Virus record (IMG/VR): IMGVR_UViG_3300000929_000256
Location: 1 to 48,099 of that record
DNA: 48,099 bases
From: a virus
Direction: 5' to 3' (one strand)
Shown one piece after another: positions 1 to 48,099 of the stretch (positions are counted from its first letter, which is position 1; every line of letters starts with the position of its first letter). The position numbers were made by a program, and so were the translations under genes. Under the pieces are notes generated by a model that was given only the letters and a program-made list of their open reading frames with translations, had not been told where the DNA came from and did no database searches.

Positions 1-29
1 AATTGTTCAAATAGTTTTACGTGTTTCAT
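1..29 (-). CDS. Partial CDS: N-terminus of another capsid-targeted internal protein (cut by window edge)
   Basis: The first 29 bases read on the minus strand as ATG followed by codons for MKHVKLFEQ, then the window ends. This matches almost exactly the start of the gene ending at 6695 (MKHVKLYEQFISE), so a further member of the capsid-targeting-sequence family very likely begins here and continues outside the window. The ATG is immediately preceded by TATAAATA (30-37). The rest of the product cannot be seen, so no function can be given. Confidence 0.6.
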
Positions 30-37
30 TATTTATA
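30..37 (-). promoter_or_regulatory. TATAAATA directly before an ATG: late-promoter-like box or A/T-rich translation element
   Basis: On the minus strand TATAAATA abuts the ATG at 29-27. The octamer is identical to the T4 late promoter consensus, but zero spacing to the start codon would give a leaderless or 5'-truncated message. An A/T-rich initiation context of the kind favoured in Bacteroidota is an equally good reading. Confidence 0.3.
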
Positions 38-67
38 GATATGTTTAATCTTTAGTTGGTTTAATGA

Positions 68-1075
68 TTACCAAGCGTAATCCATGTCATTTACTTTTTT
101 AACCTTGTCTTTAATGCTCTTAGCGTAGGTAGAAGCTTCTCTTGTGTAGTATTTACTACCTTCAGGATTTTTAGCATCGTTAGTGTATCTAACATAACTT
201 TGATACATGTCAAGTATATTAGAAATAACGTTAGCGGCATCTCTCATAGAGATTTCGCGACCTTTCTTGTCGGTGCCAATGATCATTGACTCGTATCTAC
301 CCGCAGTCTTATTCTTAAGAGCGCTTTGAATATGTCCAGTCACGGTTTCAATTGCCTTTTCAACCATACCGTCGATATCATCGCTGGCTGCTCTAGTTGC
401 AAGAATCATTTTGTATCTGTTCATGTTCTCCTGTTTGAATTCTTTATCCGTCATGAATGCTGTTGCGCCTGCTTTAGCAGCTGATCTGCTAGCTTTTTGA
501 TCTGCAGCGCTTGGAAGAATAGATGGATCAAACATTAGAACTCTATCTGAAACCTCAGAAATTCTCTTGATGTTTGATAGACCTGAAGCACCATAACCAG
601 AATGTTGCTTGTCAATGCCTACAGATGAAGCTTCTTTACCGTATTTACCGGCATTCTTTAGTTTTGGTTCGTAAGGAGCTGATCTATTCCATCCTCTAGT
701 GTAATCCATTGCAAACATTTCATTTTTACCATTTGCAATGGCCAAAAGAGTGTTACCTGGAACAGTACCGTAACCGTTGTATTTAGATTGACCGTAATCA
801 GCGTATGGGTTTTCTTTCTCATTATCAGAGATATAGAAAAAGATAGCGTTAGGGTGAGCTTTGGTCTTATAAGCCTCAGCCGGGTGTAGTTCAACCACCT
901 GATCGTCAGTAATTTCATCTAGCTTAACCTTAGTGAAATTATAAACTGCTTTCATTATGTCCTTCCTAGCCGAAGATAGGCCAAGAATAGAAGCCAGCTT
1001 TGAAGACTTAAGTGCTTCGTTAACCTCTAATGACTCATTAACAAAGCTTTCGAATGTTGTGTGAATTTTATTCAT
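68..1075 (-). CDS. Putative head-packaged internal protein, 335 aa, unknown function
   Basis: I do not recognise the fold. The N-terminus MNKIHTTFESFVNE|SLEVNE|AL carries an aromatic segment followed by two successive V-N-E sites. This looks like a T4 internal-protein capsid-targeting sequence with tandem prohead-protease sites (bars mark predicted cuts). The rest is a soluble mixed alpha/beta protein without membrane segments: a Gly/Tyr-rich middle (about 90-170) and a charged helical C-terminal half. The start ATG overlaps the stop of the upstream gene by 8 nt, which supports this start and translational coupling. As the last complete gene of the cargo-like cluster it is probably a virion protein. 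That is inferred from the N-terminal signal and neighbours only. Confidence 0.7.
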   Translation of the reverse strand: MNKIHTTFESFVNESLEVNEALKSSKLASILGLSSARKDIMKAVYNFTKVKLDEITDDQVVELHPAEAYKTKAHPNAIFFYISDNEKENPYADYGQSKYNGYGTVPGNTLLAIANGKNEMFAMDYTRGWNRSAPYEPKLKNAGKYGKEASSVGIDKQHSGYGASGLSNIKRISEVSDRVLMFDPSILPSAADQKASRSAAKAGATAFMTDKEFKQENMNRYKMILATRAASDDIDGMVEKAIETVTGHIQSALKNKTAGRYESMIIGTDKKGREISMRDAANVISNILDMYQSYVRYTNDAKNPEGSKYYTREASTYAKSIKDKVKKVNDMDYAW

Positions 1076-2087
1076 TTTCGTTTACTGCTTTAATTTTAGA
1101 TAGGATTCTCTGGCCGTACTTCGACAGTGAGATACCATCTTCTGAAACGTTGAAGTAGTGACGATTTGATTTCGCCCATCTTCTAGAAGCAGTAGAGAAT
1201 TCCTTAATGATTGTTTCAAATTCTTCAGTCGTTACTTTACCGTCTGCAATTGCTTCGATGATCTTGTCTCTGACTGGACCAAACTTAGATACTGTGATCT
1301 GTGGATAGTTGTCAGTGTAACGTCTTTTTAGAGTGATTTTACCTTCGGTGATTTGTTCACCTTCTAGGATTACGATAGATGTAAGGCCACCCTTTGTGAA
1401 TGAATCAACGTCCATTTTGAACTCGTGACCCATGATTTCGCTAAACATCTTAATCATGCCATAACCTTCAAGGGAAGATGGAGACATGTACGATGACATG
1501 TTCATTTGGAAACCACCTTTAACTTTAGAGATTCTTTTCAGAGCTTTATCAAAGCCAACCTCACTGAACACTTGTTGCATCGCATATCTGATGTCTTCCA
1601 TGTTGTAACCTTTAGCTTCGTCAATTTCGCCTTCAATCTCAACTTCGTTTTCTAGAGATTCTGGTACGCCCATTGCAAATTTGCTTAGATCTGGTTCGTA
1701 GTCCATACCAAAGCCGTATCTTACGTAATTAGCGCCTTGAGTATCAACGAAAACACATTGACCGTAGTAGTCCTTAAGTTCACCTTGTTCGTGATTCAAC
1801 CAAAGAATAAAGATCGTTTCAGTAGGTGTGTTTGCAAAATTAGCATAGATTCCTTTTGGTGCCATTTTACCCCAAACATCCTTAGATGTATAAACTGGAA
1901 TGTGGGTTAGGTCTAGTTCTTTTTGCTGTGCGTCTTTCAGCTGAACAGCGTTTGAACCAAAAAGATCAGATGTGTAAGCTGGCTTTCTCTCAATGTTTCT
2001 ACCACCATAAGTTTTGAACAGGGTATAAGCCTGATCTTCGTTGTAGAATTCATTTAAGAATGTTCCAAATGACTCAAATACTCTCAT
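1068..2087 (-). CDS. Putative head-packaged internal protein, 339 aa, unknown function
   Basis: The protein begins MRVFESFGTFLNE|F, a short aromatic leader ending in L-N-E, the [ILV]-x-E pattern cut by T4-type prohead proteases. The remainder shows no family I can name: a globular N-terminal part with several aromatic patches, an acidic linker around residues 160-178 and a basic helical C-terminus. The preceding intergenic stretch (2088-2124) holds a TAATATATA box whose first three bases are the stop of the upstream gene, so this gene may start a transcript that also covers the 335-aa gene. Role in the virion is inferred from the leader and the gene cluster. Confidence 0.7.
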   Translation of the reverse strand: MRVFESFGTFLNEFYNEDQAYTLFKTYGGRNIERKPAYTSDLFGSNAVQLKDAQQKELDLTHIPVYTSKDVWGKMAPKGIYANFANTPTETIFILWLNHEQGELKDYYGQCVFVDTQGANYVRYGFGMDYEPDLSKFAMGVPESLENEVEIEGEIDEAKGYNMEDIRYAMQQVFSEVGFDKALKRISKVKGGFQMNMSSYMSPSSLEGYGMIKMFSEIMGHEFKMDVDSFTKGGLTSIVILEGEQITEGKITLKRRYTDNYPQITVSKFGPVRDKIIEAIADGKVTTEEFETIIKEFSTASRRWAKSNRHYFNVSEDGISLSKYGQRILSKIKAVNENE

Positions 2088-2118
2088 TTTTAAGTGTTGT
2101 CTTTTTTATATCTTATTC

Positions 2119-2127
2119 TATATATTA
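2119..2127 (-). promoter_or_regulatory. Putative late promoter TAATATATA
   Basis: The minus-strand nonamer TAATATATA lies about 31 nt upstream of the ATG at 2087. Its first three bases are the TAA stop of the gene at 2125-3276. The same TRATATATA element recurs before many other genes in the window. Confidence 0.45.
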
Positions 2128-3276
2128 CGCATCTTCTCTTACTCTTAGTAGGGCTCCTGACATACCAAAGATGGCTTCTTTACCAGCTCCGTATTGTGAT
2201 GCAATATCGGTTCCTTGAACCTTCTTCAACCCTGAAGTAATGTTCATTGCCTCTTTTCTAAAGACAACGAATTTCATTTTAGCGTATTTCTTTTCAACAT
2301 TTGCAAGACCATCATTGATGTCTTTAACTAGCGATTCAACGCCTGCTCTAACATATTCGTTCTTTGCAAGCATTCTGTATAGTGCTTCTTCGTTTGAAAC
2401 GTCAGCCATATTAACTTGCTTAATGATCTTAAATTTACCTGCTTTAATATCTGCTTCCTTTGCGGGTTCGATAATAAAAGACACGTTTGGATTACCGGGT
2501 GAAGTTGATTTCACCTCAATGATATCGTATCCTGTAGACCTATTCGCTAATTGCTCTTTTGCAATCTTAATGAAATCAATCACAGAGCTAATAAGTTCTT
2601 TTGATACTTCACCTCTAGAAAAATCAGCAGCTGCTGATTTACCTTCACCTCTTGAATTTACGGTCGCAGCTGCATTGAAGATTTCAGGGTGCATATCTTT
2701 TAGACCTGGAATTGCAACAATCTCTTCTGTGATTTCGGCAACGTGTCTCATTTTTCTCAACCATACGAATTGAGAAGCTGCGCCTGCATTACCCAATCTG
2801 AATGGAGAATGAGAGTCAGCGTATGACTTAACTTCGTATTGTCCTTTTTCATTGTGTGTTACGTCAAAGGATTCTCCGCCGCCTGAGATTCTAACACCAT
2901 CAACCACCCAAGCCAACCACAATTCACCAGGACCAATACCCTTTGATTGCGTATTGAATAGACCATTTGAGAACGAAGATGAATTAACTTCTTTAAGATA
3001 GTTAGGCTGTAGGGCCTCAAGGCTCGAATACTTTCCAAGTCCTTCAACGAAGATTGCAAGATCCTTACCTGACAGGGAATTAAGTGTCTTAATCATGTCG
3101 GCAAAAGGTGAACCTCCCGTCTTTTGTAGGTTTTGAAGGTACTTATCAAATTGTGCCTTCTTAGAAGAAACCGCTTTAGTAAGAGCAGGGTTCTTAATTC
3201 CGTATGCTGTGTATTCTTCAGCCTCGTTGATCAGCTGAAGTTCTCTTGCAAAATTAGATCTAATTAAATTACTCAT
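2125..3276 (-). CDS. Putative packaged PD-(D/E)XK-like nuclease, 383 aa
   Basis: I chose the ATG at 3276 (MSNLIRSNF) rather than one 27 nt upstream, because it overlaps the stop of the preceding gene by only 8 nt and puts a leader ending in L-I-N-E|A at the N-terminus, as in its neighbours. From about residue 114 the sequence reads GIGPGELWLAWV, then SFDV (D138) and YEVKSY (E148, K150). The GxGE...D...ExK order is typical of PD-(D/E)XK nuclease-fold proteins. A second EVKS occurs later in the chain. This suggests an endonuclease-like enzyme carried in the capsid, perhaps acting on host DNA or on incoming phage DNA ends. The fold call rests on motif spacing alone; catalytic activity is unproven. 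Confidence 0.55.
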   Translation of the reverse strand: MSNLIRSNFARELQLINEAEEYTAYGIKNPALTKAVSSKKAQFDKYLQNLQKTGGSPFADMIKTLNSLSGKDLAIFVEGLGKYSSLEALQPNYLKEVNSSSFSNGLFNTQSKGIGPGELWLAWVVDGVRISGGGESFDVTHNEKGQYEVKSYADSHSPFRLGNAGAASQFVWLRKMRHVAEITEEIVAIPGLKDMHPEIFNAAATVNSRGEGKSAAADFSRGEVSKELISSVIDFIKIAKEQLANRSTGYDIIEVKSTSPGNPNVSFIIEPAKEADIKAGKFKIIKQVNMADVSNEEALYRMLAKNEYVRAGVESLVKDINDGLANVEKKYAKMKFVVFRKEAMNITSGLKKVQGTDIASQYGAGKEAIFGMSGALLRVREDA

Positions 3277-5134
3277 TGCTAAACTTGTTGATGAACTGTT
3301 CAAAGGTCATCAATTCTTCATTTACTTTTGACTCCGCAGCTGTCATAACTTTTAAAAGCTCAGACTGTAGAACTGGGTACATTCCGTGAAGTGACTTTGG
3401 TGTCATTCTTTGAAACTCTGTCTTATTATCGGACATCATTGCGTTTCTAACCGCAGTTGCTGAGATGTCATCATCTGTTCTGTGAATTTCATGCATACCA
3501 AACTCAGGTAGAACGTTCAATTGTTCTCTGTACGTTTCTTTGTATGCCTGTGAAGAGTAAGCTGCCATTCTATCTGTACCTGTACCCCATAAGACTGGTT
3601 CGTACTTAGGTCTTAACTCATTGAATAGGGCGTCAATTGCAGCGAATGGAACAACAATAATATCTTTTAGGAACTTGTATTCCCTTTGAACTGCCTTAAA
3701 CATTTTCATTTGCATTGCCTCGTCATAAGGTCTTTTGAATGCATCTTCCTTTTTAGCCGTCTTTGACTTAACTAGGAATACTACAACTGGTAGGCCGTTC
3801 TGATCATGTAGAGACTGAAGAACTTTAGCGTGACCTAGAGTAAAAGGTTGGAATCTGCCAACAAACATATTTACTTTTTGTTTACCATGTTCTAGGGTCT
3901 TAACCTTTAGGGCTTCATTAACTTCTCCTTCTGGAGCATCTTCCTGAATTGAAGACCACTTCTTAAATGATGTAAAGTCCATTACGTCGTTCTCTTCTAA
4001 TTTTGCGTCAATCTGCTCGTAAATCTTATCGATGATCTCGTTTAGCTGTGCAACCATGTCCTCGGTTAGAATATCACTTGCCTTCTCTCTTTTATTTCTA
4101 AAAGAAGATAAAACAATTTTGAAAAGCTCAGATAGGATTGGGTTGTTGACGTATTTTAAGGTTTGTTCGTTTTTCAAAAACGCGGTGTTTAGATTAAAGG
4201 CTTCATTCTTTGCGAAATCAGCTGTCTCAAACTTAACACCAATATATTTTGCGGCATTAGCCTTAATGTAATCGTTAAATGATTCAGACATGATTTCTAT
4301 AAATCTTCTGTCTTTCTTTTCTTCAACTAGTTTGTATTGTGAAAAATCATGGTTTGTGAAGTATTCAATAACGTCTACCATTGTGATTTGATAAACATCA
4401 GAAGACTTTCTTTCTGTTTCTTCATTCTTTCTTCTATAATCTTCTAGCTTGAAAGACTTCATTGATTTGCCATCAACAAACGAAACAACTAAACCATCAA
4501 TTTCTTCATTAACTGATTCATTCAGCGCAGTTCTAGACATGCCTGAATTAAAAATGTTATAGATGTCTCTGGTGAATGAACGATTTTCGTATACTTTTTC
4601 AAATTCATTATCGTTCATTTCTAGAATTTTGATCAATTGCTCCTTCTGGAACATCGTCAGCATGCCTTCGAAGATCACAGGTGGCTTTTGAACATCAAGT
4701 TTCTTTGCCCACTTGTTTAGGACCTCAGTGTCTCTAATCACCTTAGAAACCCTGCCTGATTCGTTAAGAACCTGGATATGCGTTAGAATTAAATTATTCT
4801 TAGGAAGAAGAGCGTACTTAAAATTTGGAGTTTCATTTTCAATCAGATAATCAAAACCAAACTTCCAATCCTTCGGCATGTCGCTCTTCATTTCATCACC
4901 TAAACCTTGAAAGTGACGAATAGCATTTTCATAAAATCTAACGATAGTACGATCTACAATATCCATAGCTCTTTCAGAACCTGATTTGTAGTACTTGTTG
5001 GTTAGATCGTCTCTTCTGACGTGAAATGATGAAGCAGCGATCTTCTCAACAACGTGAACCTTTTGGGTTAACATTGCCATGAAGTTTTCGCGATTCGTAT
5101 CGTTGAAGTGATCTCTAAGTTTAGGTAGTGCCAT
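3269..5134 (-). CDS. Rnl2-like ligase domain (degenerate) fused to NMNAT/PPAT-type nucleotidylyltransferase, 621 aa
   Basis: The N-terminal half resembles T4 RNA ligase 2. Residues 29-37 (VEKIAASSF) align with the Rnl2 motif I EKIHGTNF, keeping the lysine (K31) but with Ala-Ala where xG/DG is expected. FGFDYL (92-97) followed by an LPKNNLILTHI segment resembles motif III/IIIa. EIDGLVVSF (211-219) with downstream lysines resembles motifs IV-V. A helical region follows, then GRFQPFTLGH (426-435) and ISATAVR (557-563), the two signatures of the (H/T)xGH nucleotidylyltransferase superfamily (NMNAT, PPAT). V-N-E sites at 206-210 and 405-407 could be prohead-protease cuts; the latter would release the C-terminal domain intact. 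The C-terminus ends in MTFEQFINKFSNE, which resembles the leaders of the neighbouring proteins. Phage databases often call such proteins cytidylyltransferase; the substrate cannot be read from sequence. Confidence 0.75.
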   Translation of the reverse strand: MALPKLRDHFNDTNRENFMAMLTQKVHVVEKIAASSFHVRRDDLTNKYYKSGSERAMDIVDRTIVRFYENAIRHFQGLGDEMKSDMPKDWKFGFDYLIENETPNFKYALLPKNNLILTHIQVLNESGRVSKVIRDTEVLNKWAKKLDVQKPPVIFEGMLTMFQKEQLIKILEMNDNEFEKVYENRSFTRDIYNIFNSGMSRTALNESVNEEIDGLVVSFVDGKSMKSFKLEDYRRKNEETERKSSDVYQITMVDVIEYFTNHDFSQYKLVEEKKDRRFIEIMSESFNDYIKANAAKYIGVKFETADFAKNEAFNLNTAFLKNEQTLKYVNNPILSELFKIVLSSFRNKREKASDILTEDMVAQLNEIIDKIYEQIDAKLEENDVMDFTSFKKWSSIQEDAPEGEVNEALKVKTLEHGKQKVNMFVGRFQPFTLGHAKVLQSLHDQNGLPVVVFLVKSKTAKKEDAFKRPYDEAMQMKMFKAVQREYKFLKDIIVVPFAAIDALFNELRPKYEPVLWGTGTDRMAAYSSQAYKETYREQLNVLPEFGMHEIHRTDDDISATAVRNAMMSDNKTEFQRMTPKSLHGMYPVLQSELLKVMTAAESKVNEELMTFEQFINKFSNE

Positions 5135-5136
5135 TT

Positions 5137-6426
5137 TTATCTTCCGTATTTAATAATACCCATTAGCTGGTTGATTGCAGCAAAGGTGCCAGTTAGCTTA
5201 TATATTTTACCCTTATACTTGAACACTAGACCTTCAGAAGGAATGATTGAATCAATTCCACCAATTCTTGAAAGTCTGTCAAGTTCAGCTTCAACCTTTT
5301 GAATTTGCTTAACGTCTCCGCCTTTCTTAATCTTACCCGCCTCTGTTCTAATCTGATTGTGAAGTCTTTGCATTTCCTGATCAGGTGAAGCAGCCAAGAA
5401 GTTTGAAGCATTCTTTAGAACCTCAGAACCAAACTCTAGGAAAAGATCTTCAAATGGTCTAATGTTTTCTTTGTATTTCTTACCAGCATCCATCTTATCG
5501 TATTGCTTGATCTTATCCATACCTGCAGCGTCAACGAGTTTGGCCATGGCTCTAAAGTCCATGCCTTGTTTGTTGTTATAGGCCCATCTCTGAAGAAGAC
5601 CTTCTTTTACGTCTTGTGTAAGGTTAGGGAATGAAGCATCGATCTCTTCTCTCCACCACATTTCATGATAACGTGAAACCTCGTCTGAATCAGAAAGCTT
5701 GTAACGATTCTTAAGGTCTTCAATCTTCTTCATGAAATAAGGTAGCTTGGCAGAAAAGTCTTGGTGCTTTCTCAGAACAAGAACCTGTGGAGGAATGATC
5801 GTGAATGTTTTACCAATGTGAGCATTAACGTCTTGTAGAATCTTTGTAAGCTCTTTAGCTGCTCCAGGACCAGACTCACCAGTAATGTTTCCGTTACCGT
5901 CAGTGTATTTAATTCCGTGGAACTGAATTACATCTTTATCGTAATTGATGACATTAGAGTTACCCGAAAAGATTAACTCCATATTCATGAAGTTCTTACC
6001 GCCGTCAAAGTATTTTTCTTGTGAATCTGACTTCAATTTGCCTAGGGCTGAAGCTAAATCATTAGCTGCCATAGTAAATGTCTTACGAACTCCCTCTGAA
6101 GGGTGATCAGCAAACATTGAAGTAACTCCACTAAGGTCCAATGGGTTTTTCAACTGACCTGCATTTCTTGCAAACATTGTAACGCCATCTTTAACTGTTG
6201 CAAAGATGTTTTGACCATCTGTTTTTTCAGTTGGATCTTCTTCGAAGTTCAATTCTCCCTTTAGACCTGCTTCAATCATGGCTTTAAAGTCGCCAAACGT
6301 TAGATCTTTGTCATCAAACGGATGTGACATGTGACCAGCAGCACCACCCTCTAAAACGAGGTCAGAGCCGGCCAAGCTTTGACCTGCTCTTTCAACGATG
6401 AATTGGTTATAAGTTAATAATTTCAT
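5137..6426 (-). CDS. Packaged RNA/DNA-ligase-like covalent nucleotidyltransferase, 429 aa
   Basis: The chain has the ordered motifs of the covalent nucleotidyltransferase superfamily: motif I EKTDGQN with candidate nucleophile K68 (68-71 KTDG), a motif III-like MNMELIF (E150), motif IV EGLVFK (398-403) and motif V-like KIYKLTG (407-413). The long insertion between motifs III and IV is largely helical. The protein begins MKLLTYNQFIVE|R, nearly the T4 internal-protein leader, so it is predicted to be packaged, cleaved and injected. A conserved-looking block GGAAGHMSHPFDD follows at 27-39. It overlaps the upstream gene by 1 nt (TAATG) and sits just before the second ligase-like gene, implying joint function. 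An adenylyltransferase activity sealing or modifying RNA or DNA ends is likely; RNA versus DNA cannot be decided. Confidence 0.75.
   Translation of the reverse strand: MKLLTYNQFIVERAGQSLAGSDLVLEGGAAGHMSHPFDDKDLTFGDFKAMIEAGLKGELNFEEDPTEKTDGQNIFATVKDGVTMFARNAGQLKNPLDLSGVTSMFADHPSEGVRKTFTMAANDLASALGKLKSDSQEKYFDGGKNFMNMELIFSGNSNVINYDKDVIQFHGIKYTDGNGNITGESGPGAAKELTKILQDVNAHIGKTFTIIPPQVLVLRKHQDFSAKLPYFMKKIEDLKNRYKLSDSDEVSRYHEMWWREEIDASFPNLTQDVKEGLLQRWAYNNKQGMDFRAMAKLVDAAGMDKIKQYDKMDAGKKYKENIRPFEDLFLEFGSEVLKNASNFLAASPDQEMQRLHNQIRTEAGKIKKGGDVKQIQKVEAELDRLSRIGGIDSIIPSEGLVFKYKGKIYKLTGTFAAINQLMGIIKYGR
5199..5206 (-). promoter_or_regulatory. Possible late promoter AATATATA inside the 3' end of the upstream gene
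   Basis: The minus-strand octamer AATATATA lies about 65 nt upstream of the 621-aa gene start. It matches the core of the TRATATATA element but lies in coding sequence and could be chance. Confidence 0.25.
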
Positions 6427-6698
6427 TAGATTTTATCTTGAAATACTATTTTACCGGTAGCATCTTCAAGTGTGAAATGATAACCGGACGTTGGGTAACG
6501 CTTTTTAAGAGTTGTCCAGTTCGCTGGAACGGCGTCGGGAATGTTAATTACTTCCTGATGAATGACTGCTCCAACCTGGGCGCCTTTAGCGTGAACTACT
6601 AGTGTCACTGGGAAGGCAGCATCTTTCAATGATTTCTTAATCTTTGAGAAAGATACTTCTTCATTAACAAATGCTTCGTACAATTTTACGCGTTTCAT
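6426..6698 (-). CDS. Small putative packaged protein, 90 aa
   Basis: The start at 6698 (MKRVKLYEAFVNE) is chosen over an ATG 9 nt upstream because it forms an ATGA overlap with the stop of the preceding gene and gives a leader almost identical to that gene's MKHVKLYEQFISE. Predicted prohead-protease cleavage after V-N-E would leave a mature protein of about 77 residues with a basic start and a mixed beta-rich remainder (TLVVHAKGAQVGAVIHQ). No known family is recognised. It is coupled to the ligase-like gene downstream by a 1-nt overlap. Confidence 0.65.
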   Translation of the reverse strand: MKRVKLYEAFVNEEVSFSKIKKSLKDAAFPVTLVVHAKGAQVGAVIHQEVINIPDAVPANWTTLKKRYPTSGYHFTLEDATGKIVFQDKI

Positions 6699-6997
6699 AG
6701 TGACCATGGGTGATTTTTAGCAACAAACTTTTTACCGTGAATAAGGCCTAGAACATCTCTGTCCTTTTCACTGTGTTGTAATTTGAATGTATCGTGATCA
6801 TATTTCCAATGAGCCTCTTTAGAACCTTTACGAAAACCGTATGTCATATCCTGCTTCTTGTCATAAGATACCATGTTATCAGGGTGAAGCTCCTTGTATG
6901 ATTCAACAAATTTGTTGTACTCATAAGGAGTCATCTGATTATAGGTCATGAAAATACCTTCAGAGATGAACTGTTCATATAGTTTAACGTGTTTCAT
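6695..6997 (-). CDS. Small putative packaged protein, 100 aa
   Basis: The N-terminus MKHVKLYEQFISE|G is the clearest T4-type capsid-targeting sequence in the window, matching the pattern of T4 internal protein III (MKTYQEFIAE|A). The mature part would be about 87 aa, rich in Tyr, Lys, His and Asp with no hydrophobic segment, so a small soluble DNA-associated internal protein is plausible. It begins a transcription unit just after the intrinsic terminator at 7013-7041 and overlaps the next gene by 4 nt. Function unknown. Confidence 0.7.
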   Translation of the reverse strand: MKHVKLYEQFISEGIFMTYNQMTPYEYNKFVESYKELHPDNMVSYDKKQDMTYGFRKGSKEAHWKYDHDTFKLQHSEKDRDVLGLIHGKKFVAKNHPWSL

Positions 6998-7012
6998 AGG
7001 GCTAATATAACC

Positions 7013-7041
7013 AAAAAAACCGACCCGGAAAAATCCGGGTC
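7013..7041 (-). terminator. Rho-independent terminator after the 614-aa gene
   Basis: On the minus strand an 8-bp perfect stem (GACCCGGA/TCCGGGTC, 7022-7029 with 7034-7041) with a 4-nt loop is followed by GG and a run of seven T (7013-7019). It lies directly after the stop at 7051 and before the start at 6997. Confidence 0.85.
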
Positions 7042-7050
7042 AGATTATTT

Positions 7051-8895
7051 TTATCCTTTAGCGATCTTTGCAAGCTCTTTAGCAACGTTCTTTGCTTCAG
7101 CGCCTTTTAGACCACCTTCTGTTTGAACAAGATTGAATAGCTCGTCTTCTGACATTGATTGAAGTTCAGACTCAGAGTGCTTACCTTTCTTTAGATCAAC
7201 TAGAGACACATAAAGTTCCATTGCCTTTTGCTCGTCCTTAGCTGCCTCTTCGACCTTGTAAGTCTTACCATCGAATTCAAACTCTTCTTCGCCAGCTTCT
7301 TTAGCCTTTCTTACTGCGTCACCGAAAGCATTGCCTTCTTCAACTTCATCAGACTCGCGAACTGGAACAATACCTAGTTTGCTAGATGCTTTGCCAAGGT
7401 TGTTTTCAACTGCTTCAACGTTTTTAATGATATTCTGAATGGCCTTTCTCCAAGCTGCGTCGGTTGTTTCTTCAGCTAGATCATTTAGCTTTGCGTATAG
7501 ATCTTCAATTAGACCGCCGACTTCGTCGTAAATATCTACTTCAGCTTCATATACTTTTGATTCTTTAATGTATTCTGCTAAGTCTTCGTCACACCATCCA
7601 TAATCACAATCTGCTAATACAGTTTCAAGGTCTTTTCTCTTACCTTGCATTAAGATAACTGGGTGACCACCTGCTGGACCGTCCATTTGCTTGTTAATAA
7701 TTTTAACATTATTCTTCTTTAAGAATTTTAAGAAGTCTTTATTGTCTGGATCCATTGCGTCCATTTCAACTTCTGCTTCGAATAATTGCTCATTCTCTTC
7801 ATTGACTACTGCTTCAAAAGCTGGAACAAGATCTCTATCTCCATAAAGGTCGATCATGTACCACTTGCCGTCTCTTTCGTCATAAAGGTATGCATATTCT
7901 GCACCATTAGCGTCAGCGTCGTTGATATACTTCTTCAAATTCTTAACTGAACCCTTAAGAGGTGTCATAGAGTTTTTATCGTTATAGAACTTAATCTTAT
8001 TGATGTCAGCCTCTAGACCTGAATTATCTCCCTTTGTGATAACTGCATCAACATCAGAACCAGATTTGTAACCTTTCTTAATAACTGGCAACATGTGTTC
8101 TGGGTAAGAATCGTAGTGAGTGTATACTGATGCAATCTCGCCTGACTTATAAATCTTACCGAATTGGCCTCTTGTACCTTCTTCAATGATTTGCTCTAGA
8201 GAGTTTAGGTTAACTGACTCGTTAAGATTGAATTTTGTGATAGCGTTAAGAAGCTTATCAGCCGCGTCATTTTCACCAATTTCTTTTAGGTAATCTACTG
8301 TGCCGTTAGCGATTGCATAACCGTCCCACTTAGCAGCGTTAGCGATGTCTGAATAAACTTGACCTTGGCCCTTTGCTCTCGATGCAGAACCGATTGCCTT
8401 TGACGTAACGATTTCTTGGTGAAAGTTAGCATCTTCCATTGCATCAGCGTAAACCCTAGCGATTGCATTTAGTTCTTTAACGCCTGACTTTTTCCAAGCA
8501 TTGACTACTGAACTACGCTCTCTTTTGCCTTCGTTAACTTCTTCGGTTTCCTTTGCTTCCTCTGTCTCAGATTCTTTCAAAGTGATTGGGTATTTCTTAC
8601 CGTTCCATTCGAACTCTTTTTTACCCTCTCTTTTTGCCTTTGAAGCAGCGAAAATGAAAGCTCTACCTTCAGCAATTCCAGCCTCTTCTTCGTTTAGATC
8701 GAATAGTTCGGCGGTGAAAGCCTCTAACTGATCTTCTGTAAGTTCAGAAGCTCTAGTTACGTTATATTTCTTCAGAAGCCCATTAAATGAAGCGGCCGCT
8801 TCACCTCTTGAAACTTCTTTTTGTTGGTTCTCGGCCTCTTCTCTAAGCTGTGTTTTTAGCGTAGAAAATGACTTGAAATTTTGAATACGTTCCAT
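7051..8895 (-). CDS. Large acidic putative internal/prohead-core protein with duplicated domain, 614 aa
   Basis: The ATG at 8895 (MERIQNFKSF) is preferred over a TTG two codons upstream. The N-terminus resembles the packaging leaders of neighbouring genes, though its first x-E site (L-R-E-E|A, near residue 20) is less canonical. The protein is strongly acidic and contains an internal duplication: a block EG-AF--A--KAK--G--EFE--GK-Y occurs near residues 77-107 and again near 520-550. Several possible prohead-protease sites lie between (VNE|G, LNE|S, VYE|A, LFE|A), so it may be matured into fragments like T4 prohead core proteins. It is followed by a strong terminator, and a GATATATA box precedes it. 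Function is otherwise unknown. Confidence 0.7.
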   Translation of the reverse strand: MERIQNFKSFSTLKTQLREEAENQQKEVSRGEAAASFNGLLKKYNVTRASELTEDQLEAFTAELFDLNEEEAGIAEGRAFIFAASKAKREGKKEFEWNGKKYPITLKESETEEAKETEEVNEGKRERSSVVNAWKKSGVKELNAIARVYADAMEDANFHQEIVTSKAIGSASRAKGQGQVYSDIANAAKWDGYAIANGTVDYLKEIGENDAADKLLNAITKFNLNESVNLNSLEQIIEEGTRGQFGKIYKSGEIASVYTHYDSYPEHMLPVIKKGYKSGSDVDAVITKGDNSGLEADINKIKFYNDKNSMTPLKGSVKNLKKYINDADANGAEYAYLYDERDGKWYMIDLYGDRDLVPAFEAVVNEENEQLFEAEVEMDAMDPDNKDFLKFLKKNNVKIINKQMDGPAGGHPVILMQGKRKDLETVLADCDYGWCDEDLAEYIKESKVYEAEVDIYDEVGGLIEDLYAKLNDLAEETTDAAWRKAIQNIIKNVEAVENNLGKASSKLGIVPVRESDEVEEGNAFGDAVRKAKEAGEEEFEFDGKTYKVEEAAKDEQKAMELYVSLVDLKKGKHSESELQSMSEDELFNLVQTEGGLKGAEAKNVAKELAKIAKG

Positions 8896-8936
8896 TTGCA
8901 AATGATTATGTATTTTTGTAGTATGTTATCTTAAGA

Positions 8937-10445
8937 CTATATATCACCCTCAAAGGTTACCCTTTTAATTTCATATCTAAACTTTTCTTGTCTATAGATC
9001 TTTTGGCGGGCAATACCGTGTTTATATAGGTAGTTGTGATGGCCTTCGTATGTAATATCGTCAACGAAGTCAATGATATTTACAGCATCCTTTGATTCAT
9101 GTTGTCTAAGGCCACGACCAATTGACTGTCTAATAATGATCTCGGATTTGAAAGACTCGGTGAAAAAGATGTTGTGAATCTTTTTAATTGAGATACCTGT
9201 CGAGAACGTTCCATAAGACGCGACGATGATAATGTCATCACCTTGTTCCATCTTCTTTTTATATTCTTCTCTAATATCCTTATCAGTTCCTCCATCAACA
9301 TAGTAGACTGCCTTGTTACTTCTTCTACGAAGTTCTTCGTATAGTCTTTTACCGTGTTCAATTCTATGGAATAGCACAAGTGAGTTGTTTGGAATCTTAG
9401 CGATTACTTTACTAATAAAGTTTAATCTTCCAGGTGATTGTATAATGTAGTTTTGTTCAAGCTGAAATACGTCTTTATTTTCGTATCTGTTTGTTGACAA
9501 TTCCATAAACGCCTTACGTGCTGTTTCTGGTGCGTAATTCATTTCAATTACTTTCACATTACACTTTGCAATATGACCTTCATCTTGTAAAAAAGCGGCC
9601 TTAACCTCAGTGATAAGAGGTCCAGTATGTGACATTAAGGTTAAACGATCTAGTGTGTTATCCTTTGGAATAGTACCTGATAAACCAAACCTATAGGTCG
9701 CGTTTTCACACTTCTGTAGAATGGTTTTGATTGAGGCTGATTTGGCCTTGTGCGTTTCATCGACAATCACACAATCAAACTGTTCAAAGAAGTCTTTTCC
9801 CTTTTTAACTAGCGATTGATATGTTCCTATAACAATGTTTCTAGAGTCTTTAATCTTTTGACCAGCATAAACTTGCTGAATCATCATTTGAATTCTATTC
9901 TCGTAATTGTATTCTCCAAAGTCCTCAGTTGCTTGAACAACCAGGGATACGTTAGGTACGATAAACAAAATCTTTTTTGCCTTTTGTTTCTCTAGCATAT
10001 ATGCAACTGCCATGAAAGAAATCATTGTCTTACCGGCTGATGTAGCAAGCTCAGATAGAGAGCGTCTGAATTTTAGAATGTTAAATGCGGCTTCTATTTG
10101 ATAGTCCCTTGGAGTCATTTCTGATCTTTCAAAAAACTCAAGAGACCATTCTTCGAATCCTTCTGATGTTATGTCTCTGTCAAACAGCCGAGTAATGCCA
10201 TTGATCTTAAGCTCATAGTTGTAGCTCTTACAGATCTTCATCACTTCTTGCCATAAACCGGAAGGAATCCACTTATCGTCTTTTACATACGAGATGTAAC
10301 CGTCCCAAACACCCCTTTTAACTAGGGGGTTGAAACGCCAACCCTCGATTCGACGAGTCATCGATATGTTCAACTGCTCAAGTTCAAGATCAGTTGCCTG
10401 ATCAATTCTTAAGAACTGAGCGTTGTCAGTTAAAGTTAGCTCCAC
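8937..10445 (-). CDS. uvsW: UvsW-like SF2 recombination DNA helicase
   Basis: This 502-aa protein matches T4 UvsW along its length. The N-terminal domain has WRFNP-x8-WDG (T4: YRFNP...WDG). Walker A is ATSAGKT (134-140), the DEAH-type box is DETH (229-232), motif V ends ASYGTFSTGIS and motif VI is IRQSIGRGLRQ. UvsW unwinds branched DNA, drives branch migration and helps switch from origin- to recombination-dependent replication. The start is GTG at 10445: an in-frame TGA lies just upstream, and residues 1-50 align with the T4 N-terminus, so no later start is reasonable. It is directly downstream of the UvsY-like gene, as in T4. Confidence 0.95.
   Translation of the reverse strand: MELTLTDNAQFLRIDQATDLELEQLNISMTRRIEGWRFNPLVKRGVWDGYISYVKDDKWIPSGLWQEVMKICKSYNYELKINGITRLFDRDITSEGFEEWSLEFFERSEMTPRDYQIEAAFNILKFRRSLSELATSAGKTMISFMAVAYMLEKQKAKKILFIVPNVSLVVQATEDFGEYNYENRIQMMIQQVYAGQKIKDSRNIVIGTYQSLVKKGKDFFEQFDCVIVDETHKAKSASIKTILQKCENATYRFGLSGTIPKDNTLDRLTLMSHTGPLITEVKAAFLQDEGHIAKCNVKVIEMNYAPETARKAFMELSTNRYENKDVFQLEQNYIIQSPGRLNFISKVIAKIPNNSLVLFHRIEHGKRLYEELRRRSNKAVYYVDGGTDKDIREEYKKKMEQGDDIIIVASYGTFSTGISIKKIHNIFFTESFKSEIIIRQSIGRGLRQHESKDAVNIIDFVDDITYEGHHNYLYKHGIARQKIYRQEKFRYEIKRVTFEGDI
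8938..8946 (-). promoter_or_regulatory. Putative late promoter TGATATATA at the end of uvsW
   Basis: TGATATATA on the minus strand overlaps the uvsW stop codon (GAT ATA TAG) and lies about 42 nt upstream of the 614-aa gene start. It suggests a separate late transcript for the packaged-protein gene. Confidence 0.45.
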
Positions 10446-10474
10446 TCATTGGTTGAGCATTTTTATTCTCGCAA

Positions 10475-10903
10475 TTACAGACCGTTCAACTGTAATTTAT
10501 TGCGAACGGCCCAACTCATATTGTCTAGAGTCTTAACCGATTCACGCATGAAATCCATCTGTGTTTCTAATAGGGATAGAATCATGCTCTCATCTGACAT
10601 ATCGGCTTTTAAGAACGATTCCCTTTGTTTGTCAGTGAGTTTATAATCATATTCGTAATACTTGATGAAAGACTCTTTATAAGTCTTTGACAGTTTACGT
10701 TCCTGTTCCTTGATCTTGATGTTCAGTTGTGCTATCTGTTCAATGATGATTTGGCGATAAGATGGAATTGTCACCATTGCATCATTTAAGTCATCAACAT
10801 TCTTAAAGGCCTTTGCAAGCTCTCTAATCTTTGAAGTCCATTCTGATCGCTGATTTCCAAGGTACTGATCAACTTGTACTATTTTGTTTTTCTCTACTTG
10901 CAT
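10475..10903 (-). CDS. uvsY: UvsY-like recombination mediator
   Basis: A 142-aa helical, charged protein. The C-terminal pattern, FLKADMS followed by LLETQMDFMRESVKTLDNM and WAVRN, follows the end of T4-type UvsY proteins (D..L......LLDF....L.....F.IRN). Length is close to T4 UvsY (137 aa), and it lies between the SSB/primase genes and uvsW, the expected neighbourhood. UvsY loads UvsX recombinase onto gp32-covered single-stranded DNA. Overall similarity is weak, so the call depends on pattern, size and context. No UvsX is in this window. Confidence 0.6.
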   Translation of the reverse strand: MQVEKNKIVQVDQYLGNQRSEWTSKIRELAKAFKNVDDLNDAMVTIPSYRQIIIEQIAQLNIKIKEQERKLSKTYKESFIKYYEYDYKLTDKQRESFLKADMSDESMILSLLETQMDFMRESVKTLDNMSWAVRNKLQLNGL

Positions 10904-10912
10904 TGGTTACAT

Positions 10913-11122
10913 TTAAAAAAGTTGACCTTTGTTGTTTTTCAACGGGGTCCATGGATTTGCAGTTAACTTCTTTTTCATCTTTGGCGTGCTAAATTCTAAT
11001 CCTACCTCGCTAAATGAAATATCGATTTGATCGAAATCAATCAACGCTTTCATGTTTTTGCGACCATCGTGGTCTTCGTGAAACTGGTCAAGTTCCTTTT
11101 CCATCCAATCAAAACTAATCAT
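10913..11122 (-). CDS. Small protein between primase and UvsY-like gene, 69 aa, unknown
   Basis: The ATG overlaps the primase stop as ATGA, indicating a real coupled gene. The product has an acidic, His-containing N-terminal half (about 1-30) and a basic C-terminal half with KMKKKLTANPW. The position recalls T4 small replication or late-transcription factors such as gp33, but I see no diagnostic similarity. Confidence 0.6.
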   Translation of the reverse strand: MISFDWMEKELDQFHEDHDGRKNMKALIDFDQIDISFSEVGLEFSTPKMKKKLTANPWTPLKNNKGQLF

Positions 11123-12201
11123 ACGTACAAGGCATCTAAACGTGAATCTGTAAAATACTGATTGATTTTGCTTAGAGGTGAGGTGTTCTTAATTTCAAAA
11201 CACTTCTTAACCAGATCGTTTAAATCCTTTATACTATCTGAATATATATTCATTTTCGTATCGTCTAGGAATTTAGACCACATGAAAACCTGTTTACCCT
11301 TCTTTAGTTTCTCTAACATCTTCTTTTTACCCGTTTCGTCATTATCAAACATGTAACGGATTGTTGGAATCTCGTCTAGCTCGGTAGTTGAACGACCAGC
11401 CGTTGCAAGAGCAATCGAATTGCTCATAAACTTTGCGTCAAGAGGTCCTTCAAACACTGTTACTGGACGACCCATATCAGCGTACATTAGACCAAACAGA
11501 GTTGATAGTTTATTAACGGCAATGACATCATCTCCTTCAACTGGAAATGGACGATTCATTTCTTCATACAATTTTTCAAGATCATACGTCAAATACTTTG
11601 ATCGTGCATTCTTGCCTAATTGACGACTTTGACAACTTAAGATTTTGCCGTCAGGTGTCTTGTTTAGAATCCACAATCTTTTGCCCATATCTGAAAAAAG
11701 AAAGTCATCGATGTGACGATGTAACAATCTTCCTCTTAGATAGAACCATGCAAAATCGCCAGGTTGAATAGATTTGGCCTTAAAGAAGGCCTTGAAATCC
11801 TGTACGGGTATTGCAAGTTTTATTGCATTATTATAAACCGAATGCTGAAGAGTTTGAATGTCTTTAACGTCAATCTTCTTTTCCCTAATGTATTCGATGA
11901 TTTGAACTGTTTCATCAGTTGAACCTGCTCGTAAACCATGATCCTTTAAGAATGTATTCAGATCAGTGTGATGACTACAATTATAACAGTGAAACTGAAG
12001 AGTATCCCAAAAAAGATTACCTCTCTTTTTGGTATGATCCTCTGTGGAATCCCCACAATAAGGACATGCCAGGTTCAAACGACCTGACATTTCCTTAATC
12101 ATTTGTTTGGGAGAGGCAGAGTGGTTTTCTACAACCACCTGCTTCACCAAACTTCTGATTTTTTGCTTTAAATCTTCTGATAAATTAGATGTCGAGGTCA
12201 T
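11119..12201 (-). CDS. 61: DNA primase, gp61-like (zinc ribbon plus Toprim)
   Basis: This 360-aa protein carries an N-terminal zinc-binding CPYCGDS...HCYNC (C46, C49, C72, C75) followed by a Toprim core with EGPLDAK (E251, D255) and DNDETG (D286, D288). This is the architecture of T4 gp61-type primases, which make RNA primers for lagging-strand synthesis with the gp41 helicase. The first 17 nt overlap the end of the SSB gene, and the stop overlaps the next gene by 4 nt, so the block is co-translated. The replicative helicase is not in the window. Confidence 0.85.
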   Translation of the reverse strand: MTSTSNLSEDLKQKIRSLVKQVVVENHSASPKQMIKEMSGRLNLACPYCGDSTEDHTKKRGNLFWDTLQFHCYNCSHHTDLNTFLKDHGLRAGSTDETVQIIEYIREKKIDVKDIQTLQHSVYNNAIKLAIPVQDFKAFFKAKSIQPGDFAWFYLRGRLLHRHIDDFLFSDMGKRLWILNKTPDGKILSCQSRQLGKNARSKYLTYDLEKLYEEMNRPFPVEGDDVIAVNKLSTLFGLMYADMGRPVTVFEGPLDAKFMSNSIALATAGRSTTELDEIPTIRYMFDNDETGKKKMLEKLKKGKQVFMWSKFLDDTKMNIYSDSIKDLNDLVKKCFEIKNTSPLSKINQYFTDSRLDALYV

Positions 12202-13108
12202 TCAAGAATGATTCCAAGTCATCATCATCGCTCACCTTAGCAGTGCTTCCTGCTGGTTCTGAAGATACATTATCCAAGTCGAACGCAGCTTCTACTTCAG
12301 GAGTATATGCTTTCTTTGCAACGGGAGCTGATTTTGAAGTCACAGCTGTCATTGCTTCGCTTGGGTTAACGTATTGACCAAGTACTGAATTTACAAAGTC
12401 ACGTGTTTGATCGTCCCATACTTTGTATTCATATACTTCTAGCTTTGGAGCCTTATCCAATTCAGTCTTGATGGATGCCATCGCTTCCTTGGTACGTTCA
12501 GCTGCTTTACCATCTACGATAACTGCAGATCGAGAAGAAGAGAACTTAGACTTATCATAGTTGTTGTACTCGCCTTGGCGTGTAATAATCAACTCGAAGT
12601 TCTTACCTTCAAACAAGTCAAATACTTGAGTTGACTCGCCGAATGAAGGCTTCAATTCCTCATCAATCTTTTCTTTGATCTTGTAACCAAATTTGAAGAT
12701 CATGTATTGACCTTCTAGCTCAGGACGTTGTGGATCCTTGATGATTTTAATGAGCGAATAGTACTGCTCACGGCGCTTTAGCTTTTCAGACATCTTGCGA
12801 TCAACGGCTGAGTCTGATTTGCGAAGGCGAAAGAATGCATCCTGAATTGGACACTTTTCACCGACTGATGCAGGTGAATCGATCAAACGACCAGTGCCAG
12901 AGGCGTCAGTCATCCAATGGACATACTTGCGAACCAGTGATTTACGTGGGTTTTCAGGGTTTGGTACGAAGCGAATAAGTGCTTTGTAAGTACCGTCTTT
13001 ACCGTCATCTGCGGTAGGTTTGTAGATAACCTCTTCTCGTGTGTTTGAGGCTGTCTCGTGTGTGTCTACGTCTGAGACACTCAGATTAAAAATGTCAAAA
13101 TCTGCCAT
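12185..13108 (-). CDS. 32: Single-stranded DNA-binding protein gp32
   Basis: The 307-aa protein has the gp32 layout: a short N-terminal arm, an OB-type core with the YKALIRFVPNPENP and YYSLIKIIKDP segments seen in T4-type SSBs, and a strongly acidic C-terminal tail ending DDDDLESFLNDLDI, which recruits replication partners. The zinc site of T4 gp32 (one His, three Cys) is missing: only one Cys (GEKCPIQDA) remains in the corresponding loop. It has one of the better ribosome-binding sites in the window (AAAGGA, 4 nt before ATG) and a leader of about 110 nt that may be regulatory. Confidence 0.9.
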   Translation of the reverse strand: MADFDIFNLSVSDVDTHETASNTREEVIYKPTADDGKDGTYKALIRFVPNPENPRKSLVRKYVHWMTDASGTGRLIDSPASVGEKCPIQDAFFRLRKSDSAVDRKMSEKLKRREQYYSLIKIIKDPQRPELEGQYMIFKFGYKIKEKIDEELKPSFGESTQVFDLFEGKNFELIITRQGEYNNYDKSKFSSSRSAVIVDGKAAERTKEAMASIKTELDKAPKLEVYEYKVWDDQTRDFVNSVLGQYVNPSEAMTAVTSKSAPVAKKAYTPEVEAAFDLDNVSSEPAGSTAKVSDDDDLESFLNDLDI

Positions 13109-13217
13109 GTTTCCTTTAAAAATTGTTAAACTTAAATTATCCCGTTAATGTGTCTTTTAGAGAAACTTTAACAATACTTATATCTACAAACCTAAGTTTG
13201 TTTCATAAGCATAGAAA
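13109..13217 (-). promoter_or_regulatory. gp32 leader with hairpin and strong ribosome-binding site
   Basis: The 109-nt gap upstream of gene 32 contains a small hairpin, ACAAAC/GTTTGT with a 4-nt loop (13186-13201). It is followed on the minus strand by a TAGATATAAG box, an A/T-rich unstructured stretch and AAAGGA just before the ATG. In T4 the gene 32 leader is the site of autoregulation; a similar role is possible here but not demonstrated. Confidence 0.4.
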
Positions 13218-13403
13218 TTACTTACTCCCGTTTGTCTCGTGTACCGTACCGTCAGGTGCATGATATCCCGTGTCGCTAATCTTGACATAACCTGTCTTAG
13301 CTATGAAGGCTTCTGCTTCATCTTGTGTGATTAGCTTATAATTGAGCATGCTGTCGACTATGTATAGCAGACGAAAGAACTCTACGGAAGTTAGTGTTTT
13401 CAT
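13218..13403 (-). CDS. Small unknown protein, 61 aa
   Basis: A short gene between the resolvase and SSB genes with no recognised family. It begins MKTLTSVEFFRLLYIV, with a helical, partly hydrophobic start and a polar C-terminus. The main evidence that it is real is its upstream box: GATATATA-GAAT-ATG, the same 4-nt spacing seen before the genes at 14517 and 40823. Confidence 0.5.
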   Translation of the reverse strand: MKTLTSVEFFRLLYIVDSMLNYKLITQDEAEAFIAKTGYVKISDTGYHAPDGTVHETNGSK

Positions 13404-13407
13404 ATTC

Positions 13408-13415
13408 TATATATC
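13408..13415 (-). promoter_or_regulatory. Putative late promoter GATATATA, 4 nt from ATG
   Basis: Minus-strand GATATATA followed by GAAT and the ATG at 13403. If used with T4-type geometry (start about 6-7 nt downstream) the transcript would be nearly leaderless for this gene, or it serves the following gene 32. Confidence 0.4.
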
Positions 13416-13510
13416 CCGCCCGTAGAGATTTGTTTACACCAAACTTATTATCTGATTATATTTAATGGTCTCTGAAACAATCGGGCCCAGGAAGCATAGA
13501 AGGATTGGTT

Positions 13511-14146
13511 CTAATCCTGGGTTGAAGGTTGCAACGACAGTAAATACATTAAGAGGAAGGCAGCGTCAACCAGGTCATCTAAAGGTTTCACTAGTTTTTT
13601 CTCATCACGAAAGGGTTGACAAAAAGAATGAAATTCAGAGGACTGAAAGGAGTCACTGTCAACAAATGCTTTCCACATCGCTTCTTTGTTCATGTTACCT
13701 TTGCCAGCAAACTTCTTGATTGCGGTTGGAGCAATAACGTCAAGGTCTTCAACGATTAAGGTTTCAATCAATTTACATTTAAGGATTGATGCAGCTGCTT
13801 GAAGATCCAGTAGTGAATTGGTACCAAATCTAGAAGTACCATAAGAAGCACCCTCAAAATAAATCCTGTAAGGTTTAGATGGATCAGTGTGCTCAATGAT
13901 CATTGCCATTAGATTTTCGGCAATGTTAATATGTCGATTAACTCTAGTGAGTTCGTGTTTAGAAATATCAGGTTCGTCTTGAAAAACAAGACTAACGTCC
14001 GATAGCTTGGCCATCTCTTGTTGAGCGGCTTTATCCTTCTTTGTAGATTTTGTAGAATTTAGGTATGAAATCCAATGAGGTTTCCCATCCTTTAAAACAC
14101 AAACACCTGGAGAATTAATAGAAAAGTCGATTCCGACGTAGTTCAT
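13511..14146 (-). CDS. RuvC-like Holliday junction resolvase
   Basis: A 211-aa protein with the RNase H/RuvC acidic residues in order: GIDFS (D7), YFEGAS (E98) and PLDDLVDAAFLL (D190, D191, D194). A lysine-rich APTAIKKFAGKGNMNK segment before the last motif is typical of RuvC-type enzymes. It would cut four-way DNA junctions that block packaging, the task done in T4 by the unrelated endonuclease VII (gp49). The start overlaps the upstream stop (TAATG). It heads the recombination block with gp32, primase, UvsY-like and UvsW. Confidence 0.8.
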   Translation of the reverse strand: MNYVGIDFSINSPGVCVLKDGKPHWISYLNSTKSTKKDKAAQQEMAKLSDVSLVFQDEPDISKHELTRVNRHINIAENLMAMIIEHTDPSKPYRIYFEGASYGTSRFGTNSLLDLQAAASILKCKLIETLIVEDLDVIAPTAIKKFAGKGNMNKEAMWKAFVDSDSFQSSEFHSFCQPFRDEKKLVKPLDDLVDAAFLLMYLLSLQPSTQD

Positions 14147-14517
14147 TAGAACATGTTTTTACCAAGACTTGCACCTAGAGCGGCGCCGACAAGTCTTGAA
14201 GTTAATAGATCGTACATCAAGCCCTTTTCAATACCAAGCGTCTTAGCCAGAAGTTTACCAACAGATTTACCAAGTGCAAAACCAGTTAGACCTCCTAAAA
14301 TAGAACCCAGAACACCTTCATTCGTAAGTTCAACGTTAAACTTATCGATATCGTACGTACCGTCTTCGTTTTTATATTCAGCAAGAAATGCGTCAACAGC
14401 TGCGTCAACTCTTTCTTCGAGTTCGTCAGTCCATTCAGATTGCAATGACTCGTTAAGGGCATTCAATTCTGCCTCTGTAACGTTCTGTGCTTCAAGATAT
14501 TCGATAAAAGTTCTCAT
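14146..14517 (-). CDS. Glycine-zipper membrane-like protein with packaging-type leader, 123 aa
   Basis: The N-terminus MRTFIEYLEAQNVTE|AELNALNE|S resembles a capsid-targeting sequence with two possible [ILV]-x-E cuts. An acidic helical region follows (25-60). The C-terminal half has Gly/Ala-rich small-residue zippers, GVLGSILGGLTGFALG (68-83) and LVGAALGASLG (109-119), as in membrane-inserting or pore-associated proteins. An injected protein helping DNA cross the inner membrane is an attractive inference. It is preceded by TAATATATA-GAGT-ATG and overlaps the resolvase gene by 1 nt. Confidence 0.65.
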   Translation of the reverse strand: MRTFIEYLEAQNVTEAELNALNESLQSEWTDELEERVDAAVDAFLAEYKNEDGTYDIDKFNVELTNEGVLGSILGGLTGFALGKSVGKLLAKTLGIEKGLMYDLLTSRLVGAALGASLGKNMF

Positions 14518-14521
14518 ACTC

Positions 14522-14530
14522 TATATATTA
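14522..14530 (-). promoter_or_regulatory. Putative late promoter TAATATATA, 4 nt from ATG
   Basis: The first three bases are the TAA stop of the tail-tube-like gene (14528-14530). The box is followed by GAGT and the ATG at 14517. Its location gives the glycine-zipper gene its own potential start point. Confidence 0.45.
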
Positions 14531-15079
14531 GTCTAATTCGTTAATCAAATTAAATTTGTTATAATAGAACCCACAATCAAACGTAGTGAATTCAGCAACA
14601 TTCTGACTCATGTTTAATGATAGCTCATTGACACTGTTGTAAATTGGCTTCTCAAAAACGGCGCTCATCACATGAAGACCCTCCGAATCTAGGATCTGAA
14701 GTTTCAAATCGTCAGTATAAGATTCTTTATTGTCACGGTTATAATAGTATAATAGAGTGTCCGTCATAATCCAATAATTAATGAAACCATCAAGGAGTTG
14801 CATAGTTACAGTGAACTGCCTTGTGACTAGATTTTGAATTGGAATCAAACCACGCTTATAAGTAACGGTACCATCGTTAGGTGATTGTTCAACTGGATCG
14901 AAGGTTACACCTGGAATTGATATGCCTTGAATTGCATAGTTAATGTAATCAATAGGTTCAGTGATCAAGTTACCTGGCATCCTATTCAAATAAGGACGGT
15001 ACTTATCAGCCACCTCCTTAGGAATGAAGTTTCTTGGAAACTTAAAGTTGTATAAATTACTACGTGAATTTAAGATCAT
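14528..15079 (-). CDS. Tail-tube-fold structural protein, 183 aa
   Basis: The central part (IQGISIPGVTFDPV, then LVTRQFTVTMQLLDGFINYW and a C-terminal FTTFDCGFYYNKF) follows the order of elements in gp19-type tail tube proteins: a strand with Pro-Gly after a loop, a long beta hairpin with an aromatic helix, and a final strand. Length (183 aa) is close to T4 gp19 (163 aa). It could be the tail tube itself or a tube-related baseplate component; the sheath gene is not in the window. It overlaps the upstream structural gene by 4 nt. Confidence 0.45.
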   Translation of the reverse strand: MILNSRSNLYNFKFPRNFIPKEVADKYRPYLNRMPGNLITEPIDYINYAIQGISIPGVTFDPVEQSPNDGTVTYKRGLIPIQNLVTRQFTVTMQLLDGFINYWIMTDTLLYYYNRDNKESYTDDLKLQILDSEGLHVMSAVFEKPIYNSVNELSLNMSQNVAEFTTFDCGFYYNKFNLINELD

Positions 15080-17097
15080 ATCACACTGTAAGTTCCGTGG
15101 TGAACTAATGTTTTAGTGCTACCATTCATAATAGAAATGGTGTATGTTACCGGGGCAGTTGATGCATTCTGCAACGACTTAGCAGTGGTAGCCTGATCTT
15201 GAGTTACTTTAAACATTACTTCTCCTTGGCTCAAATCAACATCATCATAATTCATTTGATTTTCTATAGTTGCTCCAGAAATATCTAGAATAACTTTATC
15301 AGCACCTTCAAGCGAGATTGCAATCAAACTATCTCCATCCTTCTTAGCAATTTTGAATTTGATGAAGTTATCGTATGGACTAAGCATGAGATTTGATTGA
15401 CCATCTGCGAAATAAGTTATTTCTGAAGAGTCAATAACTTCATTATCTACTATAGTGACGTTAGTTGAACCCGTAACGATGTTCATTCTTTCAATAAATG
15501 TTGGAACGAATCTAACTTGTGTTTGAGGAAGAGCGTTTAAATTAGATGAAATCTCTCTACTTTCCAATACGTTTGGTAGAGTATTATAAATCTTGAACAA
15601 TCTATTTGAAGAAGGTAGGTTAACCTTTCTTAGTGATTTGCCATACTTTCCAATCTCATAAGATGTGAATGAAGCTCTCTTAACAATTTGAGAATTATTC
15701 TTTTCATTATAAATTCTCAAAGTGTAGTCAATATTATATGCTACAGCATTAGAAGAGTTCTGAATTACTGGTCTAAATGGAATTGACTGATCAAAGTTTT
15801 CTGCTTGAACAATTGACATCTCATACGTCTTATCAAAGAAAGATGCAATCTGCTCATAAACTGAAATGTCATGGAAAACAGTGATGTCATCTCCTTGAGT
15901 TTGAATTCTACCATTAATGTAATTATCAAACTCAACAATTGAACCGTTAATTGCACCGTACATTTCAAAGTAATCTCCATCAGAAGCTGGTTGTAGTACT
16001 GCCGTTATATTAGCATACTCATCTTCTCTAGAAAGAGTTAGAGTTACTTCTTCGCCCGTGTTAATGTAATCGAATCCTGTTGAAGTTTCAAATGAATCGA
16101 TTAACTTATATGTAATCTCATAGTTAGCTGTAGGATCTACTGCATCAGCCCCAGTTCCAAAGAACCAATTCGCAAAACCAGGATCCATATTAACTAGTGA
16201 TGGAATCTTAACCTCAATGAACTTTGAGTAAAGTGTTTCACCAATAATAAATGGCTTTGGGTTTTGAATCTCAAATGAAGATGAATTCAAATAAACGATT
16301 GAAGTAAAATATGATCTAACTCCAGAAACTCTAGGCGCTGCAACTTGGAAAAGGAAACCCTGGTACCCTCTGGCAGCGAATGAATAACCCGATTTAAGGT
16401 GAAGTCTTACTGTATCGTATGTAATTGTATTAGATGGAATATCTACTGCATCTGCTTGGTCAATAGTGGTTGAATCATCACCTGTCCAATCAACGTTATT
16501 ATCAATGTAATTGTTAGTTGAATCTAGTAAAGCGTATTTTGAACCAGCTGTATCTGCCGAAACTGCTTGGTATCTTTCAACTTGACCAACTCCGGTTTTA
16601 ATATCATTACCTGTTTCCTCATCGGCCGTTGCGTACAAAGGATTTGCGGTATTTTGAACAGTGATTTTACCACCGATGAAATCATCGTATGTGTATTGAT
16701 AGATTCCATTCACAGTTGGCGTGAATGTTAGAACTGAACCTAAAAGAATGGCTGAACCGCCACCTGAAATAGTGAATAGCGTAGGATCTGCTAATGTTGC
16801 TAGGTTAAACTTATACGTCTTACCATTTTCGAGCGTTAATGGTCTAGCTGCGAAGTTTTCAACTAATACATAAGCACCTGATGTCGTAATATCAAAGTTA
16901 ACAACATTAGAACCTAACTCGTGAATCAAATGACGAGTACCTGATATAGAAGTAGTAGTATTTAATGCCTTAACATGAGAACCATTATCATCAATTTCAA
17001 TCTGATAGTTCGCAATAGTGGCGACAGTTTGATCGTGATAAATGAACTCTAATAGAACATCCTGATCTAATCTAGCGTATTTTGATGATTGTGCCAT
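15076..17097 (-). CDS. Large beta-rich virion protein, 673 aa
   Basis: No family recognised. The sequence is rich in Thr, Ser, Asn and Ile with regular strand-turn patterning, low in Cys and without membrane segments. It suits an extended phage structural protein. The N-terminal 170 residues contain an ENGKTYKFNLATLADPTLFTI segment and a YQYTYDDF hairpin reminiscent of cupredoxin-like or jelly-roll decoration domains. It is placed between the spanin-like and tail-tube-like genes in the tail cluster. A tail fibre or baseplate-appendage role is inferred. Confidence 0.6.
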   Translation of the reverse strand: MAQSSKYARLDQDVLLEFIYHDQTVATIANYQIEIDDNGSHVKALNTTTSISGTRHLIHELGSNVVNFDITTSGAYVLVENFAARPLTLENGKTYKFNLATLADPTLFTISGGGSAILLGSVLTFTPTVNGIYQYTYDDFIGGKITVQNTANPLYATADEETGNDIKTGVGQVERYQAVSADTAGSKYALLDSTNNYIDNNVDWTGDDSTTIDQADAVDIPSNTITYDTVRLHLKSGYSFAARGYQGFLFQVAAPRVSGVRSYFTSIVYLNSSSFEIQNPKPFIIGETLYSKFIEVKIPSLVNMDPGFANWFFGTGADAVDPTANYEITYKLIDSFETSTGFDYINTGEEVTLTLSREDEYANITAVLQPASDGDYFEMYGAINGSIVEFDNYINGRIQTQGDDITVFHDISVYEQIASFFDKTYEMSIVQAENFDQSIPFRPVIQNSSNAVAYNIDYTLRIYNEKNNSQIVKRASFTSYEIGKYGKSLRKVNLPSSNRLFKIYNTLPNVLESREISSNLNALPQTQVRFVPTFIERMNIVTGSTNVTIVDNEVIDSSEITYFADGQSNLMLSPYDNFIKFKIAKKDGDSLIAISLEGADKVILDISGATIENQMNYDDVDLSQGEVMFKVTQDQATTAKSLQNASTAPVTYTISIMNGSTKTLVHHGTYSVI

Positions 17098-17113
17098 TTA
17101 CTTTTTAATTTCT

Positions 17114-17875
17114 TTAGAACTGTAGCCATTTAGGTGACCAGCCCAACATAATACCAACGGTTGGAGTTACTGCAAGTCCAGTGGTACCGTTAGGAACAAC
17201 TCCTAATCCGATTCCTGCACTTATGTTCCATCTACTTTTCTTTTGGTATGTATTCAAATCTTTATTTACAAGTTCAATTCCTTGAATATCGAAATTGTCA
17301 AATGGATATTTTGTAGCAAGCTTTAGAGACTTAACGCCTTTAATATCTTCAACGGCCATCCATAATCTGATGCTTTGGTCAAGTGTGATAGTACCATTGA
17401 CGGTTGAATCTTGAATCTTTCCAGTTACTTTTATATTTCTATAACTTCCATCTCCATAGTCCTGATTATCAGATAAGATAAATGTTGAATCTGGCATTAG
17501 AGTTCCGTTAGCTAAAATACTATCTTTATCTCTTAATTCAGCTCTCAATAAAGAGTTAACATTCTTAAGATTTCTATTAAGGCTTAAAGATGAAACATAA
17601 TCCTTGGTTAGTTTTGCATTAGCATTCTTTAATCCTTCAGCTGAGATCTGATAAGTTTTGATTTCAGCCTCCAAGAATCCTTTTCTATTCTTATAAACTT
17701 CAACAGTATCGTTAGCTGCTGCAATGTTAGCGTTAGACGCGTTTAATTCAACTGTGATTTCATCAATCTTTTGATTAAGCGTAGCGTTGCGGCTGCATTG
17801 TCCAAGCAGAAGAAGAACAACAATCACCAATCCGATGAAAGTTAAATTGTCTCTATTAAAGTCAAACTTAATCAT
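17114..17875 (-). CDS. Spanin-like envelope protein (TM, coiled coil, outer-membrane-like C-terminus), 253 aa
   Basis: An N-terminal transmembrane segment (about 12-26, LTFIGLVIVVLLLLG) is followed by a long coiled coil (30-120, with NATLNQKIDEITVELNA-type heptads) and a beta-rich C-terminal domain. The last 40 residues alternate in a way typical of outer-membrane strands (ISAGIGLGVVP, VTPTVGIMLGW) and end in Phe. This layout fits a one-protein spanin linking inner and outer membranes at lysis, a form seen in phages of Bacteroidota. There is no lipobox at the Cys after the TM. It lies just downstream of the tail fibre gene. No endolysin or holin is visible nearby. Confidence 0.55.
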   Translation of the reverse strand: MIKFDFNRDNLTFIGLVIVVLLLLGQCSRNATLNQKIDEITVELNASNANIAAANDTVEVYKNRKGFLEAEIKTYQISAEGLKNANAKLTKDYVSSLSLNRNLKNVNSLLRAELRDKDSILANGTLMPDSTFILSDNQDYGDGSYRNIKVTGKIQDSTVNGTITLDQSIRLWMAVEDIKGVKSLKLATKYPFDNFDIQGIELVNKDLNTYQKKSRWNISAGIGLGVVPNGTTGLAVTPTVGIMLGWSPKWLQF

Positions 17876-17880
17876 CTTAA

Positions 17881-19197
17881 TTATCCTCCTACTGGTCCTC
17901 CGCCTAAAGAACCTGTGTAATATTGTAGGTTTGCGTTTCCAAGATAGATCATGAAACCCACTACTGCAGATCTCGGTGAAATGTCGTTATTTGCTGCCAC
18001 TGAAGTTCCAGAAGTACTTGTCTGTAATTGCCCATCTGATGAAGAAACATAAGGAACATATTTACTAGTTGTACCGGTTGCTACTTGAGCGTATTGATAA
18101 CCGGATCCATTGGCAACGTTATTAATGCTGTGATTGTGTTGACCCGTTGTAATAGATTTAGTCTGTAGATTATCAACGTCATTGGTGCCAAAATATCCAG
18201 CAACTGATGTATTAGATGCAATACCTGATCCAACTGCTGCCGAATTAACGTCAGTTGAAACGCCTGCAAATGAAAGTGGAGATCCAACGTAACCAATTGG
18301 ATAACGCTCTCTCATATCTGGTGTCTCAAAAGAGGTTGAACCAGTCACCCATGTTTTACCATAACAATAGTACCAACCTTCCCATGAACCGGTTCCTCTA
18401 CCTACATAGTCATAATCGCCAACAGCGGGGTATGTACCAGTCCAGTTAACATTAGAATCTAATACAAATTTAGATACCATTACAATAGTACCAATCGGAA
18501 CCGCGGTGGTTAAAGTAGCCCATGAAGCATTACCTGAAGCGTCAGATTTCAAATATCTGTTAGCCGCAGCACCTGAAGTTATCTTAAGGCTAGAATTTAA
18601 TACTATTGCAGAATCAAACGTAGACGTTACAGCTCCTAAATTAACCTTGTTAACGCCACCTGACTTCAGAATTAGGTTTTCGCCATTAAATGTATAAATG
18701 TAGTCACCAGAACCTAGAGGTGATTTGTTGAAATTCAAAGTGAAATTGCCACCAGATTGACGAGACTCTACATCAACATAATAGGCTGAACCCATGTCTG
18801 CTAATCTCAAAGAGCCTGAAAGTCTACTATATAGTTTCAAAGGAACTTCATCTCCTAAATCTTCTGGAGAATCACCTGGCACAGTAAGGCTACCCAATAT
18901 TATTGCAGCAGGAGAACCGTGTAATGCATCTGAAACCGGAGATAATGAATAATAATCACTACTGTATTCTTCTCTAACAAAATAATCCGTTGCCGTTCCA
19001 GGTTCACCTTTAATACCTTGGGAACCAGTGTCACCTTTTTCACCTTTAGCACCCTGTGGACCCACGTCACCTTTAGAACCGGTTAAGCCGATTGGGCCAC
19101 CACCGTTTGCAACGATCTGGTCAAAGTTGTAATTAATCTTGTCCAGCTGGATGTTAGATGAATCTCCACTGAAAAGTTCTTTAATATTAATAGCCAT
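17881..19197 (-). CDS. Tail fibre with collagen-like repeat and phage tail collar domain, 438 aa
   Basis: After an N-terminal attachment region (about 1-32) there are consecutive G-x-y triplets (about 35-66, including GDVGPQGAKGEKGDTGSQG) that would form a trimeric collagen-like stalk. The C-terminal part has the tail collar/gp12 signature: PIGTI, GWYYCYGK, TPDMRERYPIGY, and an HNH in GQHNHSINN like the metal-binding His pair of T4 gp12. The chain ends in a Gly-rich GGGPVGG. It is the best candidate receptor-binding fibre of the window. A TAATATATA box lies about 57 nt upstream, inside the preceding gene. Confidence 0.85.
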   Translation of the reverse strand: MAINIKELFSGDSSNIQLDKINYNFDQIVANGGGPIGLTGSKGDVGPQGAKGEKGDTGSQGIKGEPGTATDYFVREEYSSDYYSLSPVSDALHGSPAAIILGSLTVPGDSPEDLGDEVPLKLYSRLSGSLRLADMGSAYYVDVESRQSGGNFTLNFNKSPLGSGDYIYTFNGENLILKSGGVNKVNLGAVTSTFDSAIVLNSSLKITSGAAANRYLKSDASGNASWATLTTAVPIGTIVMVSKFVLDSNVNWTGTYPAVGDYDYVGRGTGSWEGWYYCYGKTWVTGSTSFETPDMRERYPIGYVGSPLSFAGVSTDVNSAAVGSGIASNTSVAGYFGTNDVDNLQTKSITTGQHNHSINNVANGSGYQYAQVATGTTSKYVPYVSSSDGQLQTSTSGTSVAANNDISPRSAVVGFMIYLGNANLQYYTGSLGGGPVGG

Positions 19198-19198
19198 T

Positions 19199-22100
19199 TT
19201 AGCTGCTTATTTTTACGTATACGTAGAACTGGTGTCTAAACCCAGGCCTTTTGTTATATATTAGTCTCACATTCAGAGGATGGTTAGGATCATACTCAAC
19301 CCTAAAACTCTTTTCTTCTGGAATGTTAGTGTCTAAAATCTGTTGTAAAGAATCTGCACTTAATAGTTCAGATTGATTAATTGTCTTAGAAGGATTATTC
19401 CACAGTCTGACCTGTTCAATACCCATCAACTTCAATAGGTTAACCTCGATGTATTCTTTAATATCATCGTTTAAGGTACTTTTATCACCGTAAGATTGTG
19501 CAACATCAACGTATTTTAGAAGACTTCTACCTGCACCGTCAAGTGTTAGAATTTCTGTAACACGGTTTTTTAAGTACAGGTCAATCCATACGTTTGATGA
19601 ATCTTCCCACATTACAACGTCACCGTTATAATTGTTTAGTCTTTTGATATTCTGTAACTCTTCAAAGGCATTACCTCTTCTAATAGCATTAAAAGAAGTT
19701 AGGTCATAAGAGTCTTTAGGTAGGTTCAGGGTTGATGCTAGGAATGAACTCTCTTCGTATGCAGATAGAGTACCAAATACAAACTGTCTTGAAGACTGAG
19801 TGTCGTTGTTAACATAAAATCCATCTTCCCATGAAGATCTGAATACGTTAAAGTCTCTTTTATCAATTGCAACCTCGTTAATTAGAGGATACACTGGAGC
19901 ACCATCACCCGATTGAGATAGTTTCAAAATACCATCGGCCTTGTCAGGATTTATTTTATGGAAATAATAGTCCTTGATCAAACCATAATAGTCACTCCCT
20001 AGGTTAGCGTAAGAACCAAATGCAATACCTAAACGGTTAAATCTGTCGTAAACTAATTTTTGTCTTTCGTCAGATGTTGTTGTAAGGGTTTGATTTAGTT
20101 TGTGATTCTTATAAATGTCAGTGAACCACGCCACCTTTCTCATCAGGGGACTGTAATCTCCTCCCATTCTTAGAAGGTTAACGTTAACTGGTGTAGATAG
20201 TTCGGTGTTAATGTATCCAACCAATCCGCTCGAAACCTTGTAACTCTTAGGTTTGTTTGGGTCTGCTTCAACTCTTAACTTAGACTTCTTAACGAAATCA
20301 TTACCGTCTTCAATGTTAATGATAAAACGATTAGGTAGAATTGAACCGTCTTCTTCAACTGTGATGTATTCAATTCTTTCAGTGTCGTTCACATTTACCA
20401 GACCAGAAATGTAATTGATACCCGCCGCTTCAAAGGTAGATGTCGCTAGGTTATAACCACCCTGTAGGTATTGATAAGTAATAGAAGACGAAGTAACAAT
20501 TGAAGATAGTGAAAGTTCAATTGAACTCGTTATATCAAAAATGGTACCCGTAGAACTTGTTTCAACAACAATTCTATTATCTCCTAGTACGTCAACCACT
20601 TGTAGATTAAACGTATAACCGGCGTAAACAAATTGAATTTCGCCATAACCTCCACTAGGCCCAACTTGAATTTCACGATTGAAGAAGGTACCCTCTCCAT
20701 AAACAGTTGTGTTTGTACCTGTAGTTTGTGCTGTTTCCCAATCTAAATACCCAGAAACGTTTGAAGATACGTAGGTGGTAGGCGATGCATTAATAAAGTG
20801 ATTAACCTCATATAACATCTTATGATTAACATAAGTTAATAGTTCGTCCGAAGAATTAATCTCAACATAGAACGTAACATTTTTCCACTTCTTGTTTTGA
20901 ATAACCTTATATGAAACGGAATCTTCTGATTGTTGACCGTTATAATTTAAGACTGCAGAAAACTTATATCCGTTAAAGTCAGAATTCGTTAATAGATTTC
21001 TCGGGTTAGTCTCAGTAAATTCTTTACGTGAGTAAAACTTAATCTTTAGACCACGGAACATAGTTTCCGCTGGTGAAATAGAAGTACCCTTAATGACACT
21101 AGACCACTTTTTTGATGGAACTGTTGGAACCCAATCACTATTAATCTGAATACCTTCATACGTAAACAGTCTGTCAAACCAATTATCGTTAACATCTTGT
21201 AGATTAGACGCAGTTAGATTGATTGTTTCGTCAGGTTGTAAGTAACTGTAAAAACTTCTAATCACATTTCCCATTCCCGCTTGGGTTTGTGGAACACTAG
21301 TGTATTGTGGGTATTTGTAAAGATAGAACCATTCGTGAGTCATTGACTGTGGAACTCTTCCAGTGACTGTGATGTCAGGCGAAAAGTTAGTTTTTCCAAA
21401 TGATTCAGACGTTGATAGGAAATAAGGTTTGTCCTTAGAGTTAACCGAATCTTTATAGACCCACTTATTAATGGTAGGTACAACTCTCGATAGTGTTGAA
21501 GTTGAAGTCAGGTAGTTCTCTTTTAATCTATCGTATTCAGAGTTAATGTTAACTACACCACTTCCAAACGCCGTTACTGCATTATTAATACCCTCTAATT
21601 GTTTAAAATAAGTTGGATACGTTGTCGCAGTATAGGTCAGTGAATCGTTAAAGTGAACGGGATTAACTTGTGTATCGTAATCTTCGTACTGTAATTCTTT
21701 TGGATCGTTATTATCGGTTGAATTAAAGTTAAAATCAAAGTCCACAAAATCAAACATTTCAAACTTACCCCAGTCAATATATGAATCTACGTATAGATTA
21801 AATGATGTATCAAATAAGAGTTCAGGTCGTGTCTTTGACGCTGATAAACAAACGCGATATAAATTAGAGTAGTAAGGATCTTTAACAATGTCAATGATCT
21901 TATAGAAATCACCAGTCTTAACCTTGATGTAAGTGTTAGTGTCAATATCTCCAACCTCAGTCTCGCTAATCAAGAACCCAATACCTGAGTTTGAACCACC
22001 GATCGGATAGTAAACGTTCCAATCTGTGTAAACAGAATTGTCAAGTCCTAGTTTCTTGGTTACGTTATCAAACTCACCAACCTCAATCTCAAATGGATCT

Positions 22101-23614
22101 AAGGCATTAGTTGAGTGTGAACCAAAGAACGATCTGTATAGTCTGTTACCAATTGAGTTGTGTTCAATAATCAGAGATGAACCGTTTCTCGTAACTCTAA
22201 GTGGATTATCTTGAATGTTATTGATCGCTTGTAGAATAGAATGTGCAATCTGTTGAAGAGTACCCTGATTCGAGAACCTTTGACCCTGAACTCCACCTGC
22301 GGGTATTGAACCGTCTGCAGTAATTGTAAAGTAGTTCTCGTCTCCGATGGTGTTCCACTCTCCTTTGTTTGCGATGACCCATCTTTCACCATTCAGTGGA
22401 ATGTCAATCACGTTCAACTTAATAAAGTCCTTTAAGGCGGGCACTGCACCTTCAACTTGCAGGGTCTCTGGTTTCTGTATCTTACCGGTCACCTGGGTGT
22501 CATCTGACATTCCCGCTACCTTCAGTTCTAGTGATCCAGTACTGGTGTTCAAAACATTATAGAACACTCCTCTGTTCTTGACCCACTGTAAGACAGGAAA
22601 CCCTAAATCGTCATTAGGTAACATTGAAATTGGAGTCAATGAAGTACCGGTTAGATCATATTCGGTTTCAACAGTTGACGCTAGAACTTTTAAGATACCT
22701 TTACGAATTGAACCCGCTTGGAACTTACCTTCAGTATGTGCCTTAACGTAAAATCCAACATAACGATGTACGTCATAAGGTCTTGCACTTGCATCATCAA
22801 AGATGAACTCTAGGTTTAGAAGGTTTGCGCAAACCATTGTGTTGCGTTTGAAACCCTCGGTGATGTATTGATTATTTAATATTTCTTGACGATCGGTGAC
22901 CGCAAAATCTTCAAAGATGTATTCTCCCTTAGATGTGAAACCGCCTTTAACTAGGTCAATACCATTCCAAGATGTTTTCTCATCTTTCTCAAACGATACC
23001 GTTAATGGAGAAGATGGAAACTTAGGGTCATTGATGTAGGTGTTAATGTAATCACCTAATTTTGAACCTTGTCTTAGGTCAAATGTTTTGATCAACTCAG
23101 CGTTGTTCAACATCTGCATCACTCGACTGTTGATACCGTCGTACGTGTCAGTTAATCCAACCTGGGAGACTGGTTCGTTAATTCTATAAATGACAAAGTA
23201 TTCAGGTAGATCAGTGTCTAACCAAATCGGAGCAAAGAATCTGATGTTATCTTCATATAACTTTGAGTCATTTAGCCTACTACCATACTGGTATTGTTCC
23301 TCGTACTGTTTGTTATAATCCCTGAAAACGGACATATTTGAGTCCCTGTTCCAAACTTCATATACTTTATCAAGTGGAGTATTCTTGTAAAACTGCGCAA
23401 GGTCATACGCATAGTTACCTTTTGAATCCAACGGAAACTTTTTGTACCTCTGATTAGAGAGTACTCTGTTTGCGTCGATACTGTCAAGGTATAGTTCCCC
23501 GTCAGAATCTACAACCAACTTCACATTAGAAGTCAGGTGTGGATTCGTTCTTAAAACGACCTGTGATTTGTTTTCGACTGAATTCGAATTTACGTCAAAG
23601 TTAATGCTAGCCAT
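19199..23614 (-). CDS. Very large virion structural protein, 1471 aa
   Basis: No domain is recognised with confidence. The protein is long, acidic to neutral, rich in Asn, Tyr, Asp, Ser and Thr, and devoid of membrane segments. It starts MASINFDVNSNSVENKSQVVLRTNP and contains repeated beta-strand stretches. Its size and its place between wedge proteins and the tail fibre suggest a baseplate or fibre-connector protein. The start is preceded by TTTA without a Shine-Dalgarno sequence, and a TGATATATA box lies about 32 nt upstream. Confidence 0.6.
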   Translation of the reverse strand: MASINFDVNSNSVENKSQVVLRTNPHLTSNVKLVVDSDGELYLDSIDANRVLSNQRYKKFPLDSKGNYAYDLAQFYKNTPLDKVYEVWNRDSNMSVFRDYNKQYEEQYQYGSRLNDSKLYEDNIRFFAPIWLDTDLPEYFVIYRINEPVSQVGLTDTYDGINSRVMQMLNNAELIKTFDLRQGSKLGDYINTYINDPKFPSSPLTVSFEKDEKTSWNGIDLVKGGFTSKGEYIFEDFAVTDRQEILNNQYITEGFKRNTMVCANLLNLEFIFDDASARPYDVHRYVGFYVKAHTEGKFQAGSIRKGILKVLASTVETEYDLTGTSLTPISMLPNDDLGFPVLQWVKNRGVFYNVLNTSTGSLELKVAGMSDDTQVTGKIQKPETLQVEGAVPALKDFIKLNVIDIPLNGERWVIANKGEWNTIGDENYFTITADGSIPAGGVQGQRFSNQGTLQQIAHSILQAINNIQDNPLRVTRNGSSLIIEHNSIGNRLYRSFFGSHSTNALDPFEIEVGEFDNVTKKLGLDNSVYTDWNVYYPIGGSNSGIGFLISETEVGDIDTNTYIKVKTGDFYKIIDIVKDPYYSNLYRVCLSASKTRPELLFDTSFNLYVDSYIDWGKFEMFDFVDFDFNFNSTDNNDPKELQYEDYDTQVNPVHFNDSLTYTATTYPTYFKQLEGINNAVTAFGSGVVNINSEYDRLKENYLTSTSTLSRVVPTINKWVYKDSVNSKDKPYFLSTSESFGKTNFSPDITVTGRVPQSMTHEWFYLYKYPQYTSVPQTQAGMGNVIRSFYSYLQPDETINLTASNLQDVNDNWFDRLFTYEGIQINSDWVPTVPSKKWSSVIKGTSISPAETMFRGLKIKFYSRKEFTETNPRNLLTNSDFNGYKFSAVLNYNGQQSEDSVSYKVIQNKKWKNVTFYVEINSSDELLTYVNHKMLYEVNHFINASPTTYVSSNVSGYLDWETAQTTGTNTTVYGEGTFFNREIQVGPSGGYGEIQFVYAGYTFNLQVVDVLGDNRIVVETSSTGTIFDITSSIELSLSSIVTSSSITYQYLQGGYNLATSTFEAAGINYISGLVNVNDTERIEYITVEEDGSILPNRFIINIEDGNDFVKKSKLRVEADPNKPKSYKVSSGLVGYINTELSTPVNVNLLRMGGDYSPLMRKVAWFTDIYKNHKLNQTLTTTSDERQKLVYDRFNRLGIAFGSYANLGSDYYGLIKDYYFHKINPDKADGILKLSQSGDGAPVYPLINEVAIDKRDFNVFRSSWEDGFYVNNDTQSSRQFVFGTLSAYEESSFLASTLNLPKDSYDLTSFNAIRRGNAFEELQNIKRLNNYNGDVVMWEDSSNVWIDLYLKNRVTEILTLDGAGRSLLKYVDVAQSYGDKSTLNDDIKEYIEVNLLKLMGIEQVRLWNNPSKTINQSELLSADSLQQILDTNIPEEKSFRVEYDPNHPLNVRLIYNKRPGFRHQFYVYVKISS
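19255..19263 (-). promoter_or_regulatory. Putative late promoter TAATATATA for the tail fibre gene
   Basis: A minus-strand TAATATATA inside the 3' end of the 1471-aa gene, about 57 nt before the fibre ATG. It matches the element found between other genes. Confidence 0.35.
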
Positions 23615-23646
23615 TAAACTGTTAATATGTTATTAAGCGCTTGAGG

Positions 23647-23655
23647 TATATATCA
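23647..23655 (-). promoter_or_regulatory. Putative late promoter TGATATATA for the 1471-aa gene
   Basis: TGATATATA on the minus strand in the 60-nt gap between two large structural genes, about 32 nt before the ATG at 23614. Confidence 0.45.
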
Positions 23656-23674
23656 ACCACCTAATAACACCAGC

Positions 23675-26600
23675 TTAGGCCTTATACTTGGCGAATACCT
23701 CTAAGTCGATGTGGAACTCGTTAGATTGAGAATCAAAAATGTCAATACCAATTCTCTTAGAGTAACTAATGTTACTCAATGACGTAGAAGAAATACCACC
23801 AACATGTCCACTTGCTGAATCCGAAGTACCGGCATAGTCAGTCATTCTGTACTGGAAGATAATGTCAACCGATACTGAAGAATTACCTGAAATTTCTCTA
23901 ACACCTTGGTTATTGTCTGCATCAACAGATAGTGATGAAATCGATAGAGGAGACATGAATAAGTATGCACCGCATGATTTTCCACCCAATAGGTATTGAT
24001 CATTAGGTTCAAACGACATTTTTACTGTTCTAGACAAAATAGAATCGTAATAAAACGCAGTCTGTTGATTGCCATTTAATTCATTGGCTCTCTTAGTTGA
24101 GGTCTTAGACTGGACAAATCTACCGTTTCCGTATACTGCGTTCGTACCTGTCCATGAAGAACCTGCCAATTCAGGGTGATTGATGTGGAGGAATAAACCG
24201 CTGTCATAGTTAGATGACAGGCCAGCTCCTACAATGTCAATGCTTGATGGAACTCCAGCAAGATCGTATGTACCGTCAAATACATAACCGGATCCTGAAA
24301 GACCGTTATCGGTCTTAAGTTGATTTACGTTAGTTAGCTCGTACTCATAATCTATTTGCGAAGAATTATAAGTTGATGTCCATGTTGGATCGATGTCATC
24401 GGTTGCATATAGGATTGCGTCAGCCGAAACATTCTTGTATCTAGAATAAACGTATTGCCCTCTTAGTTGTGCAGATTGATATGGTGAATCATTAAAGTAT
24501 GATAAGTTAGTGTCAACGCCACTCATGTTTTGGTACTGAGTAGGTACCAAATCGTATTTGCCATTGTTAGTGTAAAAACTATCACTAGCAATTTCAGTAG
24601 CTGGCGTAGTACCAGGACTAACACCGAAACCATTATACGTTAAAGGATCTGTACCCGAGTTAAATGTTGGAAGGGCTCTGTTACCTATTAATCTTGAAAT
24701 AAGTTCAAGTTTTGTAGCTTTACTATTTTCAAGAATTAACTTGAACGTCTTAGTAACAATGTGACCTTTTTTAATTTGAAGATCTTTAATTTCATCGGTG
24801 TAATATCCTGCAAATACCTGAGTAACTGCATTGTTTTGAATAACCTGTGAAGCTCCATCCTCGAATTCAAGTCTAATAGATAGTTCGCCTTTAACTCCTT
24901 CAATTTGTGCTTTTAAAGAATCAATTTCCTGTTGCATTGCAATCAACTTATCCATTAATGAAATTGGAGATTGTTCTGGGCTTAGGAAGCCTGACGCAAT
25001 TGAAGAAGCTTCATGTGAATAGTATTTTTCATTGACCTGGAAAGAGTCTGCGATGTGAGTGTAGAATCCTTTAGATTCCAACTCATCCATCATTCTAACT
25101 AATGCAATCTCTTGAGTGCTAGTATCGACAATAGTAGTTACAGCTTGAGATGCTTGTGTTCCAGTTGGAAATTCAATTCTAGTTACGTCTGACCAATCAG
25201 ACTCTACAGGATTTGCAGGCCATCCAGCCTCAGAAACAGACTTAATTCTAACTTCAACAACTTCACCCTCTTGAATAGCAATATCAAGCTGATTGATGTT
25301 AATTGCTTGACCGTCTTCAACGTTCTCAAGATCCCAATAGTATTTACCAGTTGTTTCGTCCTTGACTCTTTTTCTAACAGGCGTTAGAATTTCGTTCCAG
25401 TTTGAAAACACAGCGGTCTTATTCTTATCCCTGTCTGAGAATTCAATCTGAGAAACCGCAGATGGGTTTCCATCAGTTGAAAGGTATCTGTACTGTACTT
25501 TAAATTGTACAATCTCTTGTGGCATTGTTTCAGCCGCAAGTTTAGCAGTAGGAATAGACCAGAAACCTCTAACTCTGTATTTAGGAGTAATGGACTTAAC
25601 TGAAGAAGAATTAGAAGTAGCAACAATTTCATTAACCAAAGAAGTATACAATTTAGATTCTGCAGATCTTTGGTTTAGGGCCGTAGCTAGTTCATTCTTT
25701 TCTCTATCTTTAGCAACGAGAGTTGGATACTTAGAAGTGGAAAGTTTTGATCTTCTTGAAGAAATATCATCATCAAGTCTTTTAATGTTTTCTTCAGCAG
25801 CAACCTTGTTGGAATTCAATTTTTTAATCTTATTGAATGCGTCGTTCTCAGTTAGATGTGTATTAATCTGAACGACTTTGAAGTTATTAGCTTCTAGAGT
25901 TGGTGCATCAGGTGTAACACCGAGTGTTGCTGGAGGAATAGAATCGTCCTTAAGAGCTTTGATCATTTGACCAAAGTCAGCAACTTCTTTCTTATAATAC
26001 TGTGAAAGAGTTTGAACCTGACCATTTGGTAAAGTGATTAGCAAATCGTTAGTATAGAACGCAGCACCTGGTGACCATGTCTCAGCTTCTAAATTTGAAT
26101 CTGGATCAACAGGCTTAATGAATACTATAACTCTTTCATCAAAACCAACGTTAATGTCAATAGCATTATACGCTTCTTTGTTCTTGTAAATCTTTAACTG
26201 AGCAGCTCCAACCAAAATAGGCTCGTAACCTTCAATTAATAGAAGTTCTGCTTCAAGAGTATCAGAGCTTAGAGCAACTACTCTATACTTTGTCGAGGCG
26301 CTGCCTGAGTTAACTAATAACTCATCTCCAACTTTAAGAAGTTCAGTATCGTTTAGATTCTTATTAGAATCAGAATATGTAAACTTGTTAAGAGAGTAAA
26401 GCTTAACGCTCTTAGTAATAGATACACCGTCAACTACTACGTTTCTTTGAATAGTACGAACTTTAGATACGTCAAATGCACCAAAGTATTGTGTTGATCT
26501 AACTGGAGCATCAATAACCTCTTCGTCAACGTTGTAAGCAACGTTATTTGTTTCAAGTAGAGAAACAAGGCTGTTAATTTCTAGGGCGTCTGAACCTTTA

Positions 26601-27109
26601 ACGGTCTGATCAAACCACTCCGCTGAAGCAGGGGCTTGAGAGTCGATCAAATATCTTTTAATTTTGATCTTTTCGGTATCCGCTGGAACCTGACCCGCTA
26701 CGTCTAACTTAATAGTAAGAAGTGGATTTAAGAAAGATTCAAAGAAATAGTTTGACTTGGTAGAAAATTCAGTAGGAACCGCAACGGTTGAAACTGCTTT
26801 TGCAGGTGTCTTAAGCTTAGACTTTTGAATCTGTCTAAACGTACCGTCTTTCATTCTAACGGCAGCATCTCCTTGACCCAACCCTGAAAGTGATTTCATG
26901 TTAGTATCAAGTCTTTCAATTTCACGCTTTAGATAACCAAATGCAGGAACTTGAACCGTCTTAAGAGCTCCATTCTCATCGAATAAATCGATAGTAACCG
27001 TCTGCTTATCGGTTGTGATCGCTTCGGAAATCTTCTCATAAGTTTCCAAAGAGTTCTGGTTCATTTCCAGAAACTGTCTAATGATTTGCGAAATGCTGTT
27101 ATTTGCCAT
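23675..27109 (-). CDS. Large baseplate/tail structural protein with coiled coil and Fn3-like region, 1144 aa
   Basis: The N-terminus is helical (MANNSISQIIRQFLEMNQNSLETYEKISEAI), followed by beta-rich modules. A helical, charged stretch around 430-490 looks like coiled coil. After it comes a fibronectin-III-like segment (VRIKSVSEAGWPANPVESDWSDVTRIEFP). A second short coiled coil (LMDKLIAMQQEIDSLKAQIEGVKGEL) introduces a C-terminal region that may be a surface-exposed fibre domain. It overlaps no neighbour and sits between the wedge genes and the 1471-aa gene. Function as a baseplate wedge or appendage is inferred from size, composition and position. Confidence 0.6.
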   Translation of the reverse strand: MANNSISQIIRQFLEMNQNSLETYEKISEAITTDKQTVTIDLFDENGALKTVQVPAFGYLKREIERLDTNMKSLSGLGQGDAAVRMKDGTFRQIQKSKLKTPAKAVSTVAVPTEFSTKSNYFFESFLNPLLTIKLDVAGQVPADTEKIKIKRYLIDSQAPASAEWFDQTVKGSDALEINSLVSLLETNNVAYNVDEEVIDAPVRSTQYFGAFDVSKVRTIQRNVVVDGVSITKSVKLYSLNKFTYSDSNKNLNDTELLKVGDELLVNSGSASTKYRVVALSSDTLEAELLLIEGYEPILVGAAQLKIYKNKEAYNAIDINVGFDERVIVFIKPVDPDSNLEAETWSPGAAFYTNDLLITLPNGQVQTLSQYYKKEVADFGQMIKALKDDSIPPATLGVTPDAPTLEANNFKVVQINTHLTENDAFNKIKKLNSNKVAAEENIKRLDDDISSRRSKLSTSKYPTLVAKDREKNELATALNQRSAESKLYTSLVNEIVATSNSSSVKSITPKYRVRGFWSIPTAKLAAETMPQEIVQFKVQYRYLSTDGNPSAVSQIEFSDRDKNKTAVFSNWNEILTPVRKRVKDETTGKYYWDLENVEDGQAININQLDIAIQEGEVVEVRIKSVSEAGWPANPVESDWSDVTRIEFPTGTQASQAVTTIVDTSTQEIALVRMMDELESKGFYTHIADSFQVNEKYYSHEASSIASGFLSPEQSPISLMDKLIAMQQEIDSLKAQIEGVKGELSIRLEFEDGASQVIQNNAVTQVFAGYYTDEIKDLQIKKGHIVTKTFKLILENSKATKLELISRLIGNRALPTFNSGTDPLTYNGFGVSPGTTPATEIASDSFYTNNGKYDLVPTQYQNMSGVDTNLSYFNDSPYQSAQLRGQYVYSRYKNVSADAILYATDDIDPTWTSTYNSSQIDYEYELTNVNQLKTDNGLSGSGYVFDGTYDLAGVPSSIDIVGAGLSSNYDSGLFLHINHPELAGSSWTGTNAVYGNGRFVQSKTSTKRANELNGNQQTAFYYDSILSRTVKMSFEPNDQYLLGGKSCGAYLFMSPLSISSLSVDADNNQGVREISGNSSVSVDIIFQYRMTDYAGTSDSASGHVGGISSTSLSNISYSKRIGIDIFDSQSNEFHIDLEVFAKYKA

Positions 27110-27110
27110 C

Positions 27111-28997
27111 TTATCTTAGGACGTCTGTTACAAACGTTAGGTTTACTTTATCGGTGCACACCAGTTCAATGTAAGGTTTCTTGCTGATTAAACTGCCATA
27201 GGCAACTTGAGCAACTTGTTCCCAATTACCTGAGATCTTGGTGTAGAAGTTTATGTTATTACCATCCATTTCAATGTTAGAATTGAAAGCAAGCTTTACA
27301 ACTTGTCCATCGTTCCAACCTGAAAGAGTGGTATCAATGTATATATTGACATCATTATCGGCAGCTCCAGAGGAAGTTGTCACTCTTAGCATATTTGAGA
27401 ATGGTTTTAGTCTGCAATATAAACCGTATGTCGTCGCATCAGATGGATCGTATGTAGATATTTTAGTTCCCATTACGCTAGCTAAATTGCTCCATTGAAA
27501 AGCCTGAAGAAGTTGGTAACCATTGTTAGAGTTAATAACTTTAATCTTATTAGGGGTCGACTTATCGATGGCCATTCCGTTACCGGCTGCAATTACGTCA
27601 GTGTTATACTGAACCTCGGTCGGAATAGTACCGTCTACGATGTGATTAATTCTTCTATTGATTTCAGTAATCATGTTCAATAGAGATGCTTCATCTGCAT
27701 AATTCAAAGATGCATTTTCAACCTGTTGTTGAAGTGAAGCAATTTGAGCTGACATTTCTTGAGCATCTTCAGAAGAAAGAACCATGTTTTCCATGGTATC
27801 CAATCTTCTAACAATACCCGCATATCTGTCATTAGCCTGAAGAAGTAACTTAGTTGCATTCTCTAGGACAGATGTGGTGTCAAAGAATAGGTCCATTGAG
27901 AACGTTGTAAAGTCGTTGATTGAGTTCTCAACGCCAACGTTATCAAGTGATGTGTTGTATTTGATGTTAAGCTTTAGAGAATAAGCATTACCATTCAAAC
28001 CGGTAACGGAATTTGGCTTATACTTATTTAGTTCTCTGATCTTACCATCTTTAAAGTTATCGAGCAAAAGAATACCATAGAGATTTGTTGCTCTATTGGC
28101 AGGATTTGATTGCGAATACAGATCGTAATAAACTAGAACGGCGTTGAATTGGAAGTTACCACCTCTTTGAGAGAAATCATGAAGTGTATTGATTGAAGAG
28201 TTAACATTTACTGCATAGTAATTTTGCTCTTCCCAATCAATTCCAACAGCCGGCAATGTGTTAGTATTAACGTCGTATTCTGTTGATGCATCGTGCAAAG
28301 CGTTGATGCTAAACGCTGTCTCAGGGTGAGACGTTCTACCATTAATCAGACCGTTGCTGTGAGGATACACTGTAAGACTTGTGGTGTTATATGTTCCATC
28401 TTTCAATAGAACTGTTGGTGTGTAACCAACAGATGTAGGAACGTTAATAAACACCTCTTGATAAGTGTTAGCCGCGTAATTCTTATCGTTAATTACGTCT
28501 ACAGTACCAAGATATTTAATGATTCTAGTGTAATCTGTACCTGTTCCGGAAGCAGTGTCTTCTTCAATGTATCTTGCGATAGTTGAGATTGCTTCTGACG
28601 CAGTAGCAGTTCTAATTCTAATTGCACCAACGGCAGAAAGAAACTTAAAGAAAATCTTTTCTGCGTCTGATTGATAGATTGTTGGATCAAAATCATCATC
28701 GTTTCTGATGATTTCTTCTAGGTTCAACGCGTAGTTTTGAAAAGCTTCAGACCAGCTTTGATTGTCATTTGCCGATGGTGTCCATGATCCAGCGCCTTCA
28801 TACAGATTAGTGTAATCGATGGTGTTTAGGCCATTAACTGGAGCTGTTACATCTGGAAGATCTAACAATGCATAGTGTGAGAATTCAAATTTTAAATCAG
28901 GATCACCCTGTGCTCTGGTTAAATCCCTAGCCGCAGAAGCAAATGCAAACATTGTTCCGCCTTGTTCTTGAACCGTTCTTACTAATGGTGTTGCCAT
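27111..28997 (-). CDS. Structural protein, probable baseplate/short-fibre component, 628 aa
   Basis: The N-terminal third carries conserved-looking aromatic helices (WSEAFQNYALNLEEII, then AEKIFFKFLSAVGAIRI). A heptad-rich coiled coil follows (about 395-455, AQEMSAQIASLQQQVENASLN). The C-terminal 150 residues are beta-rich and look like a trimeric fibre tip. This gives a base-stalk-head plan. AGGATAG precedes the ATG, one of the few purine-rich sites here. I cannot assign it to a particular T4 protein (gp8, gp9 and gp10 would be the candidates). Confidence 0.55.
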   Translation of the reverse strand: MATPLVRTVQEQGGTMFAFASAARDLTRAQGDPDLKFEFSHYALLDLPDVTAPVNGLNTIDYTNLYEGAGSWTPSANDNQSWSEAFQNYALNLEEIIRNDDDFDPTIYQSDAEKIFFKFLSAVGAIRIRTATASEAISTIARYIEEDTASGTGTDYTRIIKYLGTVDVINDKNYAANTYQEVFINVPTSVGYTPTVLLKDGTYNTTSLTVYPHSNGLINGRTSHPETAFSINALHDASTEYDVNTNTLPAVGIDWEEQNYYAVNVNSSINTLHDFSQRGGNFQFNAVLVYYDLYSQSNPANRATNLYGILLLDNFKDGKIRELNKYKPNSVTGLNGNAYSLKLNIKYNTSLDNVGVENSINDFTTFSMDLFFDTTSVLENATKLLLQANDRYAGIVRRLDTMENMVLSSEDAQEMSAQIASLQQQVENASLNYADEASLLNMITEINRRINHIVDGTIPTEVQYNTDVIAAGNGMAIDKSTPNKIKVINSNNGYQLLQAFQWSNLASVMGTKISTYDPSDATTYGLYCRLKPFSNMLRVTTSSGAADNDVNIYIDTTLSGWNDGQVVKLAFNSNIEMDGNNINFYTKISGNWEQVAQVAYGSLISKKPYIELVCTDKVNLTFVTDVLR

Positions 28998-29017
28998 CTA
29001 TCCTGATCTATTGATTA

Positions 29018-29572
29018 TTAAATTGTAATTGTTGCGTTGAATGAAGATACAATGTACCACATTGTACCAACAAATCTTAGGGTTAGAGTACCGAACTCTG
29101 CAATTTCAACTGCAGCGGTTGGACCCGCGATGTTAGTGTTATCAATGTAAACTGTTCCACCGTCAGCCACTAACGTAATTTCTTGACCATTGTCTCCAAT
29201 GTTTAGAGTTACGGGGTTTGCAGCTGTTGTAGAATCAATTACATAAATAGTACCAACAAATGAGTTAGCAGCAGGAAGCGCTGAAGCAGCTGTAACATCG
29301 TAAGAAACTGCGCCATTGAAAGAGATTGCTCCATCAACGTCAGTATCAGATGTTAGAGTGTTGCCTGTTGTGGCGAACTCAGCCGCATTGCCTGCATCAA
29401 CTAATAGAGTTTCGACTCCAGCGTCAATAACGCCAGTCAAGTTACCAGTTGAAGGGTCAAGCAACGTAGTTACCTGTGCCAATTCATCATTAATTGCAGT
29501 GAAATTGTCGTTCAAAGTTACTCTTGACGCTGAAAGGCTGTCTGTACCTTGAATTGTTGTGATGATTGCCAT
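29018..29572 (-). CDS. Small beta-rich fibre or decoration protein, 184 aa
   Basis: Begins MAIITTIQGTDSLSASRVTLNDNFTAINDEL, the 'S-R-x-x-L-N-D-N-F' start common at phage fibre and decoration-protein N-termini. The rest is Ala/Thr/Gly-rich beta structure ending TLRFVGTMWYIVSSFNATITI. Composition suggests a trimeric fibre-like or beta-helical protein. It sits between two structural genes, preceded by TAAATATAAACGAGC. Confidence 0.55.
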   Translation of the reverse strand: MAIITTIQGTDSLSASRVTLNDNFTAINDELAQVTTLLDPSTGNLTGVIDAGVETLLVDAGNAAEFATTGNTLTSDTDVDGAISFNGAVSYDVTAASALPAANSFVGTIYVIDSTTAANPVTLNIGDNGQEITLVADGGTVYIDNTNIAGPTAAVEIAEFGTLTLRFVGTMWYIVSSFNATITI

Positions 29573-29587
29573 TTTGCTCGTTTATAT

Positions 29588-32287
29588 TTATTTAATTGTT
29601 AAAGCGTTTTTCACTAAAGTATTAGTGTTTCCATTAACATCAGTAACTTCGAGTTCAAGGGTGTAATCACCTTTGTCCTCGAAGAGATATGTTAACCACT
29701 TATTACTGTAGTATATATCAGACATCGATGTACTGTTATTTCGTATCGTCCATCTGTATTTATTCTTTCCAGGCATCATTGATTTGTCTGCACTGAAAGT
29801 CATGTGAGTTAGTAGTTCAATTTCAGCATGTGCTTCTGCAATCTGAATATCATTGAATGTTGGATTATATGGCGTGTAATTAACTTTACCAGTAATTGTT
29901 ACTGAACCAACCGAAGCTACCGCTTCATACACATCTTCAAAATCGTATCTATTAGAATAATCCTTGCCGACCGCTAAAATGTATTTACAATAATCAATAC
30001 CATTGGAAATTATTCCATCACCATCAACGTCTTTAAATACAGGATTATATGTAAATTTAGATAGAATTGGATCAGTCGATGCGTTCAAATCATTTGCAGC
30101 TGATTGCCATGCTGGAATATCAGTAGGATCAGTCAAATCAACTGTAAATGCATAAGTACTATATTCGTACTGGTATGTCTGATAGTTAAAGTGTTCAATA
30201 GTAAATGAAGAACCTGGATCAGCATTTTCAATTTTGAATGACGCAGTTAGGTCAGAACCGACTCTAGTTGCATCCCACCATGTGTGTTTACCGTCATTCC
30301 ATTCATGTTTTCTAAGGTTTCTCCAGAAGTATGGACCTGGGGTTTCACCAAACCCGGTGGTTGATGAAGTGTCAACGTATCTTCTAACAGTTGAGAAGTT
30401 AACGCCTTGACTGTCATCGTTAACATAGTTCGCTCTATCTAAAGTCAAGTACAGTGTACCAATTTCTTGGTCAACCGTGTCGTTGTTTTGTTGTGGGAAA
30501 CCCCATGAACCTCCTGCAACACCCCACTTAAAGTTTGAAGATTGCCAATCATAGTACTCTCTGTCCATCCACCTGTACATGCCGTAAATCTCAAGTGACT
30601 TCATCTTAGCATGAATAGAGTTAGGATATGTCTCATTAGATACATGGTTGAATAGATTAGTGTGTTCAATCTTAACATCATAAGATCCTTCATAAGGTAG
30701 AGCAATCGCTACCTTTAACATATCTGCAGTTTCACCTGTTAAAACCTGTGACCAACCCTTAGGACCTGTAATTGTCCAAGTCGTTTCATACACATCTCTC
30801 TTCCACCAGTTGTTCCAAGTCAGGTAAGTTACTGCGTCAGCATCAATCCAAGTGAACTCAGCGTCTTCCCATGTATCAGGGAAGGACTTACACTCCAACT
30901 GAACCGGAGCTCCCACTGGAATATCTTCAAAAGATTCTTGGAACGTTGATCTATTTAATTCGTAGTAATTGGTATAGAAGTCTTCAGTATCAGAATATAG
31001 GGCTGACATATCAACATCTGACAGTGATGAAAAGTCTTGTGTTTTACCAGTGTAAAGATCTGAAACCAATCTCAAATCCTCAATAAAAGGTTCTGTCTGG
31101 TGAATCTCAATCTTTGGGTCAACACCCGCTACGATAGTATCGATTGGATTCTGATTGTTCCAAATGTTGGTATTATATGAATAGAAGAAGTCCGCTTCAC
31201 CAATGATGTCAATGATCTTGGCATTCAGTGGAAGGTACTCTCTTTGTAGTTTGTTCTTAAGACCGTATAACTTGATTAGAACTTCGTCAGCGGTGAAGTC
31301 AAAAACTTCATCAACCTGTGGAGTGTCCCACTGATCAAAGTTACCGTTAGGTGTGTTCAACTTATAGTACAGTCCAAAACGTGAAGTCTTTTTGTATGAA
31401 GATGAAGGTAGTTGAATACCCTTTAGTTTGTTAGATACGTAAGAACCTTTTGACGAAGATGGAATTTCAAACGCCTTTAGTTTACCAAACATTGGTGATC
31501 TATCGTCAACCACCAACCAATACTCCTTTAGTGTTAGATTGTTATATCCAAAGAATTTAATAGCGTTAATCAGCGCCTTATATGTACCAATGAACGGTTT
31601 AATGTTTGATAGTTCAAGTAGAAGTTCCTTTCTCTTACGGTTTAAGAGTTTCCAGTCAGTACCGACCTCGTTAATGTCATGATCTTTGAATAGGAATTGA
31701 TCCGCAGTTGAAAGTGTTGCGCCAAAGTTTGAAAGTAGAACACCCAGTCTTTCGTCCTCTCCAACTGTTTCACCGTAAAAGTGGATGATAGCGACCACGT
31801 GGTCGTCAATAGTGTCAATCAAATATAGGTCTCTACGATGTGAATCATCGCGTTCTGAGTTCAGAGCGACGTTAACCTGTAAAGCGTCTTTAGCGTATGA
31901 AGTTCCAAGGGTGTGAATACCTGATGAAGTTGAAACCGCAACTGAGTTTGGTTGAGGATCTAAGATCTGAGAAGTTAGAGTTTCAACGTAAGGATCACCA
32001 TCAACCAACTTAACACCAACCAAATTAATGTCCTTTGAAGACTGATACCAATCTCTCCACTCCAACTTAAATTGAGAACCAATGCTAGACCCGACTGGTT
32101 TAACCAATACAGAAGCGCCAAGGGAGTTGTACGCCTCTTCTAGGATGAACAGGGACACTGACTCATATAATCCAGTAGATACCTCATCCATGTGAATGTA
32201 TCCCTCAAACACTTCTGATGTGCTGTCGTATTCCAACTGCACTTCATAGTTTGTACCATTAAAGAATCTTAGTCCTGAGTATCTCAT
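29588..32287 (-). CDS. Baseplate wedge protein (gp7/tail protein I-like) with EF-hand-like loop and PKD domain, 899 aa
   Basis: An internal block (LSNIKPFIGTYKALINAIKFFGY, followed by LKEYW, about residues 230-260) recalls the helical core of tail protein I/gp7-type wedge proteins that bind gp6. A long, Trp-rich, beta-structured middle follows. Residues 753-765 (DVDGDGIISNGID) form an EF-hand/dockerin-like calcium loop. The last 80 residues are PKD-like (KYRWTIRNNS...TYLFEDKGDYTLELEVTDVNGN). The position directly after the gp6 gene and a small linker gene supports the wedge role. The exact T4 equivalent is uncertain. Confidence 0.55.
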   Translation of the reverse strand: MRYSGLRFFNGTNYEVQLEYDSTSEVFEGYIHMDEVSTGLYESVSLFILEEAYNSLGASVLVKPVGSSIGSQFKLEWRDWYQSSKDINLVGVKLVDGDPYVETLTSQILDPQPNSVAVSTSSGIHTLGTSYAKDALQVNVALNSERDDSHRRDLYLIDTIDDHVVAIIHFYGETVGEDERLGVLLSNFGATLSTADQFLFKDHDINEVGTDWKLLNRKRKELLLELSNIKPFIGTYKALINAIKFFGYNNLTLKEYWLVVDDRSPMFGKLKAFEIPSSSKGSYVSNKLKGIQLPSSSYKKTSRFGLYYKLNTPNGNFDQWDTPQVDEVFDFTADEVLIKLYGLKNKLQREYLPLNAKIIDIIGEADFFYSYNTNIWNNQNPIDTIVAGVDPKIEIHQTEPFIEDLRLVSDLYTGKTQDFSSLSDVDMSALYSDTEDFYTNYYELNRSTFQESFEDIPVGAPVQLECKSFPDTWEDAEFTWIDADAVTYLTWNNWWKRDVYETTWTITGPKGWSQVLTGETADMLKVAIALPYEGSYDVKIEHTNLFNHVSNETYPNSIHAKMKSLEIYGMYRWMDREYYDWQSSNFKWGVAGGSWGFPQQNNDTVDQEIGTLYLTLDRANYVNDDSQGVNFSTVRRYVDTSSTTGFGETPGPYFWRNLRKHEWNDGKHTWWDATRVGSDLTASFKIENADPGSSFTIEHFNYQTYQYEYSTYAFTVDLTDPTDIPAWQSAANDLNASTDPILSKFTYNPVFKDVDGDGIISNGIDYCKYILAVGKDYSNRYDFEDVYEAVASVGSVTITGKVNYTPYNPTFNDIQIAEAHAEIELLTHMTFSADKSMMPGKNKYRWTIRNNSTSMSDIYYSNKWLTYLFEDKGDYTLELEVTDVNGNTNTLVKNALTIK

Positions 32288-32559
32288 TACTTAACTTTCA
32301 AATAATCTTTTGGCATTGCAAATGCCTTAAACAGTTTTAGTTGTGTTACCGCTCTTGTTGAAGTAACAAACATGTCTTGAATGAACTCAATGAAATCTTT
32401 CATTGTTTCCTTTCTTTGAATGTGAGGTGATAGACCCTTGGTCATAAGGTCGTATGAATAGTCCCTACCTTCATTCAGTTTATAATCGTTGGCACTCTTG
32501 GTTATGTTATACTTTTTACCAAGCTTGTACTTATAAAGGTCTTTGTATAGATCGCTCAT
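32287..32559 (-). CDS. Small baseplate-cluster protein, 90 aa
   Basis: A basic, Tyr- and Lys-rich protein (MSDLYKDLYKYKLGKKYNITKS) with a helical second half. Its ATG overlaps the gp6 stop by 1 nt and its own stop overlaps the following gene, so it is translated as part of the wedge operon. No family recognised; a small wedge-assembly component is a guess from context. Confidence 0.6.
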   Translation of the reverse strand: MSDLYKDLYKYKLGKKYNITKSANDYKLNEGRDYSYDLMTKGLSPHIQRKETMKDFIEFIQDMFVTSTRAVTQLKLFKAFAMPKDYLKVK

Positions 32560-34388
32560 TAGATTGACTTTCTATTTGCTGCCTGAATTTGAGTGAAGAC
32601 AGTTCTTGGAATTGGTTTAGCAAAGCTTACTGAAAGCGCAGCTGCTTCTCCAATCTTAGCATCATCGGCAATTGTTGAACCTGTTCTATCAGCCCATCCA
32701 CCTCTAAACATCGCAACGTCTTCTTTACTCAGTGCAATATCTCCAAATTCATCTAGACCAGTGATAGACATTCTAACGTCAGCTGGAATTCCATCAGTGG
32801 CATTAAAGGTAATAGTGTTTGAAGTTACAGTTTTCTTAAAGAATAGAATTCTGTTCTTACCATTGCCAACATCTTCTAGAACGGGGGTTTGTGGAGTGAT
32901 AGTTGTCTGTGTTACTGTGTATGATCCTGTTCTTAGAGCGTCTTCTTCTGACTTAGATAGAAACTGAACGTTAACTGAGTCAATGCCATCGACTCCTTCT
33001 AGAAGGGCGACAATGTCAGACTTAGGCAATCTATCTCTTCTAGTGATAGACATTAAATACGTTGAAATCTTTCTTCTGATTTCAGCTAGAAGTTGAATTT
33101 CGTCAAATCCTTCAAAGTGACGAACCCAAATGTTCATAGCATACATTTTTGGCTTTGGATCAACGAATGAGATCTCAGTCGTTACCATCTGCTTACCTGA
33201 TAACTCAATTGCTTCTCTAATGCCCTCAAGTTCAGATTGTGTAAAAAAGAATTCTTCGGTTGGAACGGAGAAATAATCTTGATTTGACTTTAGTTTTGAC
33301 TTAACGTCAGGGAGAAGGAAAAGATAGATGATATTATCGTCATCTAAATATTGATCATCAGTCTGTGAATATGCATCAACATAAGAGAACATATTGTATC
33401 TTGCTAGGAAGTGTTCGTAATTGTCTGGAGTTGCAAGTACAAATGACTTAGATGTAAGAGGCGCAATTAGTTTTGTAAATTCAATTGATTCAGGATCTGC
33501 TCCCATTTTAGGAGAGGCGGTACTTCTGATTTCCAATAGATTATTAAGGTCGTATTCATTTCCTAATGCATCATATCCTGGATCAACAAACTTATATGAA
33601 ATATCAGGTGAATCGCCCAGATTTCCAGATCTGCCATTGGTTTTAATGTAATTAACTTCGATTACCGCACCGTTGTTAGGAATCTGTCCAAAGTTACCAT
33701 TACCAAAGAATAAATCAATACCACCGGTGATACCAGTCTTAATAACTACTCCCTTTGTAGAAGCGTTCATGTCATATAGAGATTCATATACTGTCCATTT
33801 CTCACCATTAACTGCAACGTCGACAATATCGTGGGCTGTAACACCTCCGGTTTGAATGTTAAAAGTTTGAAAAGGTTCACCTGACCCTGTGACATTCTGT
33901 GCTTGGGTTTCACCCTGAACGACAGGAACTTTAATATATCCTGCTAGGCCTTTTGAAATGCTAATTAAATCGGTCGAAGATCTTAATAAGTAAATTAAAG
34001 AGTTGTTATTAGATCTAATCTGAGAATTGGAATTAATATAAAGGGTATTTCCTGCAATTTCAGATTGCATACCCGGCTTCCATGTTATTTCAATCTCTCC
34101 CATCGCAGCAAATCCTCTAGTAGGATCATGGCCAGCCAATCTAGCTAGTCCATAGATGGATTCAGGCTGTTGAGCCGTGATAATGTTTTGTTCAACAGTC
34201 GCGTCTTCAATGTAATAGAAGATCATGTTAGTAAGCTCTGACGCTACTTTAACCATCTGAGAAAACGGAGATGCAGTTGTGAAAATGCTTTCAGCATTAC
34301 CGTAAACCCTGCTCAAATAGGTTCTAACGTCCTGTTGAATCTGTGTAACTGCAACTCTAGCAGTGTCAAGAAAATTGAATTGGGCCAT
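32559..34388 (-). CDS. 6: Baseplate wedge protein gp6 (baseplate J-like)
   Basis: A 609-aa protein close in length to T4 gp6 (660 aa). It begins with the helical MAQFNFLDTARVAVTQIQQDVRTYL and contains VDVAVNGEKWTVYESLYDMNAS followed by FFGNGNFGQIPNNGAVIEVNYIKTNGRSGN, the J-like core signature (GDG.fG..P..G..i...Y..t.G..GN). A C-terminal helical/beta region includes ALLEGVDGIDSVNVQFLS. gp6 forms the inner ring of the wedge. It follows gp25, its partner in the wedge core, after 12 nt. Confidence 0.85.
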   Translation of the reverse strand: MAQFNFLDTARVAVTQIQQDVRTYLSRVYGNAESIFTTASPFSQMVKVASELTNMIFYYIEDATVEQNIITAQQPESIYGLARLAGHDPTRGFAAMGEIEITWKPGMQSEIAGNTLYINSNSQIRSNNNSLIYLLRSSTDLISISKGLAGYIKVPVVQGETQAQNVTGSGEPFQTFNIQTGGVTAHDIVDVAVNGEKWTVYESLYDMNASTKGVVIKTGITGGIDLFFGNGNFGQIPNNGAVIEVNYIKTNGRSGNLGDSPDISYKFVDPGYDALGNEYDLNNLLEIRSTASPKMGADPESIEFTKLIAPLTSKSFVLATPDNYEHFLARYNMFSYVDAYSQTDDQYLDDDNIIYLFLLPDVKSKLKSNQDYFSVPTEEFFFTQSELEGIREAIELSGKQMVTTEISFVDPKPKMYAMNIWVRHFEGFDEIQLLAEIRRKISTYLMSITRRDRLPKSDIVALLEGVDGIDSVNVQFLSKSEEDALRTGSYTVTQTTITPQTPVLEDVGNGKNRILFFKKTVTSNTITFNATDGIPADVRMSITGLDEFGDIALSKEDVAMFRGGWADRTGSTIADDAKIGEAAALSVSFAKPIPRTVFTQIQAANRKSI

Positions 34389-34400
34389 GTCAGACGTTTA

Positions 34401-34757
34401 TTAGTTTACATACACTTGAACTTGATACTTCGAGTTAAGTGTAATGTTTATTTCTGCAATATCTCTAACGGTTCCCTTATAAAAAGAAACATTAGTCGAT
34501 ACTCTATATTTTCCAGCCAGTGGTACATATCTTTGAATTTGATCCTCAATGGTTGAAGTAACCATACTCTCATTGTAATTAAGAGTGTATATCAAATCTT
34601 CAAGATTTGCTCCAAAATCTGGTTCGCCAAGAACATCACCTTTTCTAGTGAACAGAATAGTTTCAATCTGCGTGATGACCTTTGAGATCTCACTCTCAGA
34701 ATGAACCTTATATGGATCGTAGTTTGGATCTCCTTCTGCTCTTACGTAAAATTCCAT
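34401..34757 (-). CDS. 25: Baseplate wedge protein gp25
   Basis: A 118-aa protein, similar in size to T4 gp25 (132 aa). The core TRKGDVLGEPDFGANLEDLIY is the conserved gp25/gpW-type motif (G...G...FG..L..L.F). gp25 nucleates sheath assembly and, with gp6 and gp53, forms the wedge core. Early annotations called it a lysozyme, but no catalytic residues are seen. A TGATATATA box lies 9 nt upstream of the ATG. Confidence 0.9.
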   Translation of the reverse strand: MEFYVRAEGDPNYDPYKVHSESEISKVITQIETILFTRKGDVLGEPDFGANLEDLIYTLNYNESMVTSTIEDQIQRYVPLAGKYRVSTNVSFYKGTVRDIAEINITLNSKYQVQVYVN

Positions 34758-34766
34758 GGCTATCTT

Positions 34767-34775
34767 TATATATCA
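34767..34775 (-). promoter_or_regulatory. Putative late promoter TGATATATA before gene 25
   Basis: Located in the 20-nt gap between the 278-aa gene and gene 25, with nine bases to the ATG at 34757. Confidence 0.45.
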
Positions 34776-34777
34776 CA

Positions 34778-35614
34778 TTACGAGTGCATCATCCAGTCGG
34801 TGCCCTCATCATTTTTGATTTCTTCAATCACTTTATCTAATTCATCCTGCCCCATTGACTGAATAATGTCAGCGTTAATCGTAATGCCACCTGGAAGATT
34901 GTAACCAAAAATAGCTAATTTCTGACCTAGTGAAATCATAACCTTTGCGGCCACGTATCTGAAGAAGATTTCATCTGCAAATAATGCACAGTCTGGAAGA
35001 GTTTCGTAAATCTCTAGAACGACGGGTTTAGTTGGTGTTTGACCTGTAAATTTCAATTCATGTGTCTGCTGTGAATAGTGGAAAGACAATGGGTTTTCAA
35101 GAATCTGACGAGCCATGTCAAAGAAAGATTCGTTAATTACAAAGTACTGTAAGTTTTCTGCACCTGCAACAATTGATGCACCACCTGAATAAAGAGAACC
35201 AAACAGTGCTCTTTGAACGTCAAAGTCACCTGTTGTGAAAGTGATAGCAGAACCTGCACCGTATCTTGAACCAATTTCAGCAACGGCATAAACAGCATAC
35301 ACTTCGTTTCCTCCTGTTGCAGGATTCTCTTTAGGTAGTGTTAATGATCTACGTCTTCTGAAGTGATCAGTGTCAAACACCTCAACTGGAATGTACAAGA
35401 AGTTCTCAGTCACTGAGTACTCATACGTTTTGTAAAACCACTTCTTTGCACGCTTAATGATGTTATACACCTCCGACTTAGGTAGGTTCATAGGAATCAT
35501 ACATGCACCTGTAACATGACTTCCGATTTCGTCAATGAAATCGTTTAGGCAATTAGAATCGTAATCTGGTGGGGTGGTTAGATTGTCTAAATCACCAATA
35601 AAAATATCACCCAT
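34778..35614 (-). CDS. Structural protein upstream of gp25, 278 aa
   Basis: Not recognised as a specific T4 protein. The N-terminal half contains aromatic helices (IIKRAKKWFYKTYEYSV) and a basic RRRRS patch. The C-terminal half has a helix-rich segment ADEIFFRYVAAKVMISLGQKLAIFGYNLPGG and ends DELDKVIEEIKNDEG. The last segment is reminiscent of neck or wedge-associated phage proteins that present a C-terminal helix. It precedes gp25 by 20 nt in the tail cluster, so a baseplate or connector role is likely. Confidence 0.55.
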   Translation of the reverse strand: MGDIFIGDLDNLTTPPDYDSNCLNDFIDEIGSHVTGACMIPMNLPKSEVYNIIKRAKKWFYKTYEYSVTENFLYIPVEVFDTDHFRRRRSLTLPKENPATGGNEVYAVYAVAEIGSRYGAGSAITFTTGDFDVQRALFGSLYSGGASIVAGAENLQYFVINESFFDMARQILENPLSFHYSQQTHELKFTGQTPTKPVVLEIYETLPDCALFADEIFFRYVAAKVMISLGQKLAIFGYNLPGGITINADIIQSMGQDELDKVIEEIKNDEGTDWMMHS

Positions 35615-35618
35615 TTCT

Positions 35619-36911
35619 TTAGTTTATTTTTTTAGAGTTTATCACCTCGGTCTTATCAAACTTGGCGAACTTCTCGCTATATTTACCCTCTCTAAAAATA
35701 CCACCCGACATAGTACCTTTAAAAACACTGTCGGTTCCAAATACATAGCAGTTATTTAGAGTGCAACTGTTATGAGTGTAGCATGATTGAACCTTTGACC
35801 CATCAACCTGAGTCGACTGGTAAAGATTACTTCGCTGAATATCAGATCCATTAATTTGGCATCTGTAAAAATCGCTTAAGATTGCTTCGCCTCTAAACTT
35901 GCAATCTACGAATTCATAACCCTCCAAACCATGGGCTCCTAAGAAAACACCATCTTTAACCTGAACCCTTGAACGATCAGTGTCGTAGTTAATATGACCC
36001 TCTGTCATTCCGCCCTCTGAAATAAGTTTTACAACTTGGGTTTTAATGTTAGACCAGAACATGTCAATCGTTTCACCGTGGTTCTGAAGATCAAGAGTAA
36101 AATCAATCTTTTGAAAATTCTTAAAGTTACGATGATCCTTGTAAAGGTCGTAAATCTTTTTCATGTTTGACATGATTCTTCTTAACTCAAGGCGATTAAG
36201 CTCTGTTAAATCAGGATTCTTACATGTGTTCCAGAGTTGAATTAGAAAACTGTCAAGTAAATGAAGAATTGTTGAAGTCTTCTTTTCATAATCTTTACCG
36301 CCCAGGTATCTAAATTCTAGGTACCCTTTCTCCTGTTTTAAGAAGTTAACACCATAATACTTGGTGTCTGGATATTTAAACTGCATTTTAGAGATGTGAT
36401 TTTCATCAAAGTTAAACAGCTCATTCTTAGGCAGAACGTACTTGATTGACTTGGCGTAAACAAGATCTCTACGTTCAGGAAAGTGTTTATACACCTGTTC
36501 TTCTTTAAAGTCCAAGATGAACTTTAAAGTGTTCATGTGAGTGATAAAGTTTGAACCCACAATCTTTTTGTCAAACGATACATTAAGGTGAATACCCGCT
36601 CTATCAGTAGTGTGACCGTTTTCCGAGATCCAATGTAACATCTTAATGATGATCAGTCTGGCATCAGGATACGGCAATGCACCAGTCACCATCTCAATGA
36701 GACCGGCACCACCTGACATATCAGGCTCCAACTTAAACACCTTATCGGACGGTTGAAAATCTGAGTGAGCCTTTTCTTCTACCTGAATCTTACGACCCAG
36801 ATATTCACCGACCATCTCAGCTGTTTTTTCAACACTGTGATTCGAGTAAAACTCAAATTCAATGCCGCAAAATGAATGAAGGAGTATATCCTTGTTTGCT
36901 TCGTTTAACAT
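35619..36911 (-). CDS. Amidoligase-like (GCS/glutamine-synthetase fold) enzyme fused to pentapeptide-repeat-like C-terminus, 430 aa
   Basis: The N-terminal 210 residues show the ordered signature of the amidoligase/COOH-NH2 ligase family: GIEFEF (16-21), LEPDMSGG then EMVTGALPY (61-81), DRAGIHLNVSF (103-113) and LEFRYLGG (198-205). The acidic residues and His would bind Mg-ATP and the carboxylate. A charged helical region (210-320) follows. Residues about 340-415 show A/F/C-x-x-x pentad periodicity (CKFRGEAILSDFYRCQINGSDIQ), consistent with a pentapeptide-repeat-like beta helix. Such enzymes form peptide or amide bonds; substrate unknown. It stands alone between S1-like and baseplate genes, under its own GATATATA box. 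No leader or export signal is seen. Confidence 0.7.
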   Translation of the reverse strand: MLNEANKDILLHSFCGIEFEFYSNHSVEKTAEMVGEYLGRKIQVEEKAHSDFQPSDKVFKLEPDMSGGAGLIEMVTGALPYPDARLIIIKMLHWISENGHTTDRAGIHLNVSFDKKIVGSNFITHMNTLKFILDFKEEQVYKHFPERRDLVYAKSIKYVLPKNELFNFDENHISKMQFKYPDTKYYGVNFLKQEKGYLEFRYLGGKDYEKKTSTILHLLDSFLIQLWNTCKNPDLTELNRLELRRIMSNMKKIYDLYKDHRNFKNFQKIDFTLDLQNHGETIDMFWSNIKTQVVKLISEGGMTEGHINYDTDRSRVQVKDGVFLGAHGLEGYEFVDCKFRGEAILSDFYRCQINGSDIQRSNLYQSTQVDGSKVQSCYTHNSCTLNNCYVFGTDSVFKGTMSGGIFREGKYSEKFAKFDKTEVINSKKIN

Positions 36912-36940
36912 GCAGTAGACACTATCTTACTATTTAAGTT

Positions 36941-36949
36941 TATATATCT
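36941..36949 (-). promoter_or_regulatory. Putative late promoter AGATATATA before the amidoligase-like gene
   Basis: A GATATATA octamer about 29 nt upstream of the ATG at 36911, on the far side of the hairpin ending the S1-like unit. Confidence 0.45.
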
Positions 36950-36951
36950 AC

Positions 36952-37029
36952 CGCACCGGGTAGCGGTTTAGACACAAGCTCAGTTACCGAAATAACTGAG
37001 CTTGTAACTAAGTAGTAATTAAGTAGTAA
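36952..37029 (-). repeat. 3' region of the S1-like gene: perfect 13-bp hairpin, small GC hairpin and tandem 11-mer
   Basis: The 125-nt gap between the S1-like and amidoligase-like genes holds an 11-nt tandem direct repeat (37008-37018 and 37019-37029, core TAAGTAGTAA). It also holds a perfect 13-bp stem with a 6-nt loop (36974-37005) and a smaller CCGC/GCGG hairpin near 36952-36966. No U-run follows the large stem on the minus strand, so it is not a standard intrinsic terminator; transcript-end protection or protein binding are alternatives. Confidence 0.6.
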
Positions 37030-37036
37030 CTAAGAA

Positions 37037-38383
37037 TTATGCACCGATAACTCTCAAGAATACTTTCTTGGTATCTTCATCAACCTTAGTAACCTCTACT
37101 ACAATTTCCTGACCCTTTTGGAAAGTGTCTCTCAATACTGTACCTTCTGGGAACTCAGAGATGTGTGCCATACCTACCACTGAACCGTGAACGGCGATGA
37201 ATAAACCGTAATCTTTAATTGATCTGATGGTAGCGTTTTCAACCAGCGTCGGTAACTTTAAACCTTTAGTGAATTCTTCCCATGAGTTATCAACCTTCAT
37301 CTCAGACTTTTCCTTTTGAGTCAAGATGATCTTTTCGTTACTGACAATTTCTTTGATTTTGAAGGTAACTTCATCACCAGGATTTACAGTACCATTTTTG
37401 TGAGAATTGAATAACTCAGGTGATAGGTCATTAACGTGAATCATACCCGTCAAACATGTATTAAATTCAACGAATACACCGTATTTTGCAGTACCTGTTA
37501 CGTTACCTTTAATTTCAGAATCGATATTAGCTTGTAGGTTTTCAATTTCTCTAGGAATCATTGCCTGTAAGTATTTTCGGTGAGAAACCACGATTGTACC
37601 TCTCTTAGACGAGAATGAATCAGGTACCACGTACATCTGAGCACCGACAATTGAACTAAAGTCATGCAGTTTATTAATACCAGCAAGTGAACCAGGCATA
37701 AAACATTGGATACCTTGAACGAGTACAAGGTAACCTCCACCCGGGATCATCTCTTTAATAGTACCTAGGTATGCTGTATCTCCATCGTCAGCTGCTTGTC
37801 TAAGTTCTGCAAACACCTTTTGTTTAGTTCCTTCAGTGATAGAAGCAACTGCGTATTCTCTAACGTCAGTTTTATCACTTAAAACTTTTACAGCAACTTC
37901 GTCTCCAGGTCTAACGTCTGCAATAACGTCTCTATCTTCTCTTGACAAATCAATGTACAACATTTCACGATAATTAATATCGACTGTTGCCCATTTTTCA
38001 CTCATCGAGTGGATTCTTCCAACTTCAACAGCACCTACGGTTAATTCAGAGATACCGTCGTCAAATTGAACGGTAGACAATAAATTATACATTTCTTGAG
38101 CATAAGGCTCGTGACAGTACACCACGTCTTTGTGGGAACCTGTCTTAATCTTAGTGTTGGGTTTGAGTTTTCGGTTGTAATAAGACTCGTATCTGTCCCA
38201 ATCAAATTCTCCAGTTGGAGTTAAGAATTCGTCTGTAGATGAATCAAATTCATCAAGGTTGACTTCTACCTCTTCTTTTTCAACTTCAGTTACCTCTACT
38301 TTAATTTGTTTTTTGTTAGAGTTTTCTTGAAGTCTTCTTCGCTTTTGAGTACCATTATTGGTACCGTTGTTTTGATTTGTCAT
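37037..38383 (-). CDS. Phage-encoded ribosomal protein S1-like RNA-binding protein with four S1 domains, 448 aa
   Basis: After a polar, charged N-terminal extension (1-110, including KRRR), four S1/OB repeats can be seen at about 114-183, 203-270, 289-357 and 381-447. The last two are canonical (GTAKYGVFVEFNTCLTGMIHVNDLS; IRSIKDYGLFIAVHGSVVGMAHISEF). The arrangement and length resemble shortened bacterial bS1, which delivers mRNA to the 30S subunit. In a host that rarely uses Shine-Dalgarno pairing, such a protein could steer ribosomes to phage mRNAs. Other RNA-binding roles are possible. The start lies in A-rich sequence (AACATAAATG) with no Shine-Dalgarno. It sits inside the baseplate gene cluster. 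Confidence 0.85.
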   Translation of the reverse strand: MTNQNNGTNNGTQKRRRLQENSNKKQIKVEVTEVEKEEVEVNLDEFDSSTDEFLTPTGEFDWDRYESYYNRKLKPNTKIKTGSHKDVVYCHEPYAQEMYNLLSTVQFDDGISELTVGAVEVGRIHSMSEKWATVDINYREMLYIDLSREDRDVIADVRPGDEVAVKVLSDKTDVREYAVASITEGTKQKVFAELRQAADDGDTAYLGTIKEMIPGGGYLVLVQGIQCFMPGSLAGINKLHDFSSIVGAQMYVVPDSFSSKRGTIVVSHRKYLQAMIPREIENLQANIDSEIKGNVTGTAKYGVFVEFNTCLTGMIHVNDLSPELFNSHKNGTVNPGDEVTFKIKEIVSNEKIILTQKEKSEMKVDNSWEEFTKGLKLPTLVENATIRSIKDYGLFIAVHGSVVGMAHISEFPEGTVLRDTFQKGQEIVVEVTKVDEDTKKVFLRVIGA

Positions 38384-38423
38384 TTATGTTTAATTTAAAG
38401 GTGTAAAATACTAATTATATAAC

Positions 38424-38888
38424 TCACTTCTTTTTATAGCGGTCGTCTCCCTTGACAATAGCACCTGCAACAGCCCTATCAACTGCTTTTCCAAGCGCTT
38501 GCATAAGAGTTAGTGTGAGAGCATGGGATAAATTTGCTACGTTATTAATACCGTCGGCTTTTGCCTTTTCATTCGCGGCTTGAATGTCGGGATTATTGTC
38601 TTTGGTTTTCGTCTTTTTAATCGTATCCATGCCGAAGGCAGATGAAATAGCCTTGTACCAATCGAGAGGAGCGTCGCCGTAGATAGGGTTGGCCTTTAGT
38701 TGTTCCCTATACAATTTATCTCTGTCAGTGGTCTTTTTAGGATTAGGTTGTGATCCGCCTCCTTTTTGGCCGCCTCCACCGCCTCCACCGCCAGTATTTG
38801 CAGCGTTATCGGTGTTCATGTTATTGCCACCGCCGCCATCGGTTGCATTTCCGACTCCCGTGTTGTTTGTATCTTTACCGTCAGCCAT
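38424..38888 (-). CDS. Gly/Asn-rich protein next to the spike gene, 154 aa
   Basis: Residues 1-55 are low complexity (Gly, Asn, Asp, with a run of eight Gly). The second half is a helical domain (LDWYKAISSAFGMDTIKK, then LSHALTLTLMQALGKAVDRAVAGAIV). It starts directly after the gp5-like gene. No family recognised; a spike- or hub-associated protein is inferred from position. Confidence 0.55.
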   Translation of the reverse strand: MADGKDTNNTGVGNATDGGGGNNMNTDNAANTGGGGGGGGQKGGGSQPNPKKTTDRDKLYREQLKANPIYGDAPLDWYKAISSAFGMDTIKKTKTKDNNPDIQAANEKAKADGINNVANLSHALTLTLMQALGKAVDRAVAGAIVKGDDRYKKK

Positions 38889-38889
38889 C

Positions 38890-39642
38890 TTAGTTAACTT
38901 TTACCTTTGTTGATTTGGTAGGTGGAATCTTAGCAGCAATAACGGGAATTGAAGAAGTCAAATTCGTAGCCGCAGTTGCAGCTGCTGTAGCAGCGGTCCC
39001 CAACGGCACTGCAAGCGGAGCAGCACTCAAAATAGGAAGTGAGGCTGCCGCAACACCTGCCGATGCGAGAGCTGTCATGTTTGTTGATAGATTGGTTAGA
39101 TCAATTGCTAGCTTTTGCAACGTGTTCTTAATTTCGTTAAGGGCATCTTCATTTTTATCACCTAACACGGCAGGTTCTTCTGAACCTCCACCCATTCCAA
39201 CGAGATGCAATAGATCAGCGGCCTGAAATAGGCCTTCACCGGCTGAACCAATCAACTTAACACCCTCTGATGAGTTCCAATACAGTTGCATTCTCGATGG
39301 GTCATAGAAAAGTGAGACCACTCCCATTGCACCATTCGCAGATACCATGTCTGAAACTTCTTGACGTGCCTTAGCCTGAAAGAAATAAACTGGAGTGTAT
39401 AAGTTTCCGTTATCAAATCTAACAGAAACAATGTCACCTACGGCTGGAACCGCAAATTGACCATGTGAATCATTAGAACCGCAAAGGGCCCATGGAAGAT
39501 CTTCATCAGGAATTAGATCAAACTTACCAAAAATGCGTATCCTACAACGGCCCTGATTTGATGGATCTTCGTTATTAACGATTTCTCCTAACCAGTGCGA
39601 ATCTCTTAAATTATCTTGAAAAAGCTCTTTAATAGAGTCCAT
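38890..39642 (-). CDS. 5: Baseplate central spike base, gp5 OB-fold type, 250 aa
   Basis: Residues about 15-105 carry the gp5/VgrG OB-fold signature (WLGEIVNNEDPSNQGRCRIRIFG, LPWAL, PAVGDIVSVRFDNG-x2-TPVYFF). In T4, gp5 has OB, lysozyme and beta-helix domains. Here no lysozyme domain follows; the C-terminal part is a helical then Ala-rich stretch (180-245). The spike would thus rely on another protein for membrane piercing or wall digestion. It overlaps the preceding hub-associated gene by 1 nt. Confidence 0.8.
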   Translation of the reverse strand: MDSIKELFQDNLRDSHWLGEIVNNEDPSNQGRCRIRIFGKFDLIPDEDLPWALCGSNDSHGQFAVPAVGDIVSVRFDNGNLYTPVYFFQAKARQEVSDMVSANGAMGVVSLFYDPSRMQLYWNSSEGVKLIGSAGEGLFQAADLLHLVGMGGGSEEPAVLGDKNEDALNEIKNTLQKLAIDLTNLSTNMTALASAGVAAASLPILSAAPLAVPLGTAATAAATAATNLTSSIPVIAAKIPPTKSTKVKVN

Positions 39643-40823
39643 TATTCGTAGTTGTTTCCAAGGTTAGACTTCGTGTTAGCTGCTTCGTTTAGATTATTTA
39701 TCATTGGAAATATGGAAGCAATCGAACCCTGTCTTAATGCCGCTCCGACGGTGGCACCTTCAGCTCCGAATATGTTTGTCACAATTGACTGTTTAAAGGA
39801 AGTTGCGGCATCTTTTGCAATGGCCTCACTCTGTCCAAATATGTTATCTACAGCTCCTCCTAAACCGCCTGCATAACTGTCAACTTGATTAATGGCCTGT
39901 TGATATGCCTGTTCAAGATCACTACCATATACGTTGACAGGCTTGCTAATAGCGTTTAGTGGATTATTCTCTCTAATAGCACCTGTTAAACTGTCAATTG
40001 CACTGTTAGTTATTTGACCAACGTCCTGCGACAATCTATCACCGACACCCTGGATTTTAGTTCTAGCGTCACTATCACTGCTTACGCCTAAATCACCTGT
40101 ACTTTCTGTCATCAACCCCTGTAAATATGAAGTTGCAGTTTTCTTAATAGTTTCGTAACTAATTTCAATCTTAGGTGAAGGGCTTTCAGGCGCTGCGTTG
40201 CTTAATGTTTCAAATGTTTCTTTAGCAGACTTAATATTGAACTCGCAGAAATTAAATTCATACTGAAACAACGGCTTAAAGTCACCTGATATTTCAGCGT
40301 TCTTTGTTTCAGATCCAAGCAAACCCTTTTTGAATTCTGTGTTAATGTCTCTAATCTCAGAAACCATAATCCACATTCTAAATCCTCTAATATTCTTTGG
40401 TAGAACCTGGGTCCATGCTGCAAAATCATAAACCGAATCCCTATATAAATCCATCAAACCAGAAATTGCAAGATTGATTGATTCATTGCAAGTGATAGTT
40501 AGTTTGGCCTCATCACCTCCCCAATAAGGCTCAGTCATGTTATAGTCTAAAACCCTTGTCATTCCATCTAATGAAACCCAATACCATGGCATTTCACGAT
40601 TAATCAAGAGCATGGTATCAACAAATCTTTCAAGCTTATCGGCTCTTTCAGTTTCTTTATAATGCTCTCTTAGAGTTTTAACGGCAATATCTTTATTAAA
40701 AAGAGGAGACGTAGTATCAAATAAAATTGTAAAGCTCAAATACGTAGGATCTTGATAAGGGTTCTTTGAACTCTTACCTAGTAATCCTTTTCTAAATTGT
40801 ATTTGATTTGTACCAGTTGCCAT
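39642..40823 (-). CDS. Tail tube/hub-associated structural protein, 393 aa
   Basis: The N-terminal 210 residues (PTYLSFTILFDTTSPLFN, WYWVSLDGMTRVLDYN, LPKNIRGFRMWIMVSEIRDI, FQYEFNFCEFN) have the alternating strands and closing 'FxFxxCEF' of tube-like proteins. The C-terminal half is low-complexity and helical. It lies between gp27-like hub and gp5-like spike genes, suggesting a tube-initiator (gp48/gp54) type role. The start is preceded by TAATATATA-GGAT-ATG. Confidence 0.5.
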   Translation of the reverse strand: MATGTNQIQFRKGLLGKSSKNPYQDPTYLSFTILFDTTSPLFNKDIAVKTLREHYKETERADKLERFVDTMLLINREMPWYWVSLDGMTRVLDYNMTEPYWGGDEAKLTITCNESINLAISGLMDLYRDSVYDFAAWTQVLPKNIRGFRMWIMVSEIRDINTEFKKGLLGSETKNAEISGDFKPLFQYEFNFCEFNIKSAKETFETLSNAAPESPSPKIEISYETIKKTATSYLQGLMTESTGDLGVSSDSDARTKIQGVGDRLSQDVGQITNSAIDSLTGAIRENNPLNAISKPVNVYGSDLEQAYQQAINQVDSYAGGLGGAVDNIFGQSEAIAKDAATSFKQSIVTNIFGAEGATVGAALRQGSIASIFPMINNLNEAANTKSNLGNNYE

Positions 40824-40827
40824 ATCC

Positions 40828-40836
40828 TATATATTA
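40828..40836 (-). promoter_or_regulatory. Putative late promoter TAATATATA, 4 nt from ATG
   Basis: Its first three bases are the TAA stop of the gp27-like gene; GGAT then the ATG at 40823 follow. Same arrangement as at 14522-14530. Confidence 0.45.
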
Positions 40837-42363
40837 GTTTCCTGCAGGGGCTGTCATTTTCTCAACAACCTGTTGTCTAACTGGCCATTCTTTTCTAGAT
40901 AAATGAAGAACCTGATTGATTCCATCTTCACCATTATACTTATATTCGATTCCCATGATAACGTAATATCCAGTTAGAAATTCATCGACTTTAAAAGCTT
41001 CCGCTTGATTATCGTCCTCAGTCTTGGTTTGATTCTTACCGGATTCCATCTGTTCTTGCTTCACTTCGAAACCAGCCTCTTCTGCCTTTTCATTTTCAGT
41101 ATTAGCTACCGCGTTACTAGTGTTAGAGTAATTATAAATGGTAACTGGAATCTTCATGTATCGATACAACGCAGGGTTATTGGTTGACAACTCGACTATT
41201 AACTTCATCTTATCTAATTCAACCATATTTTGAACATTATTAATAGATGAATAGGCATAGTTTAAATGAACGTTATCCGCAGAGTGTTGCATTCCAATGT
41301 ACTTATGCTTGACAATAGTACCATATTCATCTTCCTTTGAAGTTTGATTACCCTTTAAAGGTACTTCGTTGTCTTTAATCGTGGAACTAACTAAGGATTC
41401 AACATCAAACTCAAGAAGCTTTCCGCCCTCTTCATTCATATCAAAATACTGCAAGGTTCTCTTGTATCCATTTTCAAGAGCTACCTGAGTTGACATGTTA
41501 ATTAGGTTATATGAGACAATGTGGGTTGCCGTACCTTCTACATTGTGGTGATTCGTTAAAATTAATTCAGCCTTGTTTTCAGCTGAACCTTCCTTTGGAT
41601 CTTCTTTTCTTTCATCAAACAGGGTTGCTGAAATAAGTTCATCCATTTCAACTTCTTCTTCAGAATTGAAAACCTTTTGAACGTCAACAAAGTTTACGTA
41701 ATAATATGGATCAATGGAATAGGTTTGAAAAGTTTCATCTGAAATGTAAGAGTGCAAAACAGTCTTATCTAATAATTCATACTTAGATTGAAATGCCGCA
41801 ATTCTTACCATTTGATCGTCTGTTGCGTCTACATTAGTCGCAACCCCTAACTTCATATCTTTAGCGATTGAAATGACATGGTCATACGAGTTTCCTAAAC
41901 CGTAACTTTTGCAACTGTCATTATAAAATTCTGGAATCTTTGCAATTGCTCTTAGTTTGAACATTGCTCCTCCATCTTGTTTTTCAGCAGTAGTAACTGG
42001 AAGACCTGAGAATTCTAGAATATGAAAATCCATTCTAATGTCTTTATACGTATCGTTAAAGTCCATTCTGATCTTTAAAGATAACACATCTCCATCCCTA
42101 GGAAACTGTGAAACCGTGAATATGTCCCTAGAGTCTTGAAGGGTTGCCGTTATTTCGGGGTATTTACCCAATAACTTCATCGAAAATCTATCAATCTCAT
42201 TAGGTTGAAATACGTAATCATTCAACTTAATATATGGTTGCATTCCGCCCTGAAAAGCAGAATGGTGATCTCCACCCTTGGATTCAGCTTGATCTGGCAT
42301 TTTGATGTCTTCAAGCTTAATGGTAGGTTCAGTAATCGTAAGTAAGTGACTATTTAGACCCAT
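40834..42363 (-). CDS. 27: Baseplate hub protein, gp27/late-control-D-like, 509 aa
   Basis: Hub-like layout: N-terminal beta domain (residues about 45-160, ITATLQDSRDIFTVSQFPRDGDVLSLKI), a middle SYDHVISIAKDMKLGVATNVDATDD segment typical of gpD/gp27 proteins, and a C-terminal domain closing with FLTGYYVIMGIEYKYNGEDGINQVLHLSRKEWP. The length exceeds T4 gp27 (391 aa) because of acidic insertions around 240-270 and 430-460. gp27 forms the trimeric hub that seats the gp5 spike, encoded two genes downstream. Overlaps gp53 by 1 nt. Confidence 0.7.
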   Translation of the reverse strand: MGLNSHLLTITEPTIKLEDIKMPDQAESKGGDHHSAFQGGMQPYIKLNDYVFQPNEIDRFSMKLLGKYPEITATLQDSRDIFTVSQFPRDGDVLSLKIRMDFNDTYKDIRMDFHILEFSGLPVTTAEKQDGGAMFKLRAIAKIPEFYNDSCKSYGLGNSYDHVISIAKDMKLGVATNVDATDDQMVRIAAFQSKYELLDKTVLHSYISDETFQTYSIDPYYYVNFVDVQKVFNSEEEVEMDELISATLFDERKEDPKEGSAENKAELILTNHHNVEGTATHIVSYNLINMSTQVALENGYKRTLQYFDMNEEGGKLLEFDVESLVSSTIKDNEVPLKGNQTSKEDEYGTIVKHKYIGMQHSADNVHLNYAYSSINNVQNMVELDKMKLIVELSTNNPALYRYMKIPVTIYNYSNTSNAVANTENEKAEEAGFEVKQEQMESGKNQTKTEDDNQAEAFKVDEFLTGYYVIMGIEYKYNGEDGINQVLHLSRKEWPVRQQVVEKMTAPAGN

Positions 42364-42866
42364 TATTCTGTGAAGTTTGTAGGATTAGCACTTCTGATTC
42401 CATCAACAATGCTGTAATTGCTATCACCGGTTTTGTGTCTGTTTGGTGGCAAGTTTTCTTTTGAACCGTTATCCAACTGTGCAGACTTTTGTTGTAGAAA
42501 TTCTAGACGTTTAACATCTTTTTGTGTCATTCTTCTTTGTGAAACAAACTTATCCTTAGCCGAAGAACCTGTCATTCTTGTAGGCTTAATAAACTTAACA
42601 AAGTCTGTAGTATAAAGAGGTATTTCGATTTCATCACCAACGTTCATTGAGAAAGGATTTGAAATTCCATTCCACTTTAGAATTAAATCAGTCATTGAAT
42701 CGTCTTTGTAGTATTTAAGAGCGATTAGATCCGGACGACCCTCTTCCTCCTCAGATACTCTATGATTCTGAAAAACACTAGTGTCTTCTTTGAACACTAG
42801 AGTAGGTTCAGTCATAATGGCCTTTTCAGCCGTCACCTTCTTTCTATCTAACGTATTAAACTTCAT
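42363..42866 (-). CDS. 53: Baseplate wedge protein gp53-like with LysM-type fold, 167 aa
   Basis: Residues about 40-90 (PDLIALKYYKDDSMTDLILKWNGISNPFSMNVGDEIEIP) follow the LysM-like pattern of T4 gp53: repetition of 'D.IA..yY...' and 'W.gIsNPf.m..G..i.iP'. gp53 connects wedge to hub during baseplate assembly. It is 1 nt overlapped by both neighbours, consistent with a tightly coupled baseplate operon. Confidence 0.75.
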   Translation of the reverse strand: MKFNTLDRKKVTAEKAIMTEPTLVFKEDTSVFQNHRVSEEEEGRPDLIALKYYKDDSMTDLILKWNGISNPFSMNVGDEIEIPLYTTDFVKFIKPTRMTGSSAKDKFVSQRRMTQKDVKRLEFLQQKSAQLDNGSKENLPPNRHKTGDSNYSIVDGIRSANPTNFTE

Positions 42867-44692
42867 TACCCTTGTGCCATTTTCTTCATGATGTCGTTAG
42901 GACCATCTTTCATATCCCTATTACCGTATGCTGAAACCTCAACACCGCCTTCACCGGCATCAACTCCACCTTTAGGAGCAAGGTATAATCTACCTCTACC
43001 GCCGTTGAACATAGATTCAATGTCTGACTTATCTCTTGGTCTAGCATGTTTGAGTTCAACTTCAACTTTTAATTGAGTTGGAAATCCATCGTATGAAAGT
43101 TCGCCACTGAACTGAAAGTCAGCTGATGCGCAATACAAATTACCAATAACTGCGATCGGATTAAGTGGGTTACCAACCGTTAAGTGATATTGACCGGTTG
43201 CATCACCGGTTAGAAGTGCATTTACAGCTTCACCTCCTTGAGGAGTGTTAAACATTTTCATTAGCGAACCTCCAATAAGGTTATTTCCAAGTTTAGATCC
43301 CATTAGACCGTTTTGAGAAATGTCAGATGCAATGTTACCAATACCTTTCATCGCCGATCCCACCAAGCCGCTTAGGAAGCCACCAAAGTCACCGCTTTTG
43401 ATTTTACTAATATCACCAAACGGTTTGTTGAACTTACCTCCACCTCCTCCGGTGTATCTTACAGCACCTCCCCAGAAGTTACCGTTATTATATGTTAGAA
43501 CTAAAAGGTTAGCCATTAAATCAAGGAAAGCAACCCTAGGGTTAACTCCCTTAAGTTGTCTTAGGTCATACTCAAATACTAACTTAATATCTTGTGAAAA
43601 ATCAAGACCTTGACCTCTAACCGCTACCTTTTTAATTACGTTGACAGGACCGAATACGTGATTAGGATAAGTTCCTTTAGTTGCGTCAAATCCACTTTTG
43701 GCGTTTGCAGTTTGAACAGCATTCATGCCGTTTGCAGCACCGTAAATTGAGCTAGCAAGACCACTTCCATTAATAAATCCACCTAACTTTCCTCCTCGGG
43801 CTCCGCCACCGCCATTAATTTCTTGAAGCTGTGACTCTACCTCAGTCCAAGTAGTGCTAACCTTAAACTTTAAAATGTCTTCAAGCTTGTTGCCCGCTGC
43901 TTCGCTCATCCAAGTCACGGCTCTTGCCAAATCCGGTGTAACTTTATCAAATGGTTGACCGCTTGCATCAAGAGACCTAATGTGAAGAATGTCATCTTCA
44001 ACTGGCATTGGAAATCTTCTTAGGGTTAAAAGGTAATCGTTAGAAATCTTACCATAATACTTAGCAAGGGCAAAGTCTGCGTATTCATACCGATACGCCT
44101 TTCCGCCGGTGGCCTTTGTGTATTCAATGATTTTGGTAGCAGTTGGGTTTCTTGACAATACATTTTCTGCATCTGTACCCGCAAATAGAGAGGGTTTATT
44201 ATAGTACTCTGCTGCTGGAGAATCTGAATGAAATGGAGTTCCTCTCCACTTTAAAAGGGACCAGGCGTTAAACAAAGACCAATAACCCTCTTCCCCTTCA
44301 ATTGTAAACTTAGTAACTCCAGCTTCTTTCTTCTTATTCTTGCTCTCATCACCTTCAGCTCCCGCAGCTTGTGAAGCTGAATCAACTTCATACTTTTCGG
44401 AAGTAATTAAATTTGGACCATACATTGGTTCAAACGAGGCAACTTGAGGAGTGATAGTGTTCTCGTTAATTAGACCAACGGTTGGATTAACAACCGGAGG
44501 ATTGTTTTTACCCTTACCAGAGAATAAGTTCTTCTTTTCTTTACCTCCTTTAGTTGAAACGTTCTGACCGGCTACTCTATCATATTGTGATTGTGCTTCT
44601 CTGGAAACACTATTCCAAAGGCCACTACCCTGATTAGAAACGTTACTTACGTCTTTATTAAAAATCGAGCCTAAAGCGTCGCCAAAACCCAT
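42866..44692 (-). CDS. Tail-tube cap/baseplate protein, gp48-like, 608 aa
   Basis: A central DYLLTLRRFPMPVEDDI segment and a C-terminal LKHARPRDKSDIESMFNGGRGRLY closely follow motifs seen in gp48-type baseplate tube-cap proteins of T4-like phages. The protein is longer than T4 gp48 (364 aa), with a Gly-rich middle (GGGGARGG, GGGGGKF) and a polar N-terminal extension. It starts the block with gp53 and the hub. A TGATATATA box lies about 23 nt upstream. Confidence 0.55.
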   Translation of the reverse strand: MGFGDALGSIFNKDVSNVSNQGSGLWNSVSREAQSQYDRVAGQNVSTKGGKEKKNLFSGKGKNNPPVVNPTVGLINENTITPQVASFEPMYGPNLITSEKYEVDSASQAAGAEGDESKNKKKEAGVTKFTIEGEEGYWSLFNAWSLLKWRGTPFHSDSPAAEYYNKPSLFAGTDAENVLSRNPTATKIIEYTKATGGKAYRYEYADFALAKYYGKISNDYLLTLRRFPMPVEDDILHIRSLDASGQPFDKVTPDLARAVTWMSEAAGNKLEDILKFKVSTTWTEVESQLQEINGGGGARGGKLGGFINGSGLASSIYGAANGMNAVQTANAKSGFDATKGTYPNHVFGPVNVIKKVAVRGQGLDFSQDIKLVFEYDLRQLKGVNPRVAFLDLMANLLVLTYNNGNFWGGAVRYTGGGGGKFNKPFGDISKIKSGDFGGFLSGLVGSAMKGIGNIASDISQNGLMGSKLGNNLIGGSLMKMFNTPQGGEAVNALLTGDATGQYHLTVGNPLNPIAVIGNLYCASADFQFSGELSYDGFPTQLKVEVELKHARPRDKSDIESMFNGGRGRLYLAPKGGVDAGEGGVEVSAYGNRDMKDGPNDIMKKMAQG

Positions 44693-44714
44693 ACCCTATT
44701 GTCTTATTTTAGGG

Positions 44715-44723
44715 TATATATCA
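44715..44723 (-). promoter_or_regulatory. Putative late promoter TGATATATA at the head of the hub operon
   Basis: The first three bases are the TGA stop of the preceding 197-aa gene (44721-44723). The box precedes the 608-aa gene start at 44692. Confidence 0.45.
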
Positions 44724-45314
44724 ATCAATGCTATCCAGCTCTTCGAAGGTAGCCCGATGAATAATATCTTGAATCCAATTCTTTTTCTTTGGTTCCCTAT
44801 CCTTTAAGAATCGTTTTAGAGCCATCTGGAAATCTTCTTTCGTATCAAAGTGATACTGTCCCTTTCTGTAGAAAGTTCTTGTCGACATTTCAAAGATGTC
44901 CTTGATTGATTTCTCGATCAAAAAGGATTGAACGGTATTAAACAGTTCAATGACGTCGGCCTCTGATCTAACGCACATCATAGAGTCAACAACTACCGTA
45001 TATCGATGCCAGTTTTCATCACTAGAGATGTGAGATTCAAATTGATCGCATGTCGTAAAGTCAGATCTCTTAAATTTAAACCATGAGTCTTTACCTTTGA
45101 AGTCCTTTTGAAACTTACCCCAAAAAAAGTAGCGTTTTAAGAAGTTAATATCATCATAGAACTTGACGATTTTTAACTGATACTGTGGATTGTATTCATC
45201 CATCTTAACGTCATAGATGATACCCCTGACCGGAAATAAGATATTAGGATTTGCCGCTGTGGAAATTAGAGCGTGACAGTATTCTCCTTTAGCAAATAAT
45301 TTATGCTGAATCAT
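44721..45314 (-). CDS. Unknown protein, 197 aa
   Basis: A basic, aromatic-rich soluble protein (FWGKFQKDFKGKDSWFKFKRSDF) with a helical C-terminus. No known family. Its ATG overlaps the preceding stop by 4 nt and its stop is part of the next gene's promoter-like box. Position just before the baseplate hub genes could mean a baseplate assembly chaperone (T4 has gp26, gp28 and gp51 in such a role), but the sequence gives no direct support. Confidence 0.6.
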   Translation of the reverse strand: MIQHKLFAKGEYCHALISTAANPNILFPVRGIIYDVKMDEYNPQYQLKIVKFYDDINFLKRYFFWGKFQKDFKGKDSWFKFKRSDFTTCDQFESHISSDENWHRYTVVVDSMMCVRSEADVIELFNTVQSFLIEKSIKDIFEMSTRTFYRKGQYHFDTKEDFQMALKRFLKDREPKKKNWIQDIIHRATFEELDSID

Positions 45315-45721
45315 TTGTCAATGAATTTAACAACGTCAAAATTGCTCAATACTCCCTTTCTAGGATAGTCAGTCCTATTAATGATTACAAGCTTAGTACA
45401 AAATTTAGAATCTTCGGGTGATAGATCATCAATAACACTAAACAGCCCAGCTGTCGTGTCTGCTGTTAAGTTCTTAAGCATGTAAATTAATCTAAATTCT
45501 TTAGCACCTTCTTCAAATGAAGATAACTTAGATTCAAGAAAAGATAAAAGATGAAGGCCGACTACCTTATCATTCGGTGGAGAACCATAAGGATCGGCCT
45601 TCATTAACTTATTAACAATATCTAGATAGTTAATGGTGGTCGCCCCTTCTCCGTTCAATCTGATATATTTATTGAACTCGGCTTTGTTGTTACACCAAAT
45701 ACATTCTAGTTTAATTATCAT
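45311..45721 (-). CDS. Unknown protein, 136 aa
   Basis: Begins MIIKLECIWCNNKAEF; the CxxC could bind metal but a partner pair is lacking. The rest is a globular alpha/beta protein. It overlaps both neighbours by 4 nt, marking a co-translated series of small genes upstream of the baseplate hub. No function assigned. Confidence 0.6.
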   Translation of the reverse strand: MIIKLECIWCNNKAEFNKYIRLNGEGATTINYLDIVNKLMKADPYGSPPNDKVVGLHLLSFLESKLSSFEEGAKEFRLIYMLKNLTADTTAGLFSVIDDLSPEDSKFCTKLVIINRTDYPRKGVLSNFDVVKFIDK

Positions 45722-46047
45722 TTCATGGTGGAAAGCGACTCTTTAAGTGAGTTTAATTCTATTTCAATCTCGGAGATTCTTCCTTCCAACTCTTCCTTCG
45801 AAGGTTCGAAGCTATCACCCCAGTCGCTAATAATTTTAATTTGATCAACCTGTTTAGAATTGCCAAGTTCAAGACCCATGTCCTCTGATAGCTCATATAG
45901 GAGATTCATTTTAGTAAGGACTACGTCACCTGATTCGATGTCATATACAACCTTACTTTCAAATCTTTCACCAGCTGCGTTAATGTTATCATCTGACACG
46001 GTCTTAATAATACCGTTATCTGCAATTTCTAAAACGATTTTTTGCAT
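45718..46047 (-). CDS. Unknown acidic protein, 109 aa
   Basis: An acidic protein with a beta-rich first half and a C-terminal coiled coil (KEELEGRISEIEIELNSLKESL). Overlaps the next gene by 4 nt and follows the basic 119-aa gene after 1 nt. The opposite charges of these neighbours could indicate an interaction, which is only a guess. Confidence 0.6.
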   Translation of the reverse strand: MQKIVLEIADNGIIKTVSDDNINAAGERFESKVVYDIESGDVVLTKMNLLYELSEDMGLELGNSKQVDQIKIISDWGDSFEPSKEELEGRISEIEIELNSLKESLSTMK

Positions 46048-46048
46048 C

Positions 46049-46408
46049 TTAGTTCATTTCAGCCGCTTCACGTAGGATGCGTCTTTGTTCTTTCTTTTCT
46101 TTTCTACGCTCTTCAAGATCTTTGCTTTTAATAGCTCCAATTCTCCAAGCTTCTAGAAGCAATTCAACTTTAGCAGCTGAATAGCCCATTGACTCATATT
46201 GTTCTTTCATCGCAACCTCCTTTTGAGAAAGAAATTCATAAGTTGCCTTTTCATTTCTTTCAACGTTTTGTGCATGAAGCTGTTTACCTTCATTGTAGGT
46301 TTTATTATACCATAAAGTACCTACTTCGCTAAAACGTCCGTACATGTTTTTAATACGTAGCATTTTAGCCATTCTTAGTTGCCAGCGGCGTTCTTTTCTA
46401 TTTGCCAT
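46049..46408 (-). CDS. Unknown basic helical protein, 119 aa
   Basis: Strongly basic at both ends (MANRKERRWQLRMAKMLRIK; RRKEKKEQRRILREA) with a helical, charged middle. Probably nucleic-acid- or protein-binding by composition. No family recognised. It lies between the 188-aa and 109-aa genes with gaps of a few bases. Confidence 0.6.
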   Translation of the reverse strand: MANRKERRWQLRMAKMLRIKNMYGRFSEVGTLWYNKTYNEGKQLHAQNVERNEKATYEFLSQKEVAMKEQYESMGYSAAKVELLLEAWRIGAIKSKDLEERRKEKKEQRRILREAAEMN

Positions 46409-46416
46409 AAATTAAA

Positions 46417-46980
46417 TTAATTTGAGTAATACTCGTTAAGGAAAGTTTCAATATGTTGTTTGACGTAGTCTTGTAGATTATTTATATCGATTTGTTCAAG
46501 AGCCACGTCAATAATTTCTTGATTCAAATCTTCTTCCTCCATTCCTTCCGATAACATTGCATAGATTGCAGGGGTAGGAATGTTAATGTTCATGTTTACT
46601 GGAATTTGAACAACATTTTTCTTGCTCATCTTTTGAATCATTTTACCCATCACTGAAACTTGTTTAGTTTGAACAGGGGGTTGAATGATTGATGCGTCTG
46701 TGCTGCTCGTTACAGTATTGTTAGTTTGATCTTGAACAGGATCAGATTGTGGAGATGTAAATTGCAAAACATCTTGATTGTTTTCAATTTTTATCATGAA
46801 TTCATTGATCAGGGATGGATTGATTCTTTTACCATTCGTAAAATAAGTCCACTTGGCATCTTTACGATCTTTATCAACGGTCCAGATTTCACCCATGTGA
46901 TCACCTTTTATCCACTGATAATTAAGCTGTCCCTTTTTAATTACATTATCTTCCATAATAATTGATTCAGATATTATCAT
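46417..46980 (-). CDS. Unknown protein, 188 aa (alternative start at 47034)
   Basis: I prefer the ATG at 46980 (MIISESIIMEDN), which overlaps the preceding stop by 14 nt. The longest frame from 47034 would overlap by 68 nt, although AGAAGAG stands before that start too. The first part has an aromatic beta region (QWIKGDHMGEIWTVDKDRKDAKWTYF). A polar Thr/Gln-rich linker (about 85-110) and an acidic C-terminal helix follow. No family recognised. Confidence 0.5.
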   Translation of the reverse strand: MIISESIIMEDNVIKKGQLNYQWIKGDHMGEIWTVDKDRKDAKWTYFTNGKRINPSLINEFMIKIENNQDVLQFTSPQSDPVQDQTNNTVTSSTDASIIQPPVQTKQVSVMGKMIQKMSKKNVVQIPVNMNINIPTPAIYAMLSEGMEEEDLNQEIIDVALEQIDINNLQDYVKQHIETFLNEYYSN

Positions 46981-47194
46981 ATCCTTCTTCGATTCTTTTA
47001 ATAAAGCTTTCTTTAAGATTTTCAGAACCTTCATAATACTCTTCTAAATAGTCATTTAGTAATTTAATAGATCTACTCGGACCAATTAGAGCATCGGCCT
47101 TAAGGTATCTTCTAACAAACGTTGAAGAATCAAGCGTTAAGATCTGTTTTACTAACACATCATATTCTGGTACGTATACTTTATTAAATCCCAT
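46967..47194 (-). CDS. Unknown protein, 75 aa
   Basis: A small helical protein (MGFNKVYVPEYDVLVKQIL...) with acidic C-terminal half. Its ATG lies 11 nt inside the end of the dCMP deaminase gene, so the two are coupled. No family recognised. Confidence 0.55.
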   Translation of the reverse strand: MGFNKVYVPEYDVLVKQILTLDSSTFVRRYLKADALIGPSRSIKLLNDYLEEYYEGSENLKESFIKRIEEGYDNI

Positions 47195-47714
47195 CTTCTT
47201 GTCTATTTAATCTTATAACATCAACATGTGCTTTGTTTAAAAGCTGCAATCCCTCAATATCCCGATATTCTTCTGAATAAAATACTCTCTTAATACCAGA
47301 TTGAATAATCAGCTTTGAACATTCAAAGCAAGGAGAAGTAGTTGTATAAAGATCTGCTCCCTCACTTGACATGGTTGACTTAGCAATTTTTGTTAAAGCG
47401 TTTGATTCTGCATGTAGAACTTCTCGTTTTGTGGTAGATTCAGTCTTAGTGCAACAATCATCAACACAGATAAATCCACTGTCTTCTAAATCATCTACGA
47501 TTTCAGGAGAGGTTGAATAGCTTGCGCTGATTTTAATTTCTTGAATGTCTTCACATTGATTATCAAAACCCTTTGGGGTTCCATTATATCCAAATGAAAC
47601 CAACTGGTTGTCTTTAACAATTACGCATCCAACCTTACGTCTACTTGCGTAACTCAATTTTGCAAATTGGTACGCAACATCCATATAAACTTCATCAATT
47701 GATAACCTGGGCAT
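47184..47714 (-). CDS. cd: Deoxycytidylate (dCMP) deaminase
   Basis: The 176-aa protein has the zinc and catalytic signature of cytidine/dCMP deaminases: HAES (H101 ligand, E103 proton shuttle) and TSPCFEC (C129, C132). FGYNGTPKGF (41-50) is the substrate-binding segment typical of dCMP deaminases. As in T4 Cd, extra cysteines (CVDDCC, 83-88) between these motifs may bind a second structural zinc. The enzyme makes dUMP for thymidylate synthesis. No thymidylate synthase is in the window. It follows an intrinsic terminator, so it begins a separate unit. Confidence 0.92.
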   Translation of the reverse strand: MPRLSIDEVYMDVAYQFAKLSYASRRKVGCVIVKDNQLVSFGYNGTPKGFDNQCEDIQEIKISASYSTSPEIVDDLEDSGFICVDDCCTKTESTTKREVLHAESNALTKIAKSTMSSEGADLYTTTSPCFECSKLIIQSGIKRVFYSEEYRDIEGLQLLNKAHVDVIRLNRQEDGI

Positions 47715-47749
47715 AAAAATAAAGGTCTGAGTATATTATACCCAGACCT
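47715..47749 (-). terminator. Rho-independent terminator between the edge gene and dCMP deaminase
   Basis: On the minus strand AGGTCTG...CAGACCT forms a 7-bp outer stem (47723-47729 with 47743-47749), with a further GTAT/ATAC pairing inside, followed by TTATTTTT. It lies 27 nt after the stop of the gene ending at 47776. Confidence 0.85.
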
Positions 47750-47775
47750 CTATTAAAAGTTTATTATGAATTGAA

Positions 47776-48099
47776 TTAAGCTTGCTCTACTTCTTCGCCT
47801 TCTGAATCCCATGCTTCCATCATCTCATCGATCTTCTTAGAGTAAGACTCTTTTAGACCATTACATGCAGCTTCATAAGCTTCTTGTGTGATGTCTTCTT
47901 TTGATTCTTTTAGGGCATTTGCGGCCATCATTGCCATAAGAGCTGCATTTTCTTTTAAGTAAGATTCGATAGTGTGAGTATCGTGCATATCATTTTCCCA
48001 GACTTTAGCTTCAGACTTAACTTTTTCGTAAAGTTCTTTGACCATTTCTTCAACAGTTACTGGTGCTTCAGCCTCCTCAGACTCTTCGCCTTCTTCAGA
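47776..48099 (-). CDS. Partial CDS: C-terminal part of an acidic helical protein
   Basis: An ATG at 48045 gives 89 aa, but the frame remains open to the right edge, encoding SEEGEESEEAEAPVTVEE before that methionine. This is more likely the end of a longer acidic gene than a gene start. The visible part is helical, with an Ala/Met-rich centre (ALMAMMAANALKES) and an acidic end (WDSEGEEVEQA). A prohead core or scaffold-like protein is conceivable from composition; no family is recognised. It ends at a strong terminator. Confidence 0.6.
   Translation of the reverse strand, partial: SEEGEESEEAEAPVTVEEMVKELYEKVKSEAKVWENDMHDTHTIESYLKENAALMAMMAANALKESKEDITQEAYEAACNGLKESYSKKIDEMMEAWDSEGEEVEQA

What the first reader, a model, noticed from the sequence alone, without database searches (positions are those of the whole stretch)
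37037..38383. Phage-encoded four-domain S1-like protein inside the baseplate cluster
Four S1 repeats with the last two canonical is a layout close to a ribosomal bS1. Most gene starts in the window lack Shine-Dalgarno sequences, so a virus-made S1 could recruit ribosomes to A/U-rich phage leaders. Its position within late structural genes suggests action during bulk virion protein synthesis.
Basis: partly seen in the sequence, partly recalled or inferred. Interest (0 to 1): 0.75.

Follow-up and report, generated by a model that had tools for sequence, protein, structure and literature searches.

The report
Huge-phage copy of ribosomal protein S1
This virus of bacteria carries its own divergent, four-domain version of ribosomal protein S1, probably used to steer the host's ribosomes to viral messages that lack the usual ribosome-binding signal; such phage S1 proteins and this idea were already published for huge phages, but the gene's docking features and promoter-like signal described here sharpen it.

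Summary
The gene is real: 37037-38383 (-), 448 aa, four predicted OB/S1 domains. It is a true homologue of ribosomal bS1, not of PNPase/RNase/Tex-type S1 proteins. Domain 2 is the bS1-specific OB2, domains 3-4 keep the RNA-binding residues, and several bS1 residues that contact uS2 or mRNA are retained. An N-terminal FxWxxY/F peptide is shared with all five Bacteroidales bS1 tested and with none of 39 other bacterial ones. Gene starts in the window lack SD sequences (chance level) but have A-rich leaders, a Bacteroidota-type pattern, so missing SDs alone do not prove S1 hijacking. The baseplate position is constant in the window's clade but not in mahaphages or Lak phages. A GATATATA-type, probably late-promoter element precedes the gene and several structural genes. 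Most likely it docks on the host 30S and helps load A-rich phage mRNAs late in infection (inferred). Al-Shayeb et al. 2020 already proposed this for huge phages. So: a new member of a known kind with useful new detail.

The parts
37037..38383 (-). phage bS1 homologue, 448 aa, four OB/S1 domains
38330..38344 (-). KRRRL (aa 14-18): basic motif in the disordered N-terminal tail; [KR]RxR[LIV] in 24 of 41 family representatives (0.05 expected by shuffling)
38186..38209 (-). EFDWDRYE (aa 59-66): N-terminal peptide shared with Bacteroidales bS1 (DFNWEEFE-type)
38096..38104 (-). YAQ (aa 94-96) in the helix before OB1; aligned with E. coli bS1 F5-A6-Q7, where F5 and Q7 contact uS2
37841..38029 (-). OB1 (aa 119-181); R139 aligned with E. 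coli K43, which enters the uS2 pocket
37583..37771 (-). OB2 (aa 205-267), bS1-specific type with CFMPGSLAG (FLPGS in E. coli)
37319..37513 (-). OB3 (aa 291-355), canonical S1 fold; aromatic pair and His kept
37049..37249 (-). OB4 (aa 379-445), canonical S1 fold; RNA-binding residues kept
38414..38421 (-). TATATAAT, form of a GATATATA element that lies 26-57 nt upstream of S1 in the window's clade; candidate late promoter
38384..38423 (.). 40-nt intergenic leader region before S1, A/T-rich, no SD
36912..37036 (-). intergenic region after S1 with two strong hairpins (z -5.4) and a GATATATAA element 28-30 nt before the next gene
35619..36911 (-). next gene, Amidoligase_2-like with pentapeptide region; S1 lies upstream of it in 76 of 76 testable related contigs
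38424..39642 (-). preceding genes: Gly-rich 154-aa protein and gp5/Phage_base_V-like baseplate protein

Best explanation
The gene encodes a phage-lineage bS1 that docks on the host 30S subunit beside uS2, through its N-terminal peptide, pre-OB1 helix and OB1, in place of or alongside host bS1. It uses OB2-OB4 to hold A-rich, SD-less phage leaders at the mRNA platform and so favours translation of phage mRNAs, mainly late ones in the window's clade. SHOWN computationally: bS1 homology, OB order, retained docking and RNA-binding residues, A-rich leaders without SD, and strict conservation of the gene next to its neighbour in the clade. INFERRED: host phylum Bacteroidota, 30S binding, late expression, and preference for phage mRNA.
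For: bS1 models align collinearly over OB1-OB4 (TIGR00717 positions 10-342). OB2 type in domain 2. Foldseek top hits are bS1 on 30S complexes. Residues that D'Urso et al. discuss as contacts: F5 position Y in 34/41, D39 as D in 34/41, K43 position R/K in 39/41, F120 position Y/F in 41/41, F130 F in 41/41. OB3/OB4 aromatic pair, His and basic residue mostly kept. N-terminal FxWxxY peptide in 31/41 phage representatives and 5/5 Bacteroidales but 0/39 other bacterial bS1. SD at chance and A at -16..-8 of 48% against 33% in the window; T4 control 59% SD. GATATATA 59x (window) and 36x (relatives) enriched in intergenic DNA, about 25-29 nt before starts, like T4 TATAAATA. bS21, a bS1 neighbour on the 30S, is encoded in 9 of 14 S1-bearing phage records. 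F. johnsoniae bS1 raised initiation about 2-fold on one SD-less mRNA (PMC9976891).
Against: K117 of the OB2 pocket is lost and OB1 is weakly conserved. The score is far below the rpsA equivalog cut-off (at best 148 against 577 bits in relatives; 121 for the window protein). Lak members lack OB4. Ten of 41 representatives lack the FxW peptide. SD loss is also expected from the host alone. No host, expression or ribosome-binding data exist here, and phage and host mRNAs may look alike to S1.
Confidence: 0.6

Rival explanations
1. It binds the 30S but mainly acts against the host: it displaces host bS1 and shuts down host translation rather than selecting phage mRNA.
For: Docking residues kept; only four domains, versus six in Bacteroidales bS1.
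Against: OB3/OB4 RNA-binding residues are also kept, which a pure blocker would not need; phage leaders have the same SD-less A-rich type and would suffer too.
Confidence: 0.14
2. It works off the ribosome as an RNA chaperone, antitermination or mRNA-stability factor, or RNase cofactor (as host S1 does for T4 RegB or Qbeta replicase).
For: OB1, the ribosome anchor, is the least conserved domain; Lak members lack OB4; in Lak S1 lies near RNA ligase, tRNA-His guanylyltransferase and helicase genes.
Against: bS1-specific OB2 and anchor residues kept; Bacteroidota-type N-terminal peptide shared with host bS1.
Confidence: 0.15
3. It is a virion (baseplate or tail) protein, or is packaged and injected with the genome.
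For: Always within the baseplate cluster in the window's clade (76 of 76 testable contigs) and preceded by the same element as structural genes.
Against: In 634-735 kb phages and Lak phages the gene lies away from this cluster, about 48 kb or more from the amidoligase gene where that is present; no structural-protein family match.
Confidence: 0.08

Closest known systems
Possible rpS1 proteins of huge phages (Al-Shayeb et al. 2020, PMC7162821)
   Same: The closest records found are huge-phage genomes, one of 735,411 bp matching the size of that study's largest genome; same proposal: phage S1, few SD sequences, role in initiation.
   Different: That paper called true rpS1 status hard to confirm. 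Here the OB2 type, docking residues, Bacteroidota N-terminal peptide, family tree, synteny and promoter-like element are added.
Bacterial ribosomal protein bS1 (rpsA)
   Same: OB1-OB4 order, OB2 FLPGS/FMPGS motif, RNA-binding residues, several uS2 contacts.
   Different: About 22-29% identity; lacks OB5-OB6 relative to six-domain bS1; below the rpsA equivalog cut-off; separate 100/100 clade.
Phage bS21 of Bacteroidetes phages (Chen et al. 2022, PMC9723584)
   Same: Phage-borne 30S platform protein linked to late structural genes in predicted Bacteroidetes phages; bS21 is present in 9 of 14 S1-bearing records.
   Different: A different protein; none in this 49-kb record, and in sampled relatives bS21 lies about 20-24 kb from S1, beyond this contig's end.
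bS1 of Microcystis phage PhiMa05/MaAM05 (PMC13157829)
   Same: Phage-encoded bS1.
   Different: Groups with bacterial bS1, on a long branch, not with this family; separate acquisition.

Membership tests
Ribosomal protein bS1 (rpsA) | bS1-specific OB2 domain in second position | tested here: met
   48.8 bits for OB2 against at most 4.8 for other bS1 domains; 42-56 bits in most representatives against a maximum of 34 for non-OB2 bacterial domains, 24-32 in mahaphages
Ribosomal protein bS1 (rpsA) | 4-6 tandem OB domains collinear with bS1 | tested here: met
   TIGR00717 aligned 10-342 in relatives; AF2 model with four OB units
Ribosomal protein bS1 (rpsA) | curated rpsA equivalog score | tested here: not met
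   at most 148 bits in relatives against cut-off 577; 121 bits for the window protein; so it is not filed as rpsA
Ribosomal protein bS1 (rpsA) | uS2 docking residues | tested here: inconclusive
   F5, D39 and K43 positions mostly kept; F9 unaligned; F79 variable
Ribosomal protein bS1 (rpsA) | association with the 30S subunit | not testable with these tools
   needs biochemistry
Huge-phage rpS1 family | same clade as S1 of the sequenced huge phages | tested here: met
   41 phage representatives monophyletic, 100/100
Non-ribosomal S1 proteins (PNPase, RNase R, Tex) | closer match to these, with their catalytic domains | tested here: not met
   PNPase model 50 bits on S1 parts only against 129 for bS1

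The most novel reading that the evidence does not exclude
An old, phage-specific branch of bS1 has been kept in Bacteroidota-infecting phages, and many of these also carry their own bS21. Together the two rebuild the mRNA platform of the host 30S, anchored partly by a Bacteroidota-type N-terminal peptide, giving virus-specialised ribosomes for SD-less late mRNAs driven by GATATATA promoters.
Probability: 0.3. Interest if true: 0.75.

Novelty: new member of a known kind. Interest (0 to 1): 0.45.

Why it matters
How Bacteroidota ribosomes choose SD-less mRNAs is open, and bS1 reading of A-rich leaders is a standing speculation (PMC6847099). A widespread, independently evolved phage bS1 with retained docking features gives a natural variant to test both that question and whether viruses build specialised ribosomes.

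Tried and rejected
Donor phylogeny: unresolved, long branch; a phage + Bacteroidales grouping is not rejected (AU p 0.27). Virion-protein reading from position: not upheld outside the clade. bS21 in this record: none. Rfam and tRNA searches of the window: nothing. Flavobacterial bS1 could not be obtained with the available scans, so the N-terminal peptide was tested on Bacteroidales only.

Full report
OBSERVATION. The ORF at 37037-38383 (-) is intact, 448 aa. The window is a 49.4-kb linear virus record from IMG/VR. Pfam S1 hits two stretches; NCBIfam bS1 models reach 129 bits while PNPase, GSP13-type and RNase R models score 50, 59-69 and 23; phmmer's best solved chains are E. coli bS1, E about 2e-32. 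AlphaFold2 shows four OB units after a disordered first 49 residues; Foldseek's best hit is bS1 in a 30S mRNA-delivery complex (E 2.4e-23), ahead of RNase and PNPase-type hits (E above 1e-4). The closest viral models include entries already named '30S ribosomal protein S1' or 'S1 motif domain-containing protein'.

WHICH S1 DOMAINS. HMMs for the six bS1 domains were built from 21 bS1 sequences (20 bacterial, 1 cyanophage). Window domain 2 matches OB2 only (48.8 bits, others at most 4.8); domains 3 and 4 match OB3-OB6 about equally; domain 1 is weak (OB1 12.6, OB6 15.8). In most of 41 family representatives domain 2 is OB2 with 42-56 bits, above any non-OB2 bacterial domain (maximum 34); mahaphage members are lower, 24-32 bits. 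This makes a bS1 ancestor much more likely than an assembly of generic S1 domains.

DOCKING AND RNA-BINDING RESIDUES. D'Urso et al. 2023 (PMC10123108) list E. coli bS1 contacts: F5, Q7, F9, E10, K43 and F79 with uS2, and K117, F120 and F130 near mRNA. In 41 phage representatives the F5 column is Tyr in 34, D39 is Asp in 34, K43 is Arg/Lys in 39, F120 is Tyr/Phe in 41 and F130 Phe in 41; K117 is mostly lost and F79 varies. Over OB1 as a whole only 41% of phage cells keep the bacterial residue class, against 95% at K43 (rank 6 of 75 positions). The aromatic pair, His and basic residue of the S1 RNA site are kept in most members in OB3 and OB4 (residue identities recalled from the PNPase S1 literature). 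The alignment of the pre-OB1 helix is the least certain part.

N-TERMINAL PEPTIDE. EFDWDRYE (aa 59-66) resembles DFNWEEFE at residue 12 of bS1 in all five Bacteroidales tested. The pattern F[DNM]W[DEASTI]x[YFH] occurs in 31 of 41 phage representatives, 5 of 5 Bacteroidales and 0 of 39 other bacterial bS1 (shuffled rate 0.0005). It is shared by the window's clade and Lak phages (recorded host Prevotella) but absent from L015-type phages, the 462-kb phage and mahaphages. It may be a Bacteroidota docking element; this is inference, and flavobacterial bS1 was not available.

FAMILY AND TREE. Relatives in the annotated phage collection are chiefly huge phages: 462, 635, 636, 642 and 735 kb records and 15 Lak phages of about 545 kb; most of the weaker hits are short or unannotated records whose S1 matches bacterial bS1 better. 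The phage proteins form one group (100/100) on a long branch outside the 20 bacterial bS1 sequences; joining them to Bacteroidales is not rejected (AU p 0.27). Prevotella bS1 is 37-47% identical to bS1 of several other phyla, the phage protein about 22-29% to any of them: an old, fast-evolving branch, not a recent host gene.

SHINE-DALGARNO AND LEADERS. Window: 4 of 41 starts with GGAG/GAGG/AGGA (3.9 expected by shuffling). A at -16..-8 is 0.48 against 0.33 at internal in-frame ATGs and random in-frame positions (no resample as high). Controls: T4 59% SD; crAss001, a Bacteroides phage that gave no S1 hit, 26% SD with equally A-rich leaders; huge phages 0-8% SD. F. johnsoniae and relatives naturally lack SD and use A-rich leaders, possibly read by bS1 (PMC6847099; PMC9976891). 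So the leader type fits a Bacteroidota host and does not by itself show that the phage needs its own S1.

POSITION AND EXPRESSION. In relatives down to about 36% identity S1 sits between the gp5/V-like gene and an amidoligase/pentapeptide gene; in 76 of 76 contigs that hold the upstream DNA, S1 is upstream of the amidoligase gene (70 within 700 nt). In the 634-735 kb phages the amidoligase gene exists but about 48 kb or more from S1, and in Lak phages S1 lies near helicase, RNA ligase and tRNA-His guanylyltransferase genes. Hence not a baseplate part by necessity. A GATATATA-type element lies upstream of S1 throughout the window's clade (the window's own copy reads TTATATAAT). GATATATA is enriched 59-fold (window) and 36-fold (relatives) in intergenic DNA at a median 25-29 nt before starts, strand-specific; T4's TATAAATA behaves the same way in T4 (23-fold, 27 nt); a control 8-mer is not enriched. 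I read it as the late promoter of this lineage; late expression of S1 follows by inference.

PARTNER. bS21, which touches bS1 OB1 in E. coli, is encoded in 9 of 14 S1-bearing records searched, about 20-24 kb upstream of S1 in five fragments of the window's wider clade; the present record ends about 11 kb upstream, so absence here is uninformative. Phage bS21 has been linked to late-stage replication (PMC9723584).

COMPARISON WITH KNOWN WORK. Al-Shayeb et al. 2020 reported S1 proteins in huge phages, their correlation with missing SD sequences, and a role in initiation. The finding is therefore a member of a known kind. What is added here: OB2 identity, residue-level docking evidence, the Bacteroidota-type N-terminal peptide, monophyly, clade-wide synteny, the promoter-like element, and the caution that host phylum can explain the SD correlation.

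Noticed in passing
window - strand, e.g. 44722, 36948, 34774, 23654, 8945, 13415: GATATATA element about 9-37 nt before structural genes (about 300 nt before one), none on the + strand; probable late promoter of this phage lineage.
   Followed up: partly
36912-37036: Two strong RNA hairpins between S1 and the amidoligase gene (z -5.4), no U-tract; possible transcript end or processing site.
   Followed up: no
35619-36911: Amidoligase_2-like protein with pentapeptide region, strongly conserved (A3 mean column identity 61%), also present in 634-735 kb phages; role unknown.
   Followed up: partly
L134:1480-1491: The bS21 gene of the 735-kb phage has a strong SD (AAAGGAGG) although this phage group otherwise lacks SDs, as host rpsU genes of Flavobacteriales do; possibly copied autoregulation.
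   Followed up: no
L031: A Lak-type phage S1 on a 3.4-kb contig binned as an uncultured Clostridium MAG; probably phage contamination of the bin.
   Followed up: partly
38330-38344: Basic KRxR[LI] motif near the disordered N-terminus, in 24 of 41 representatives against 0.05 expected.
   Followed up: partly
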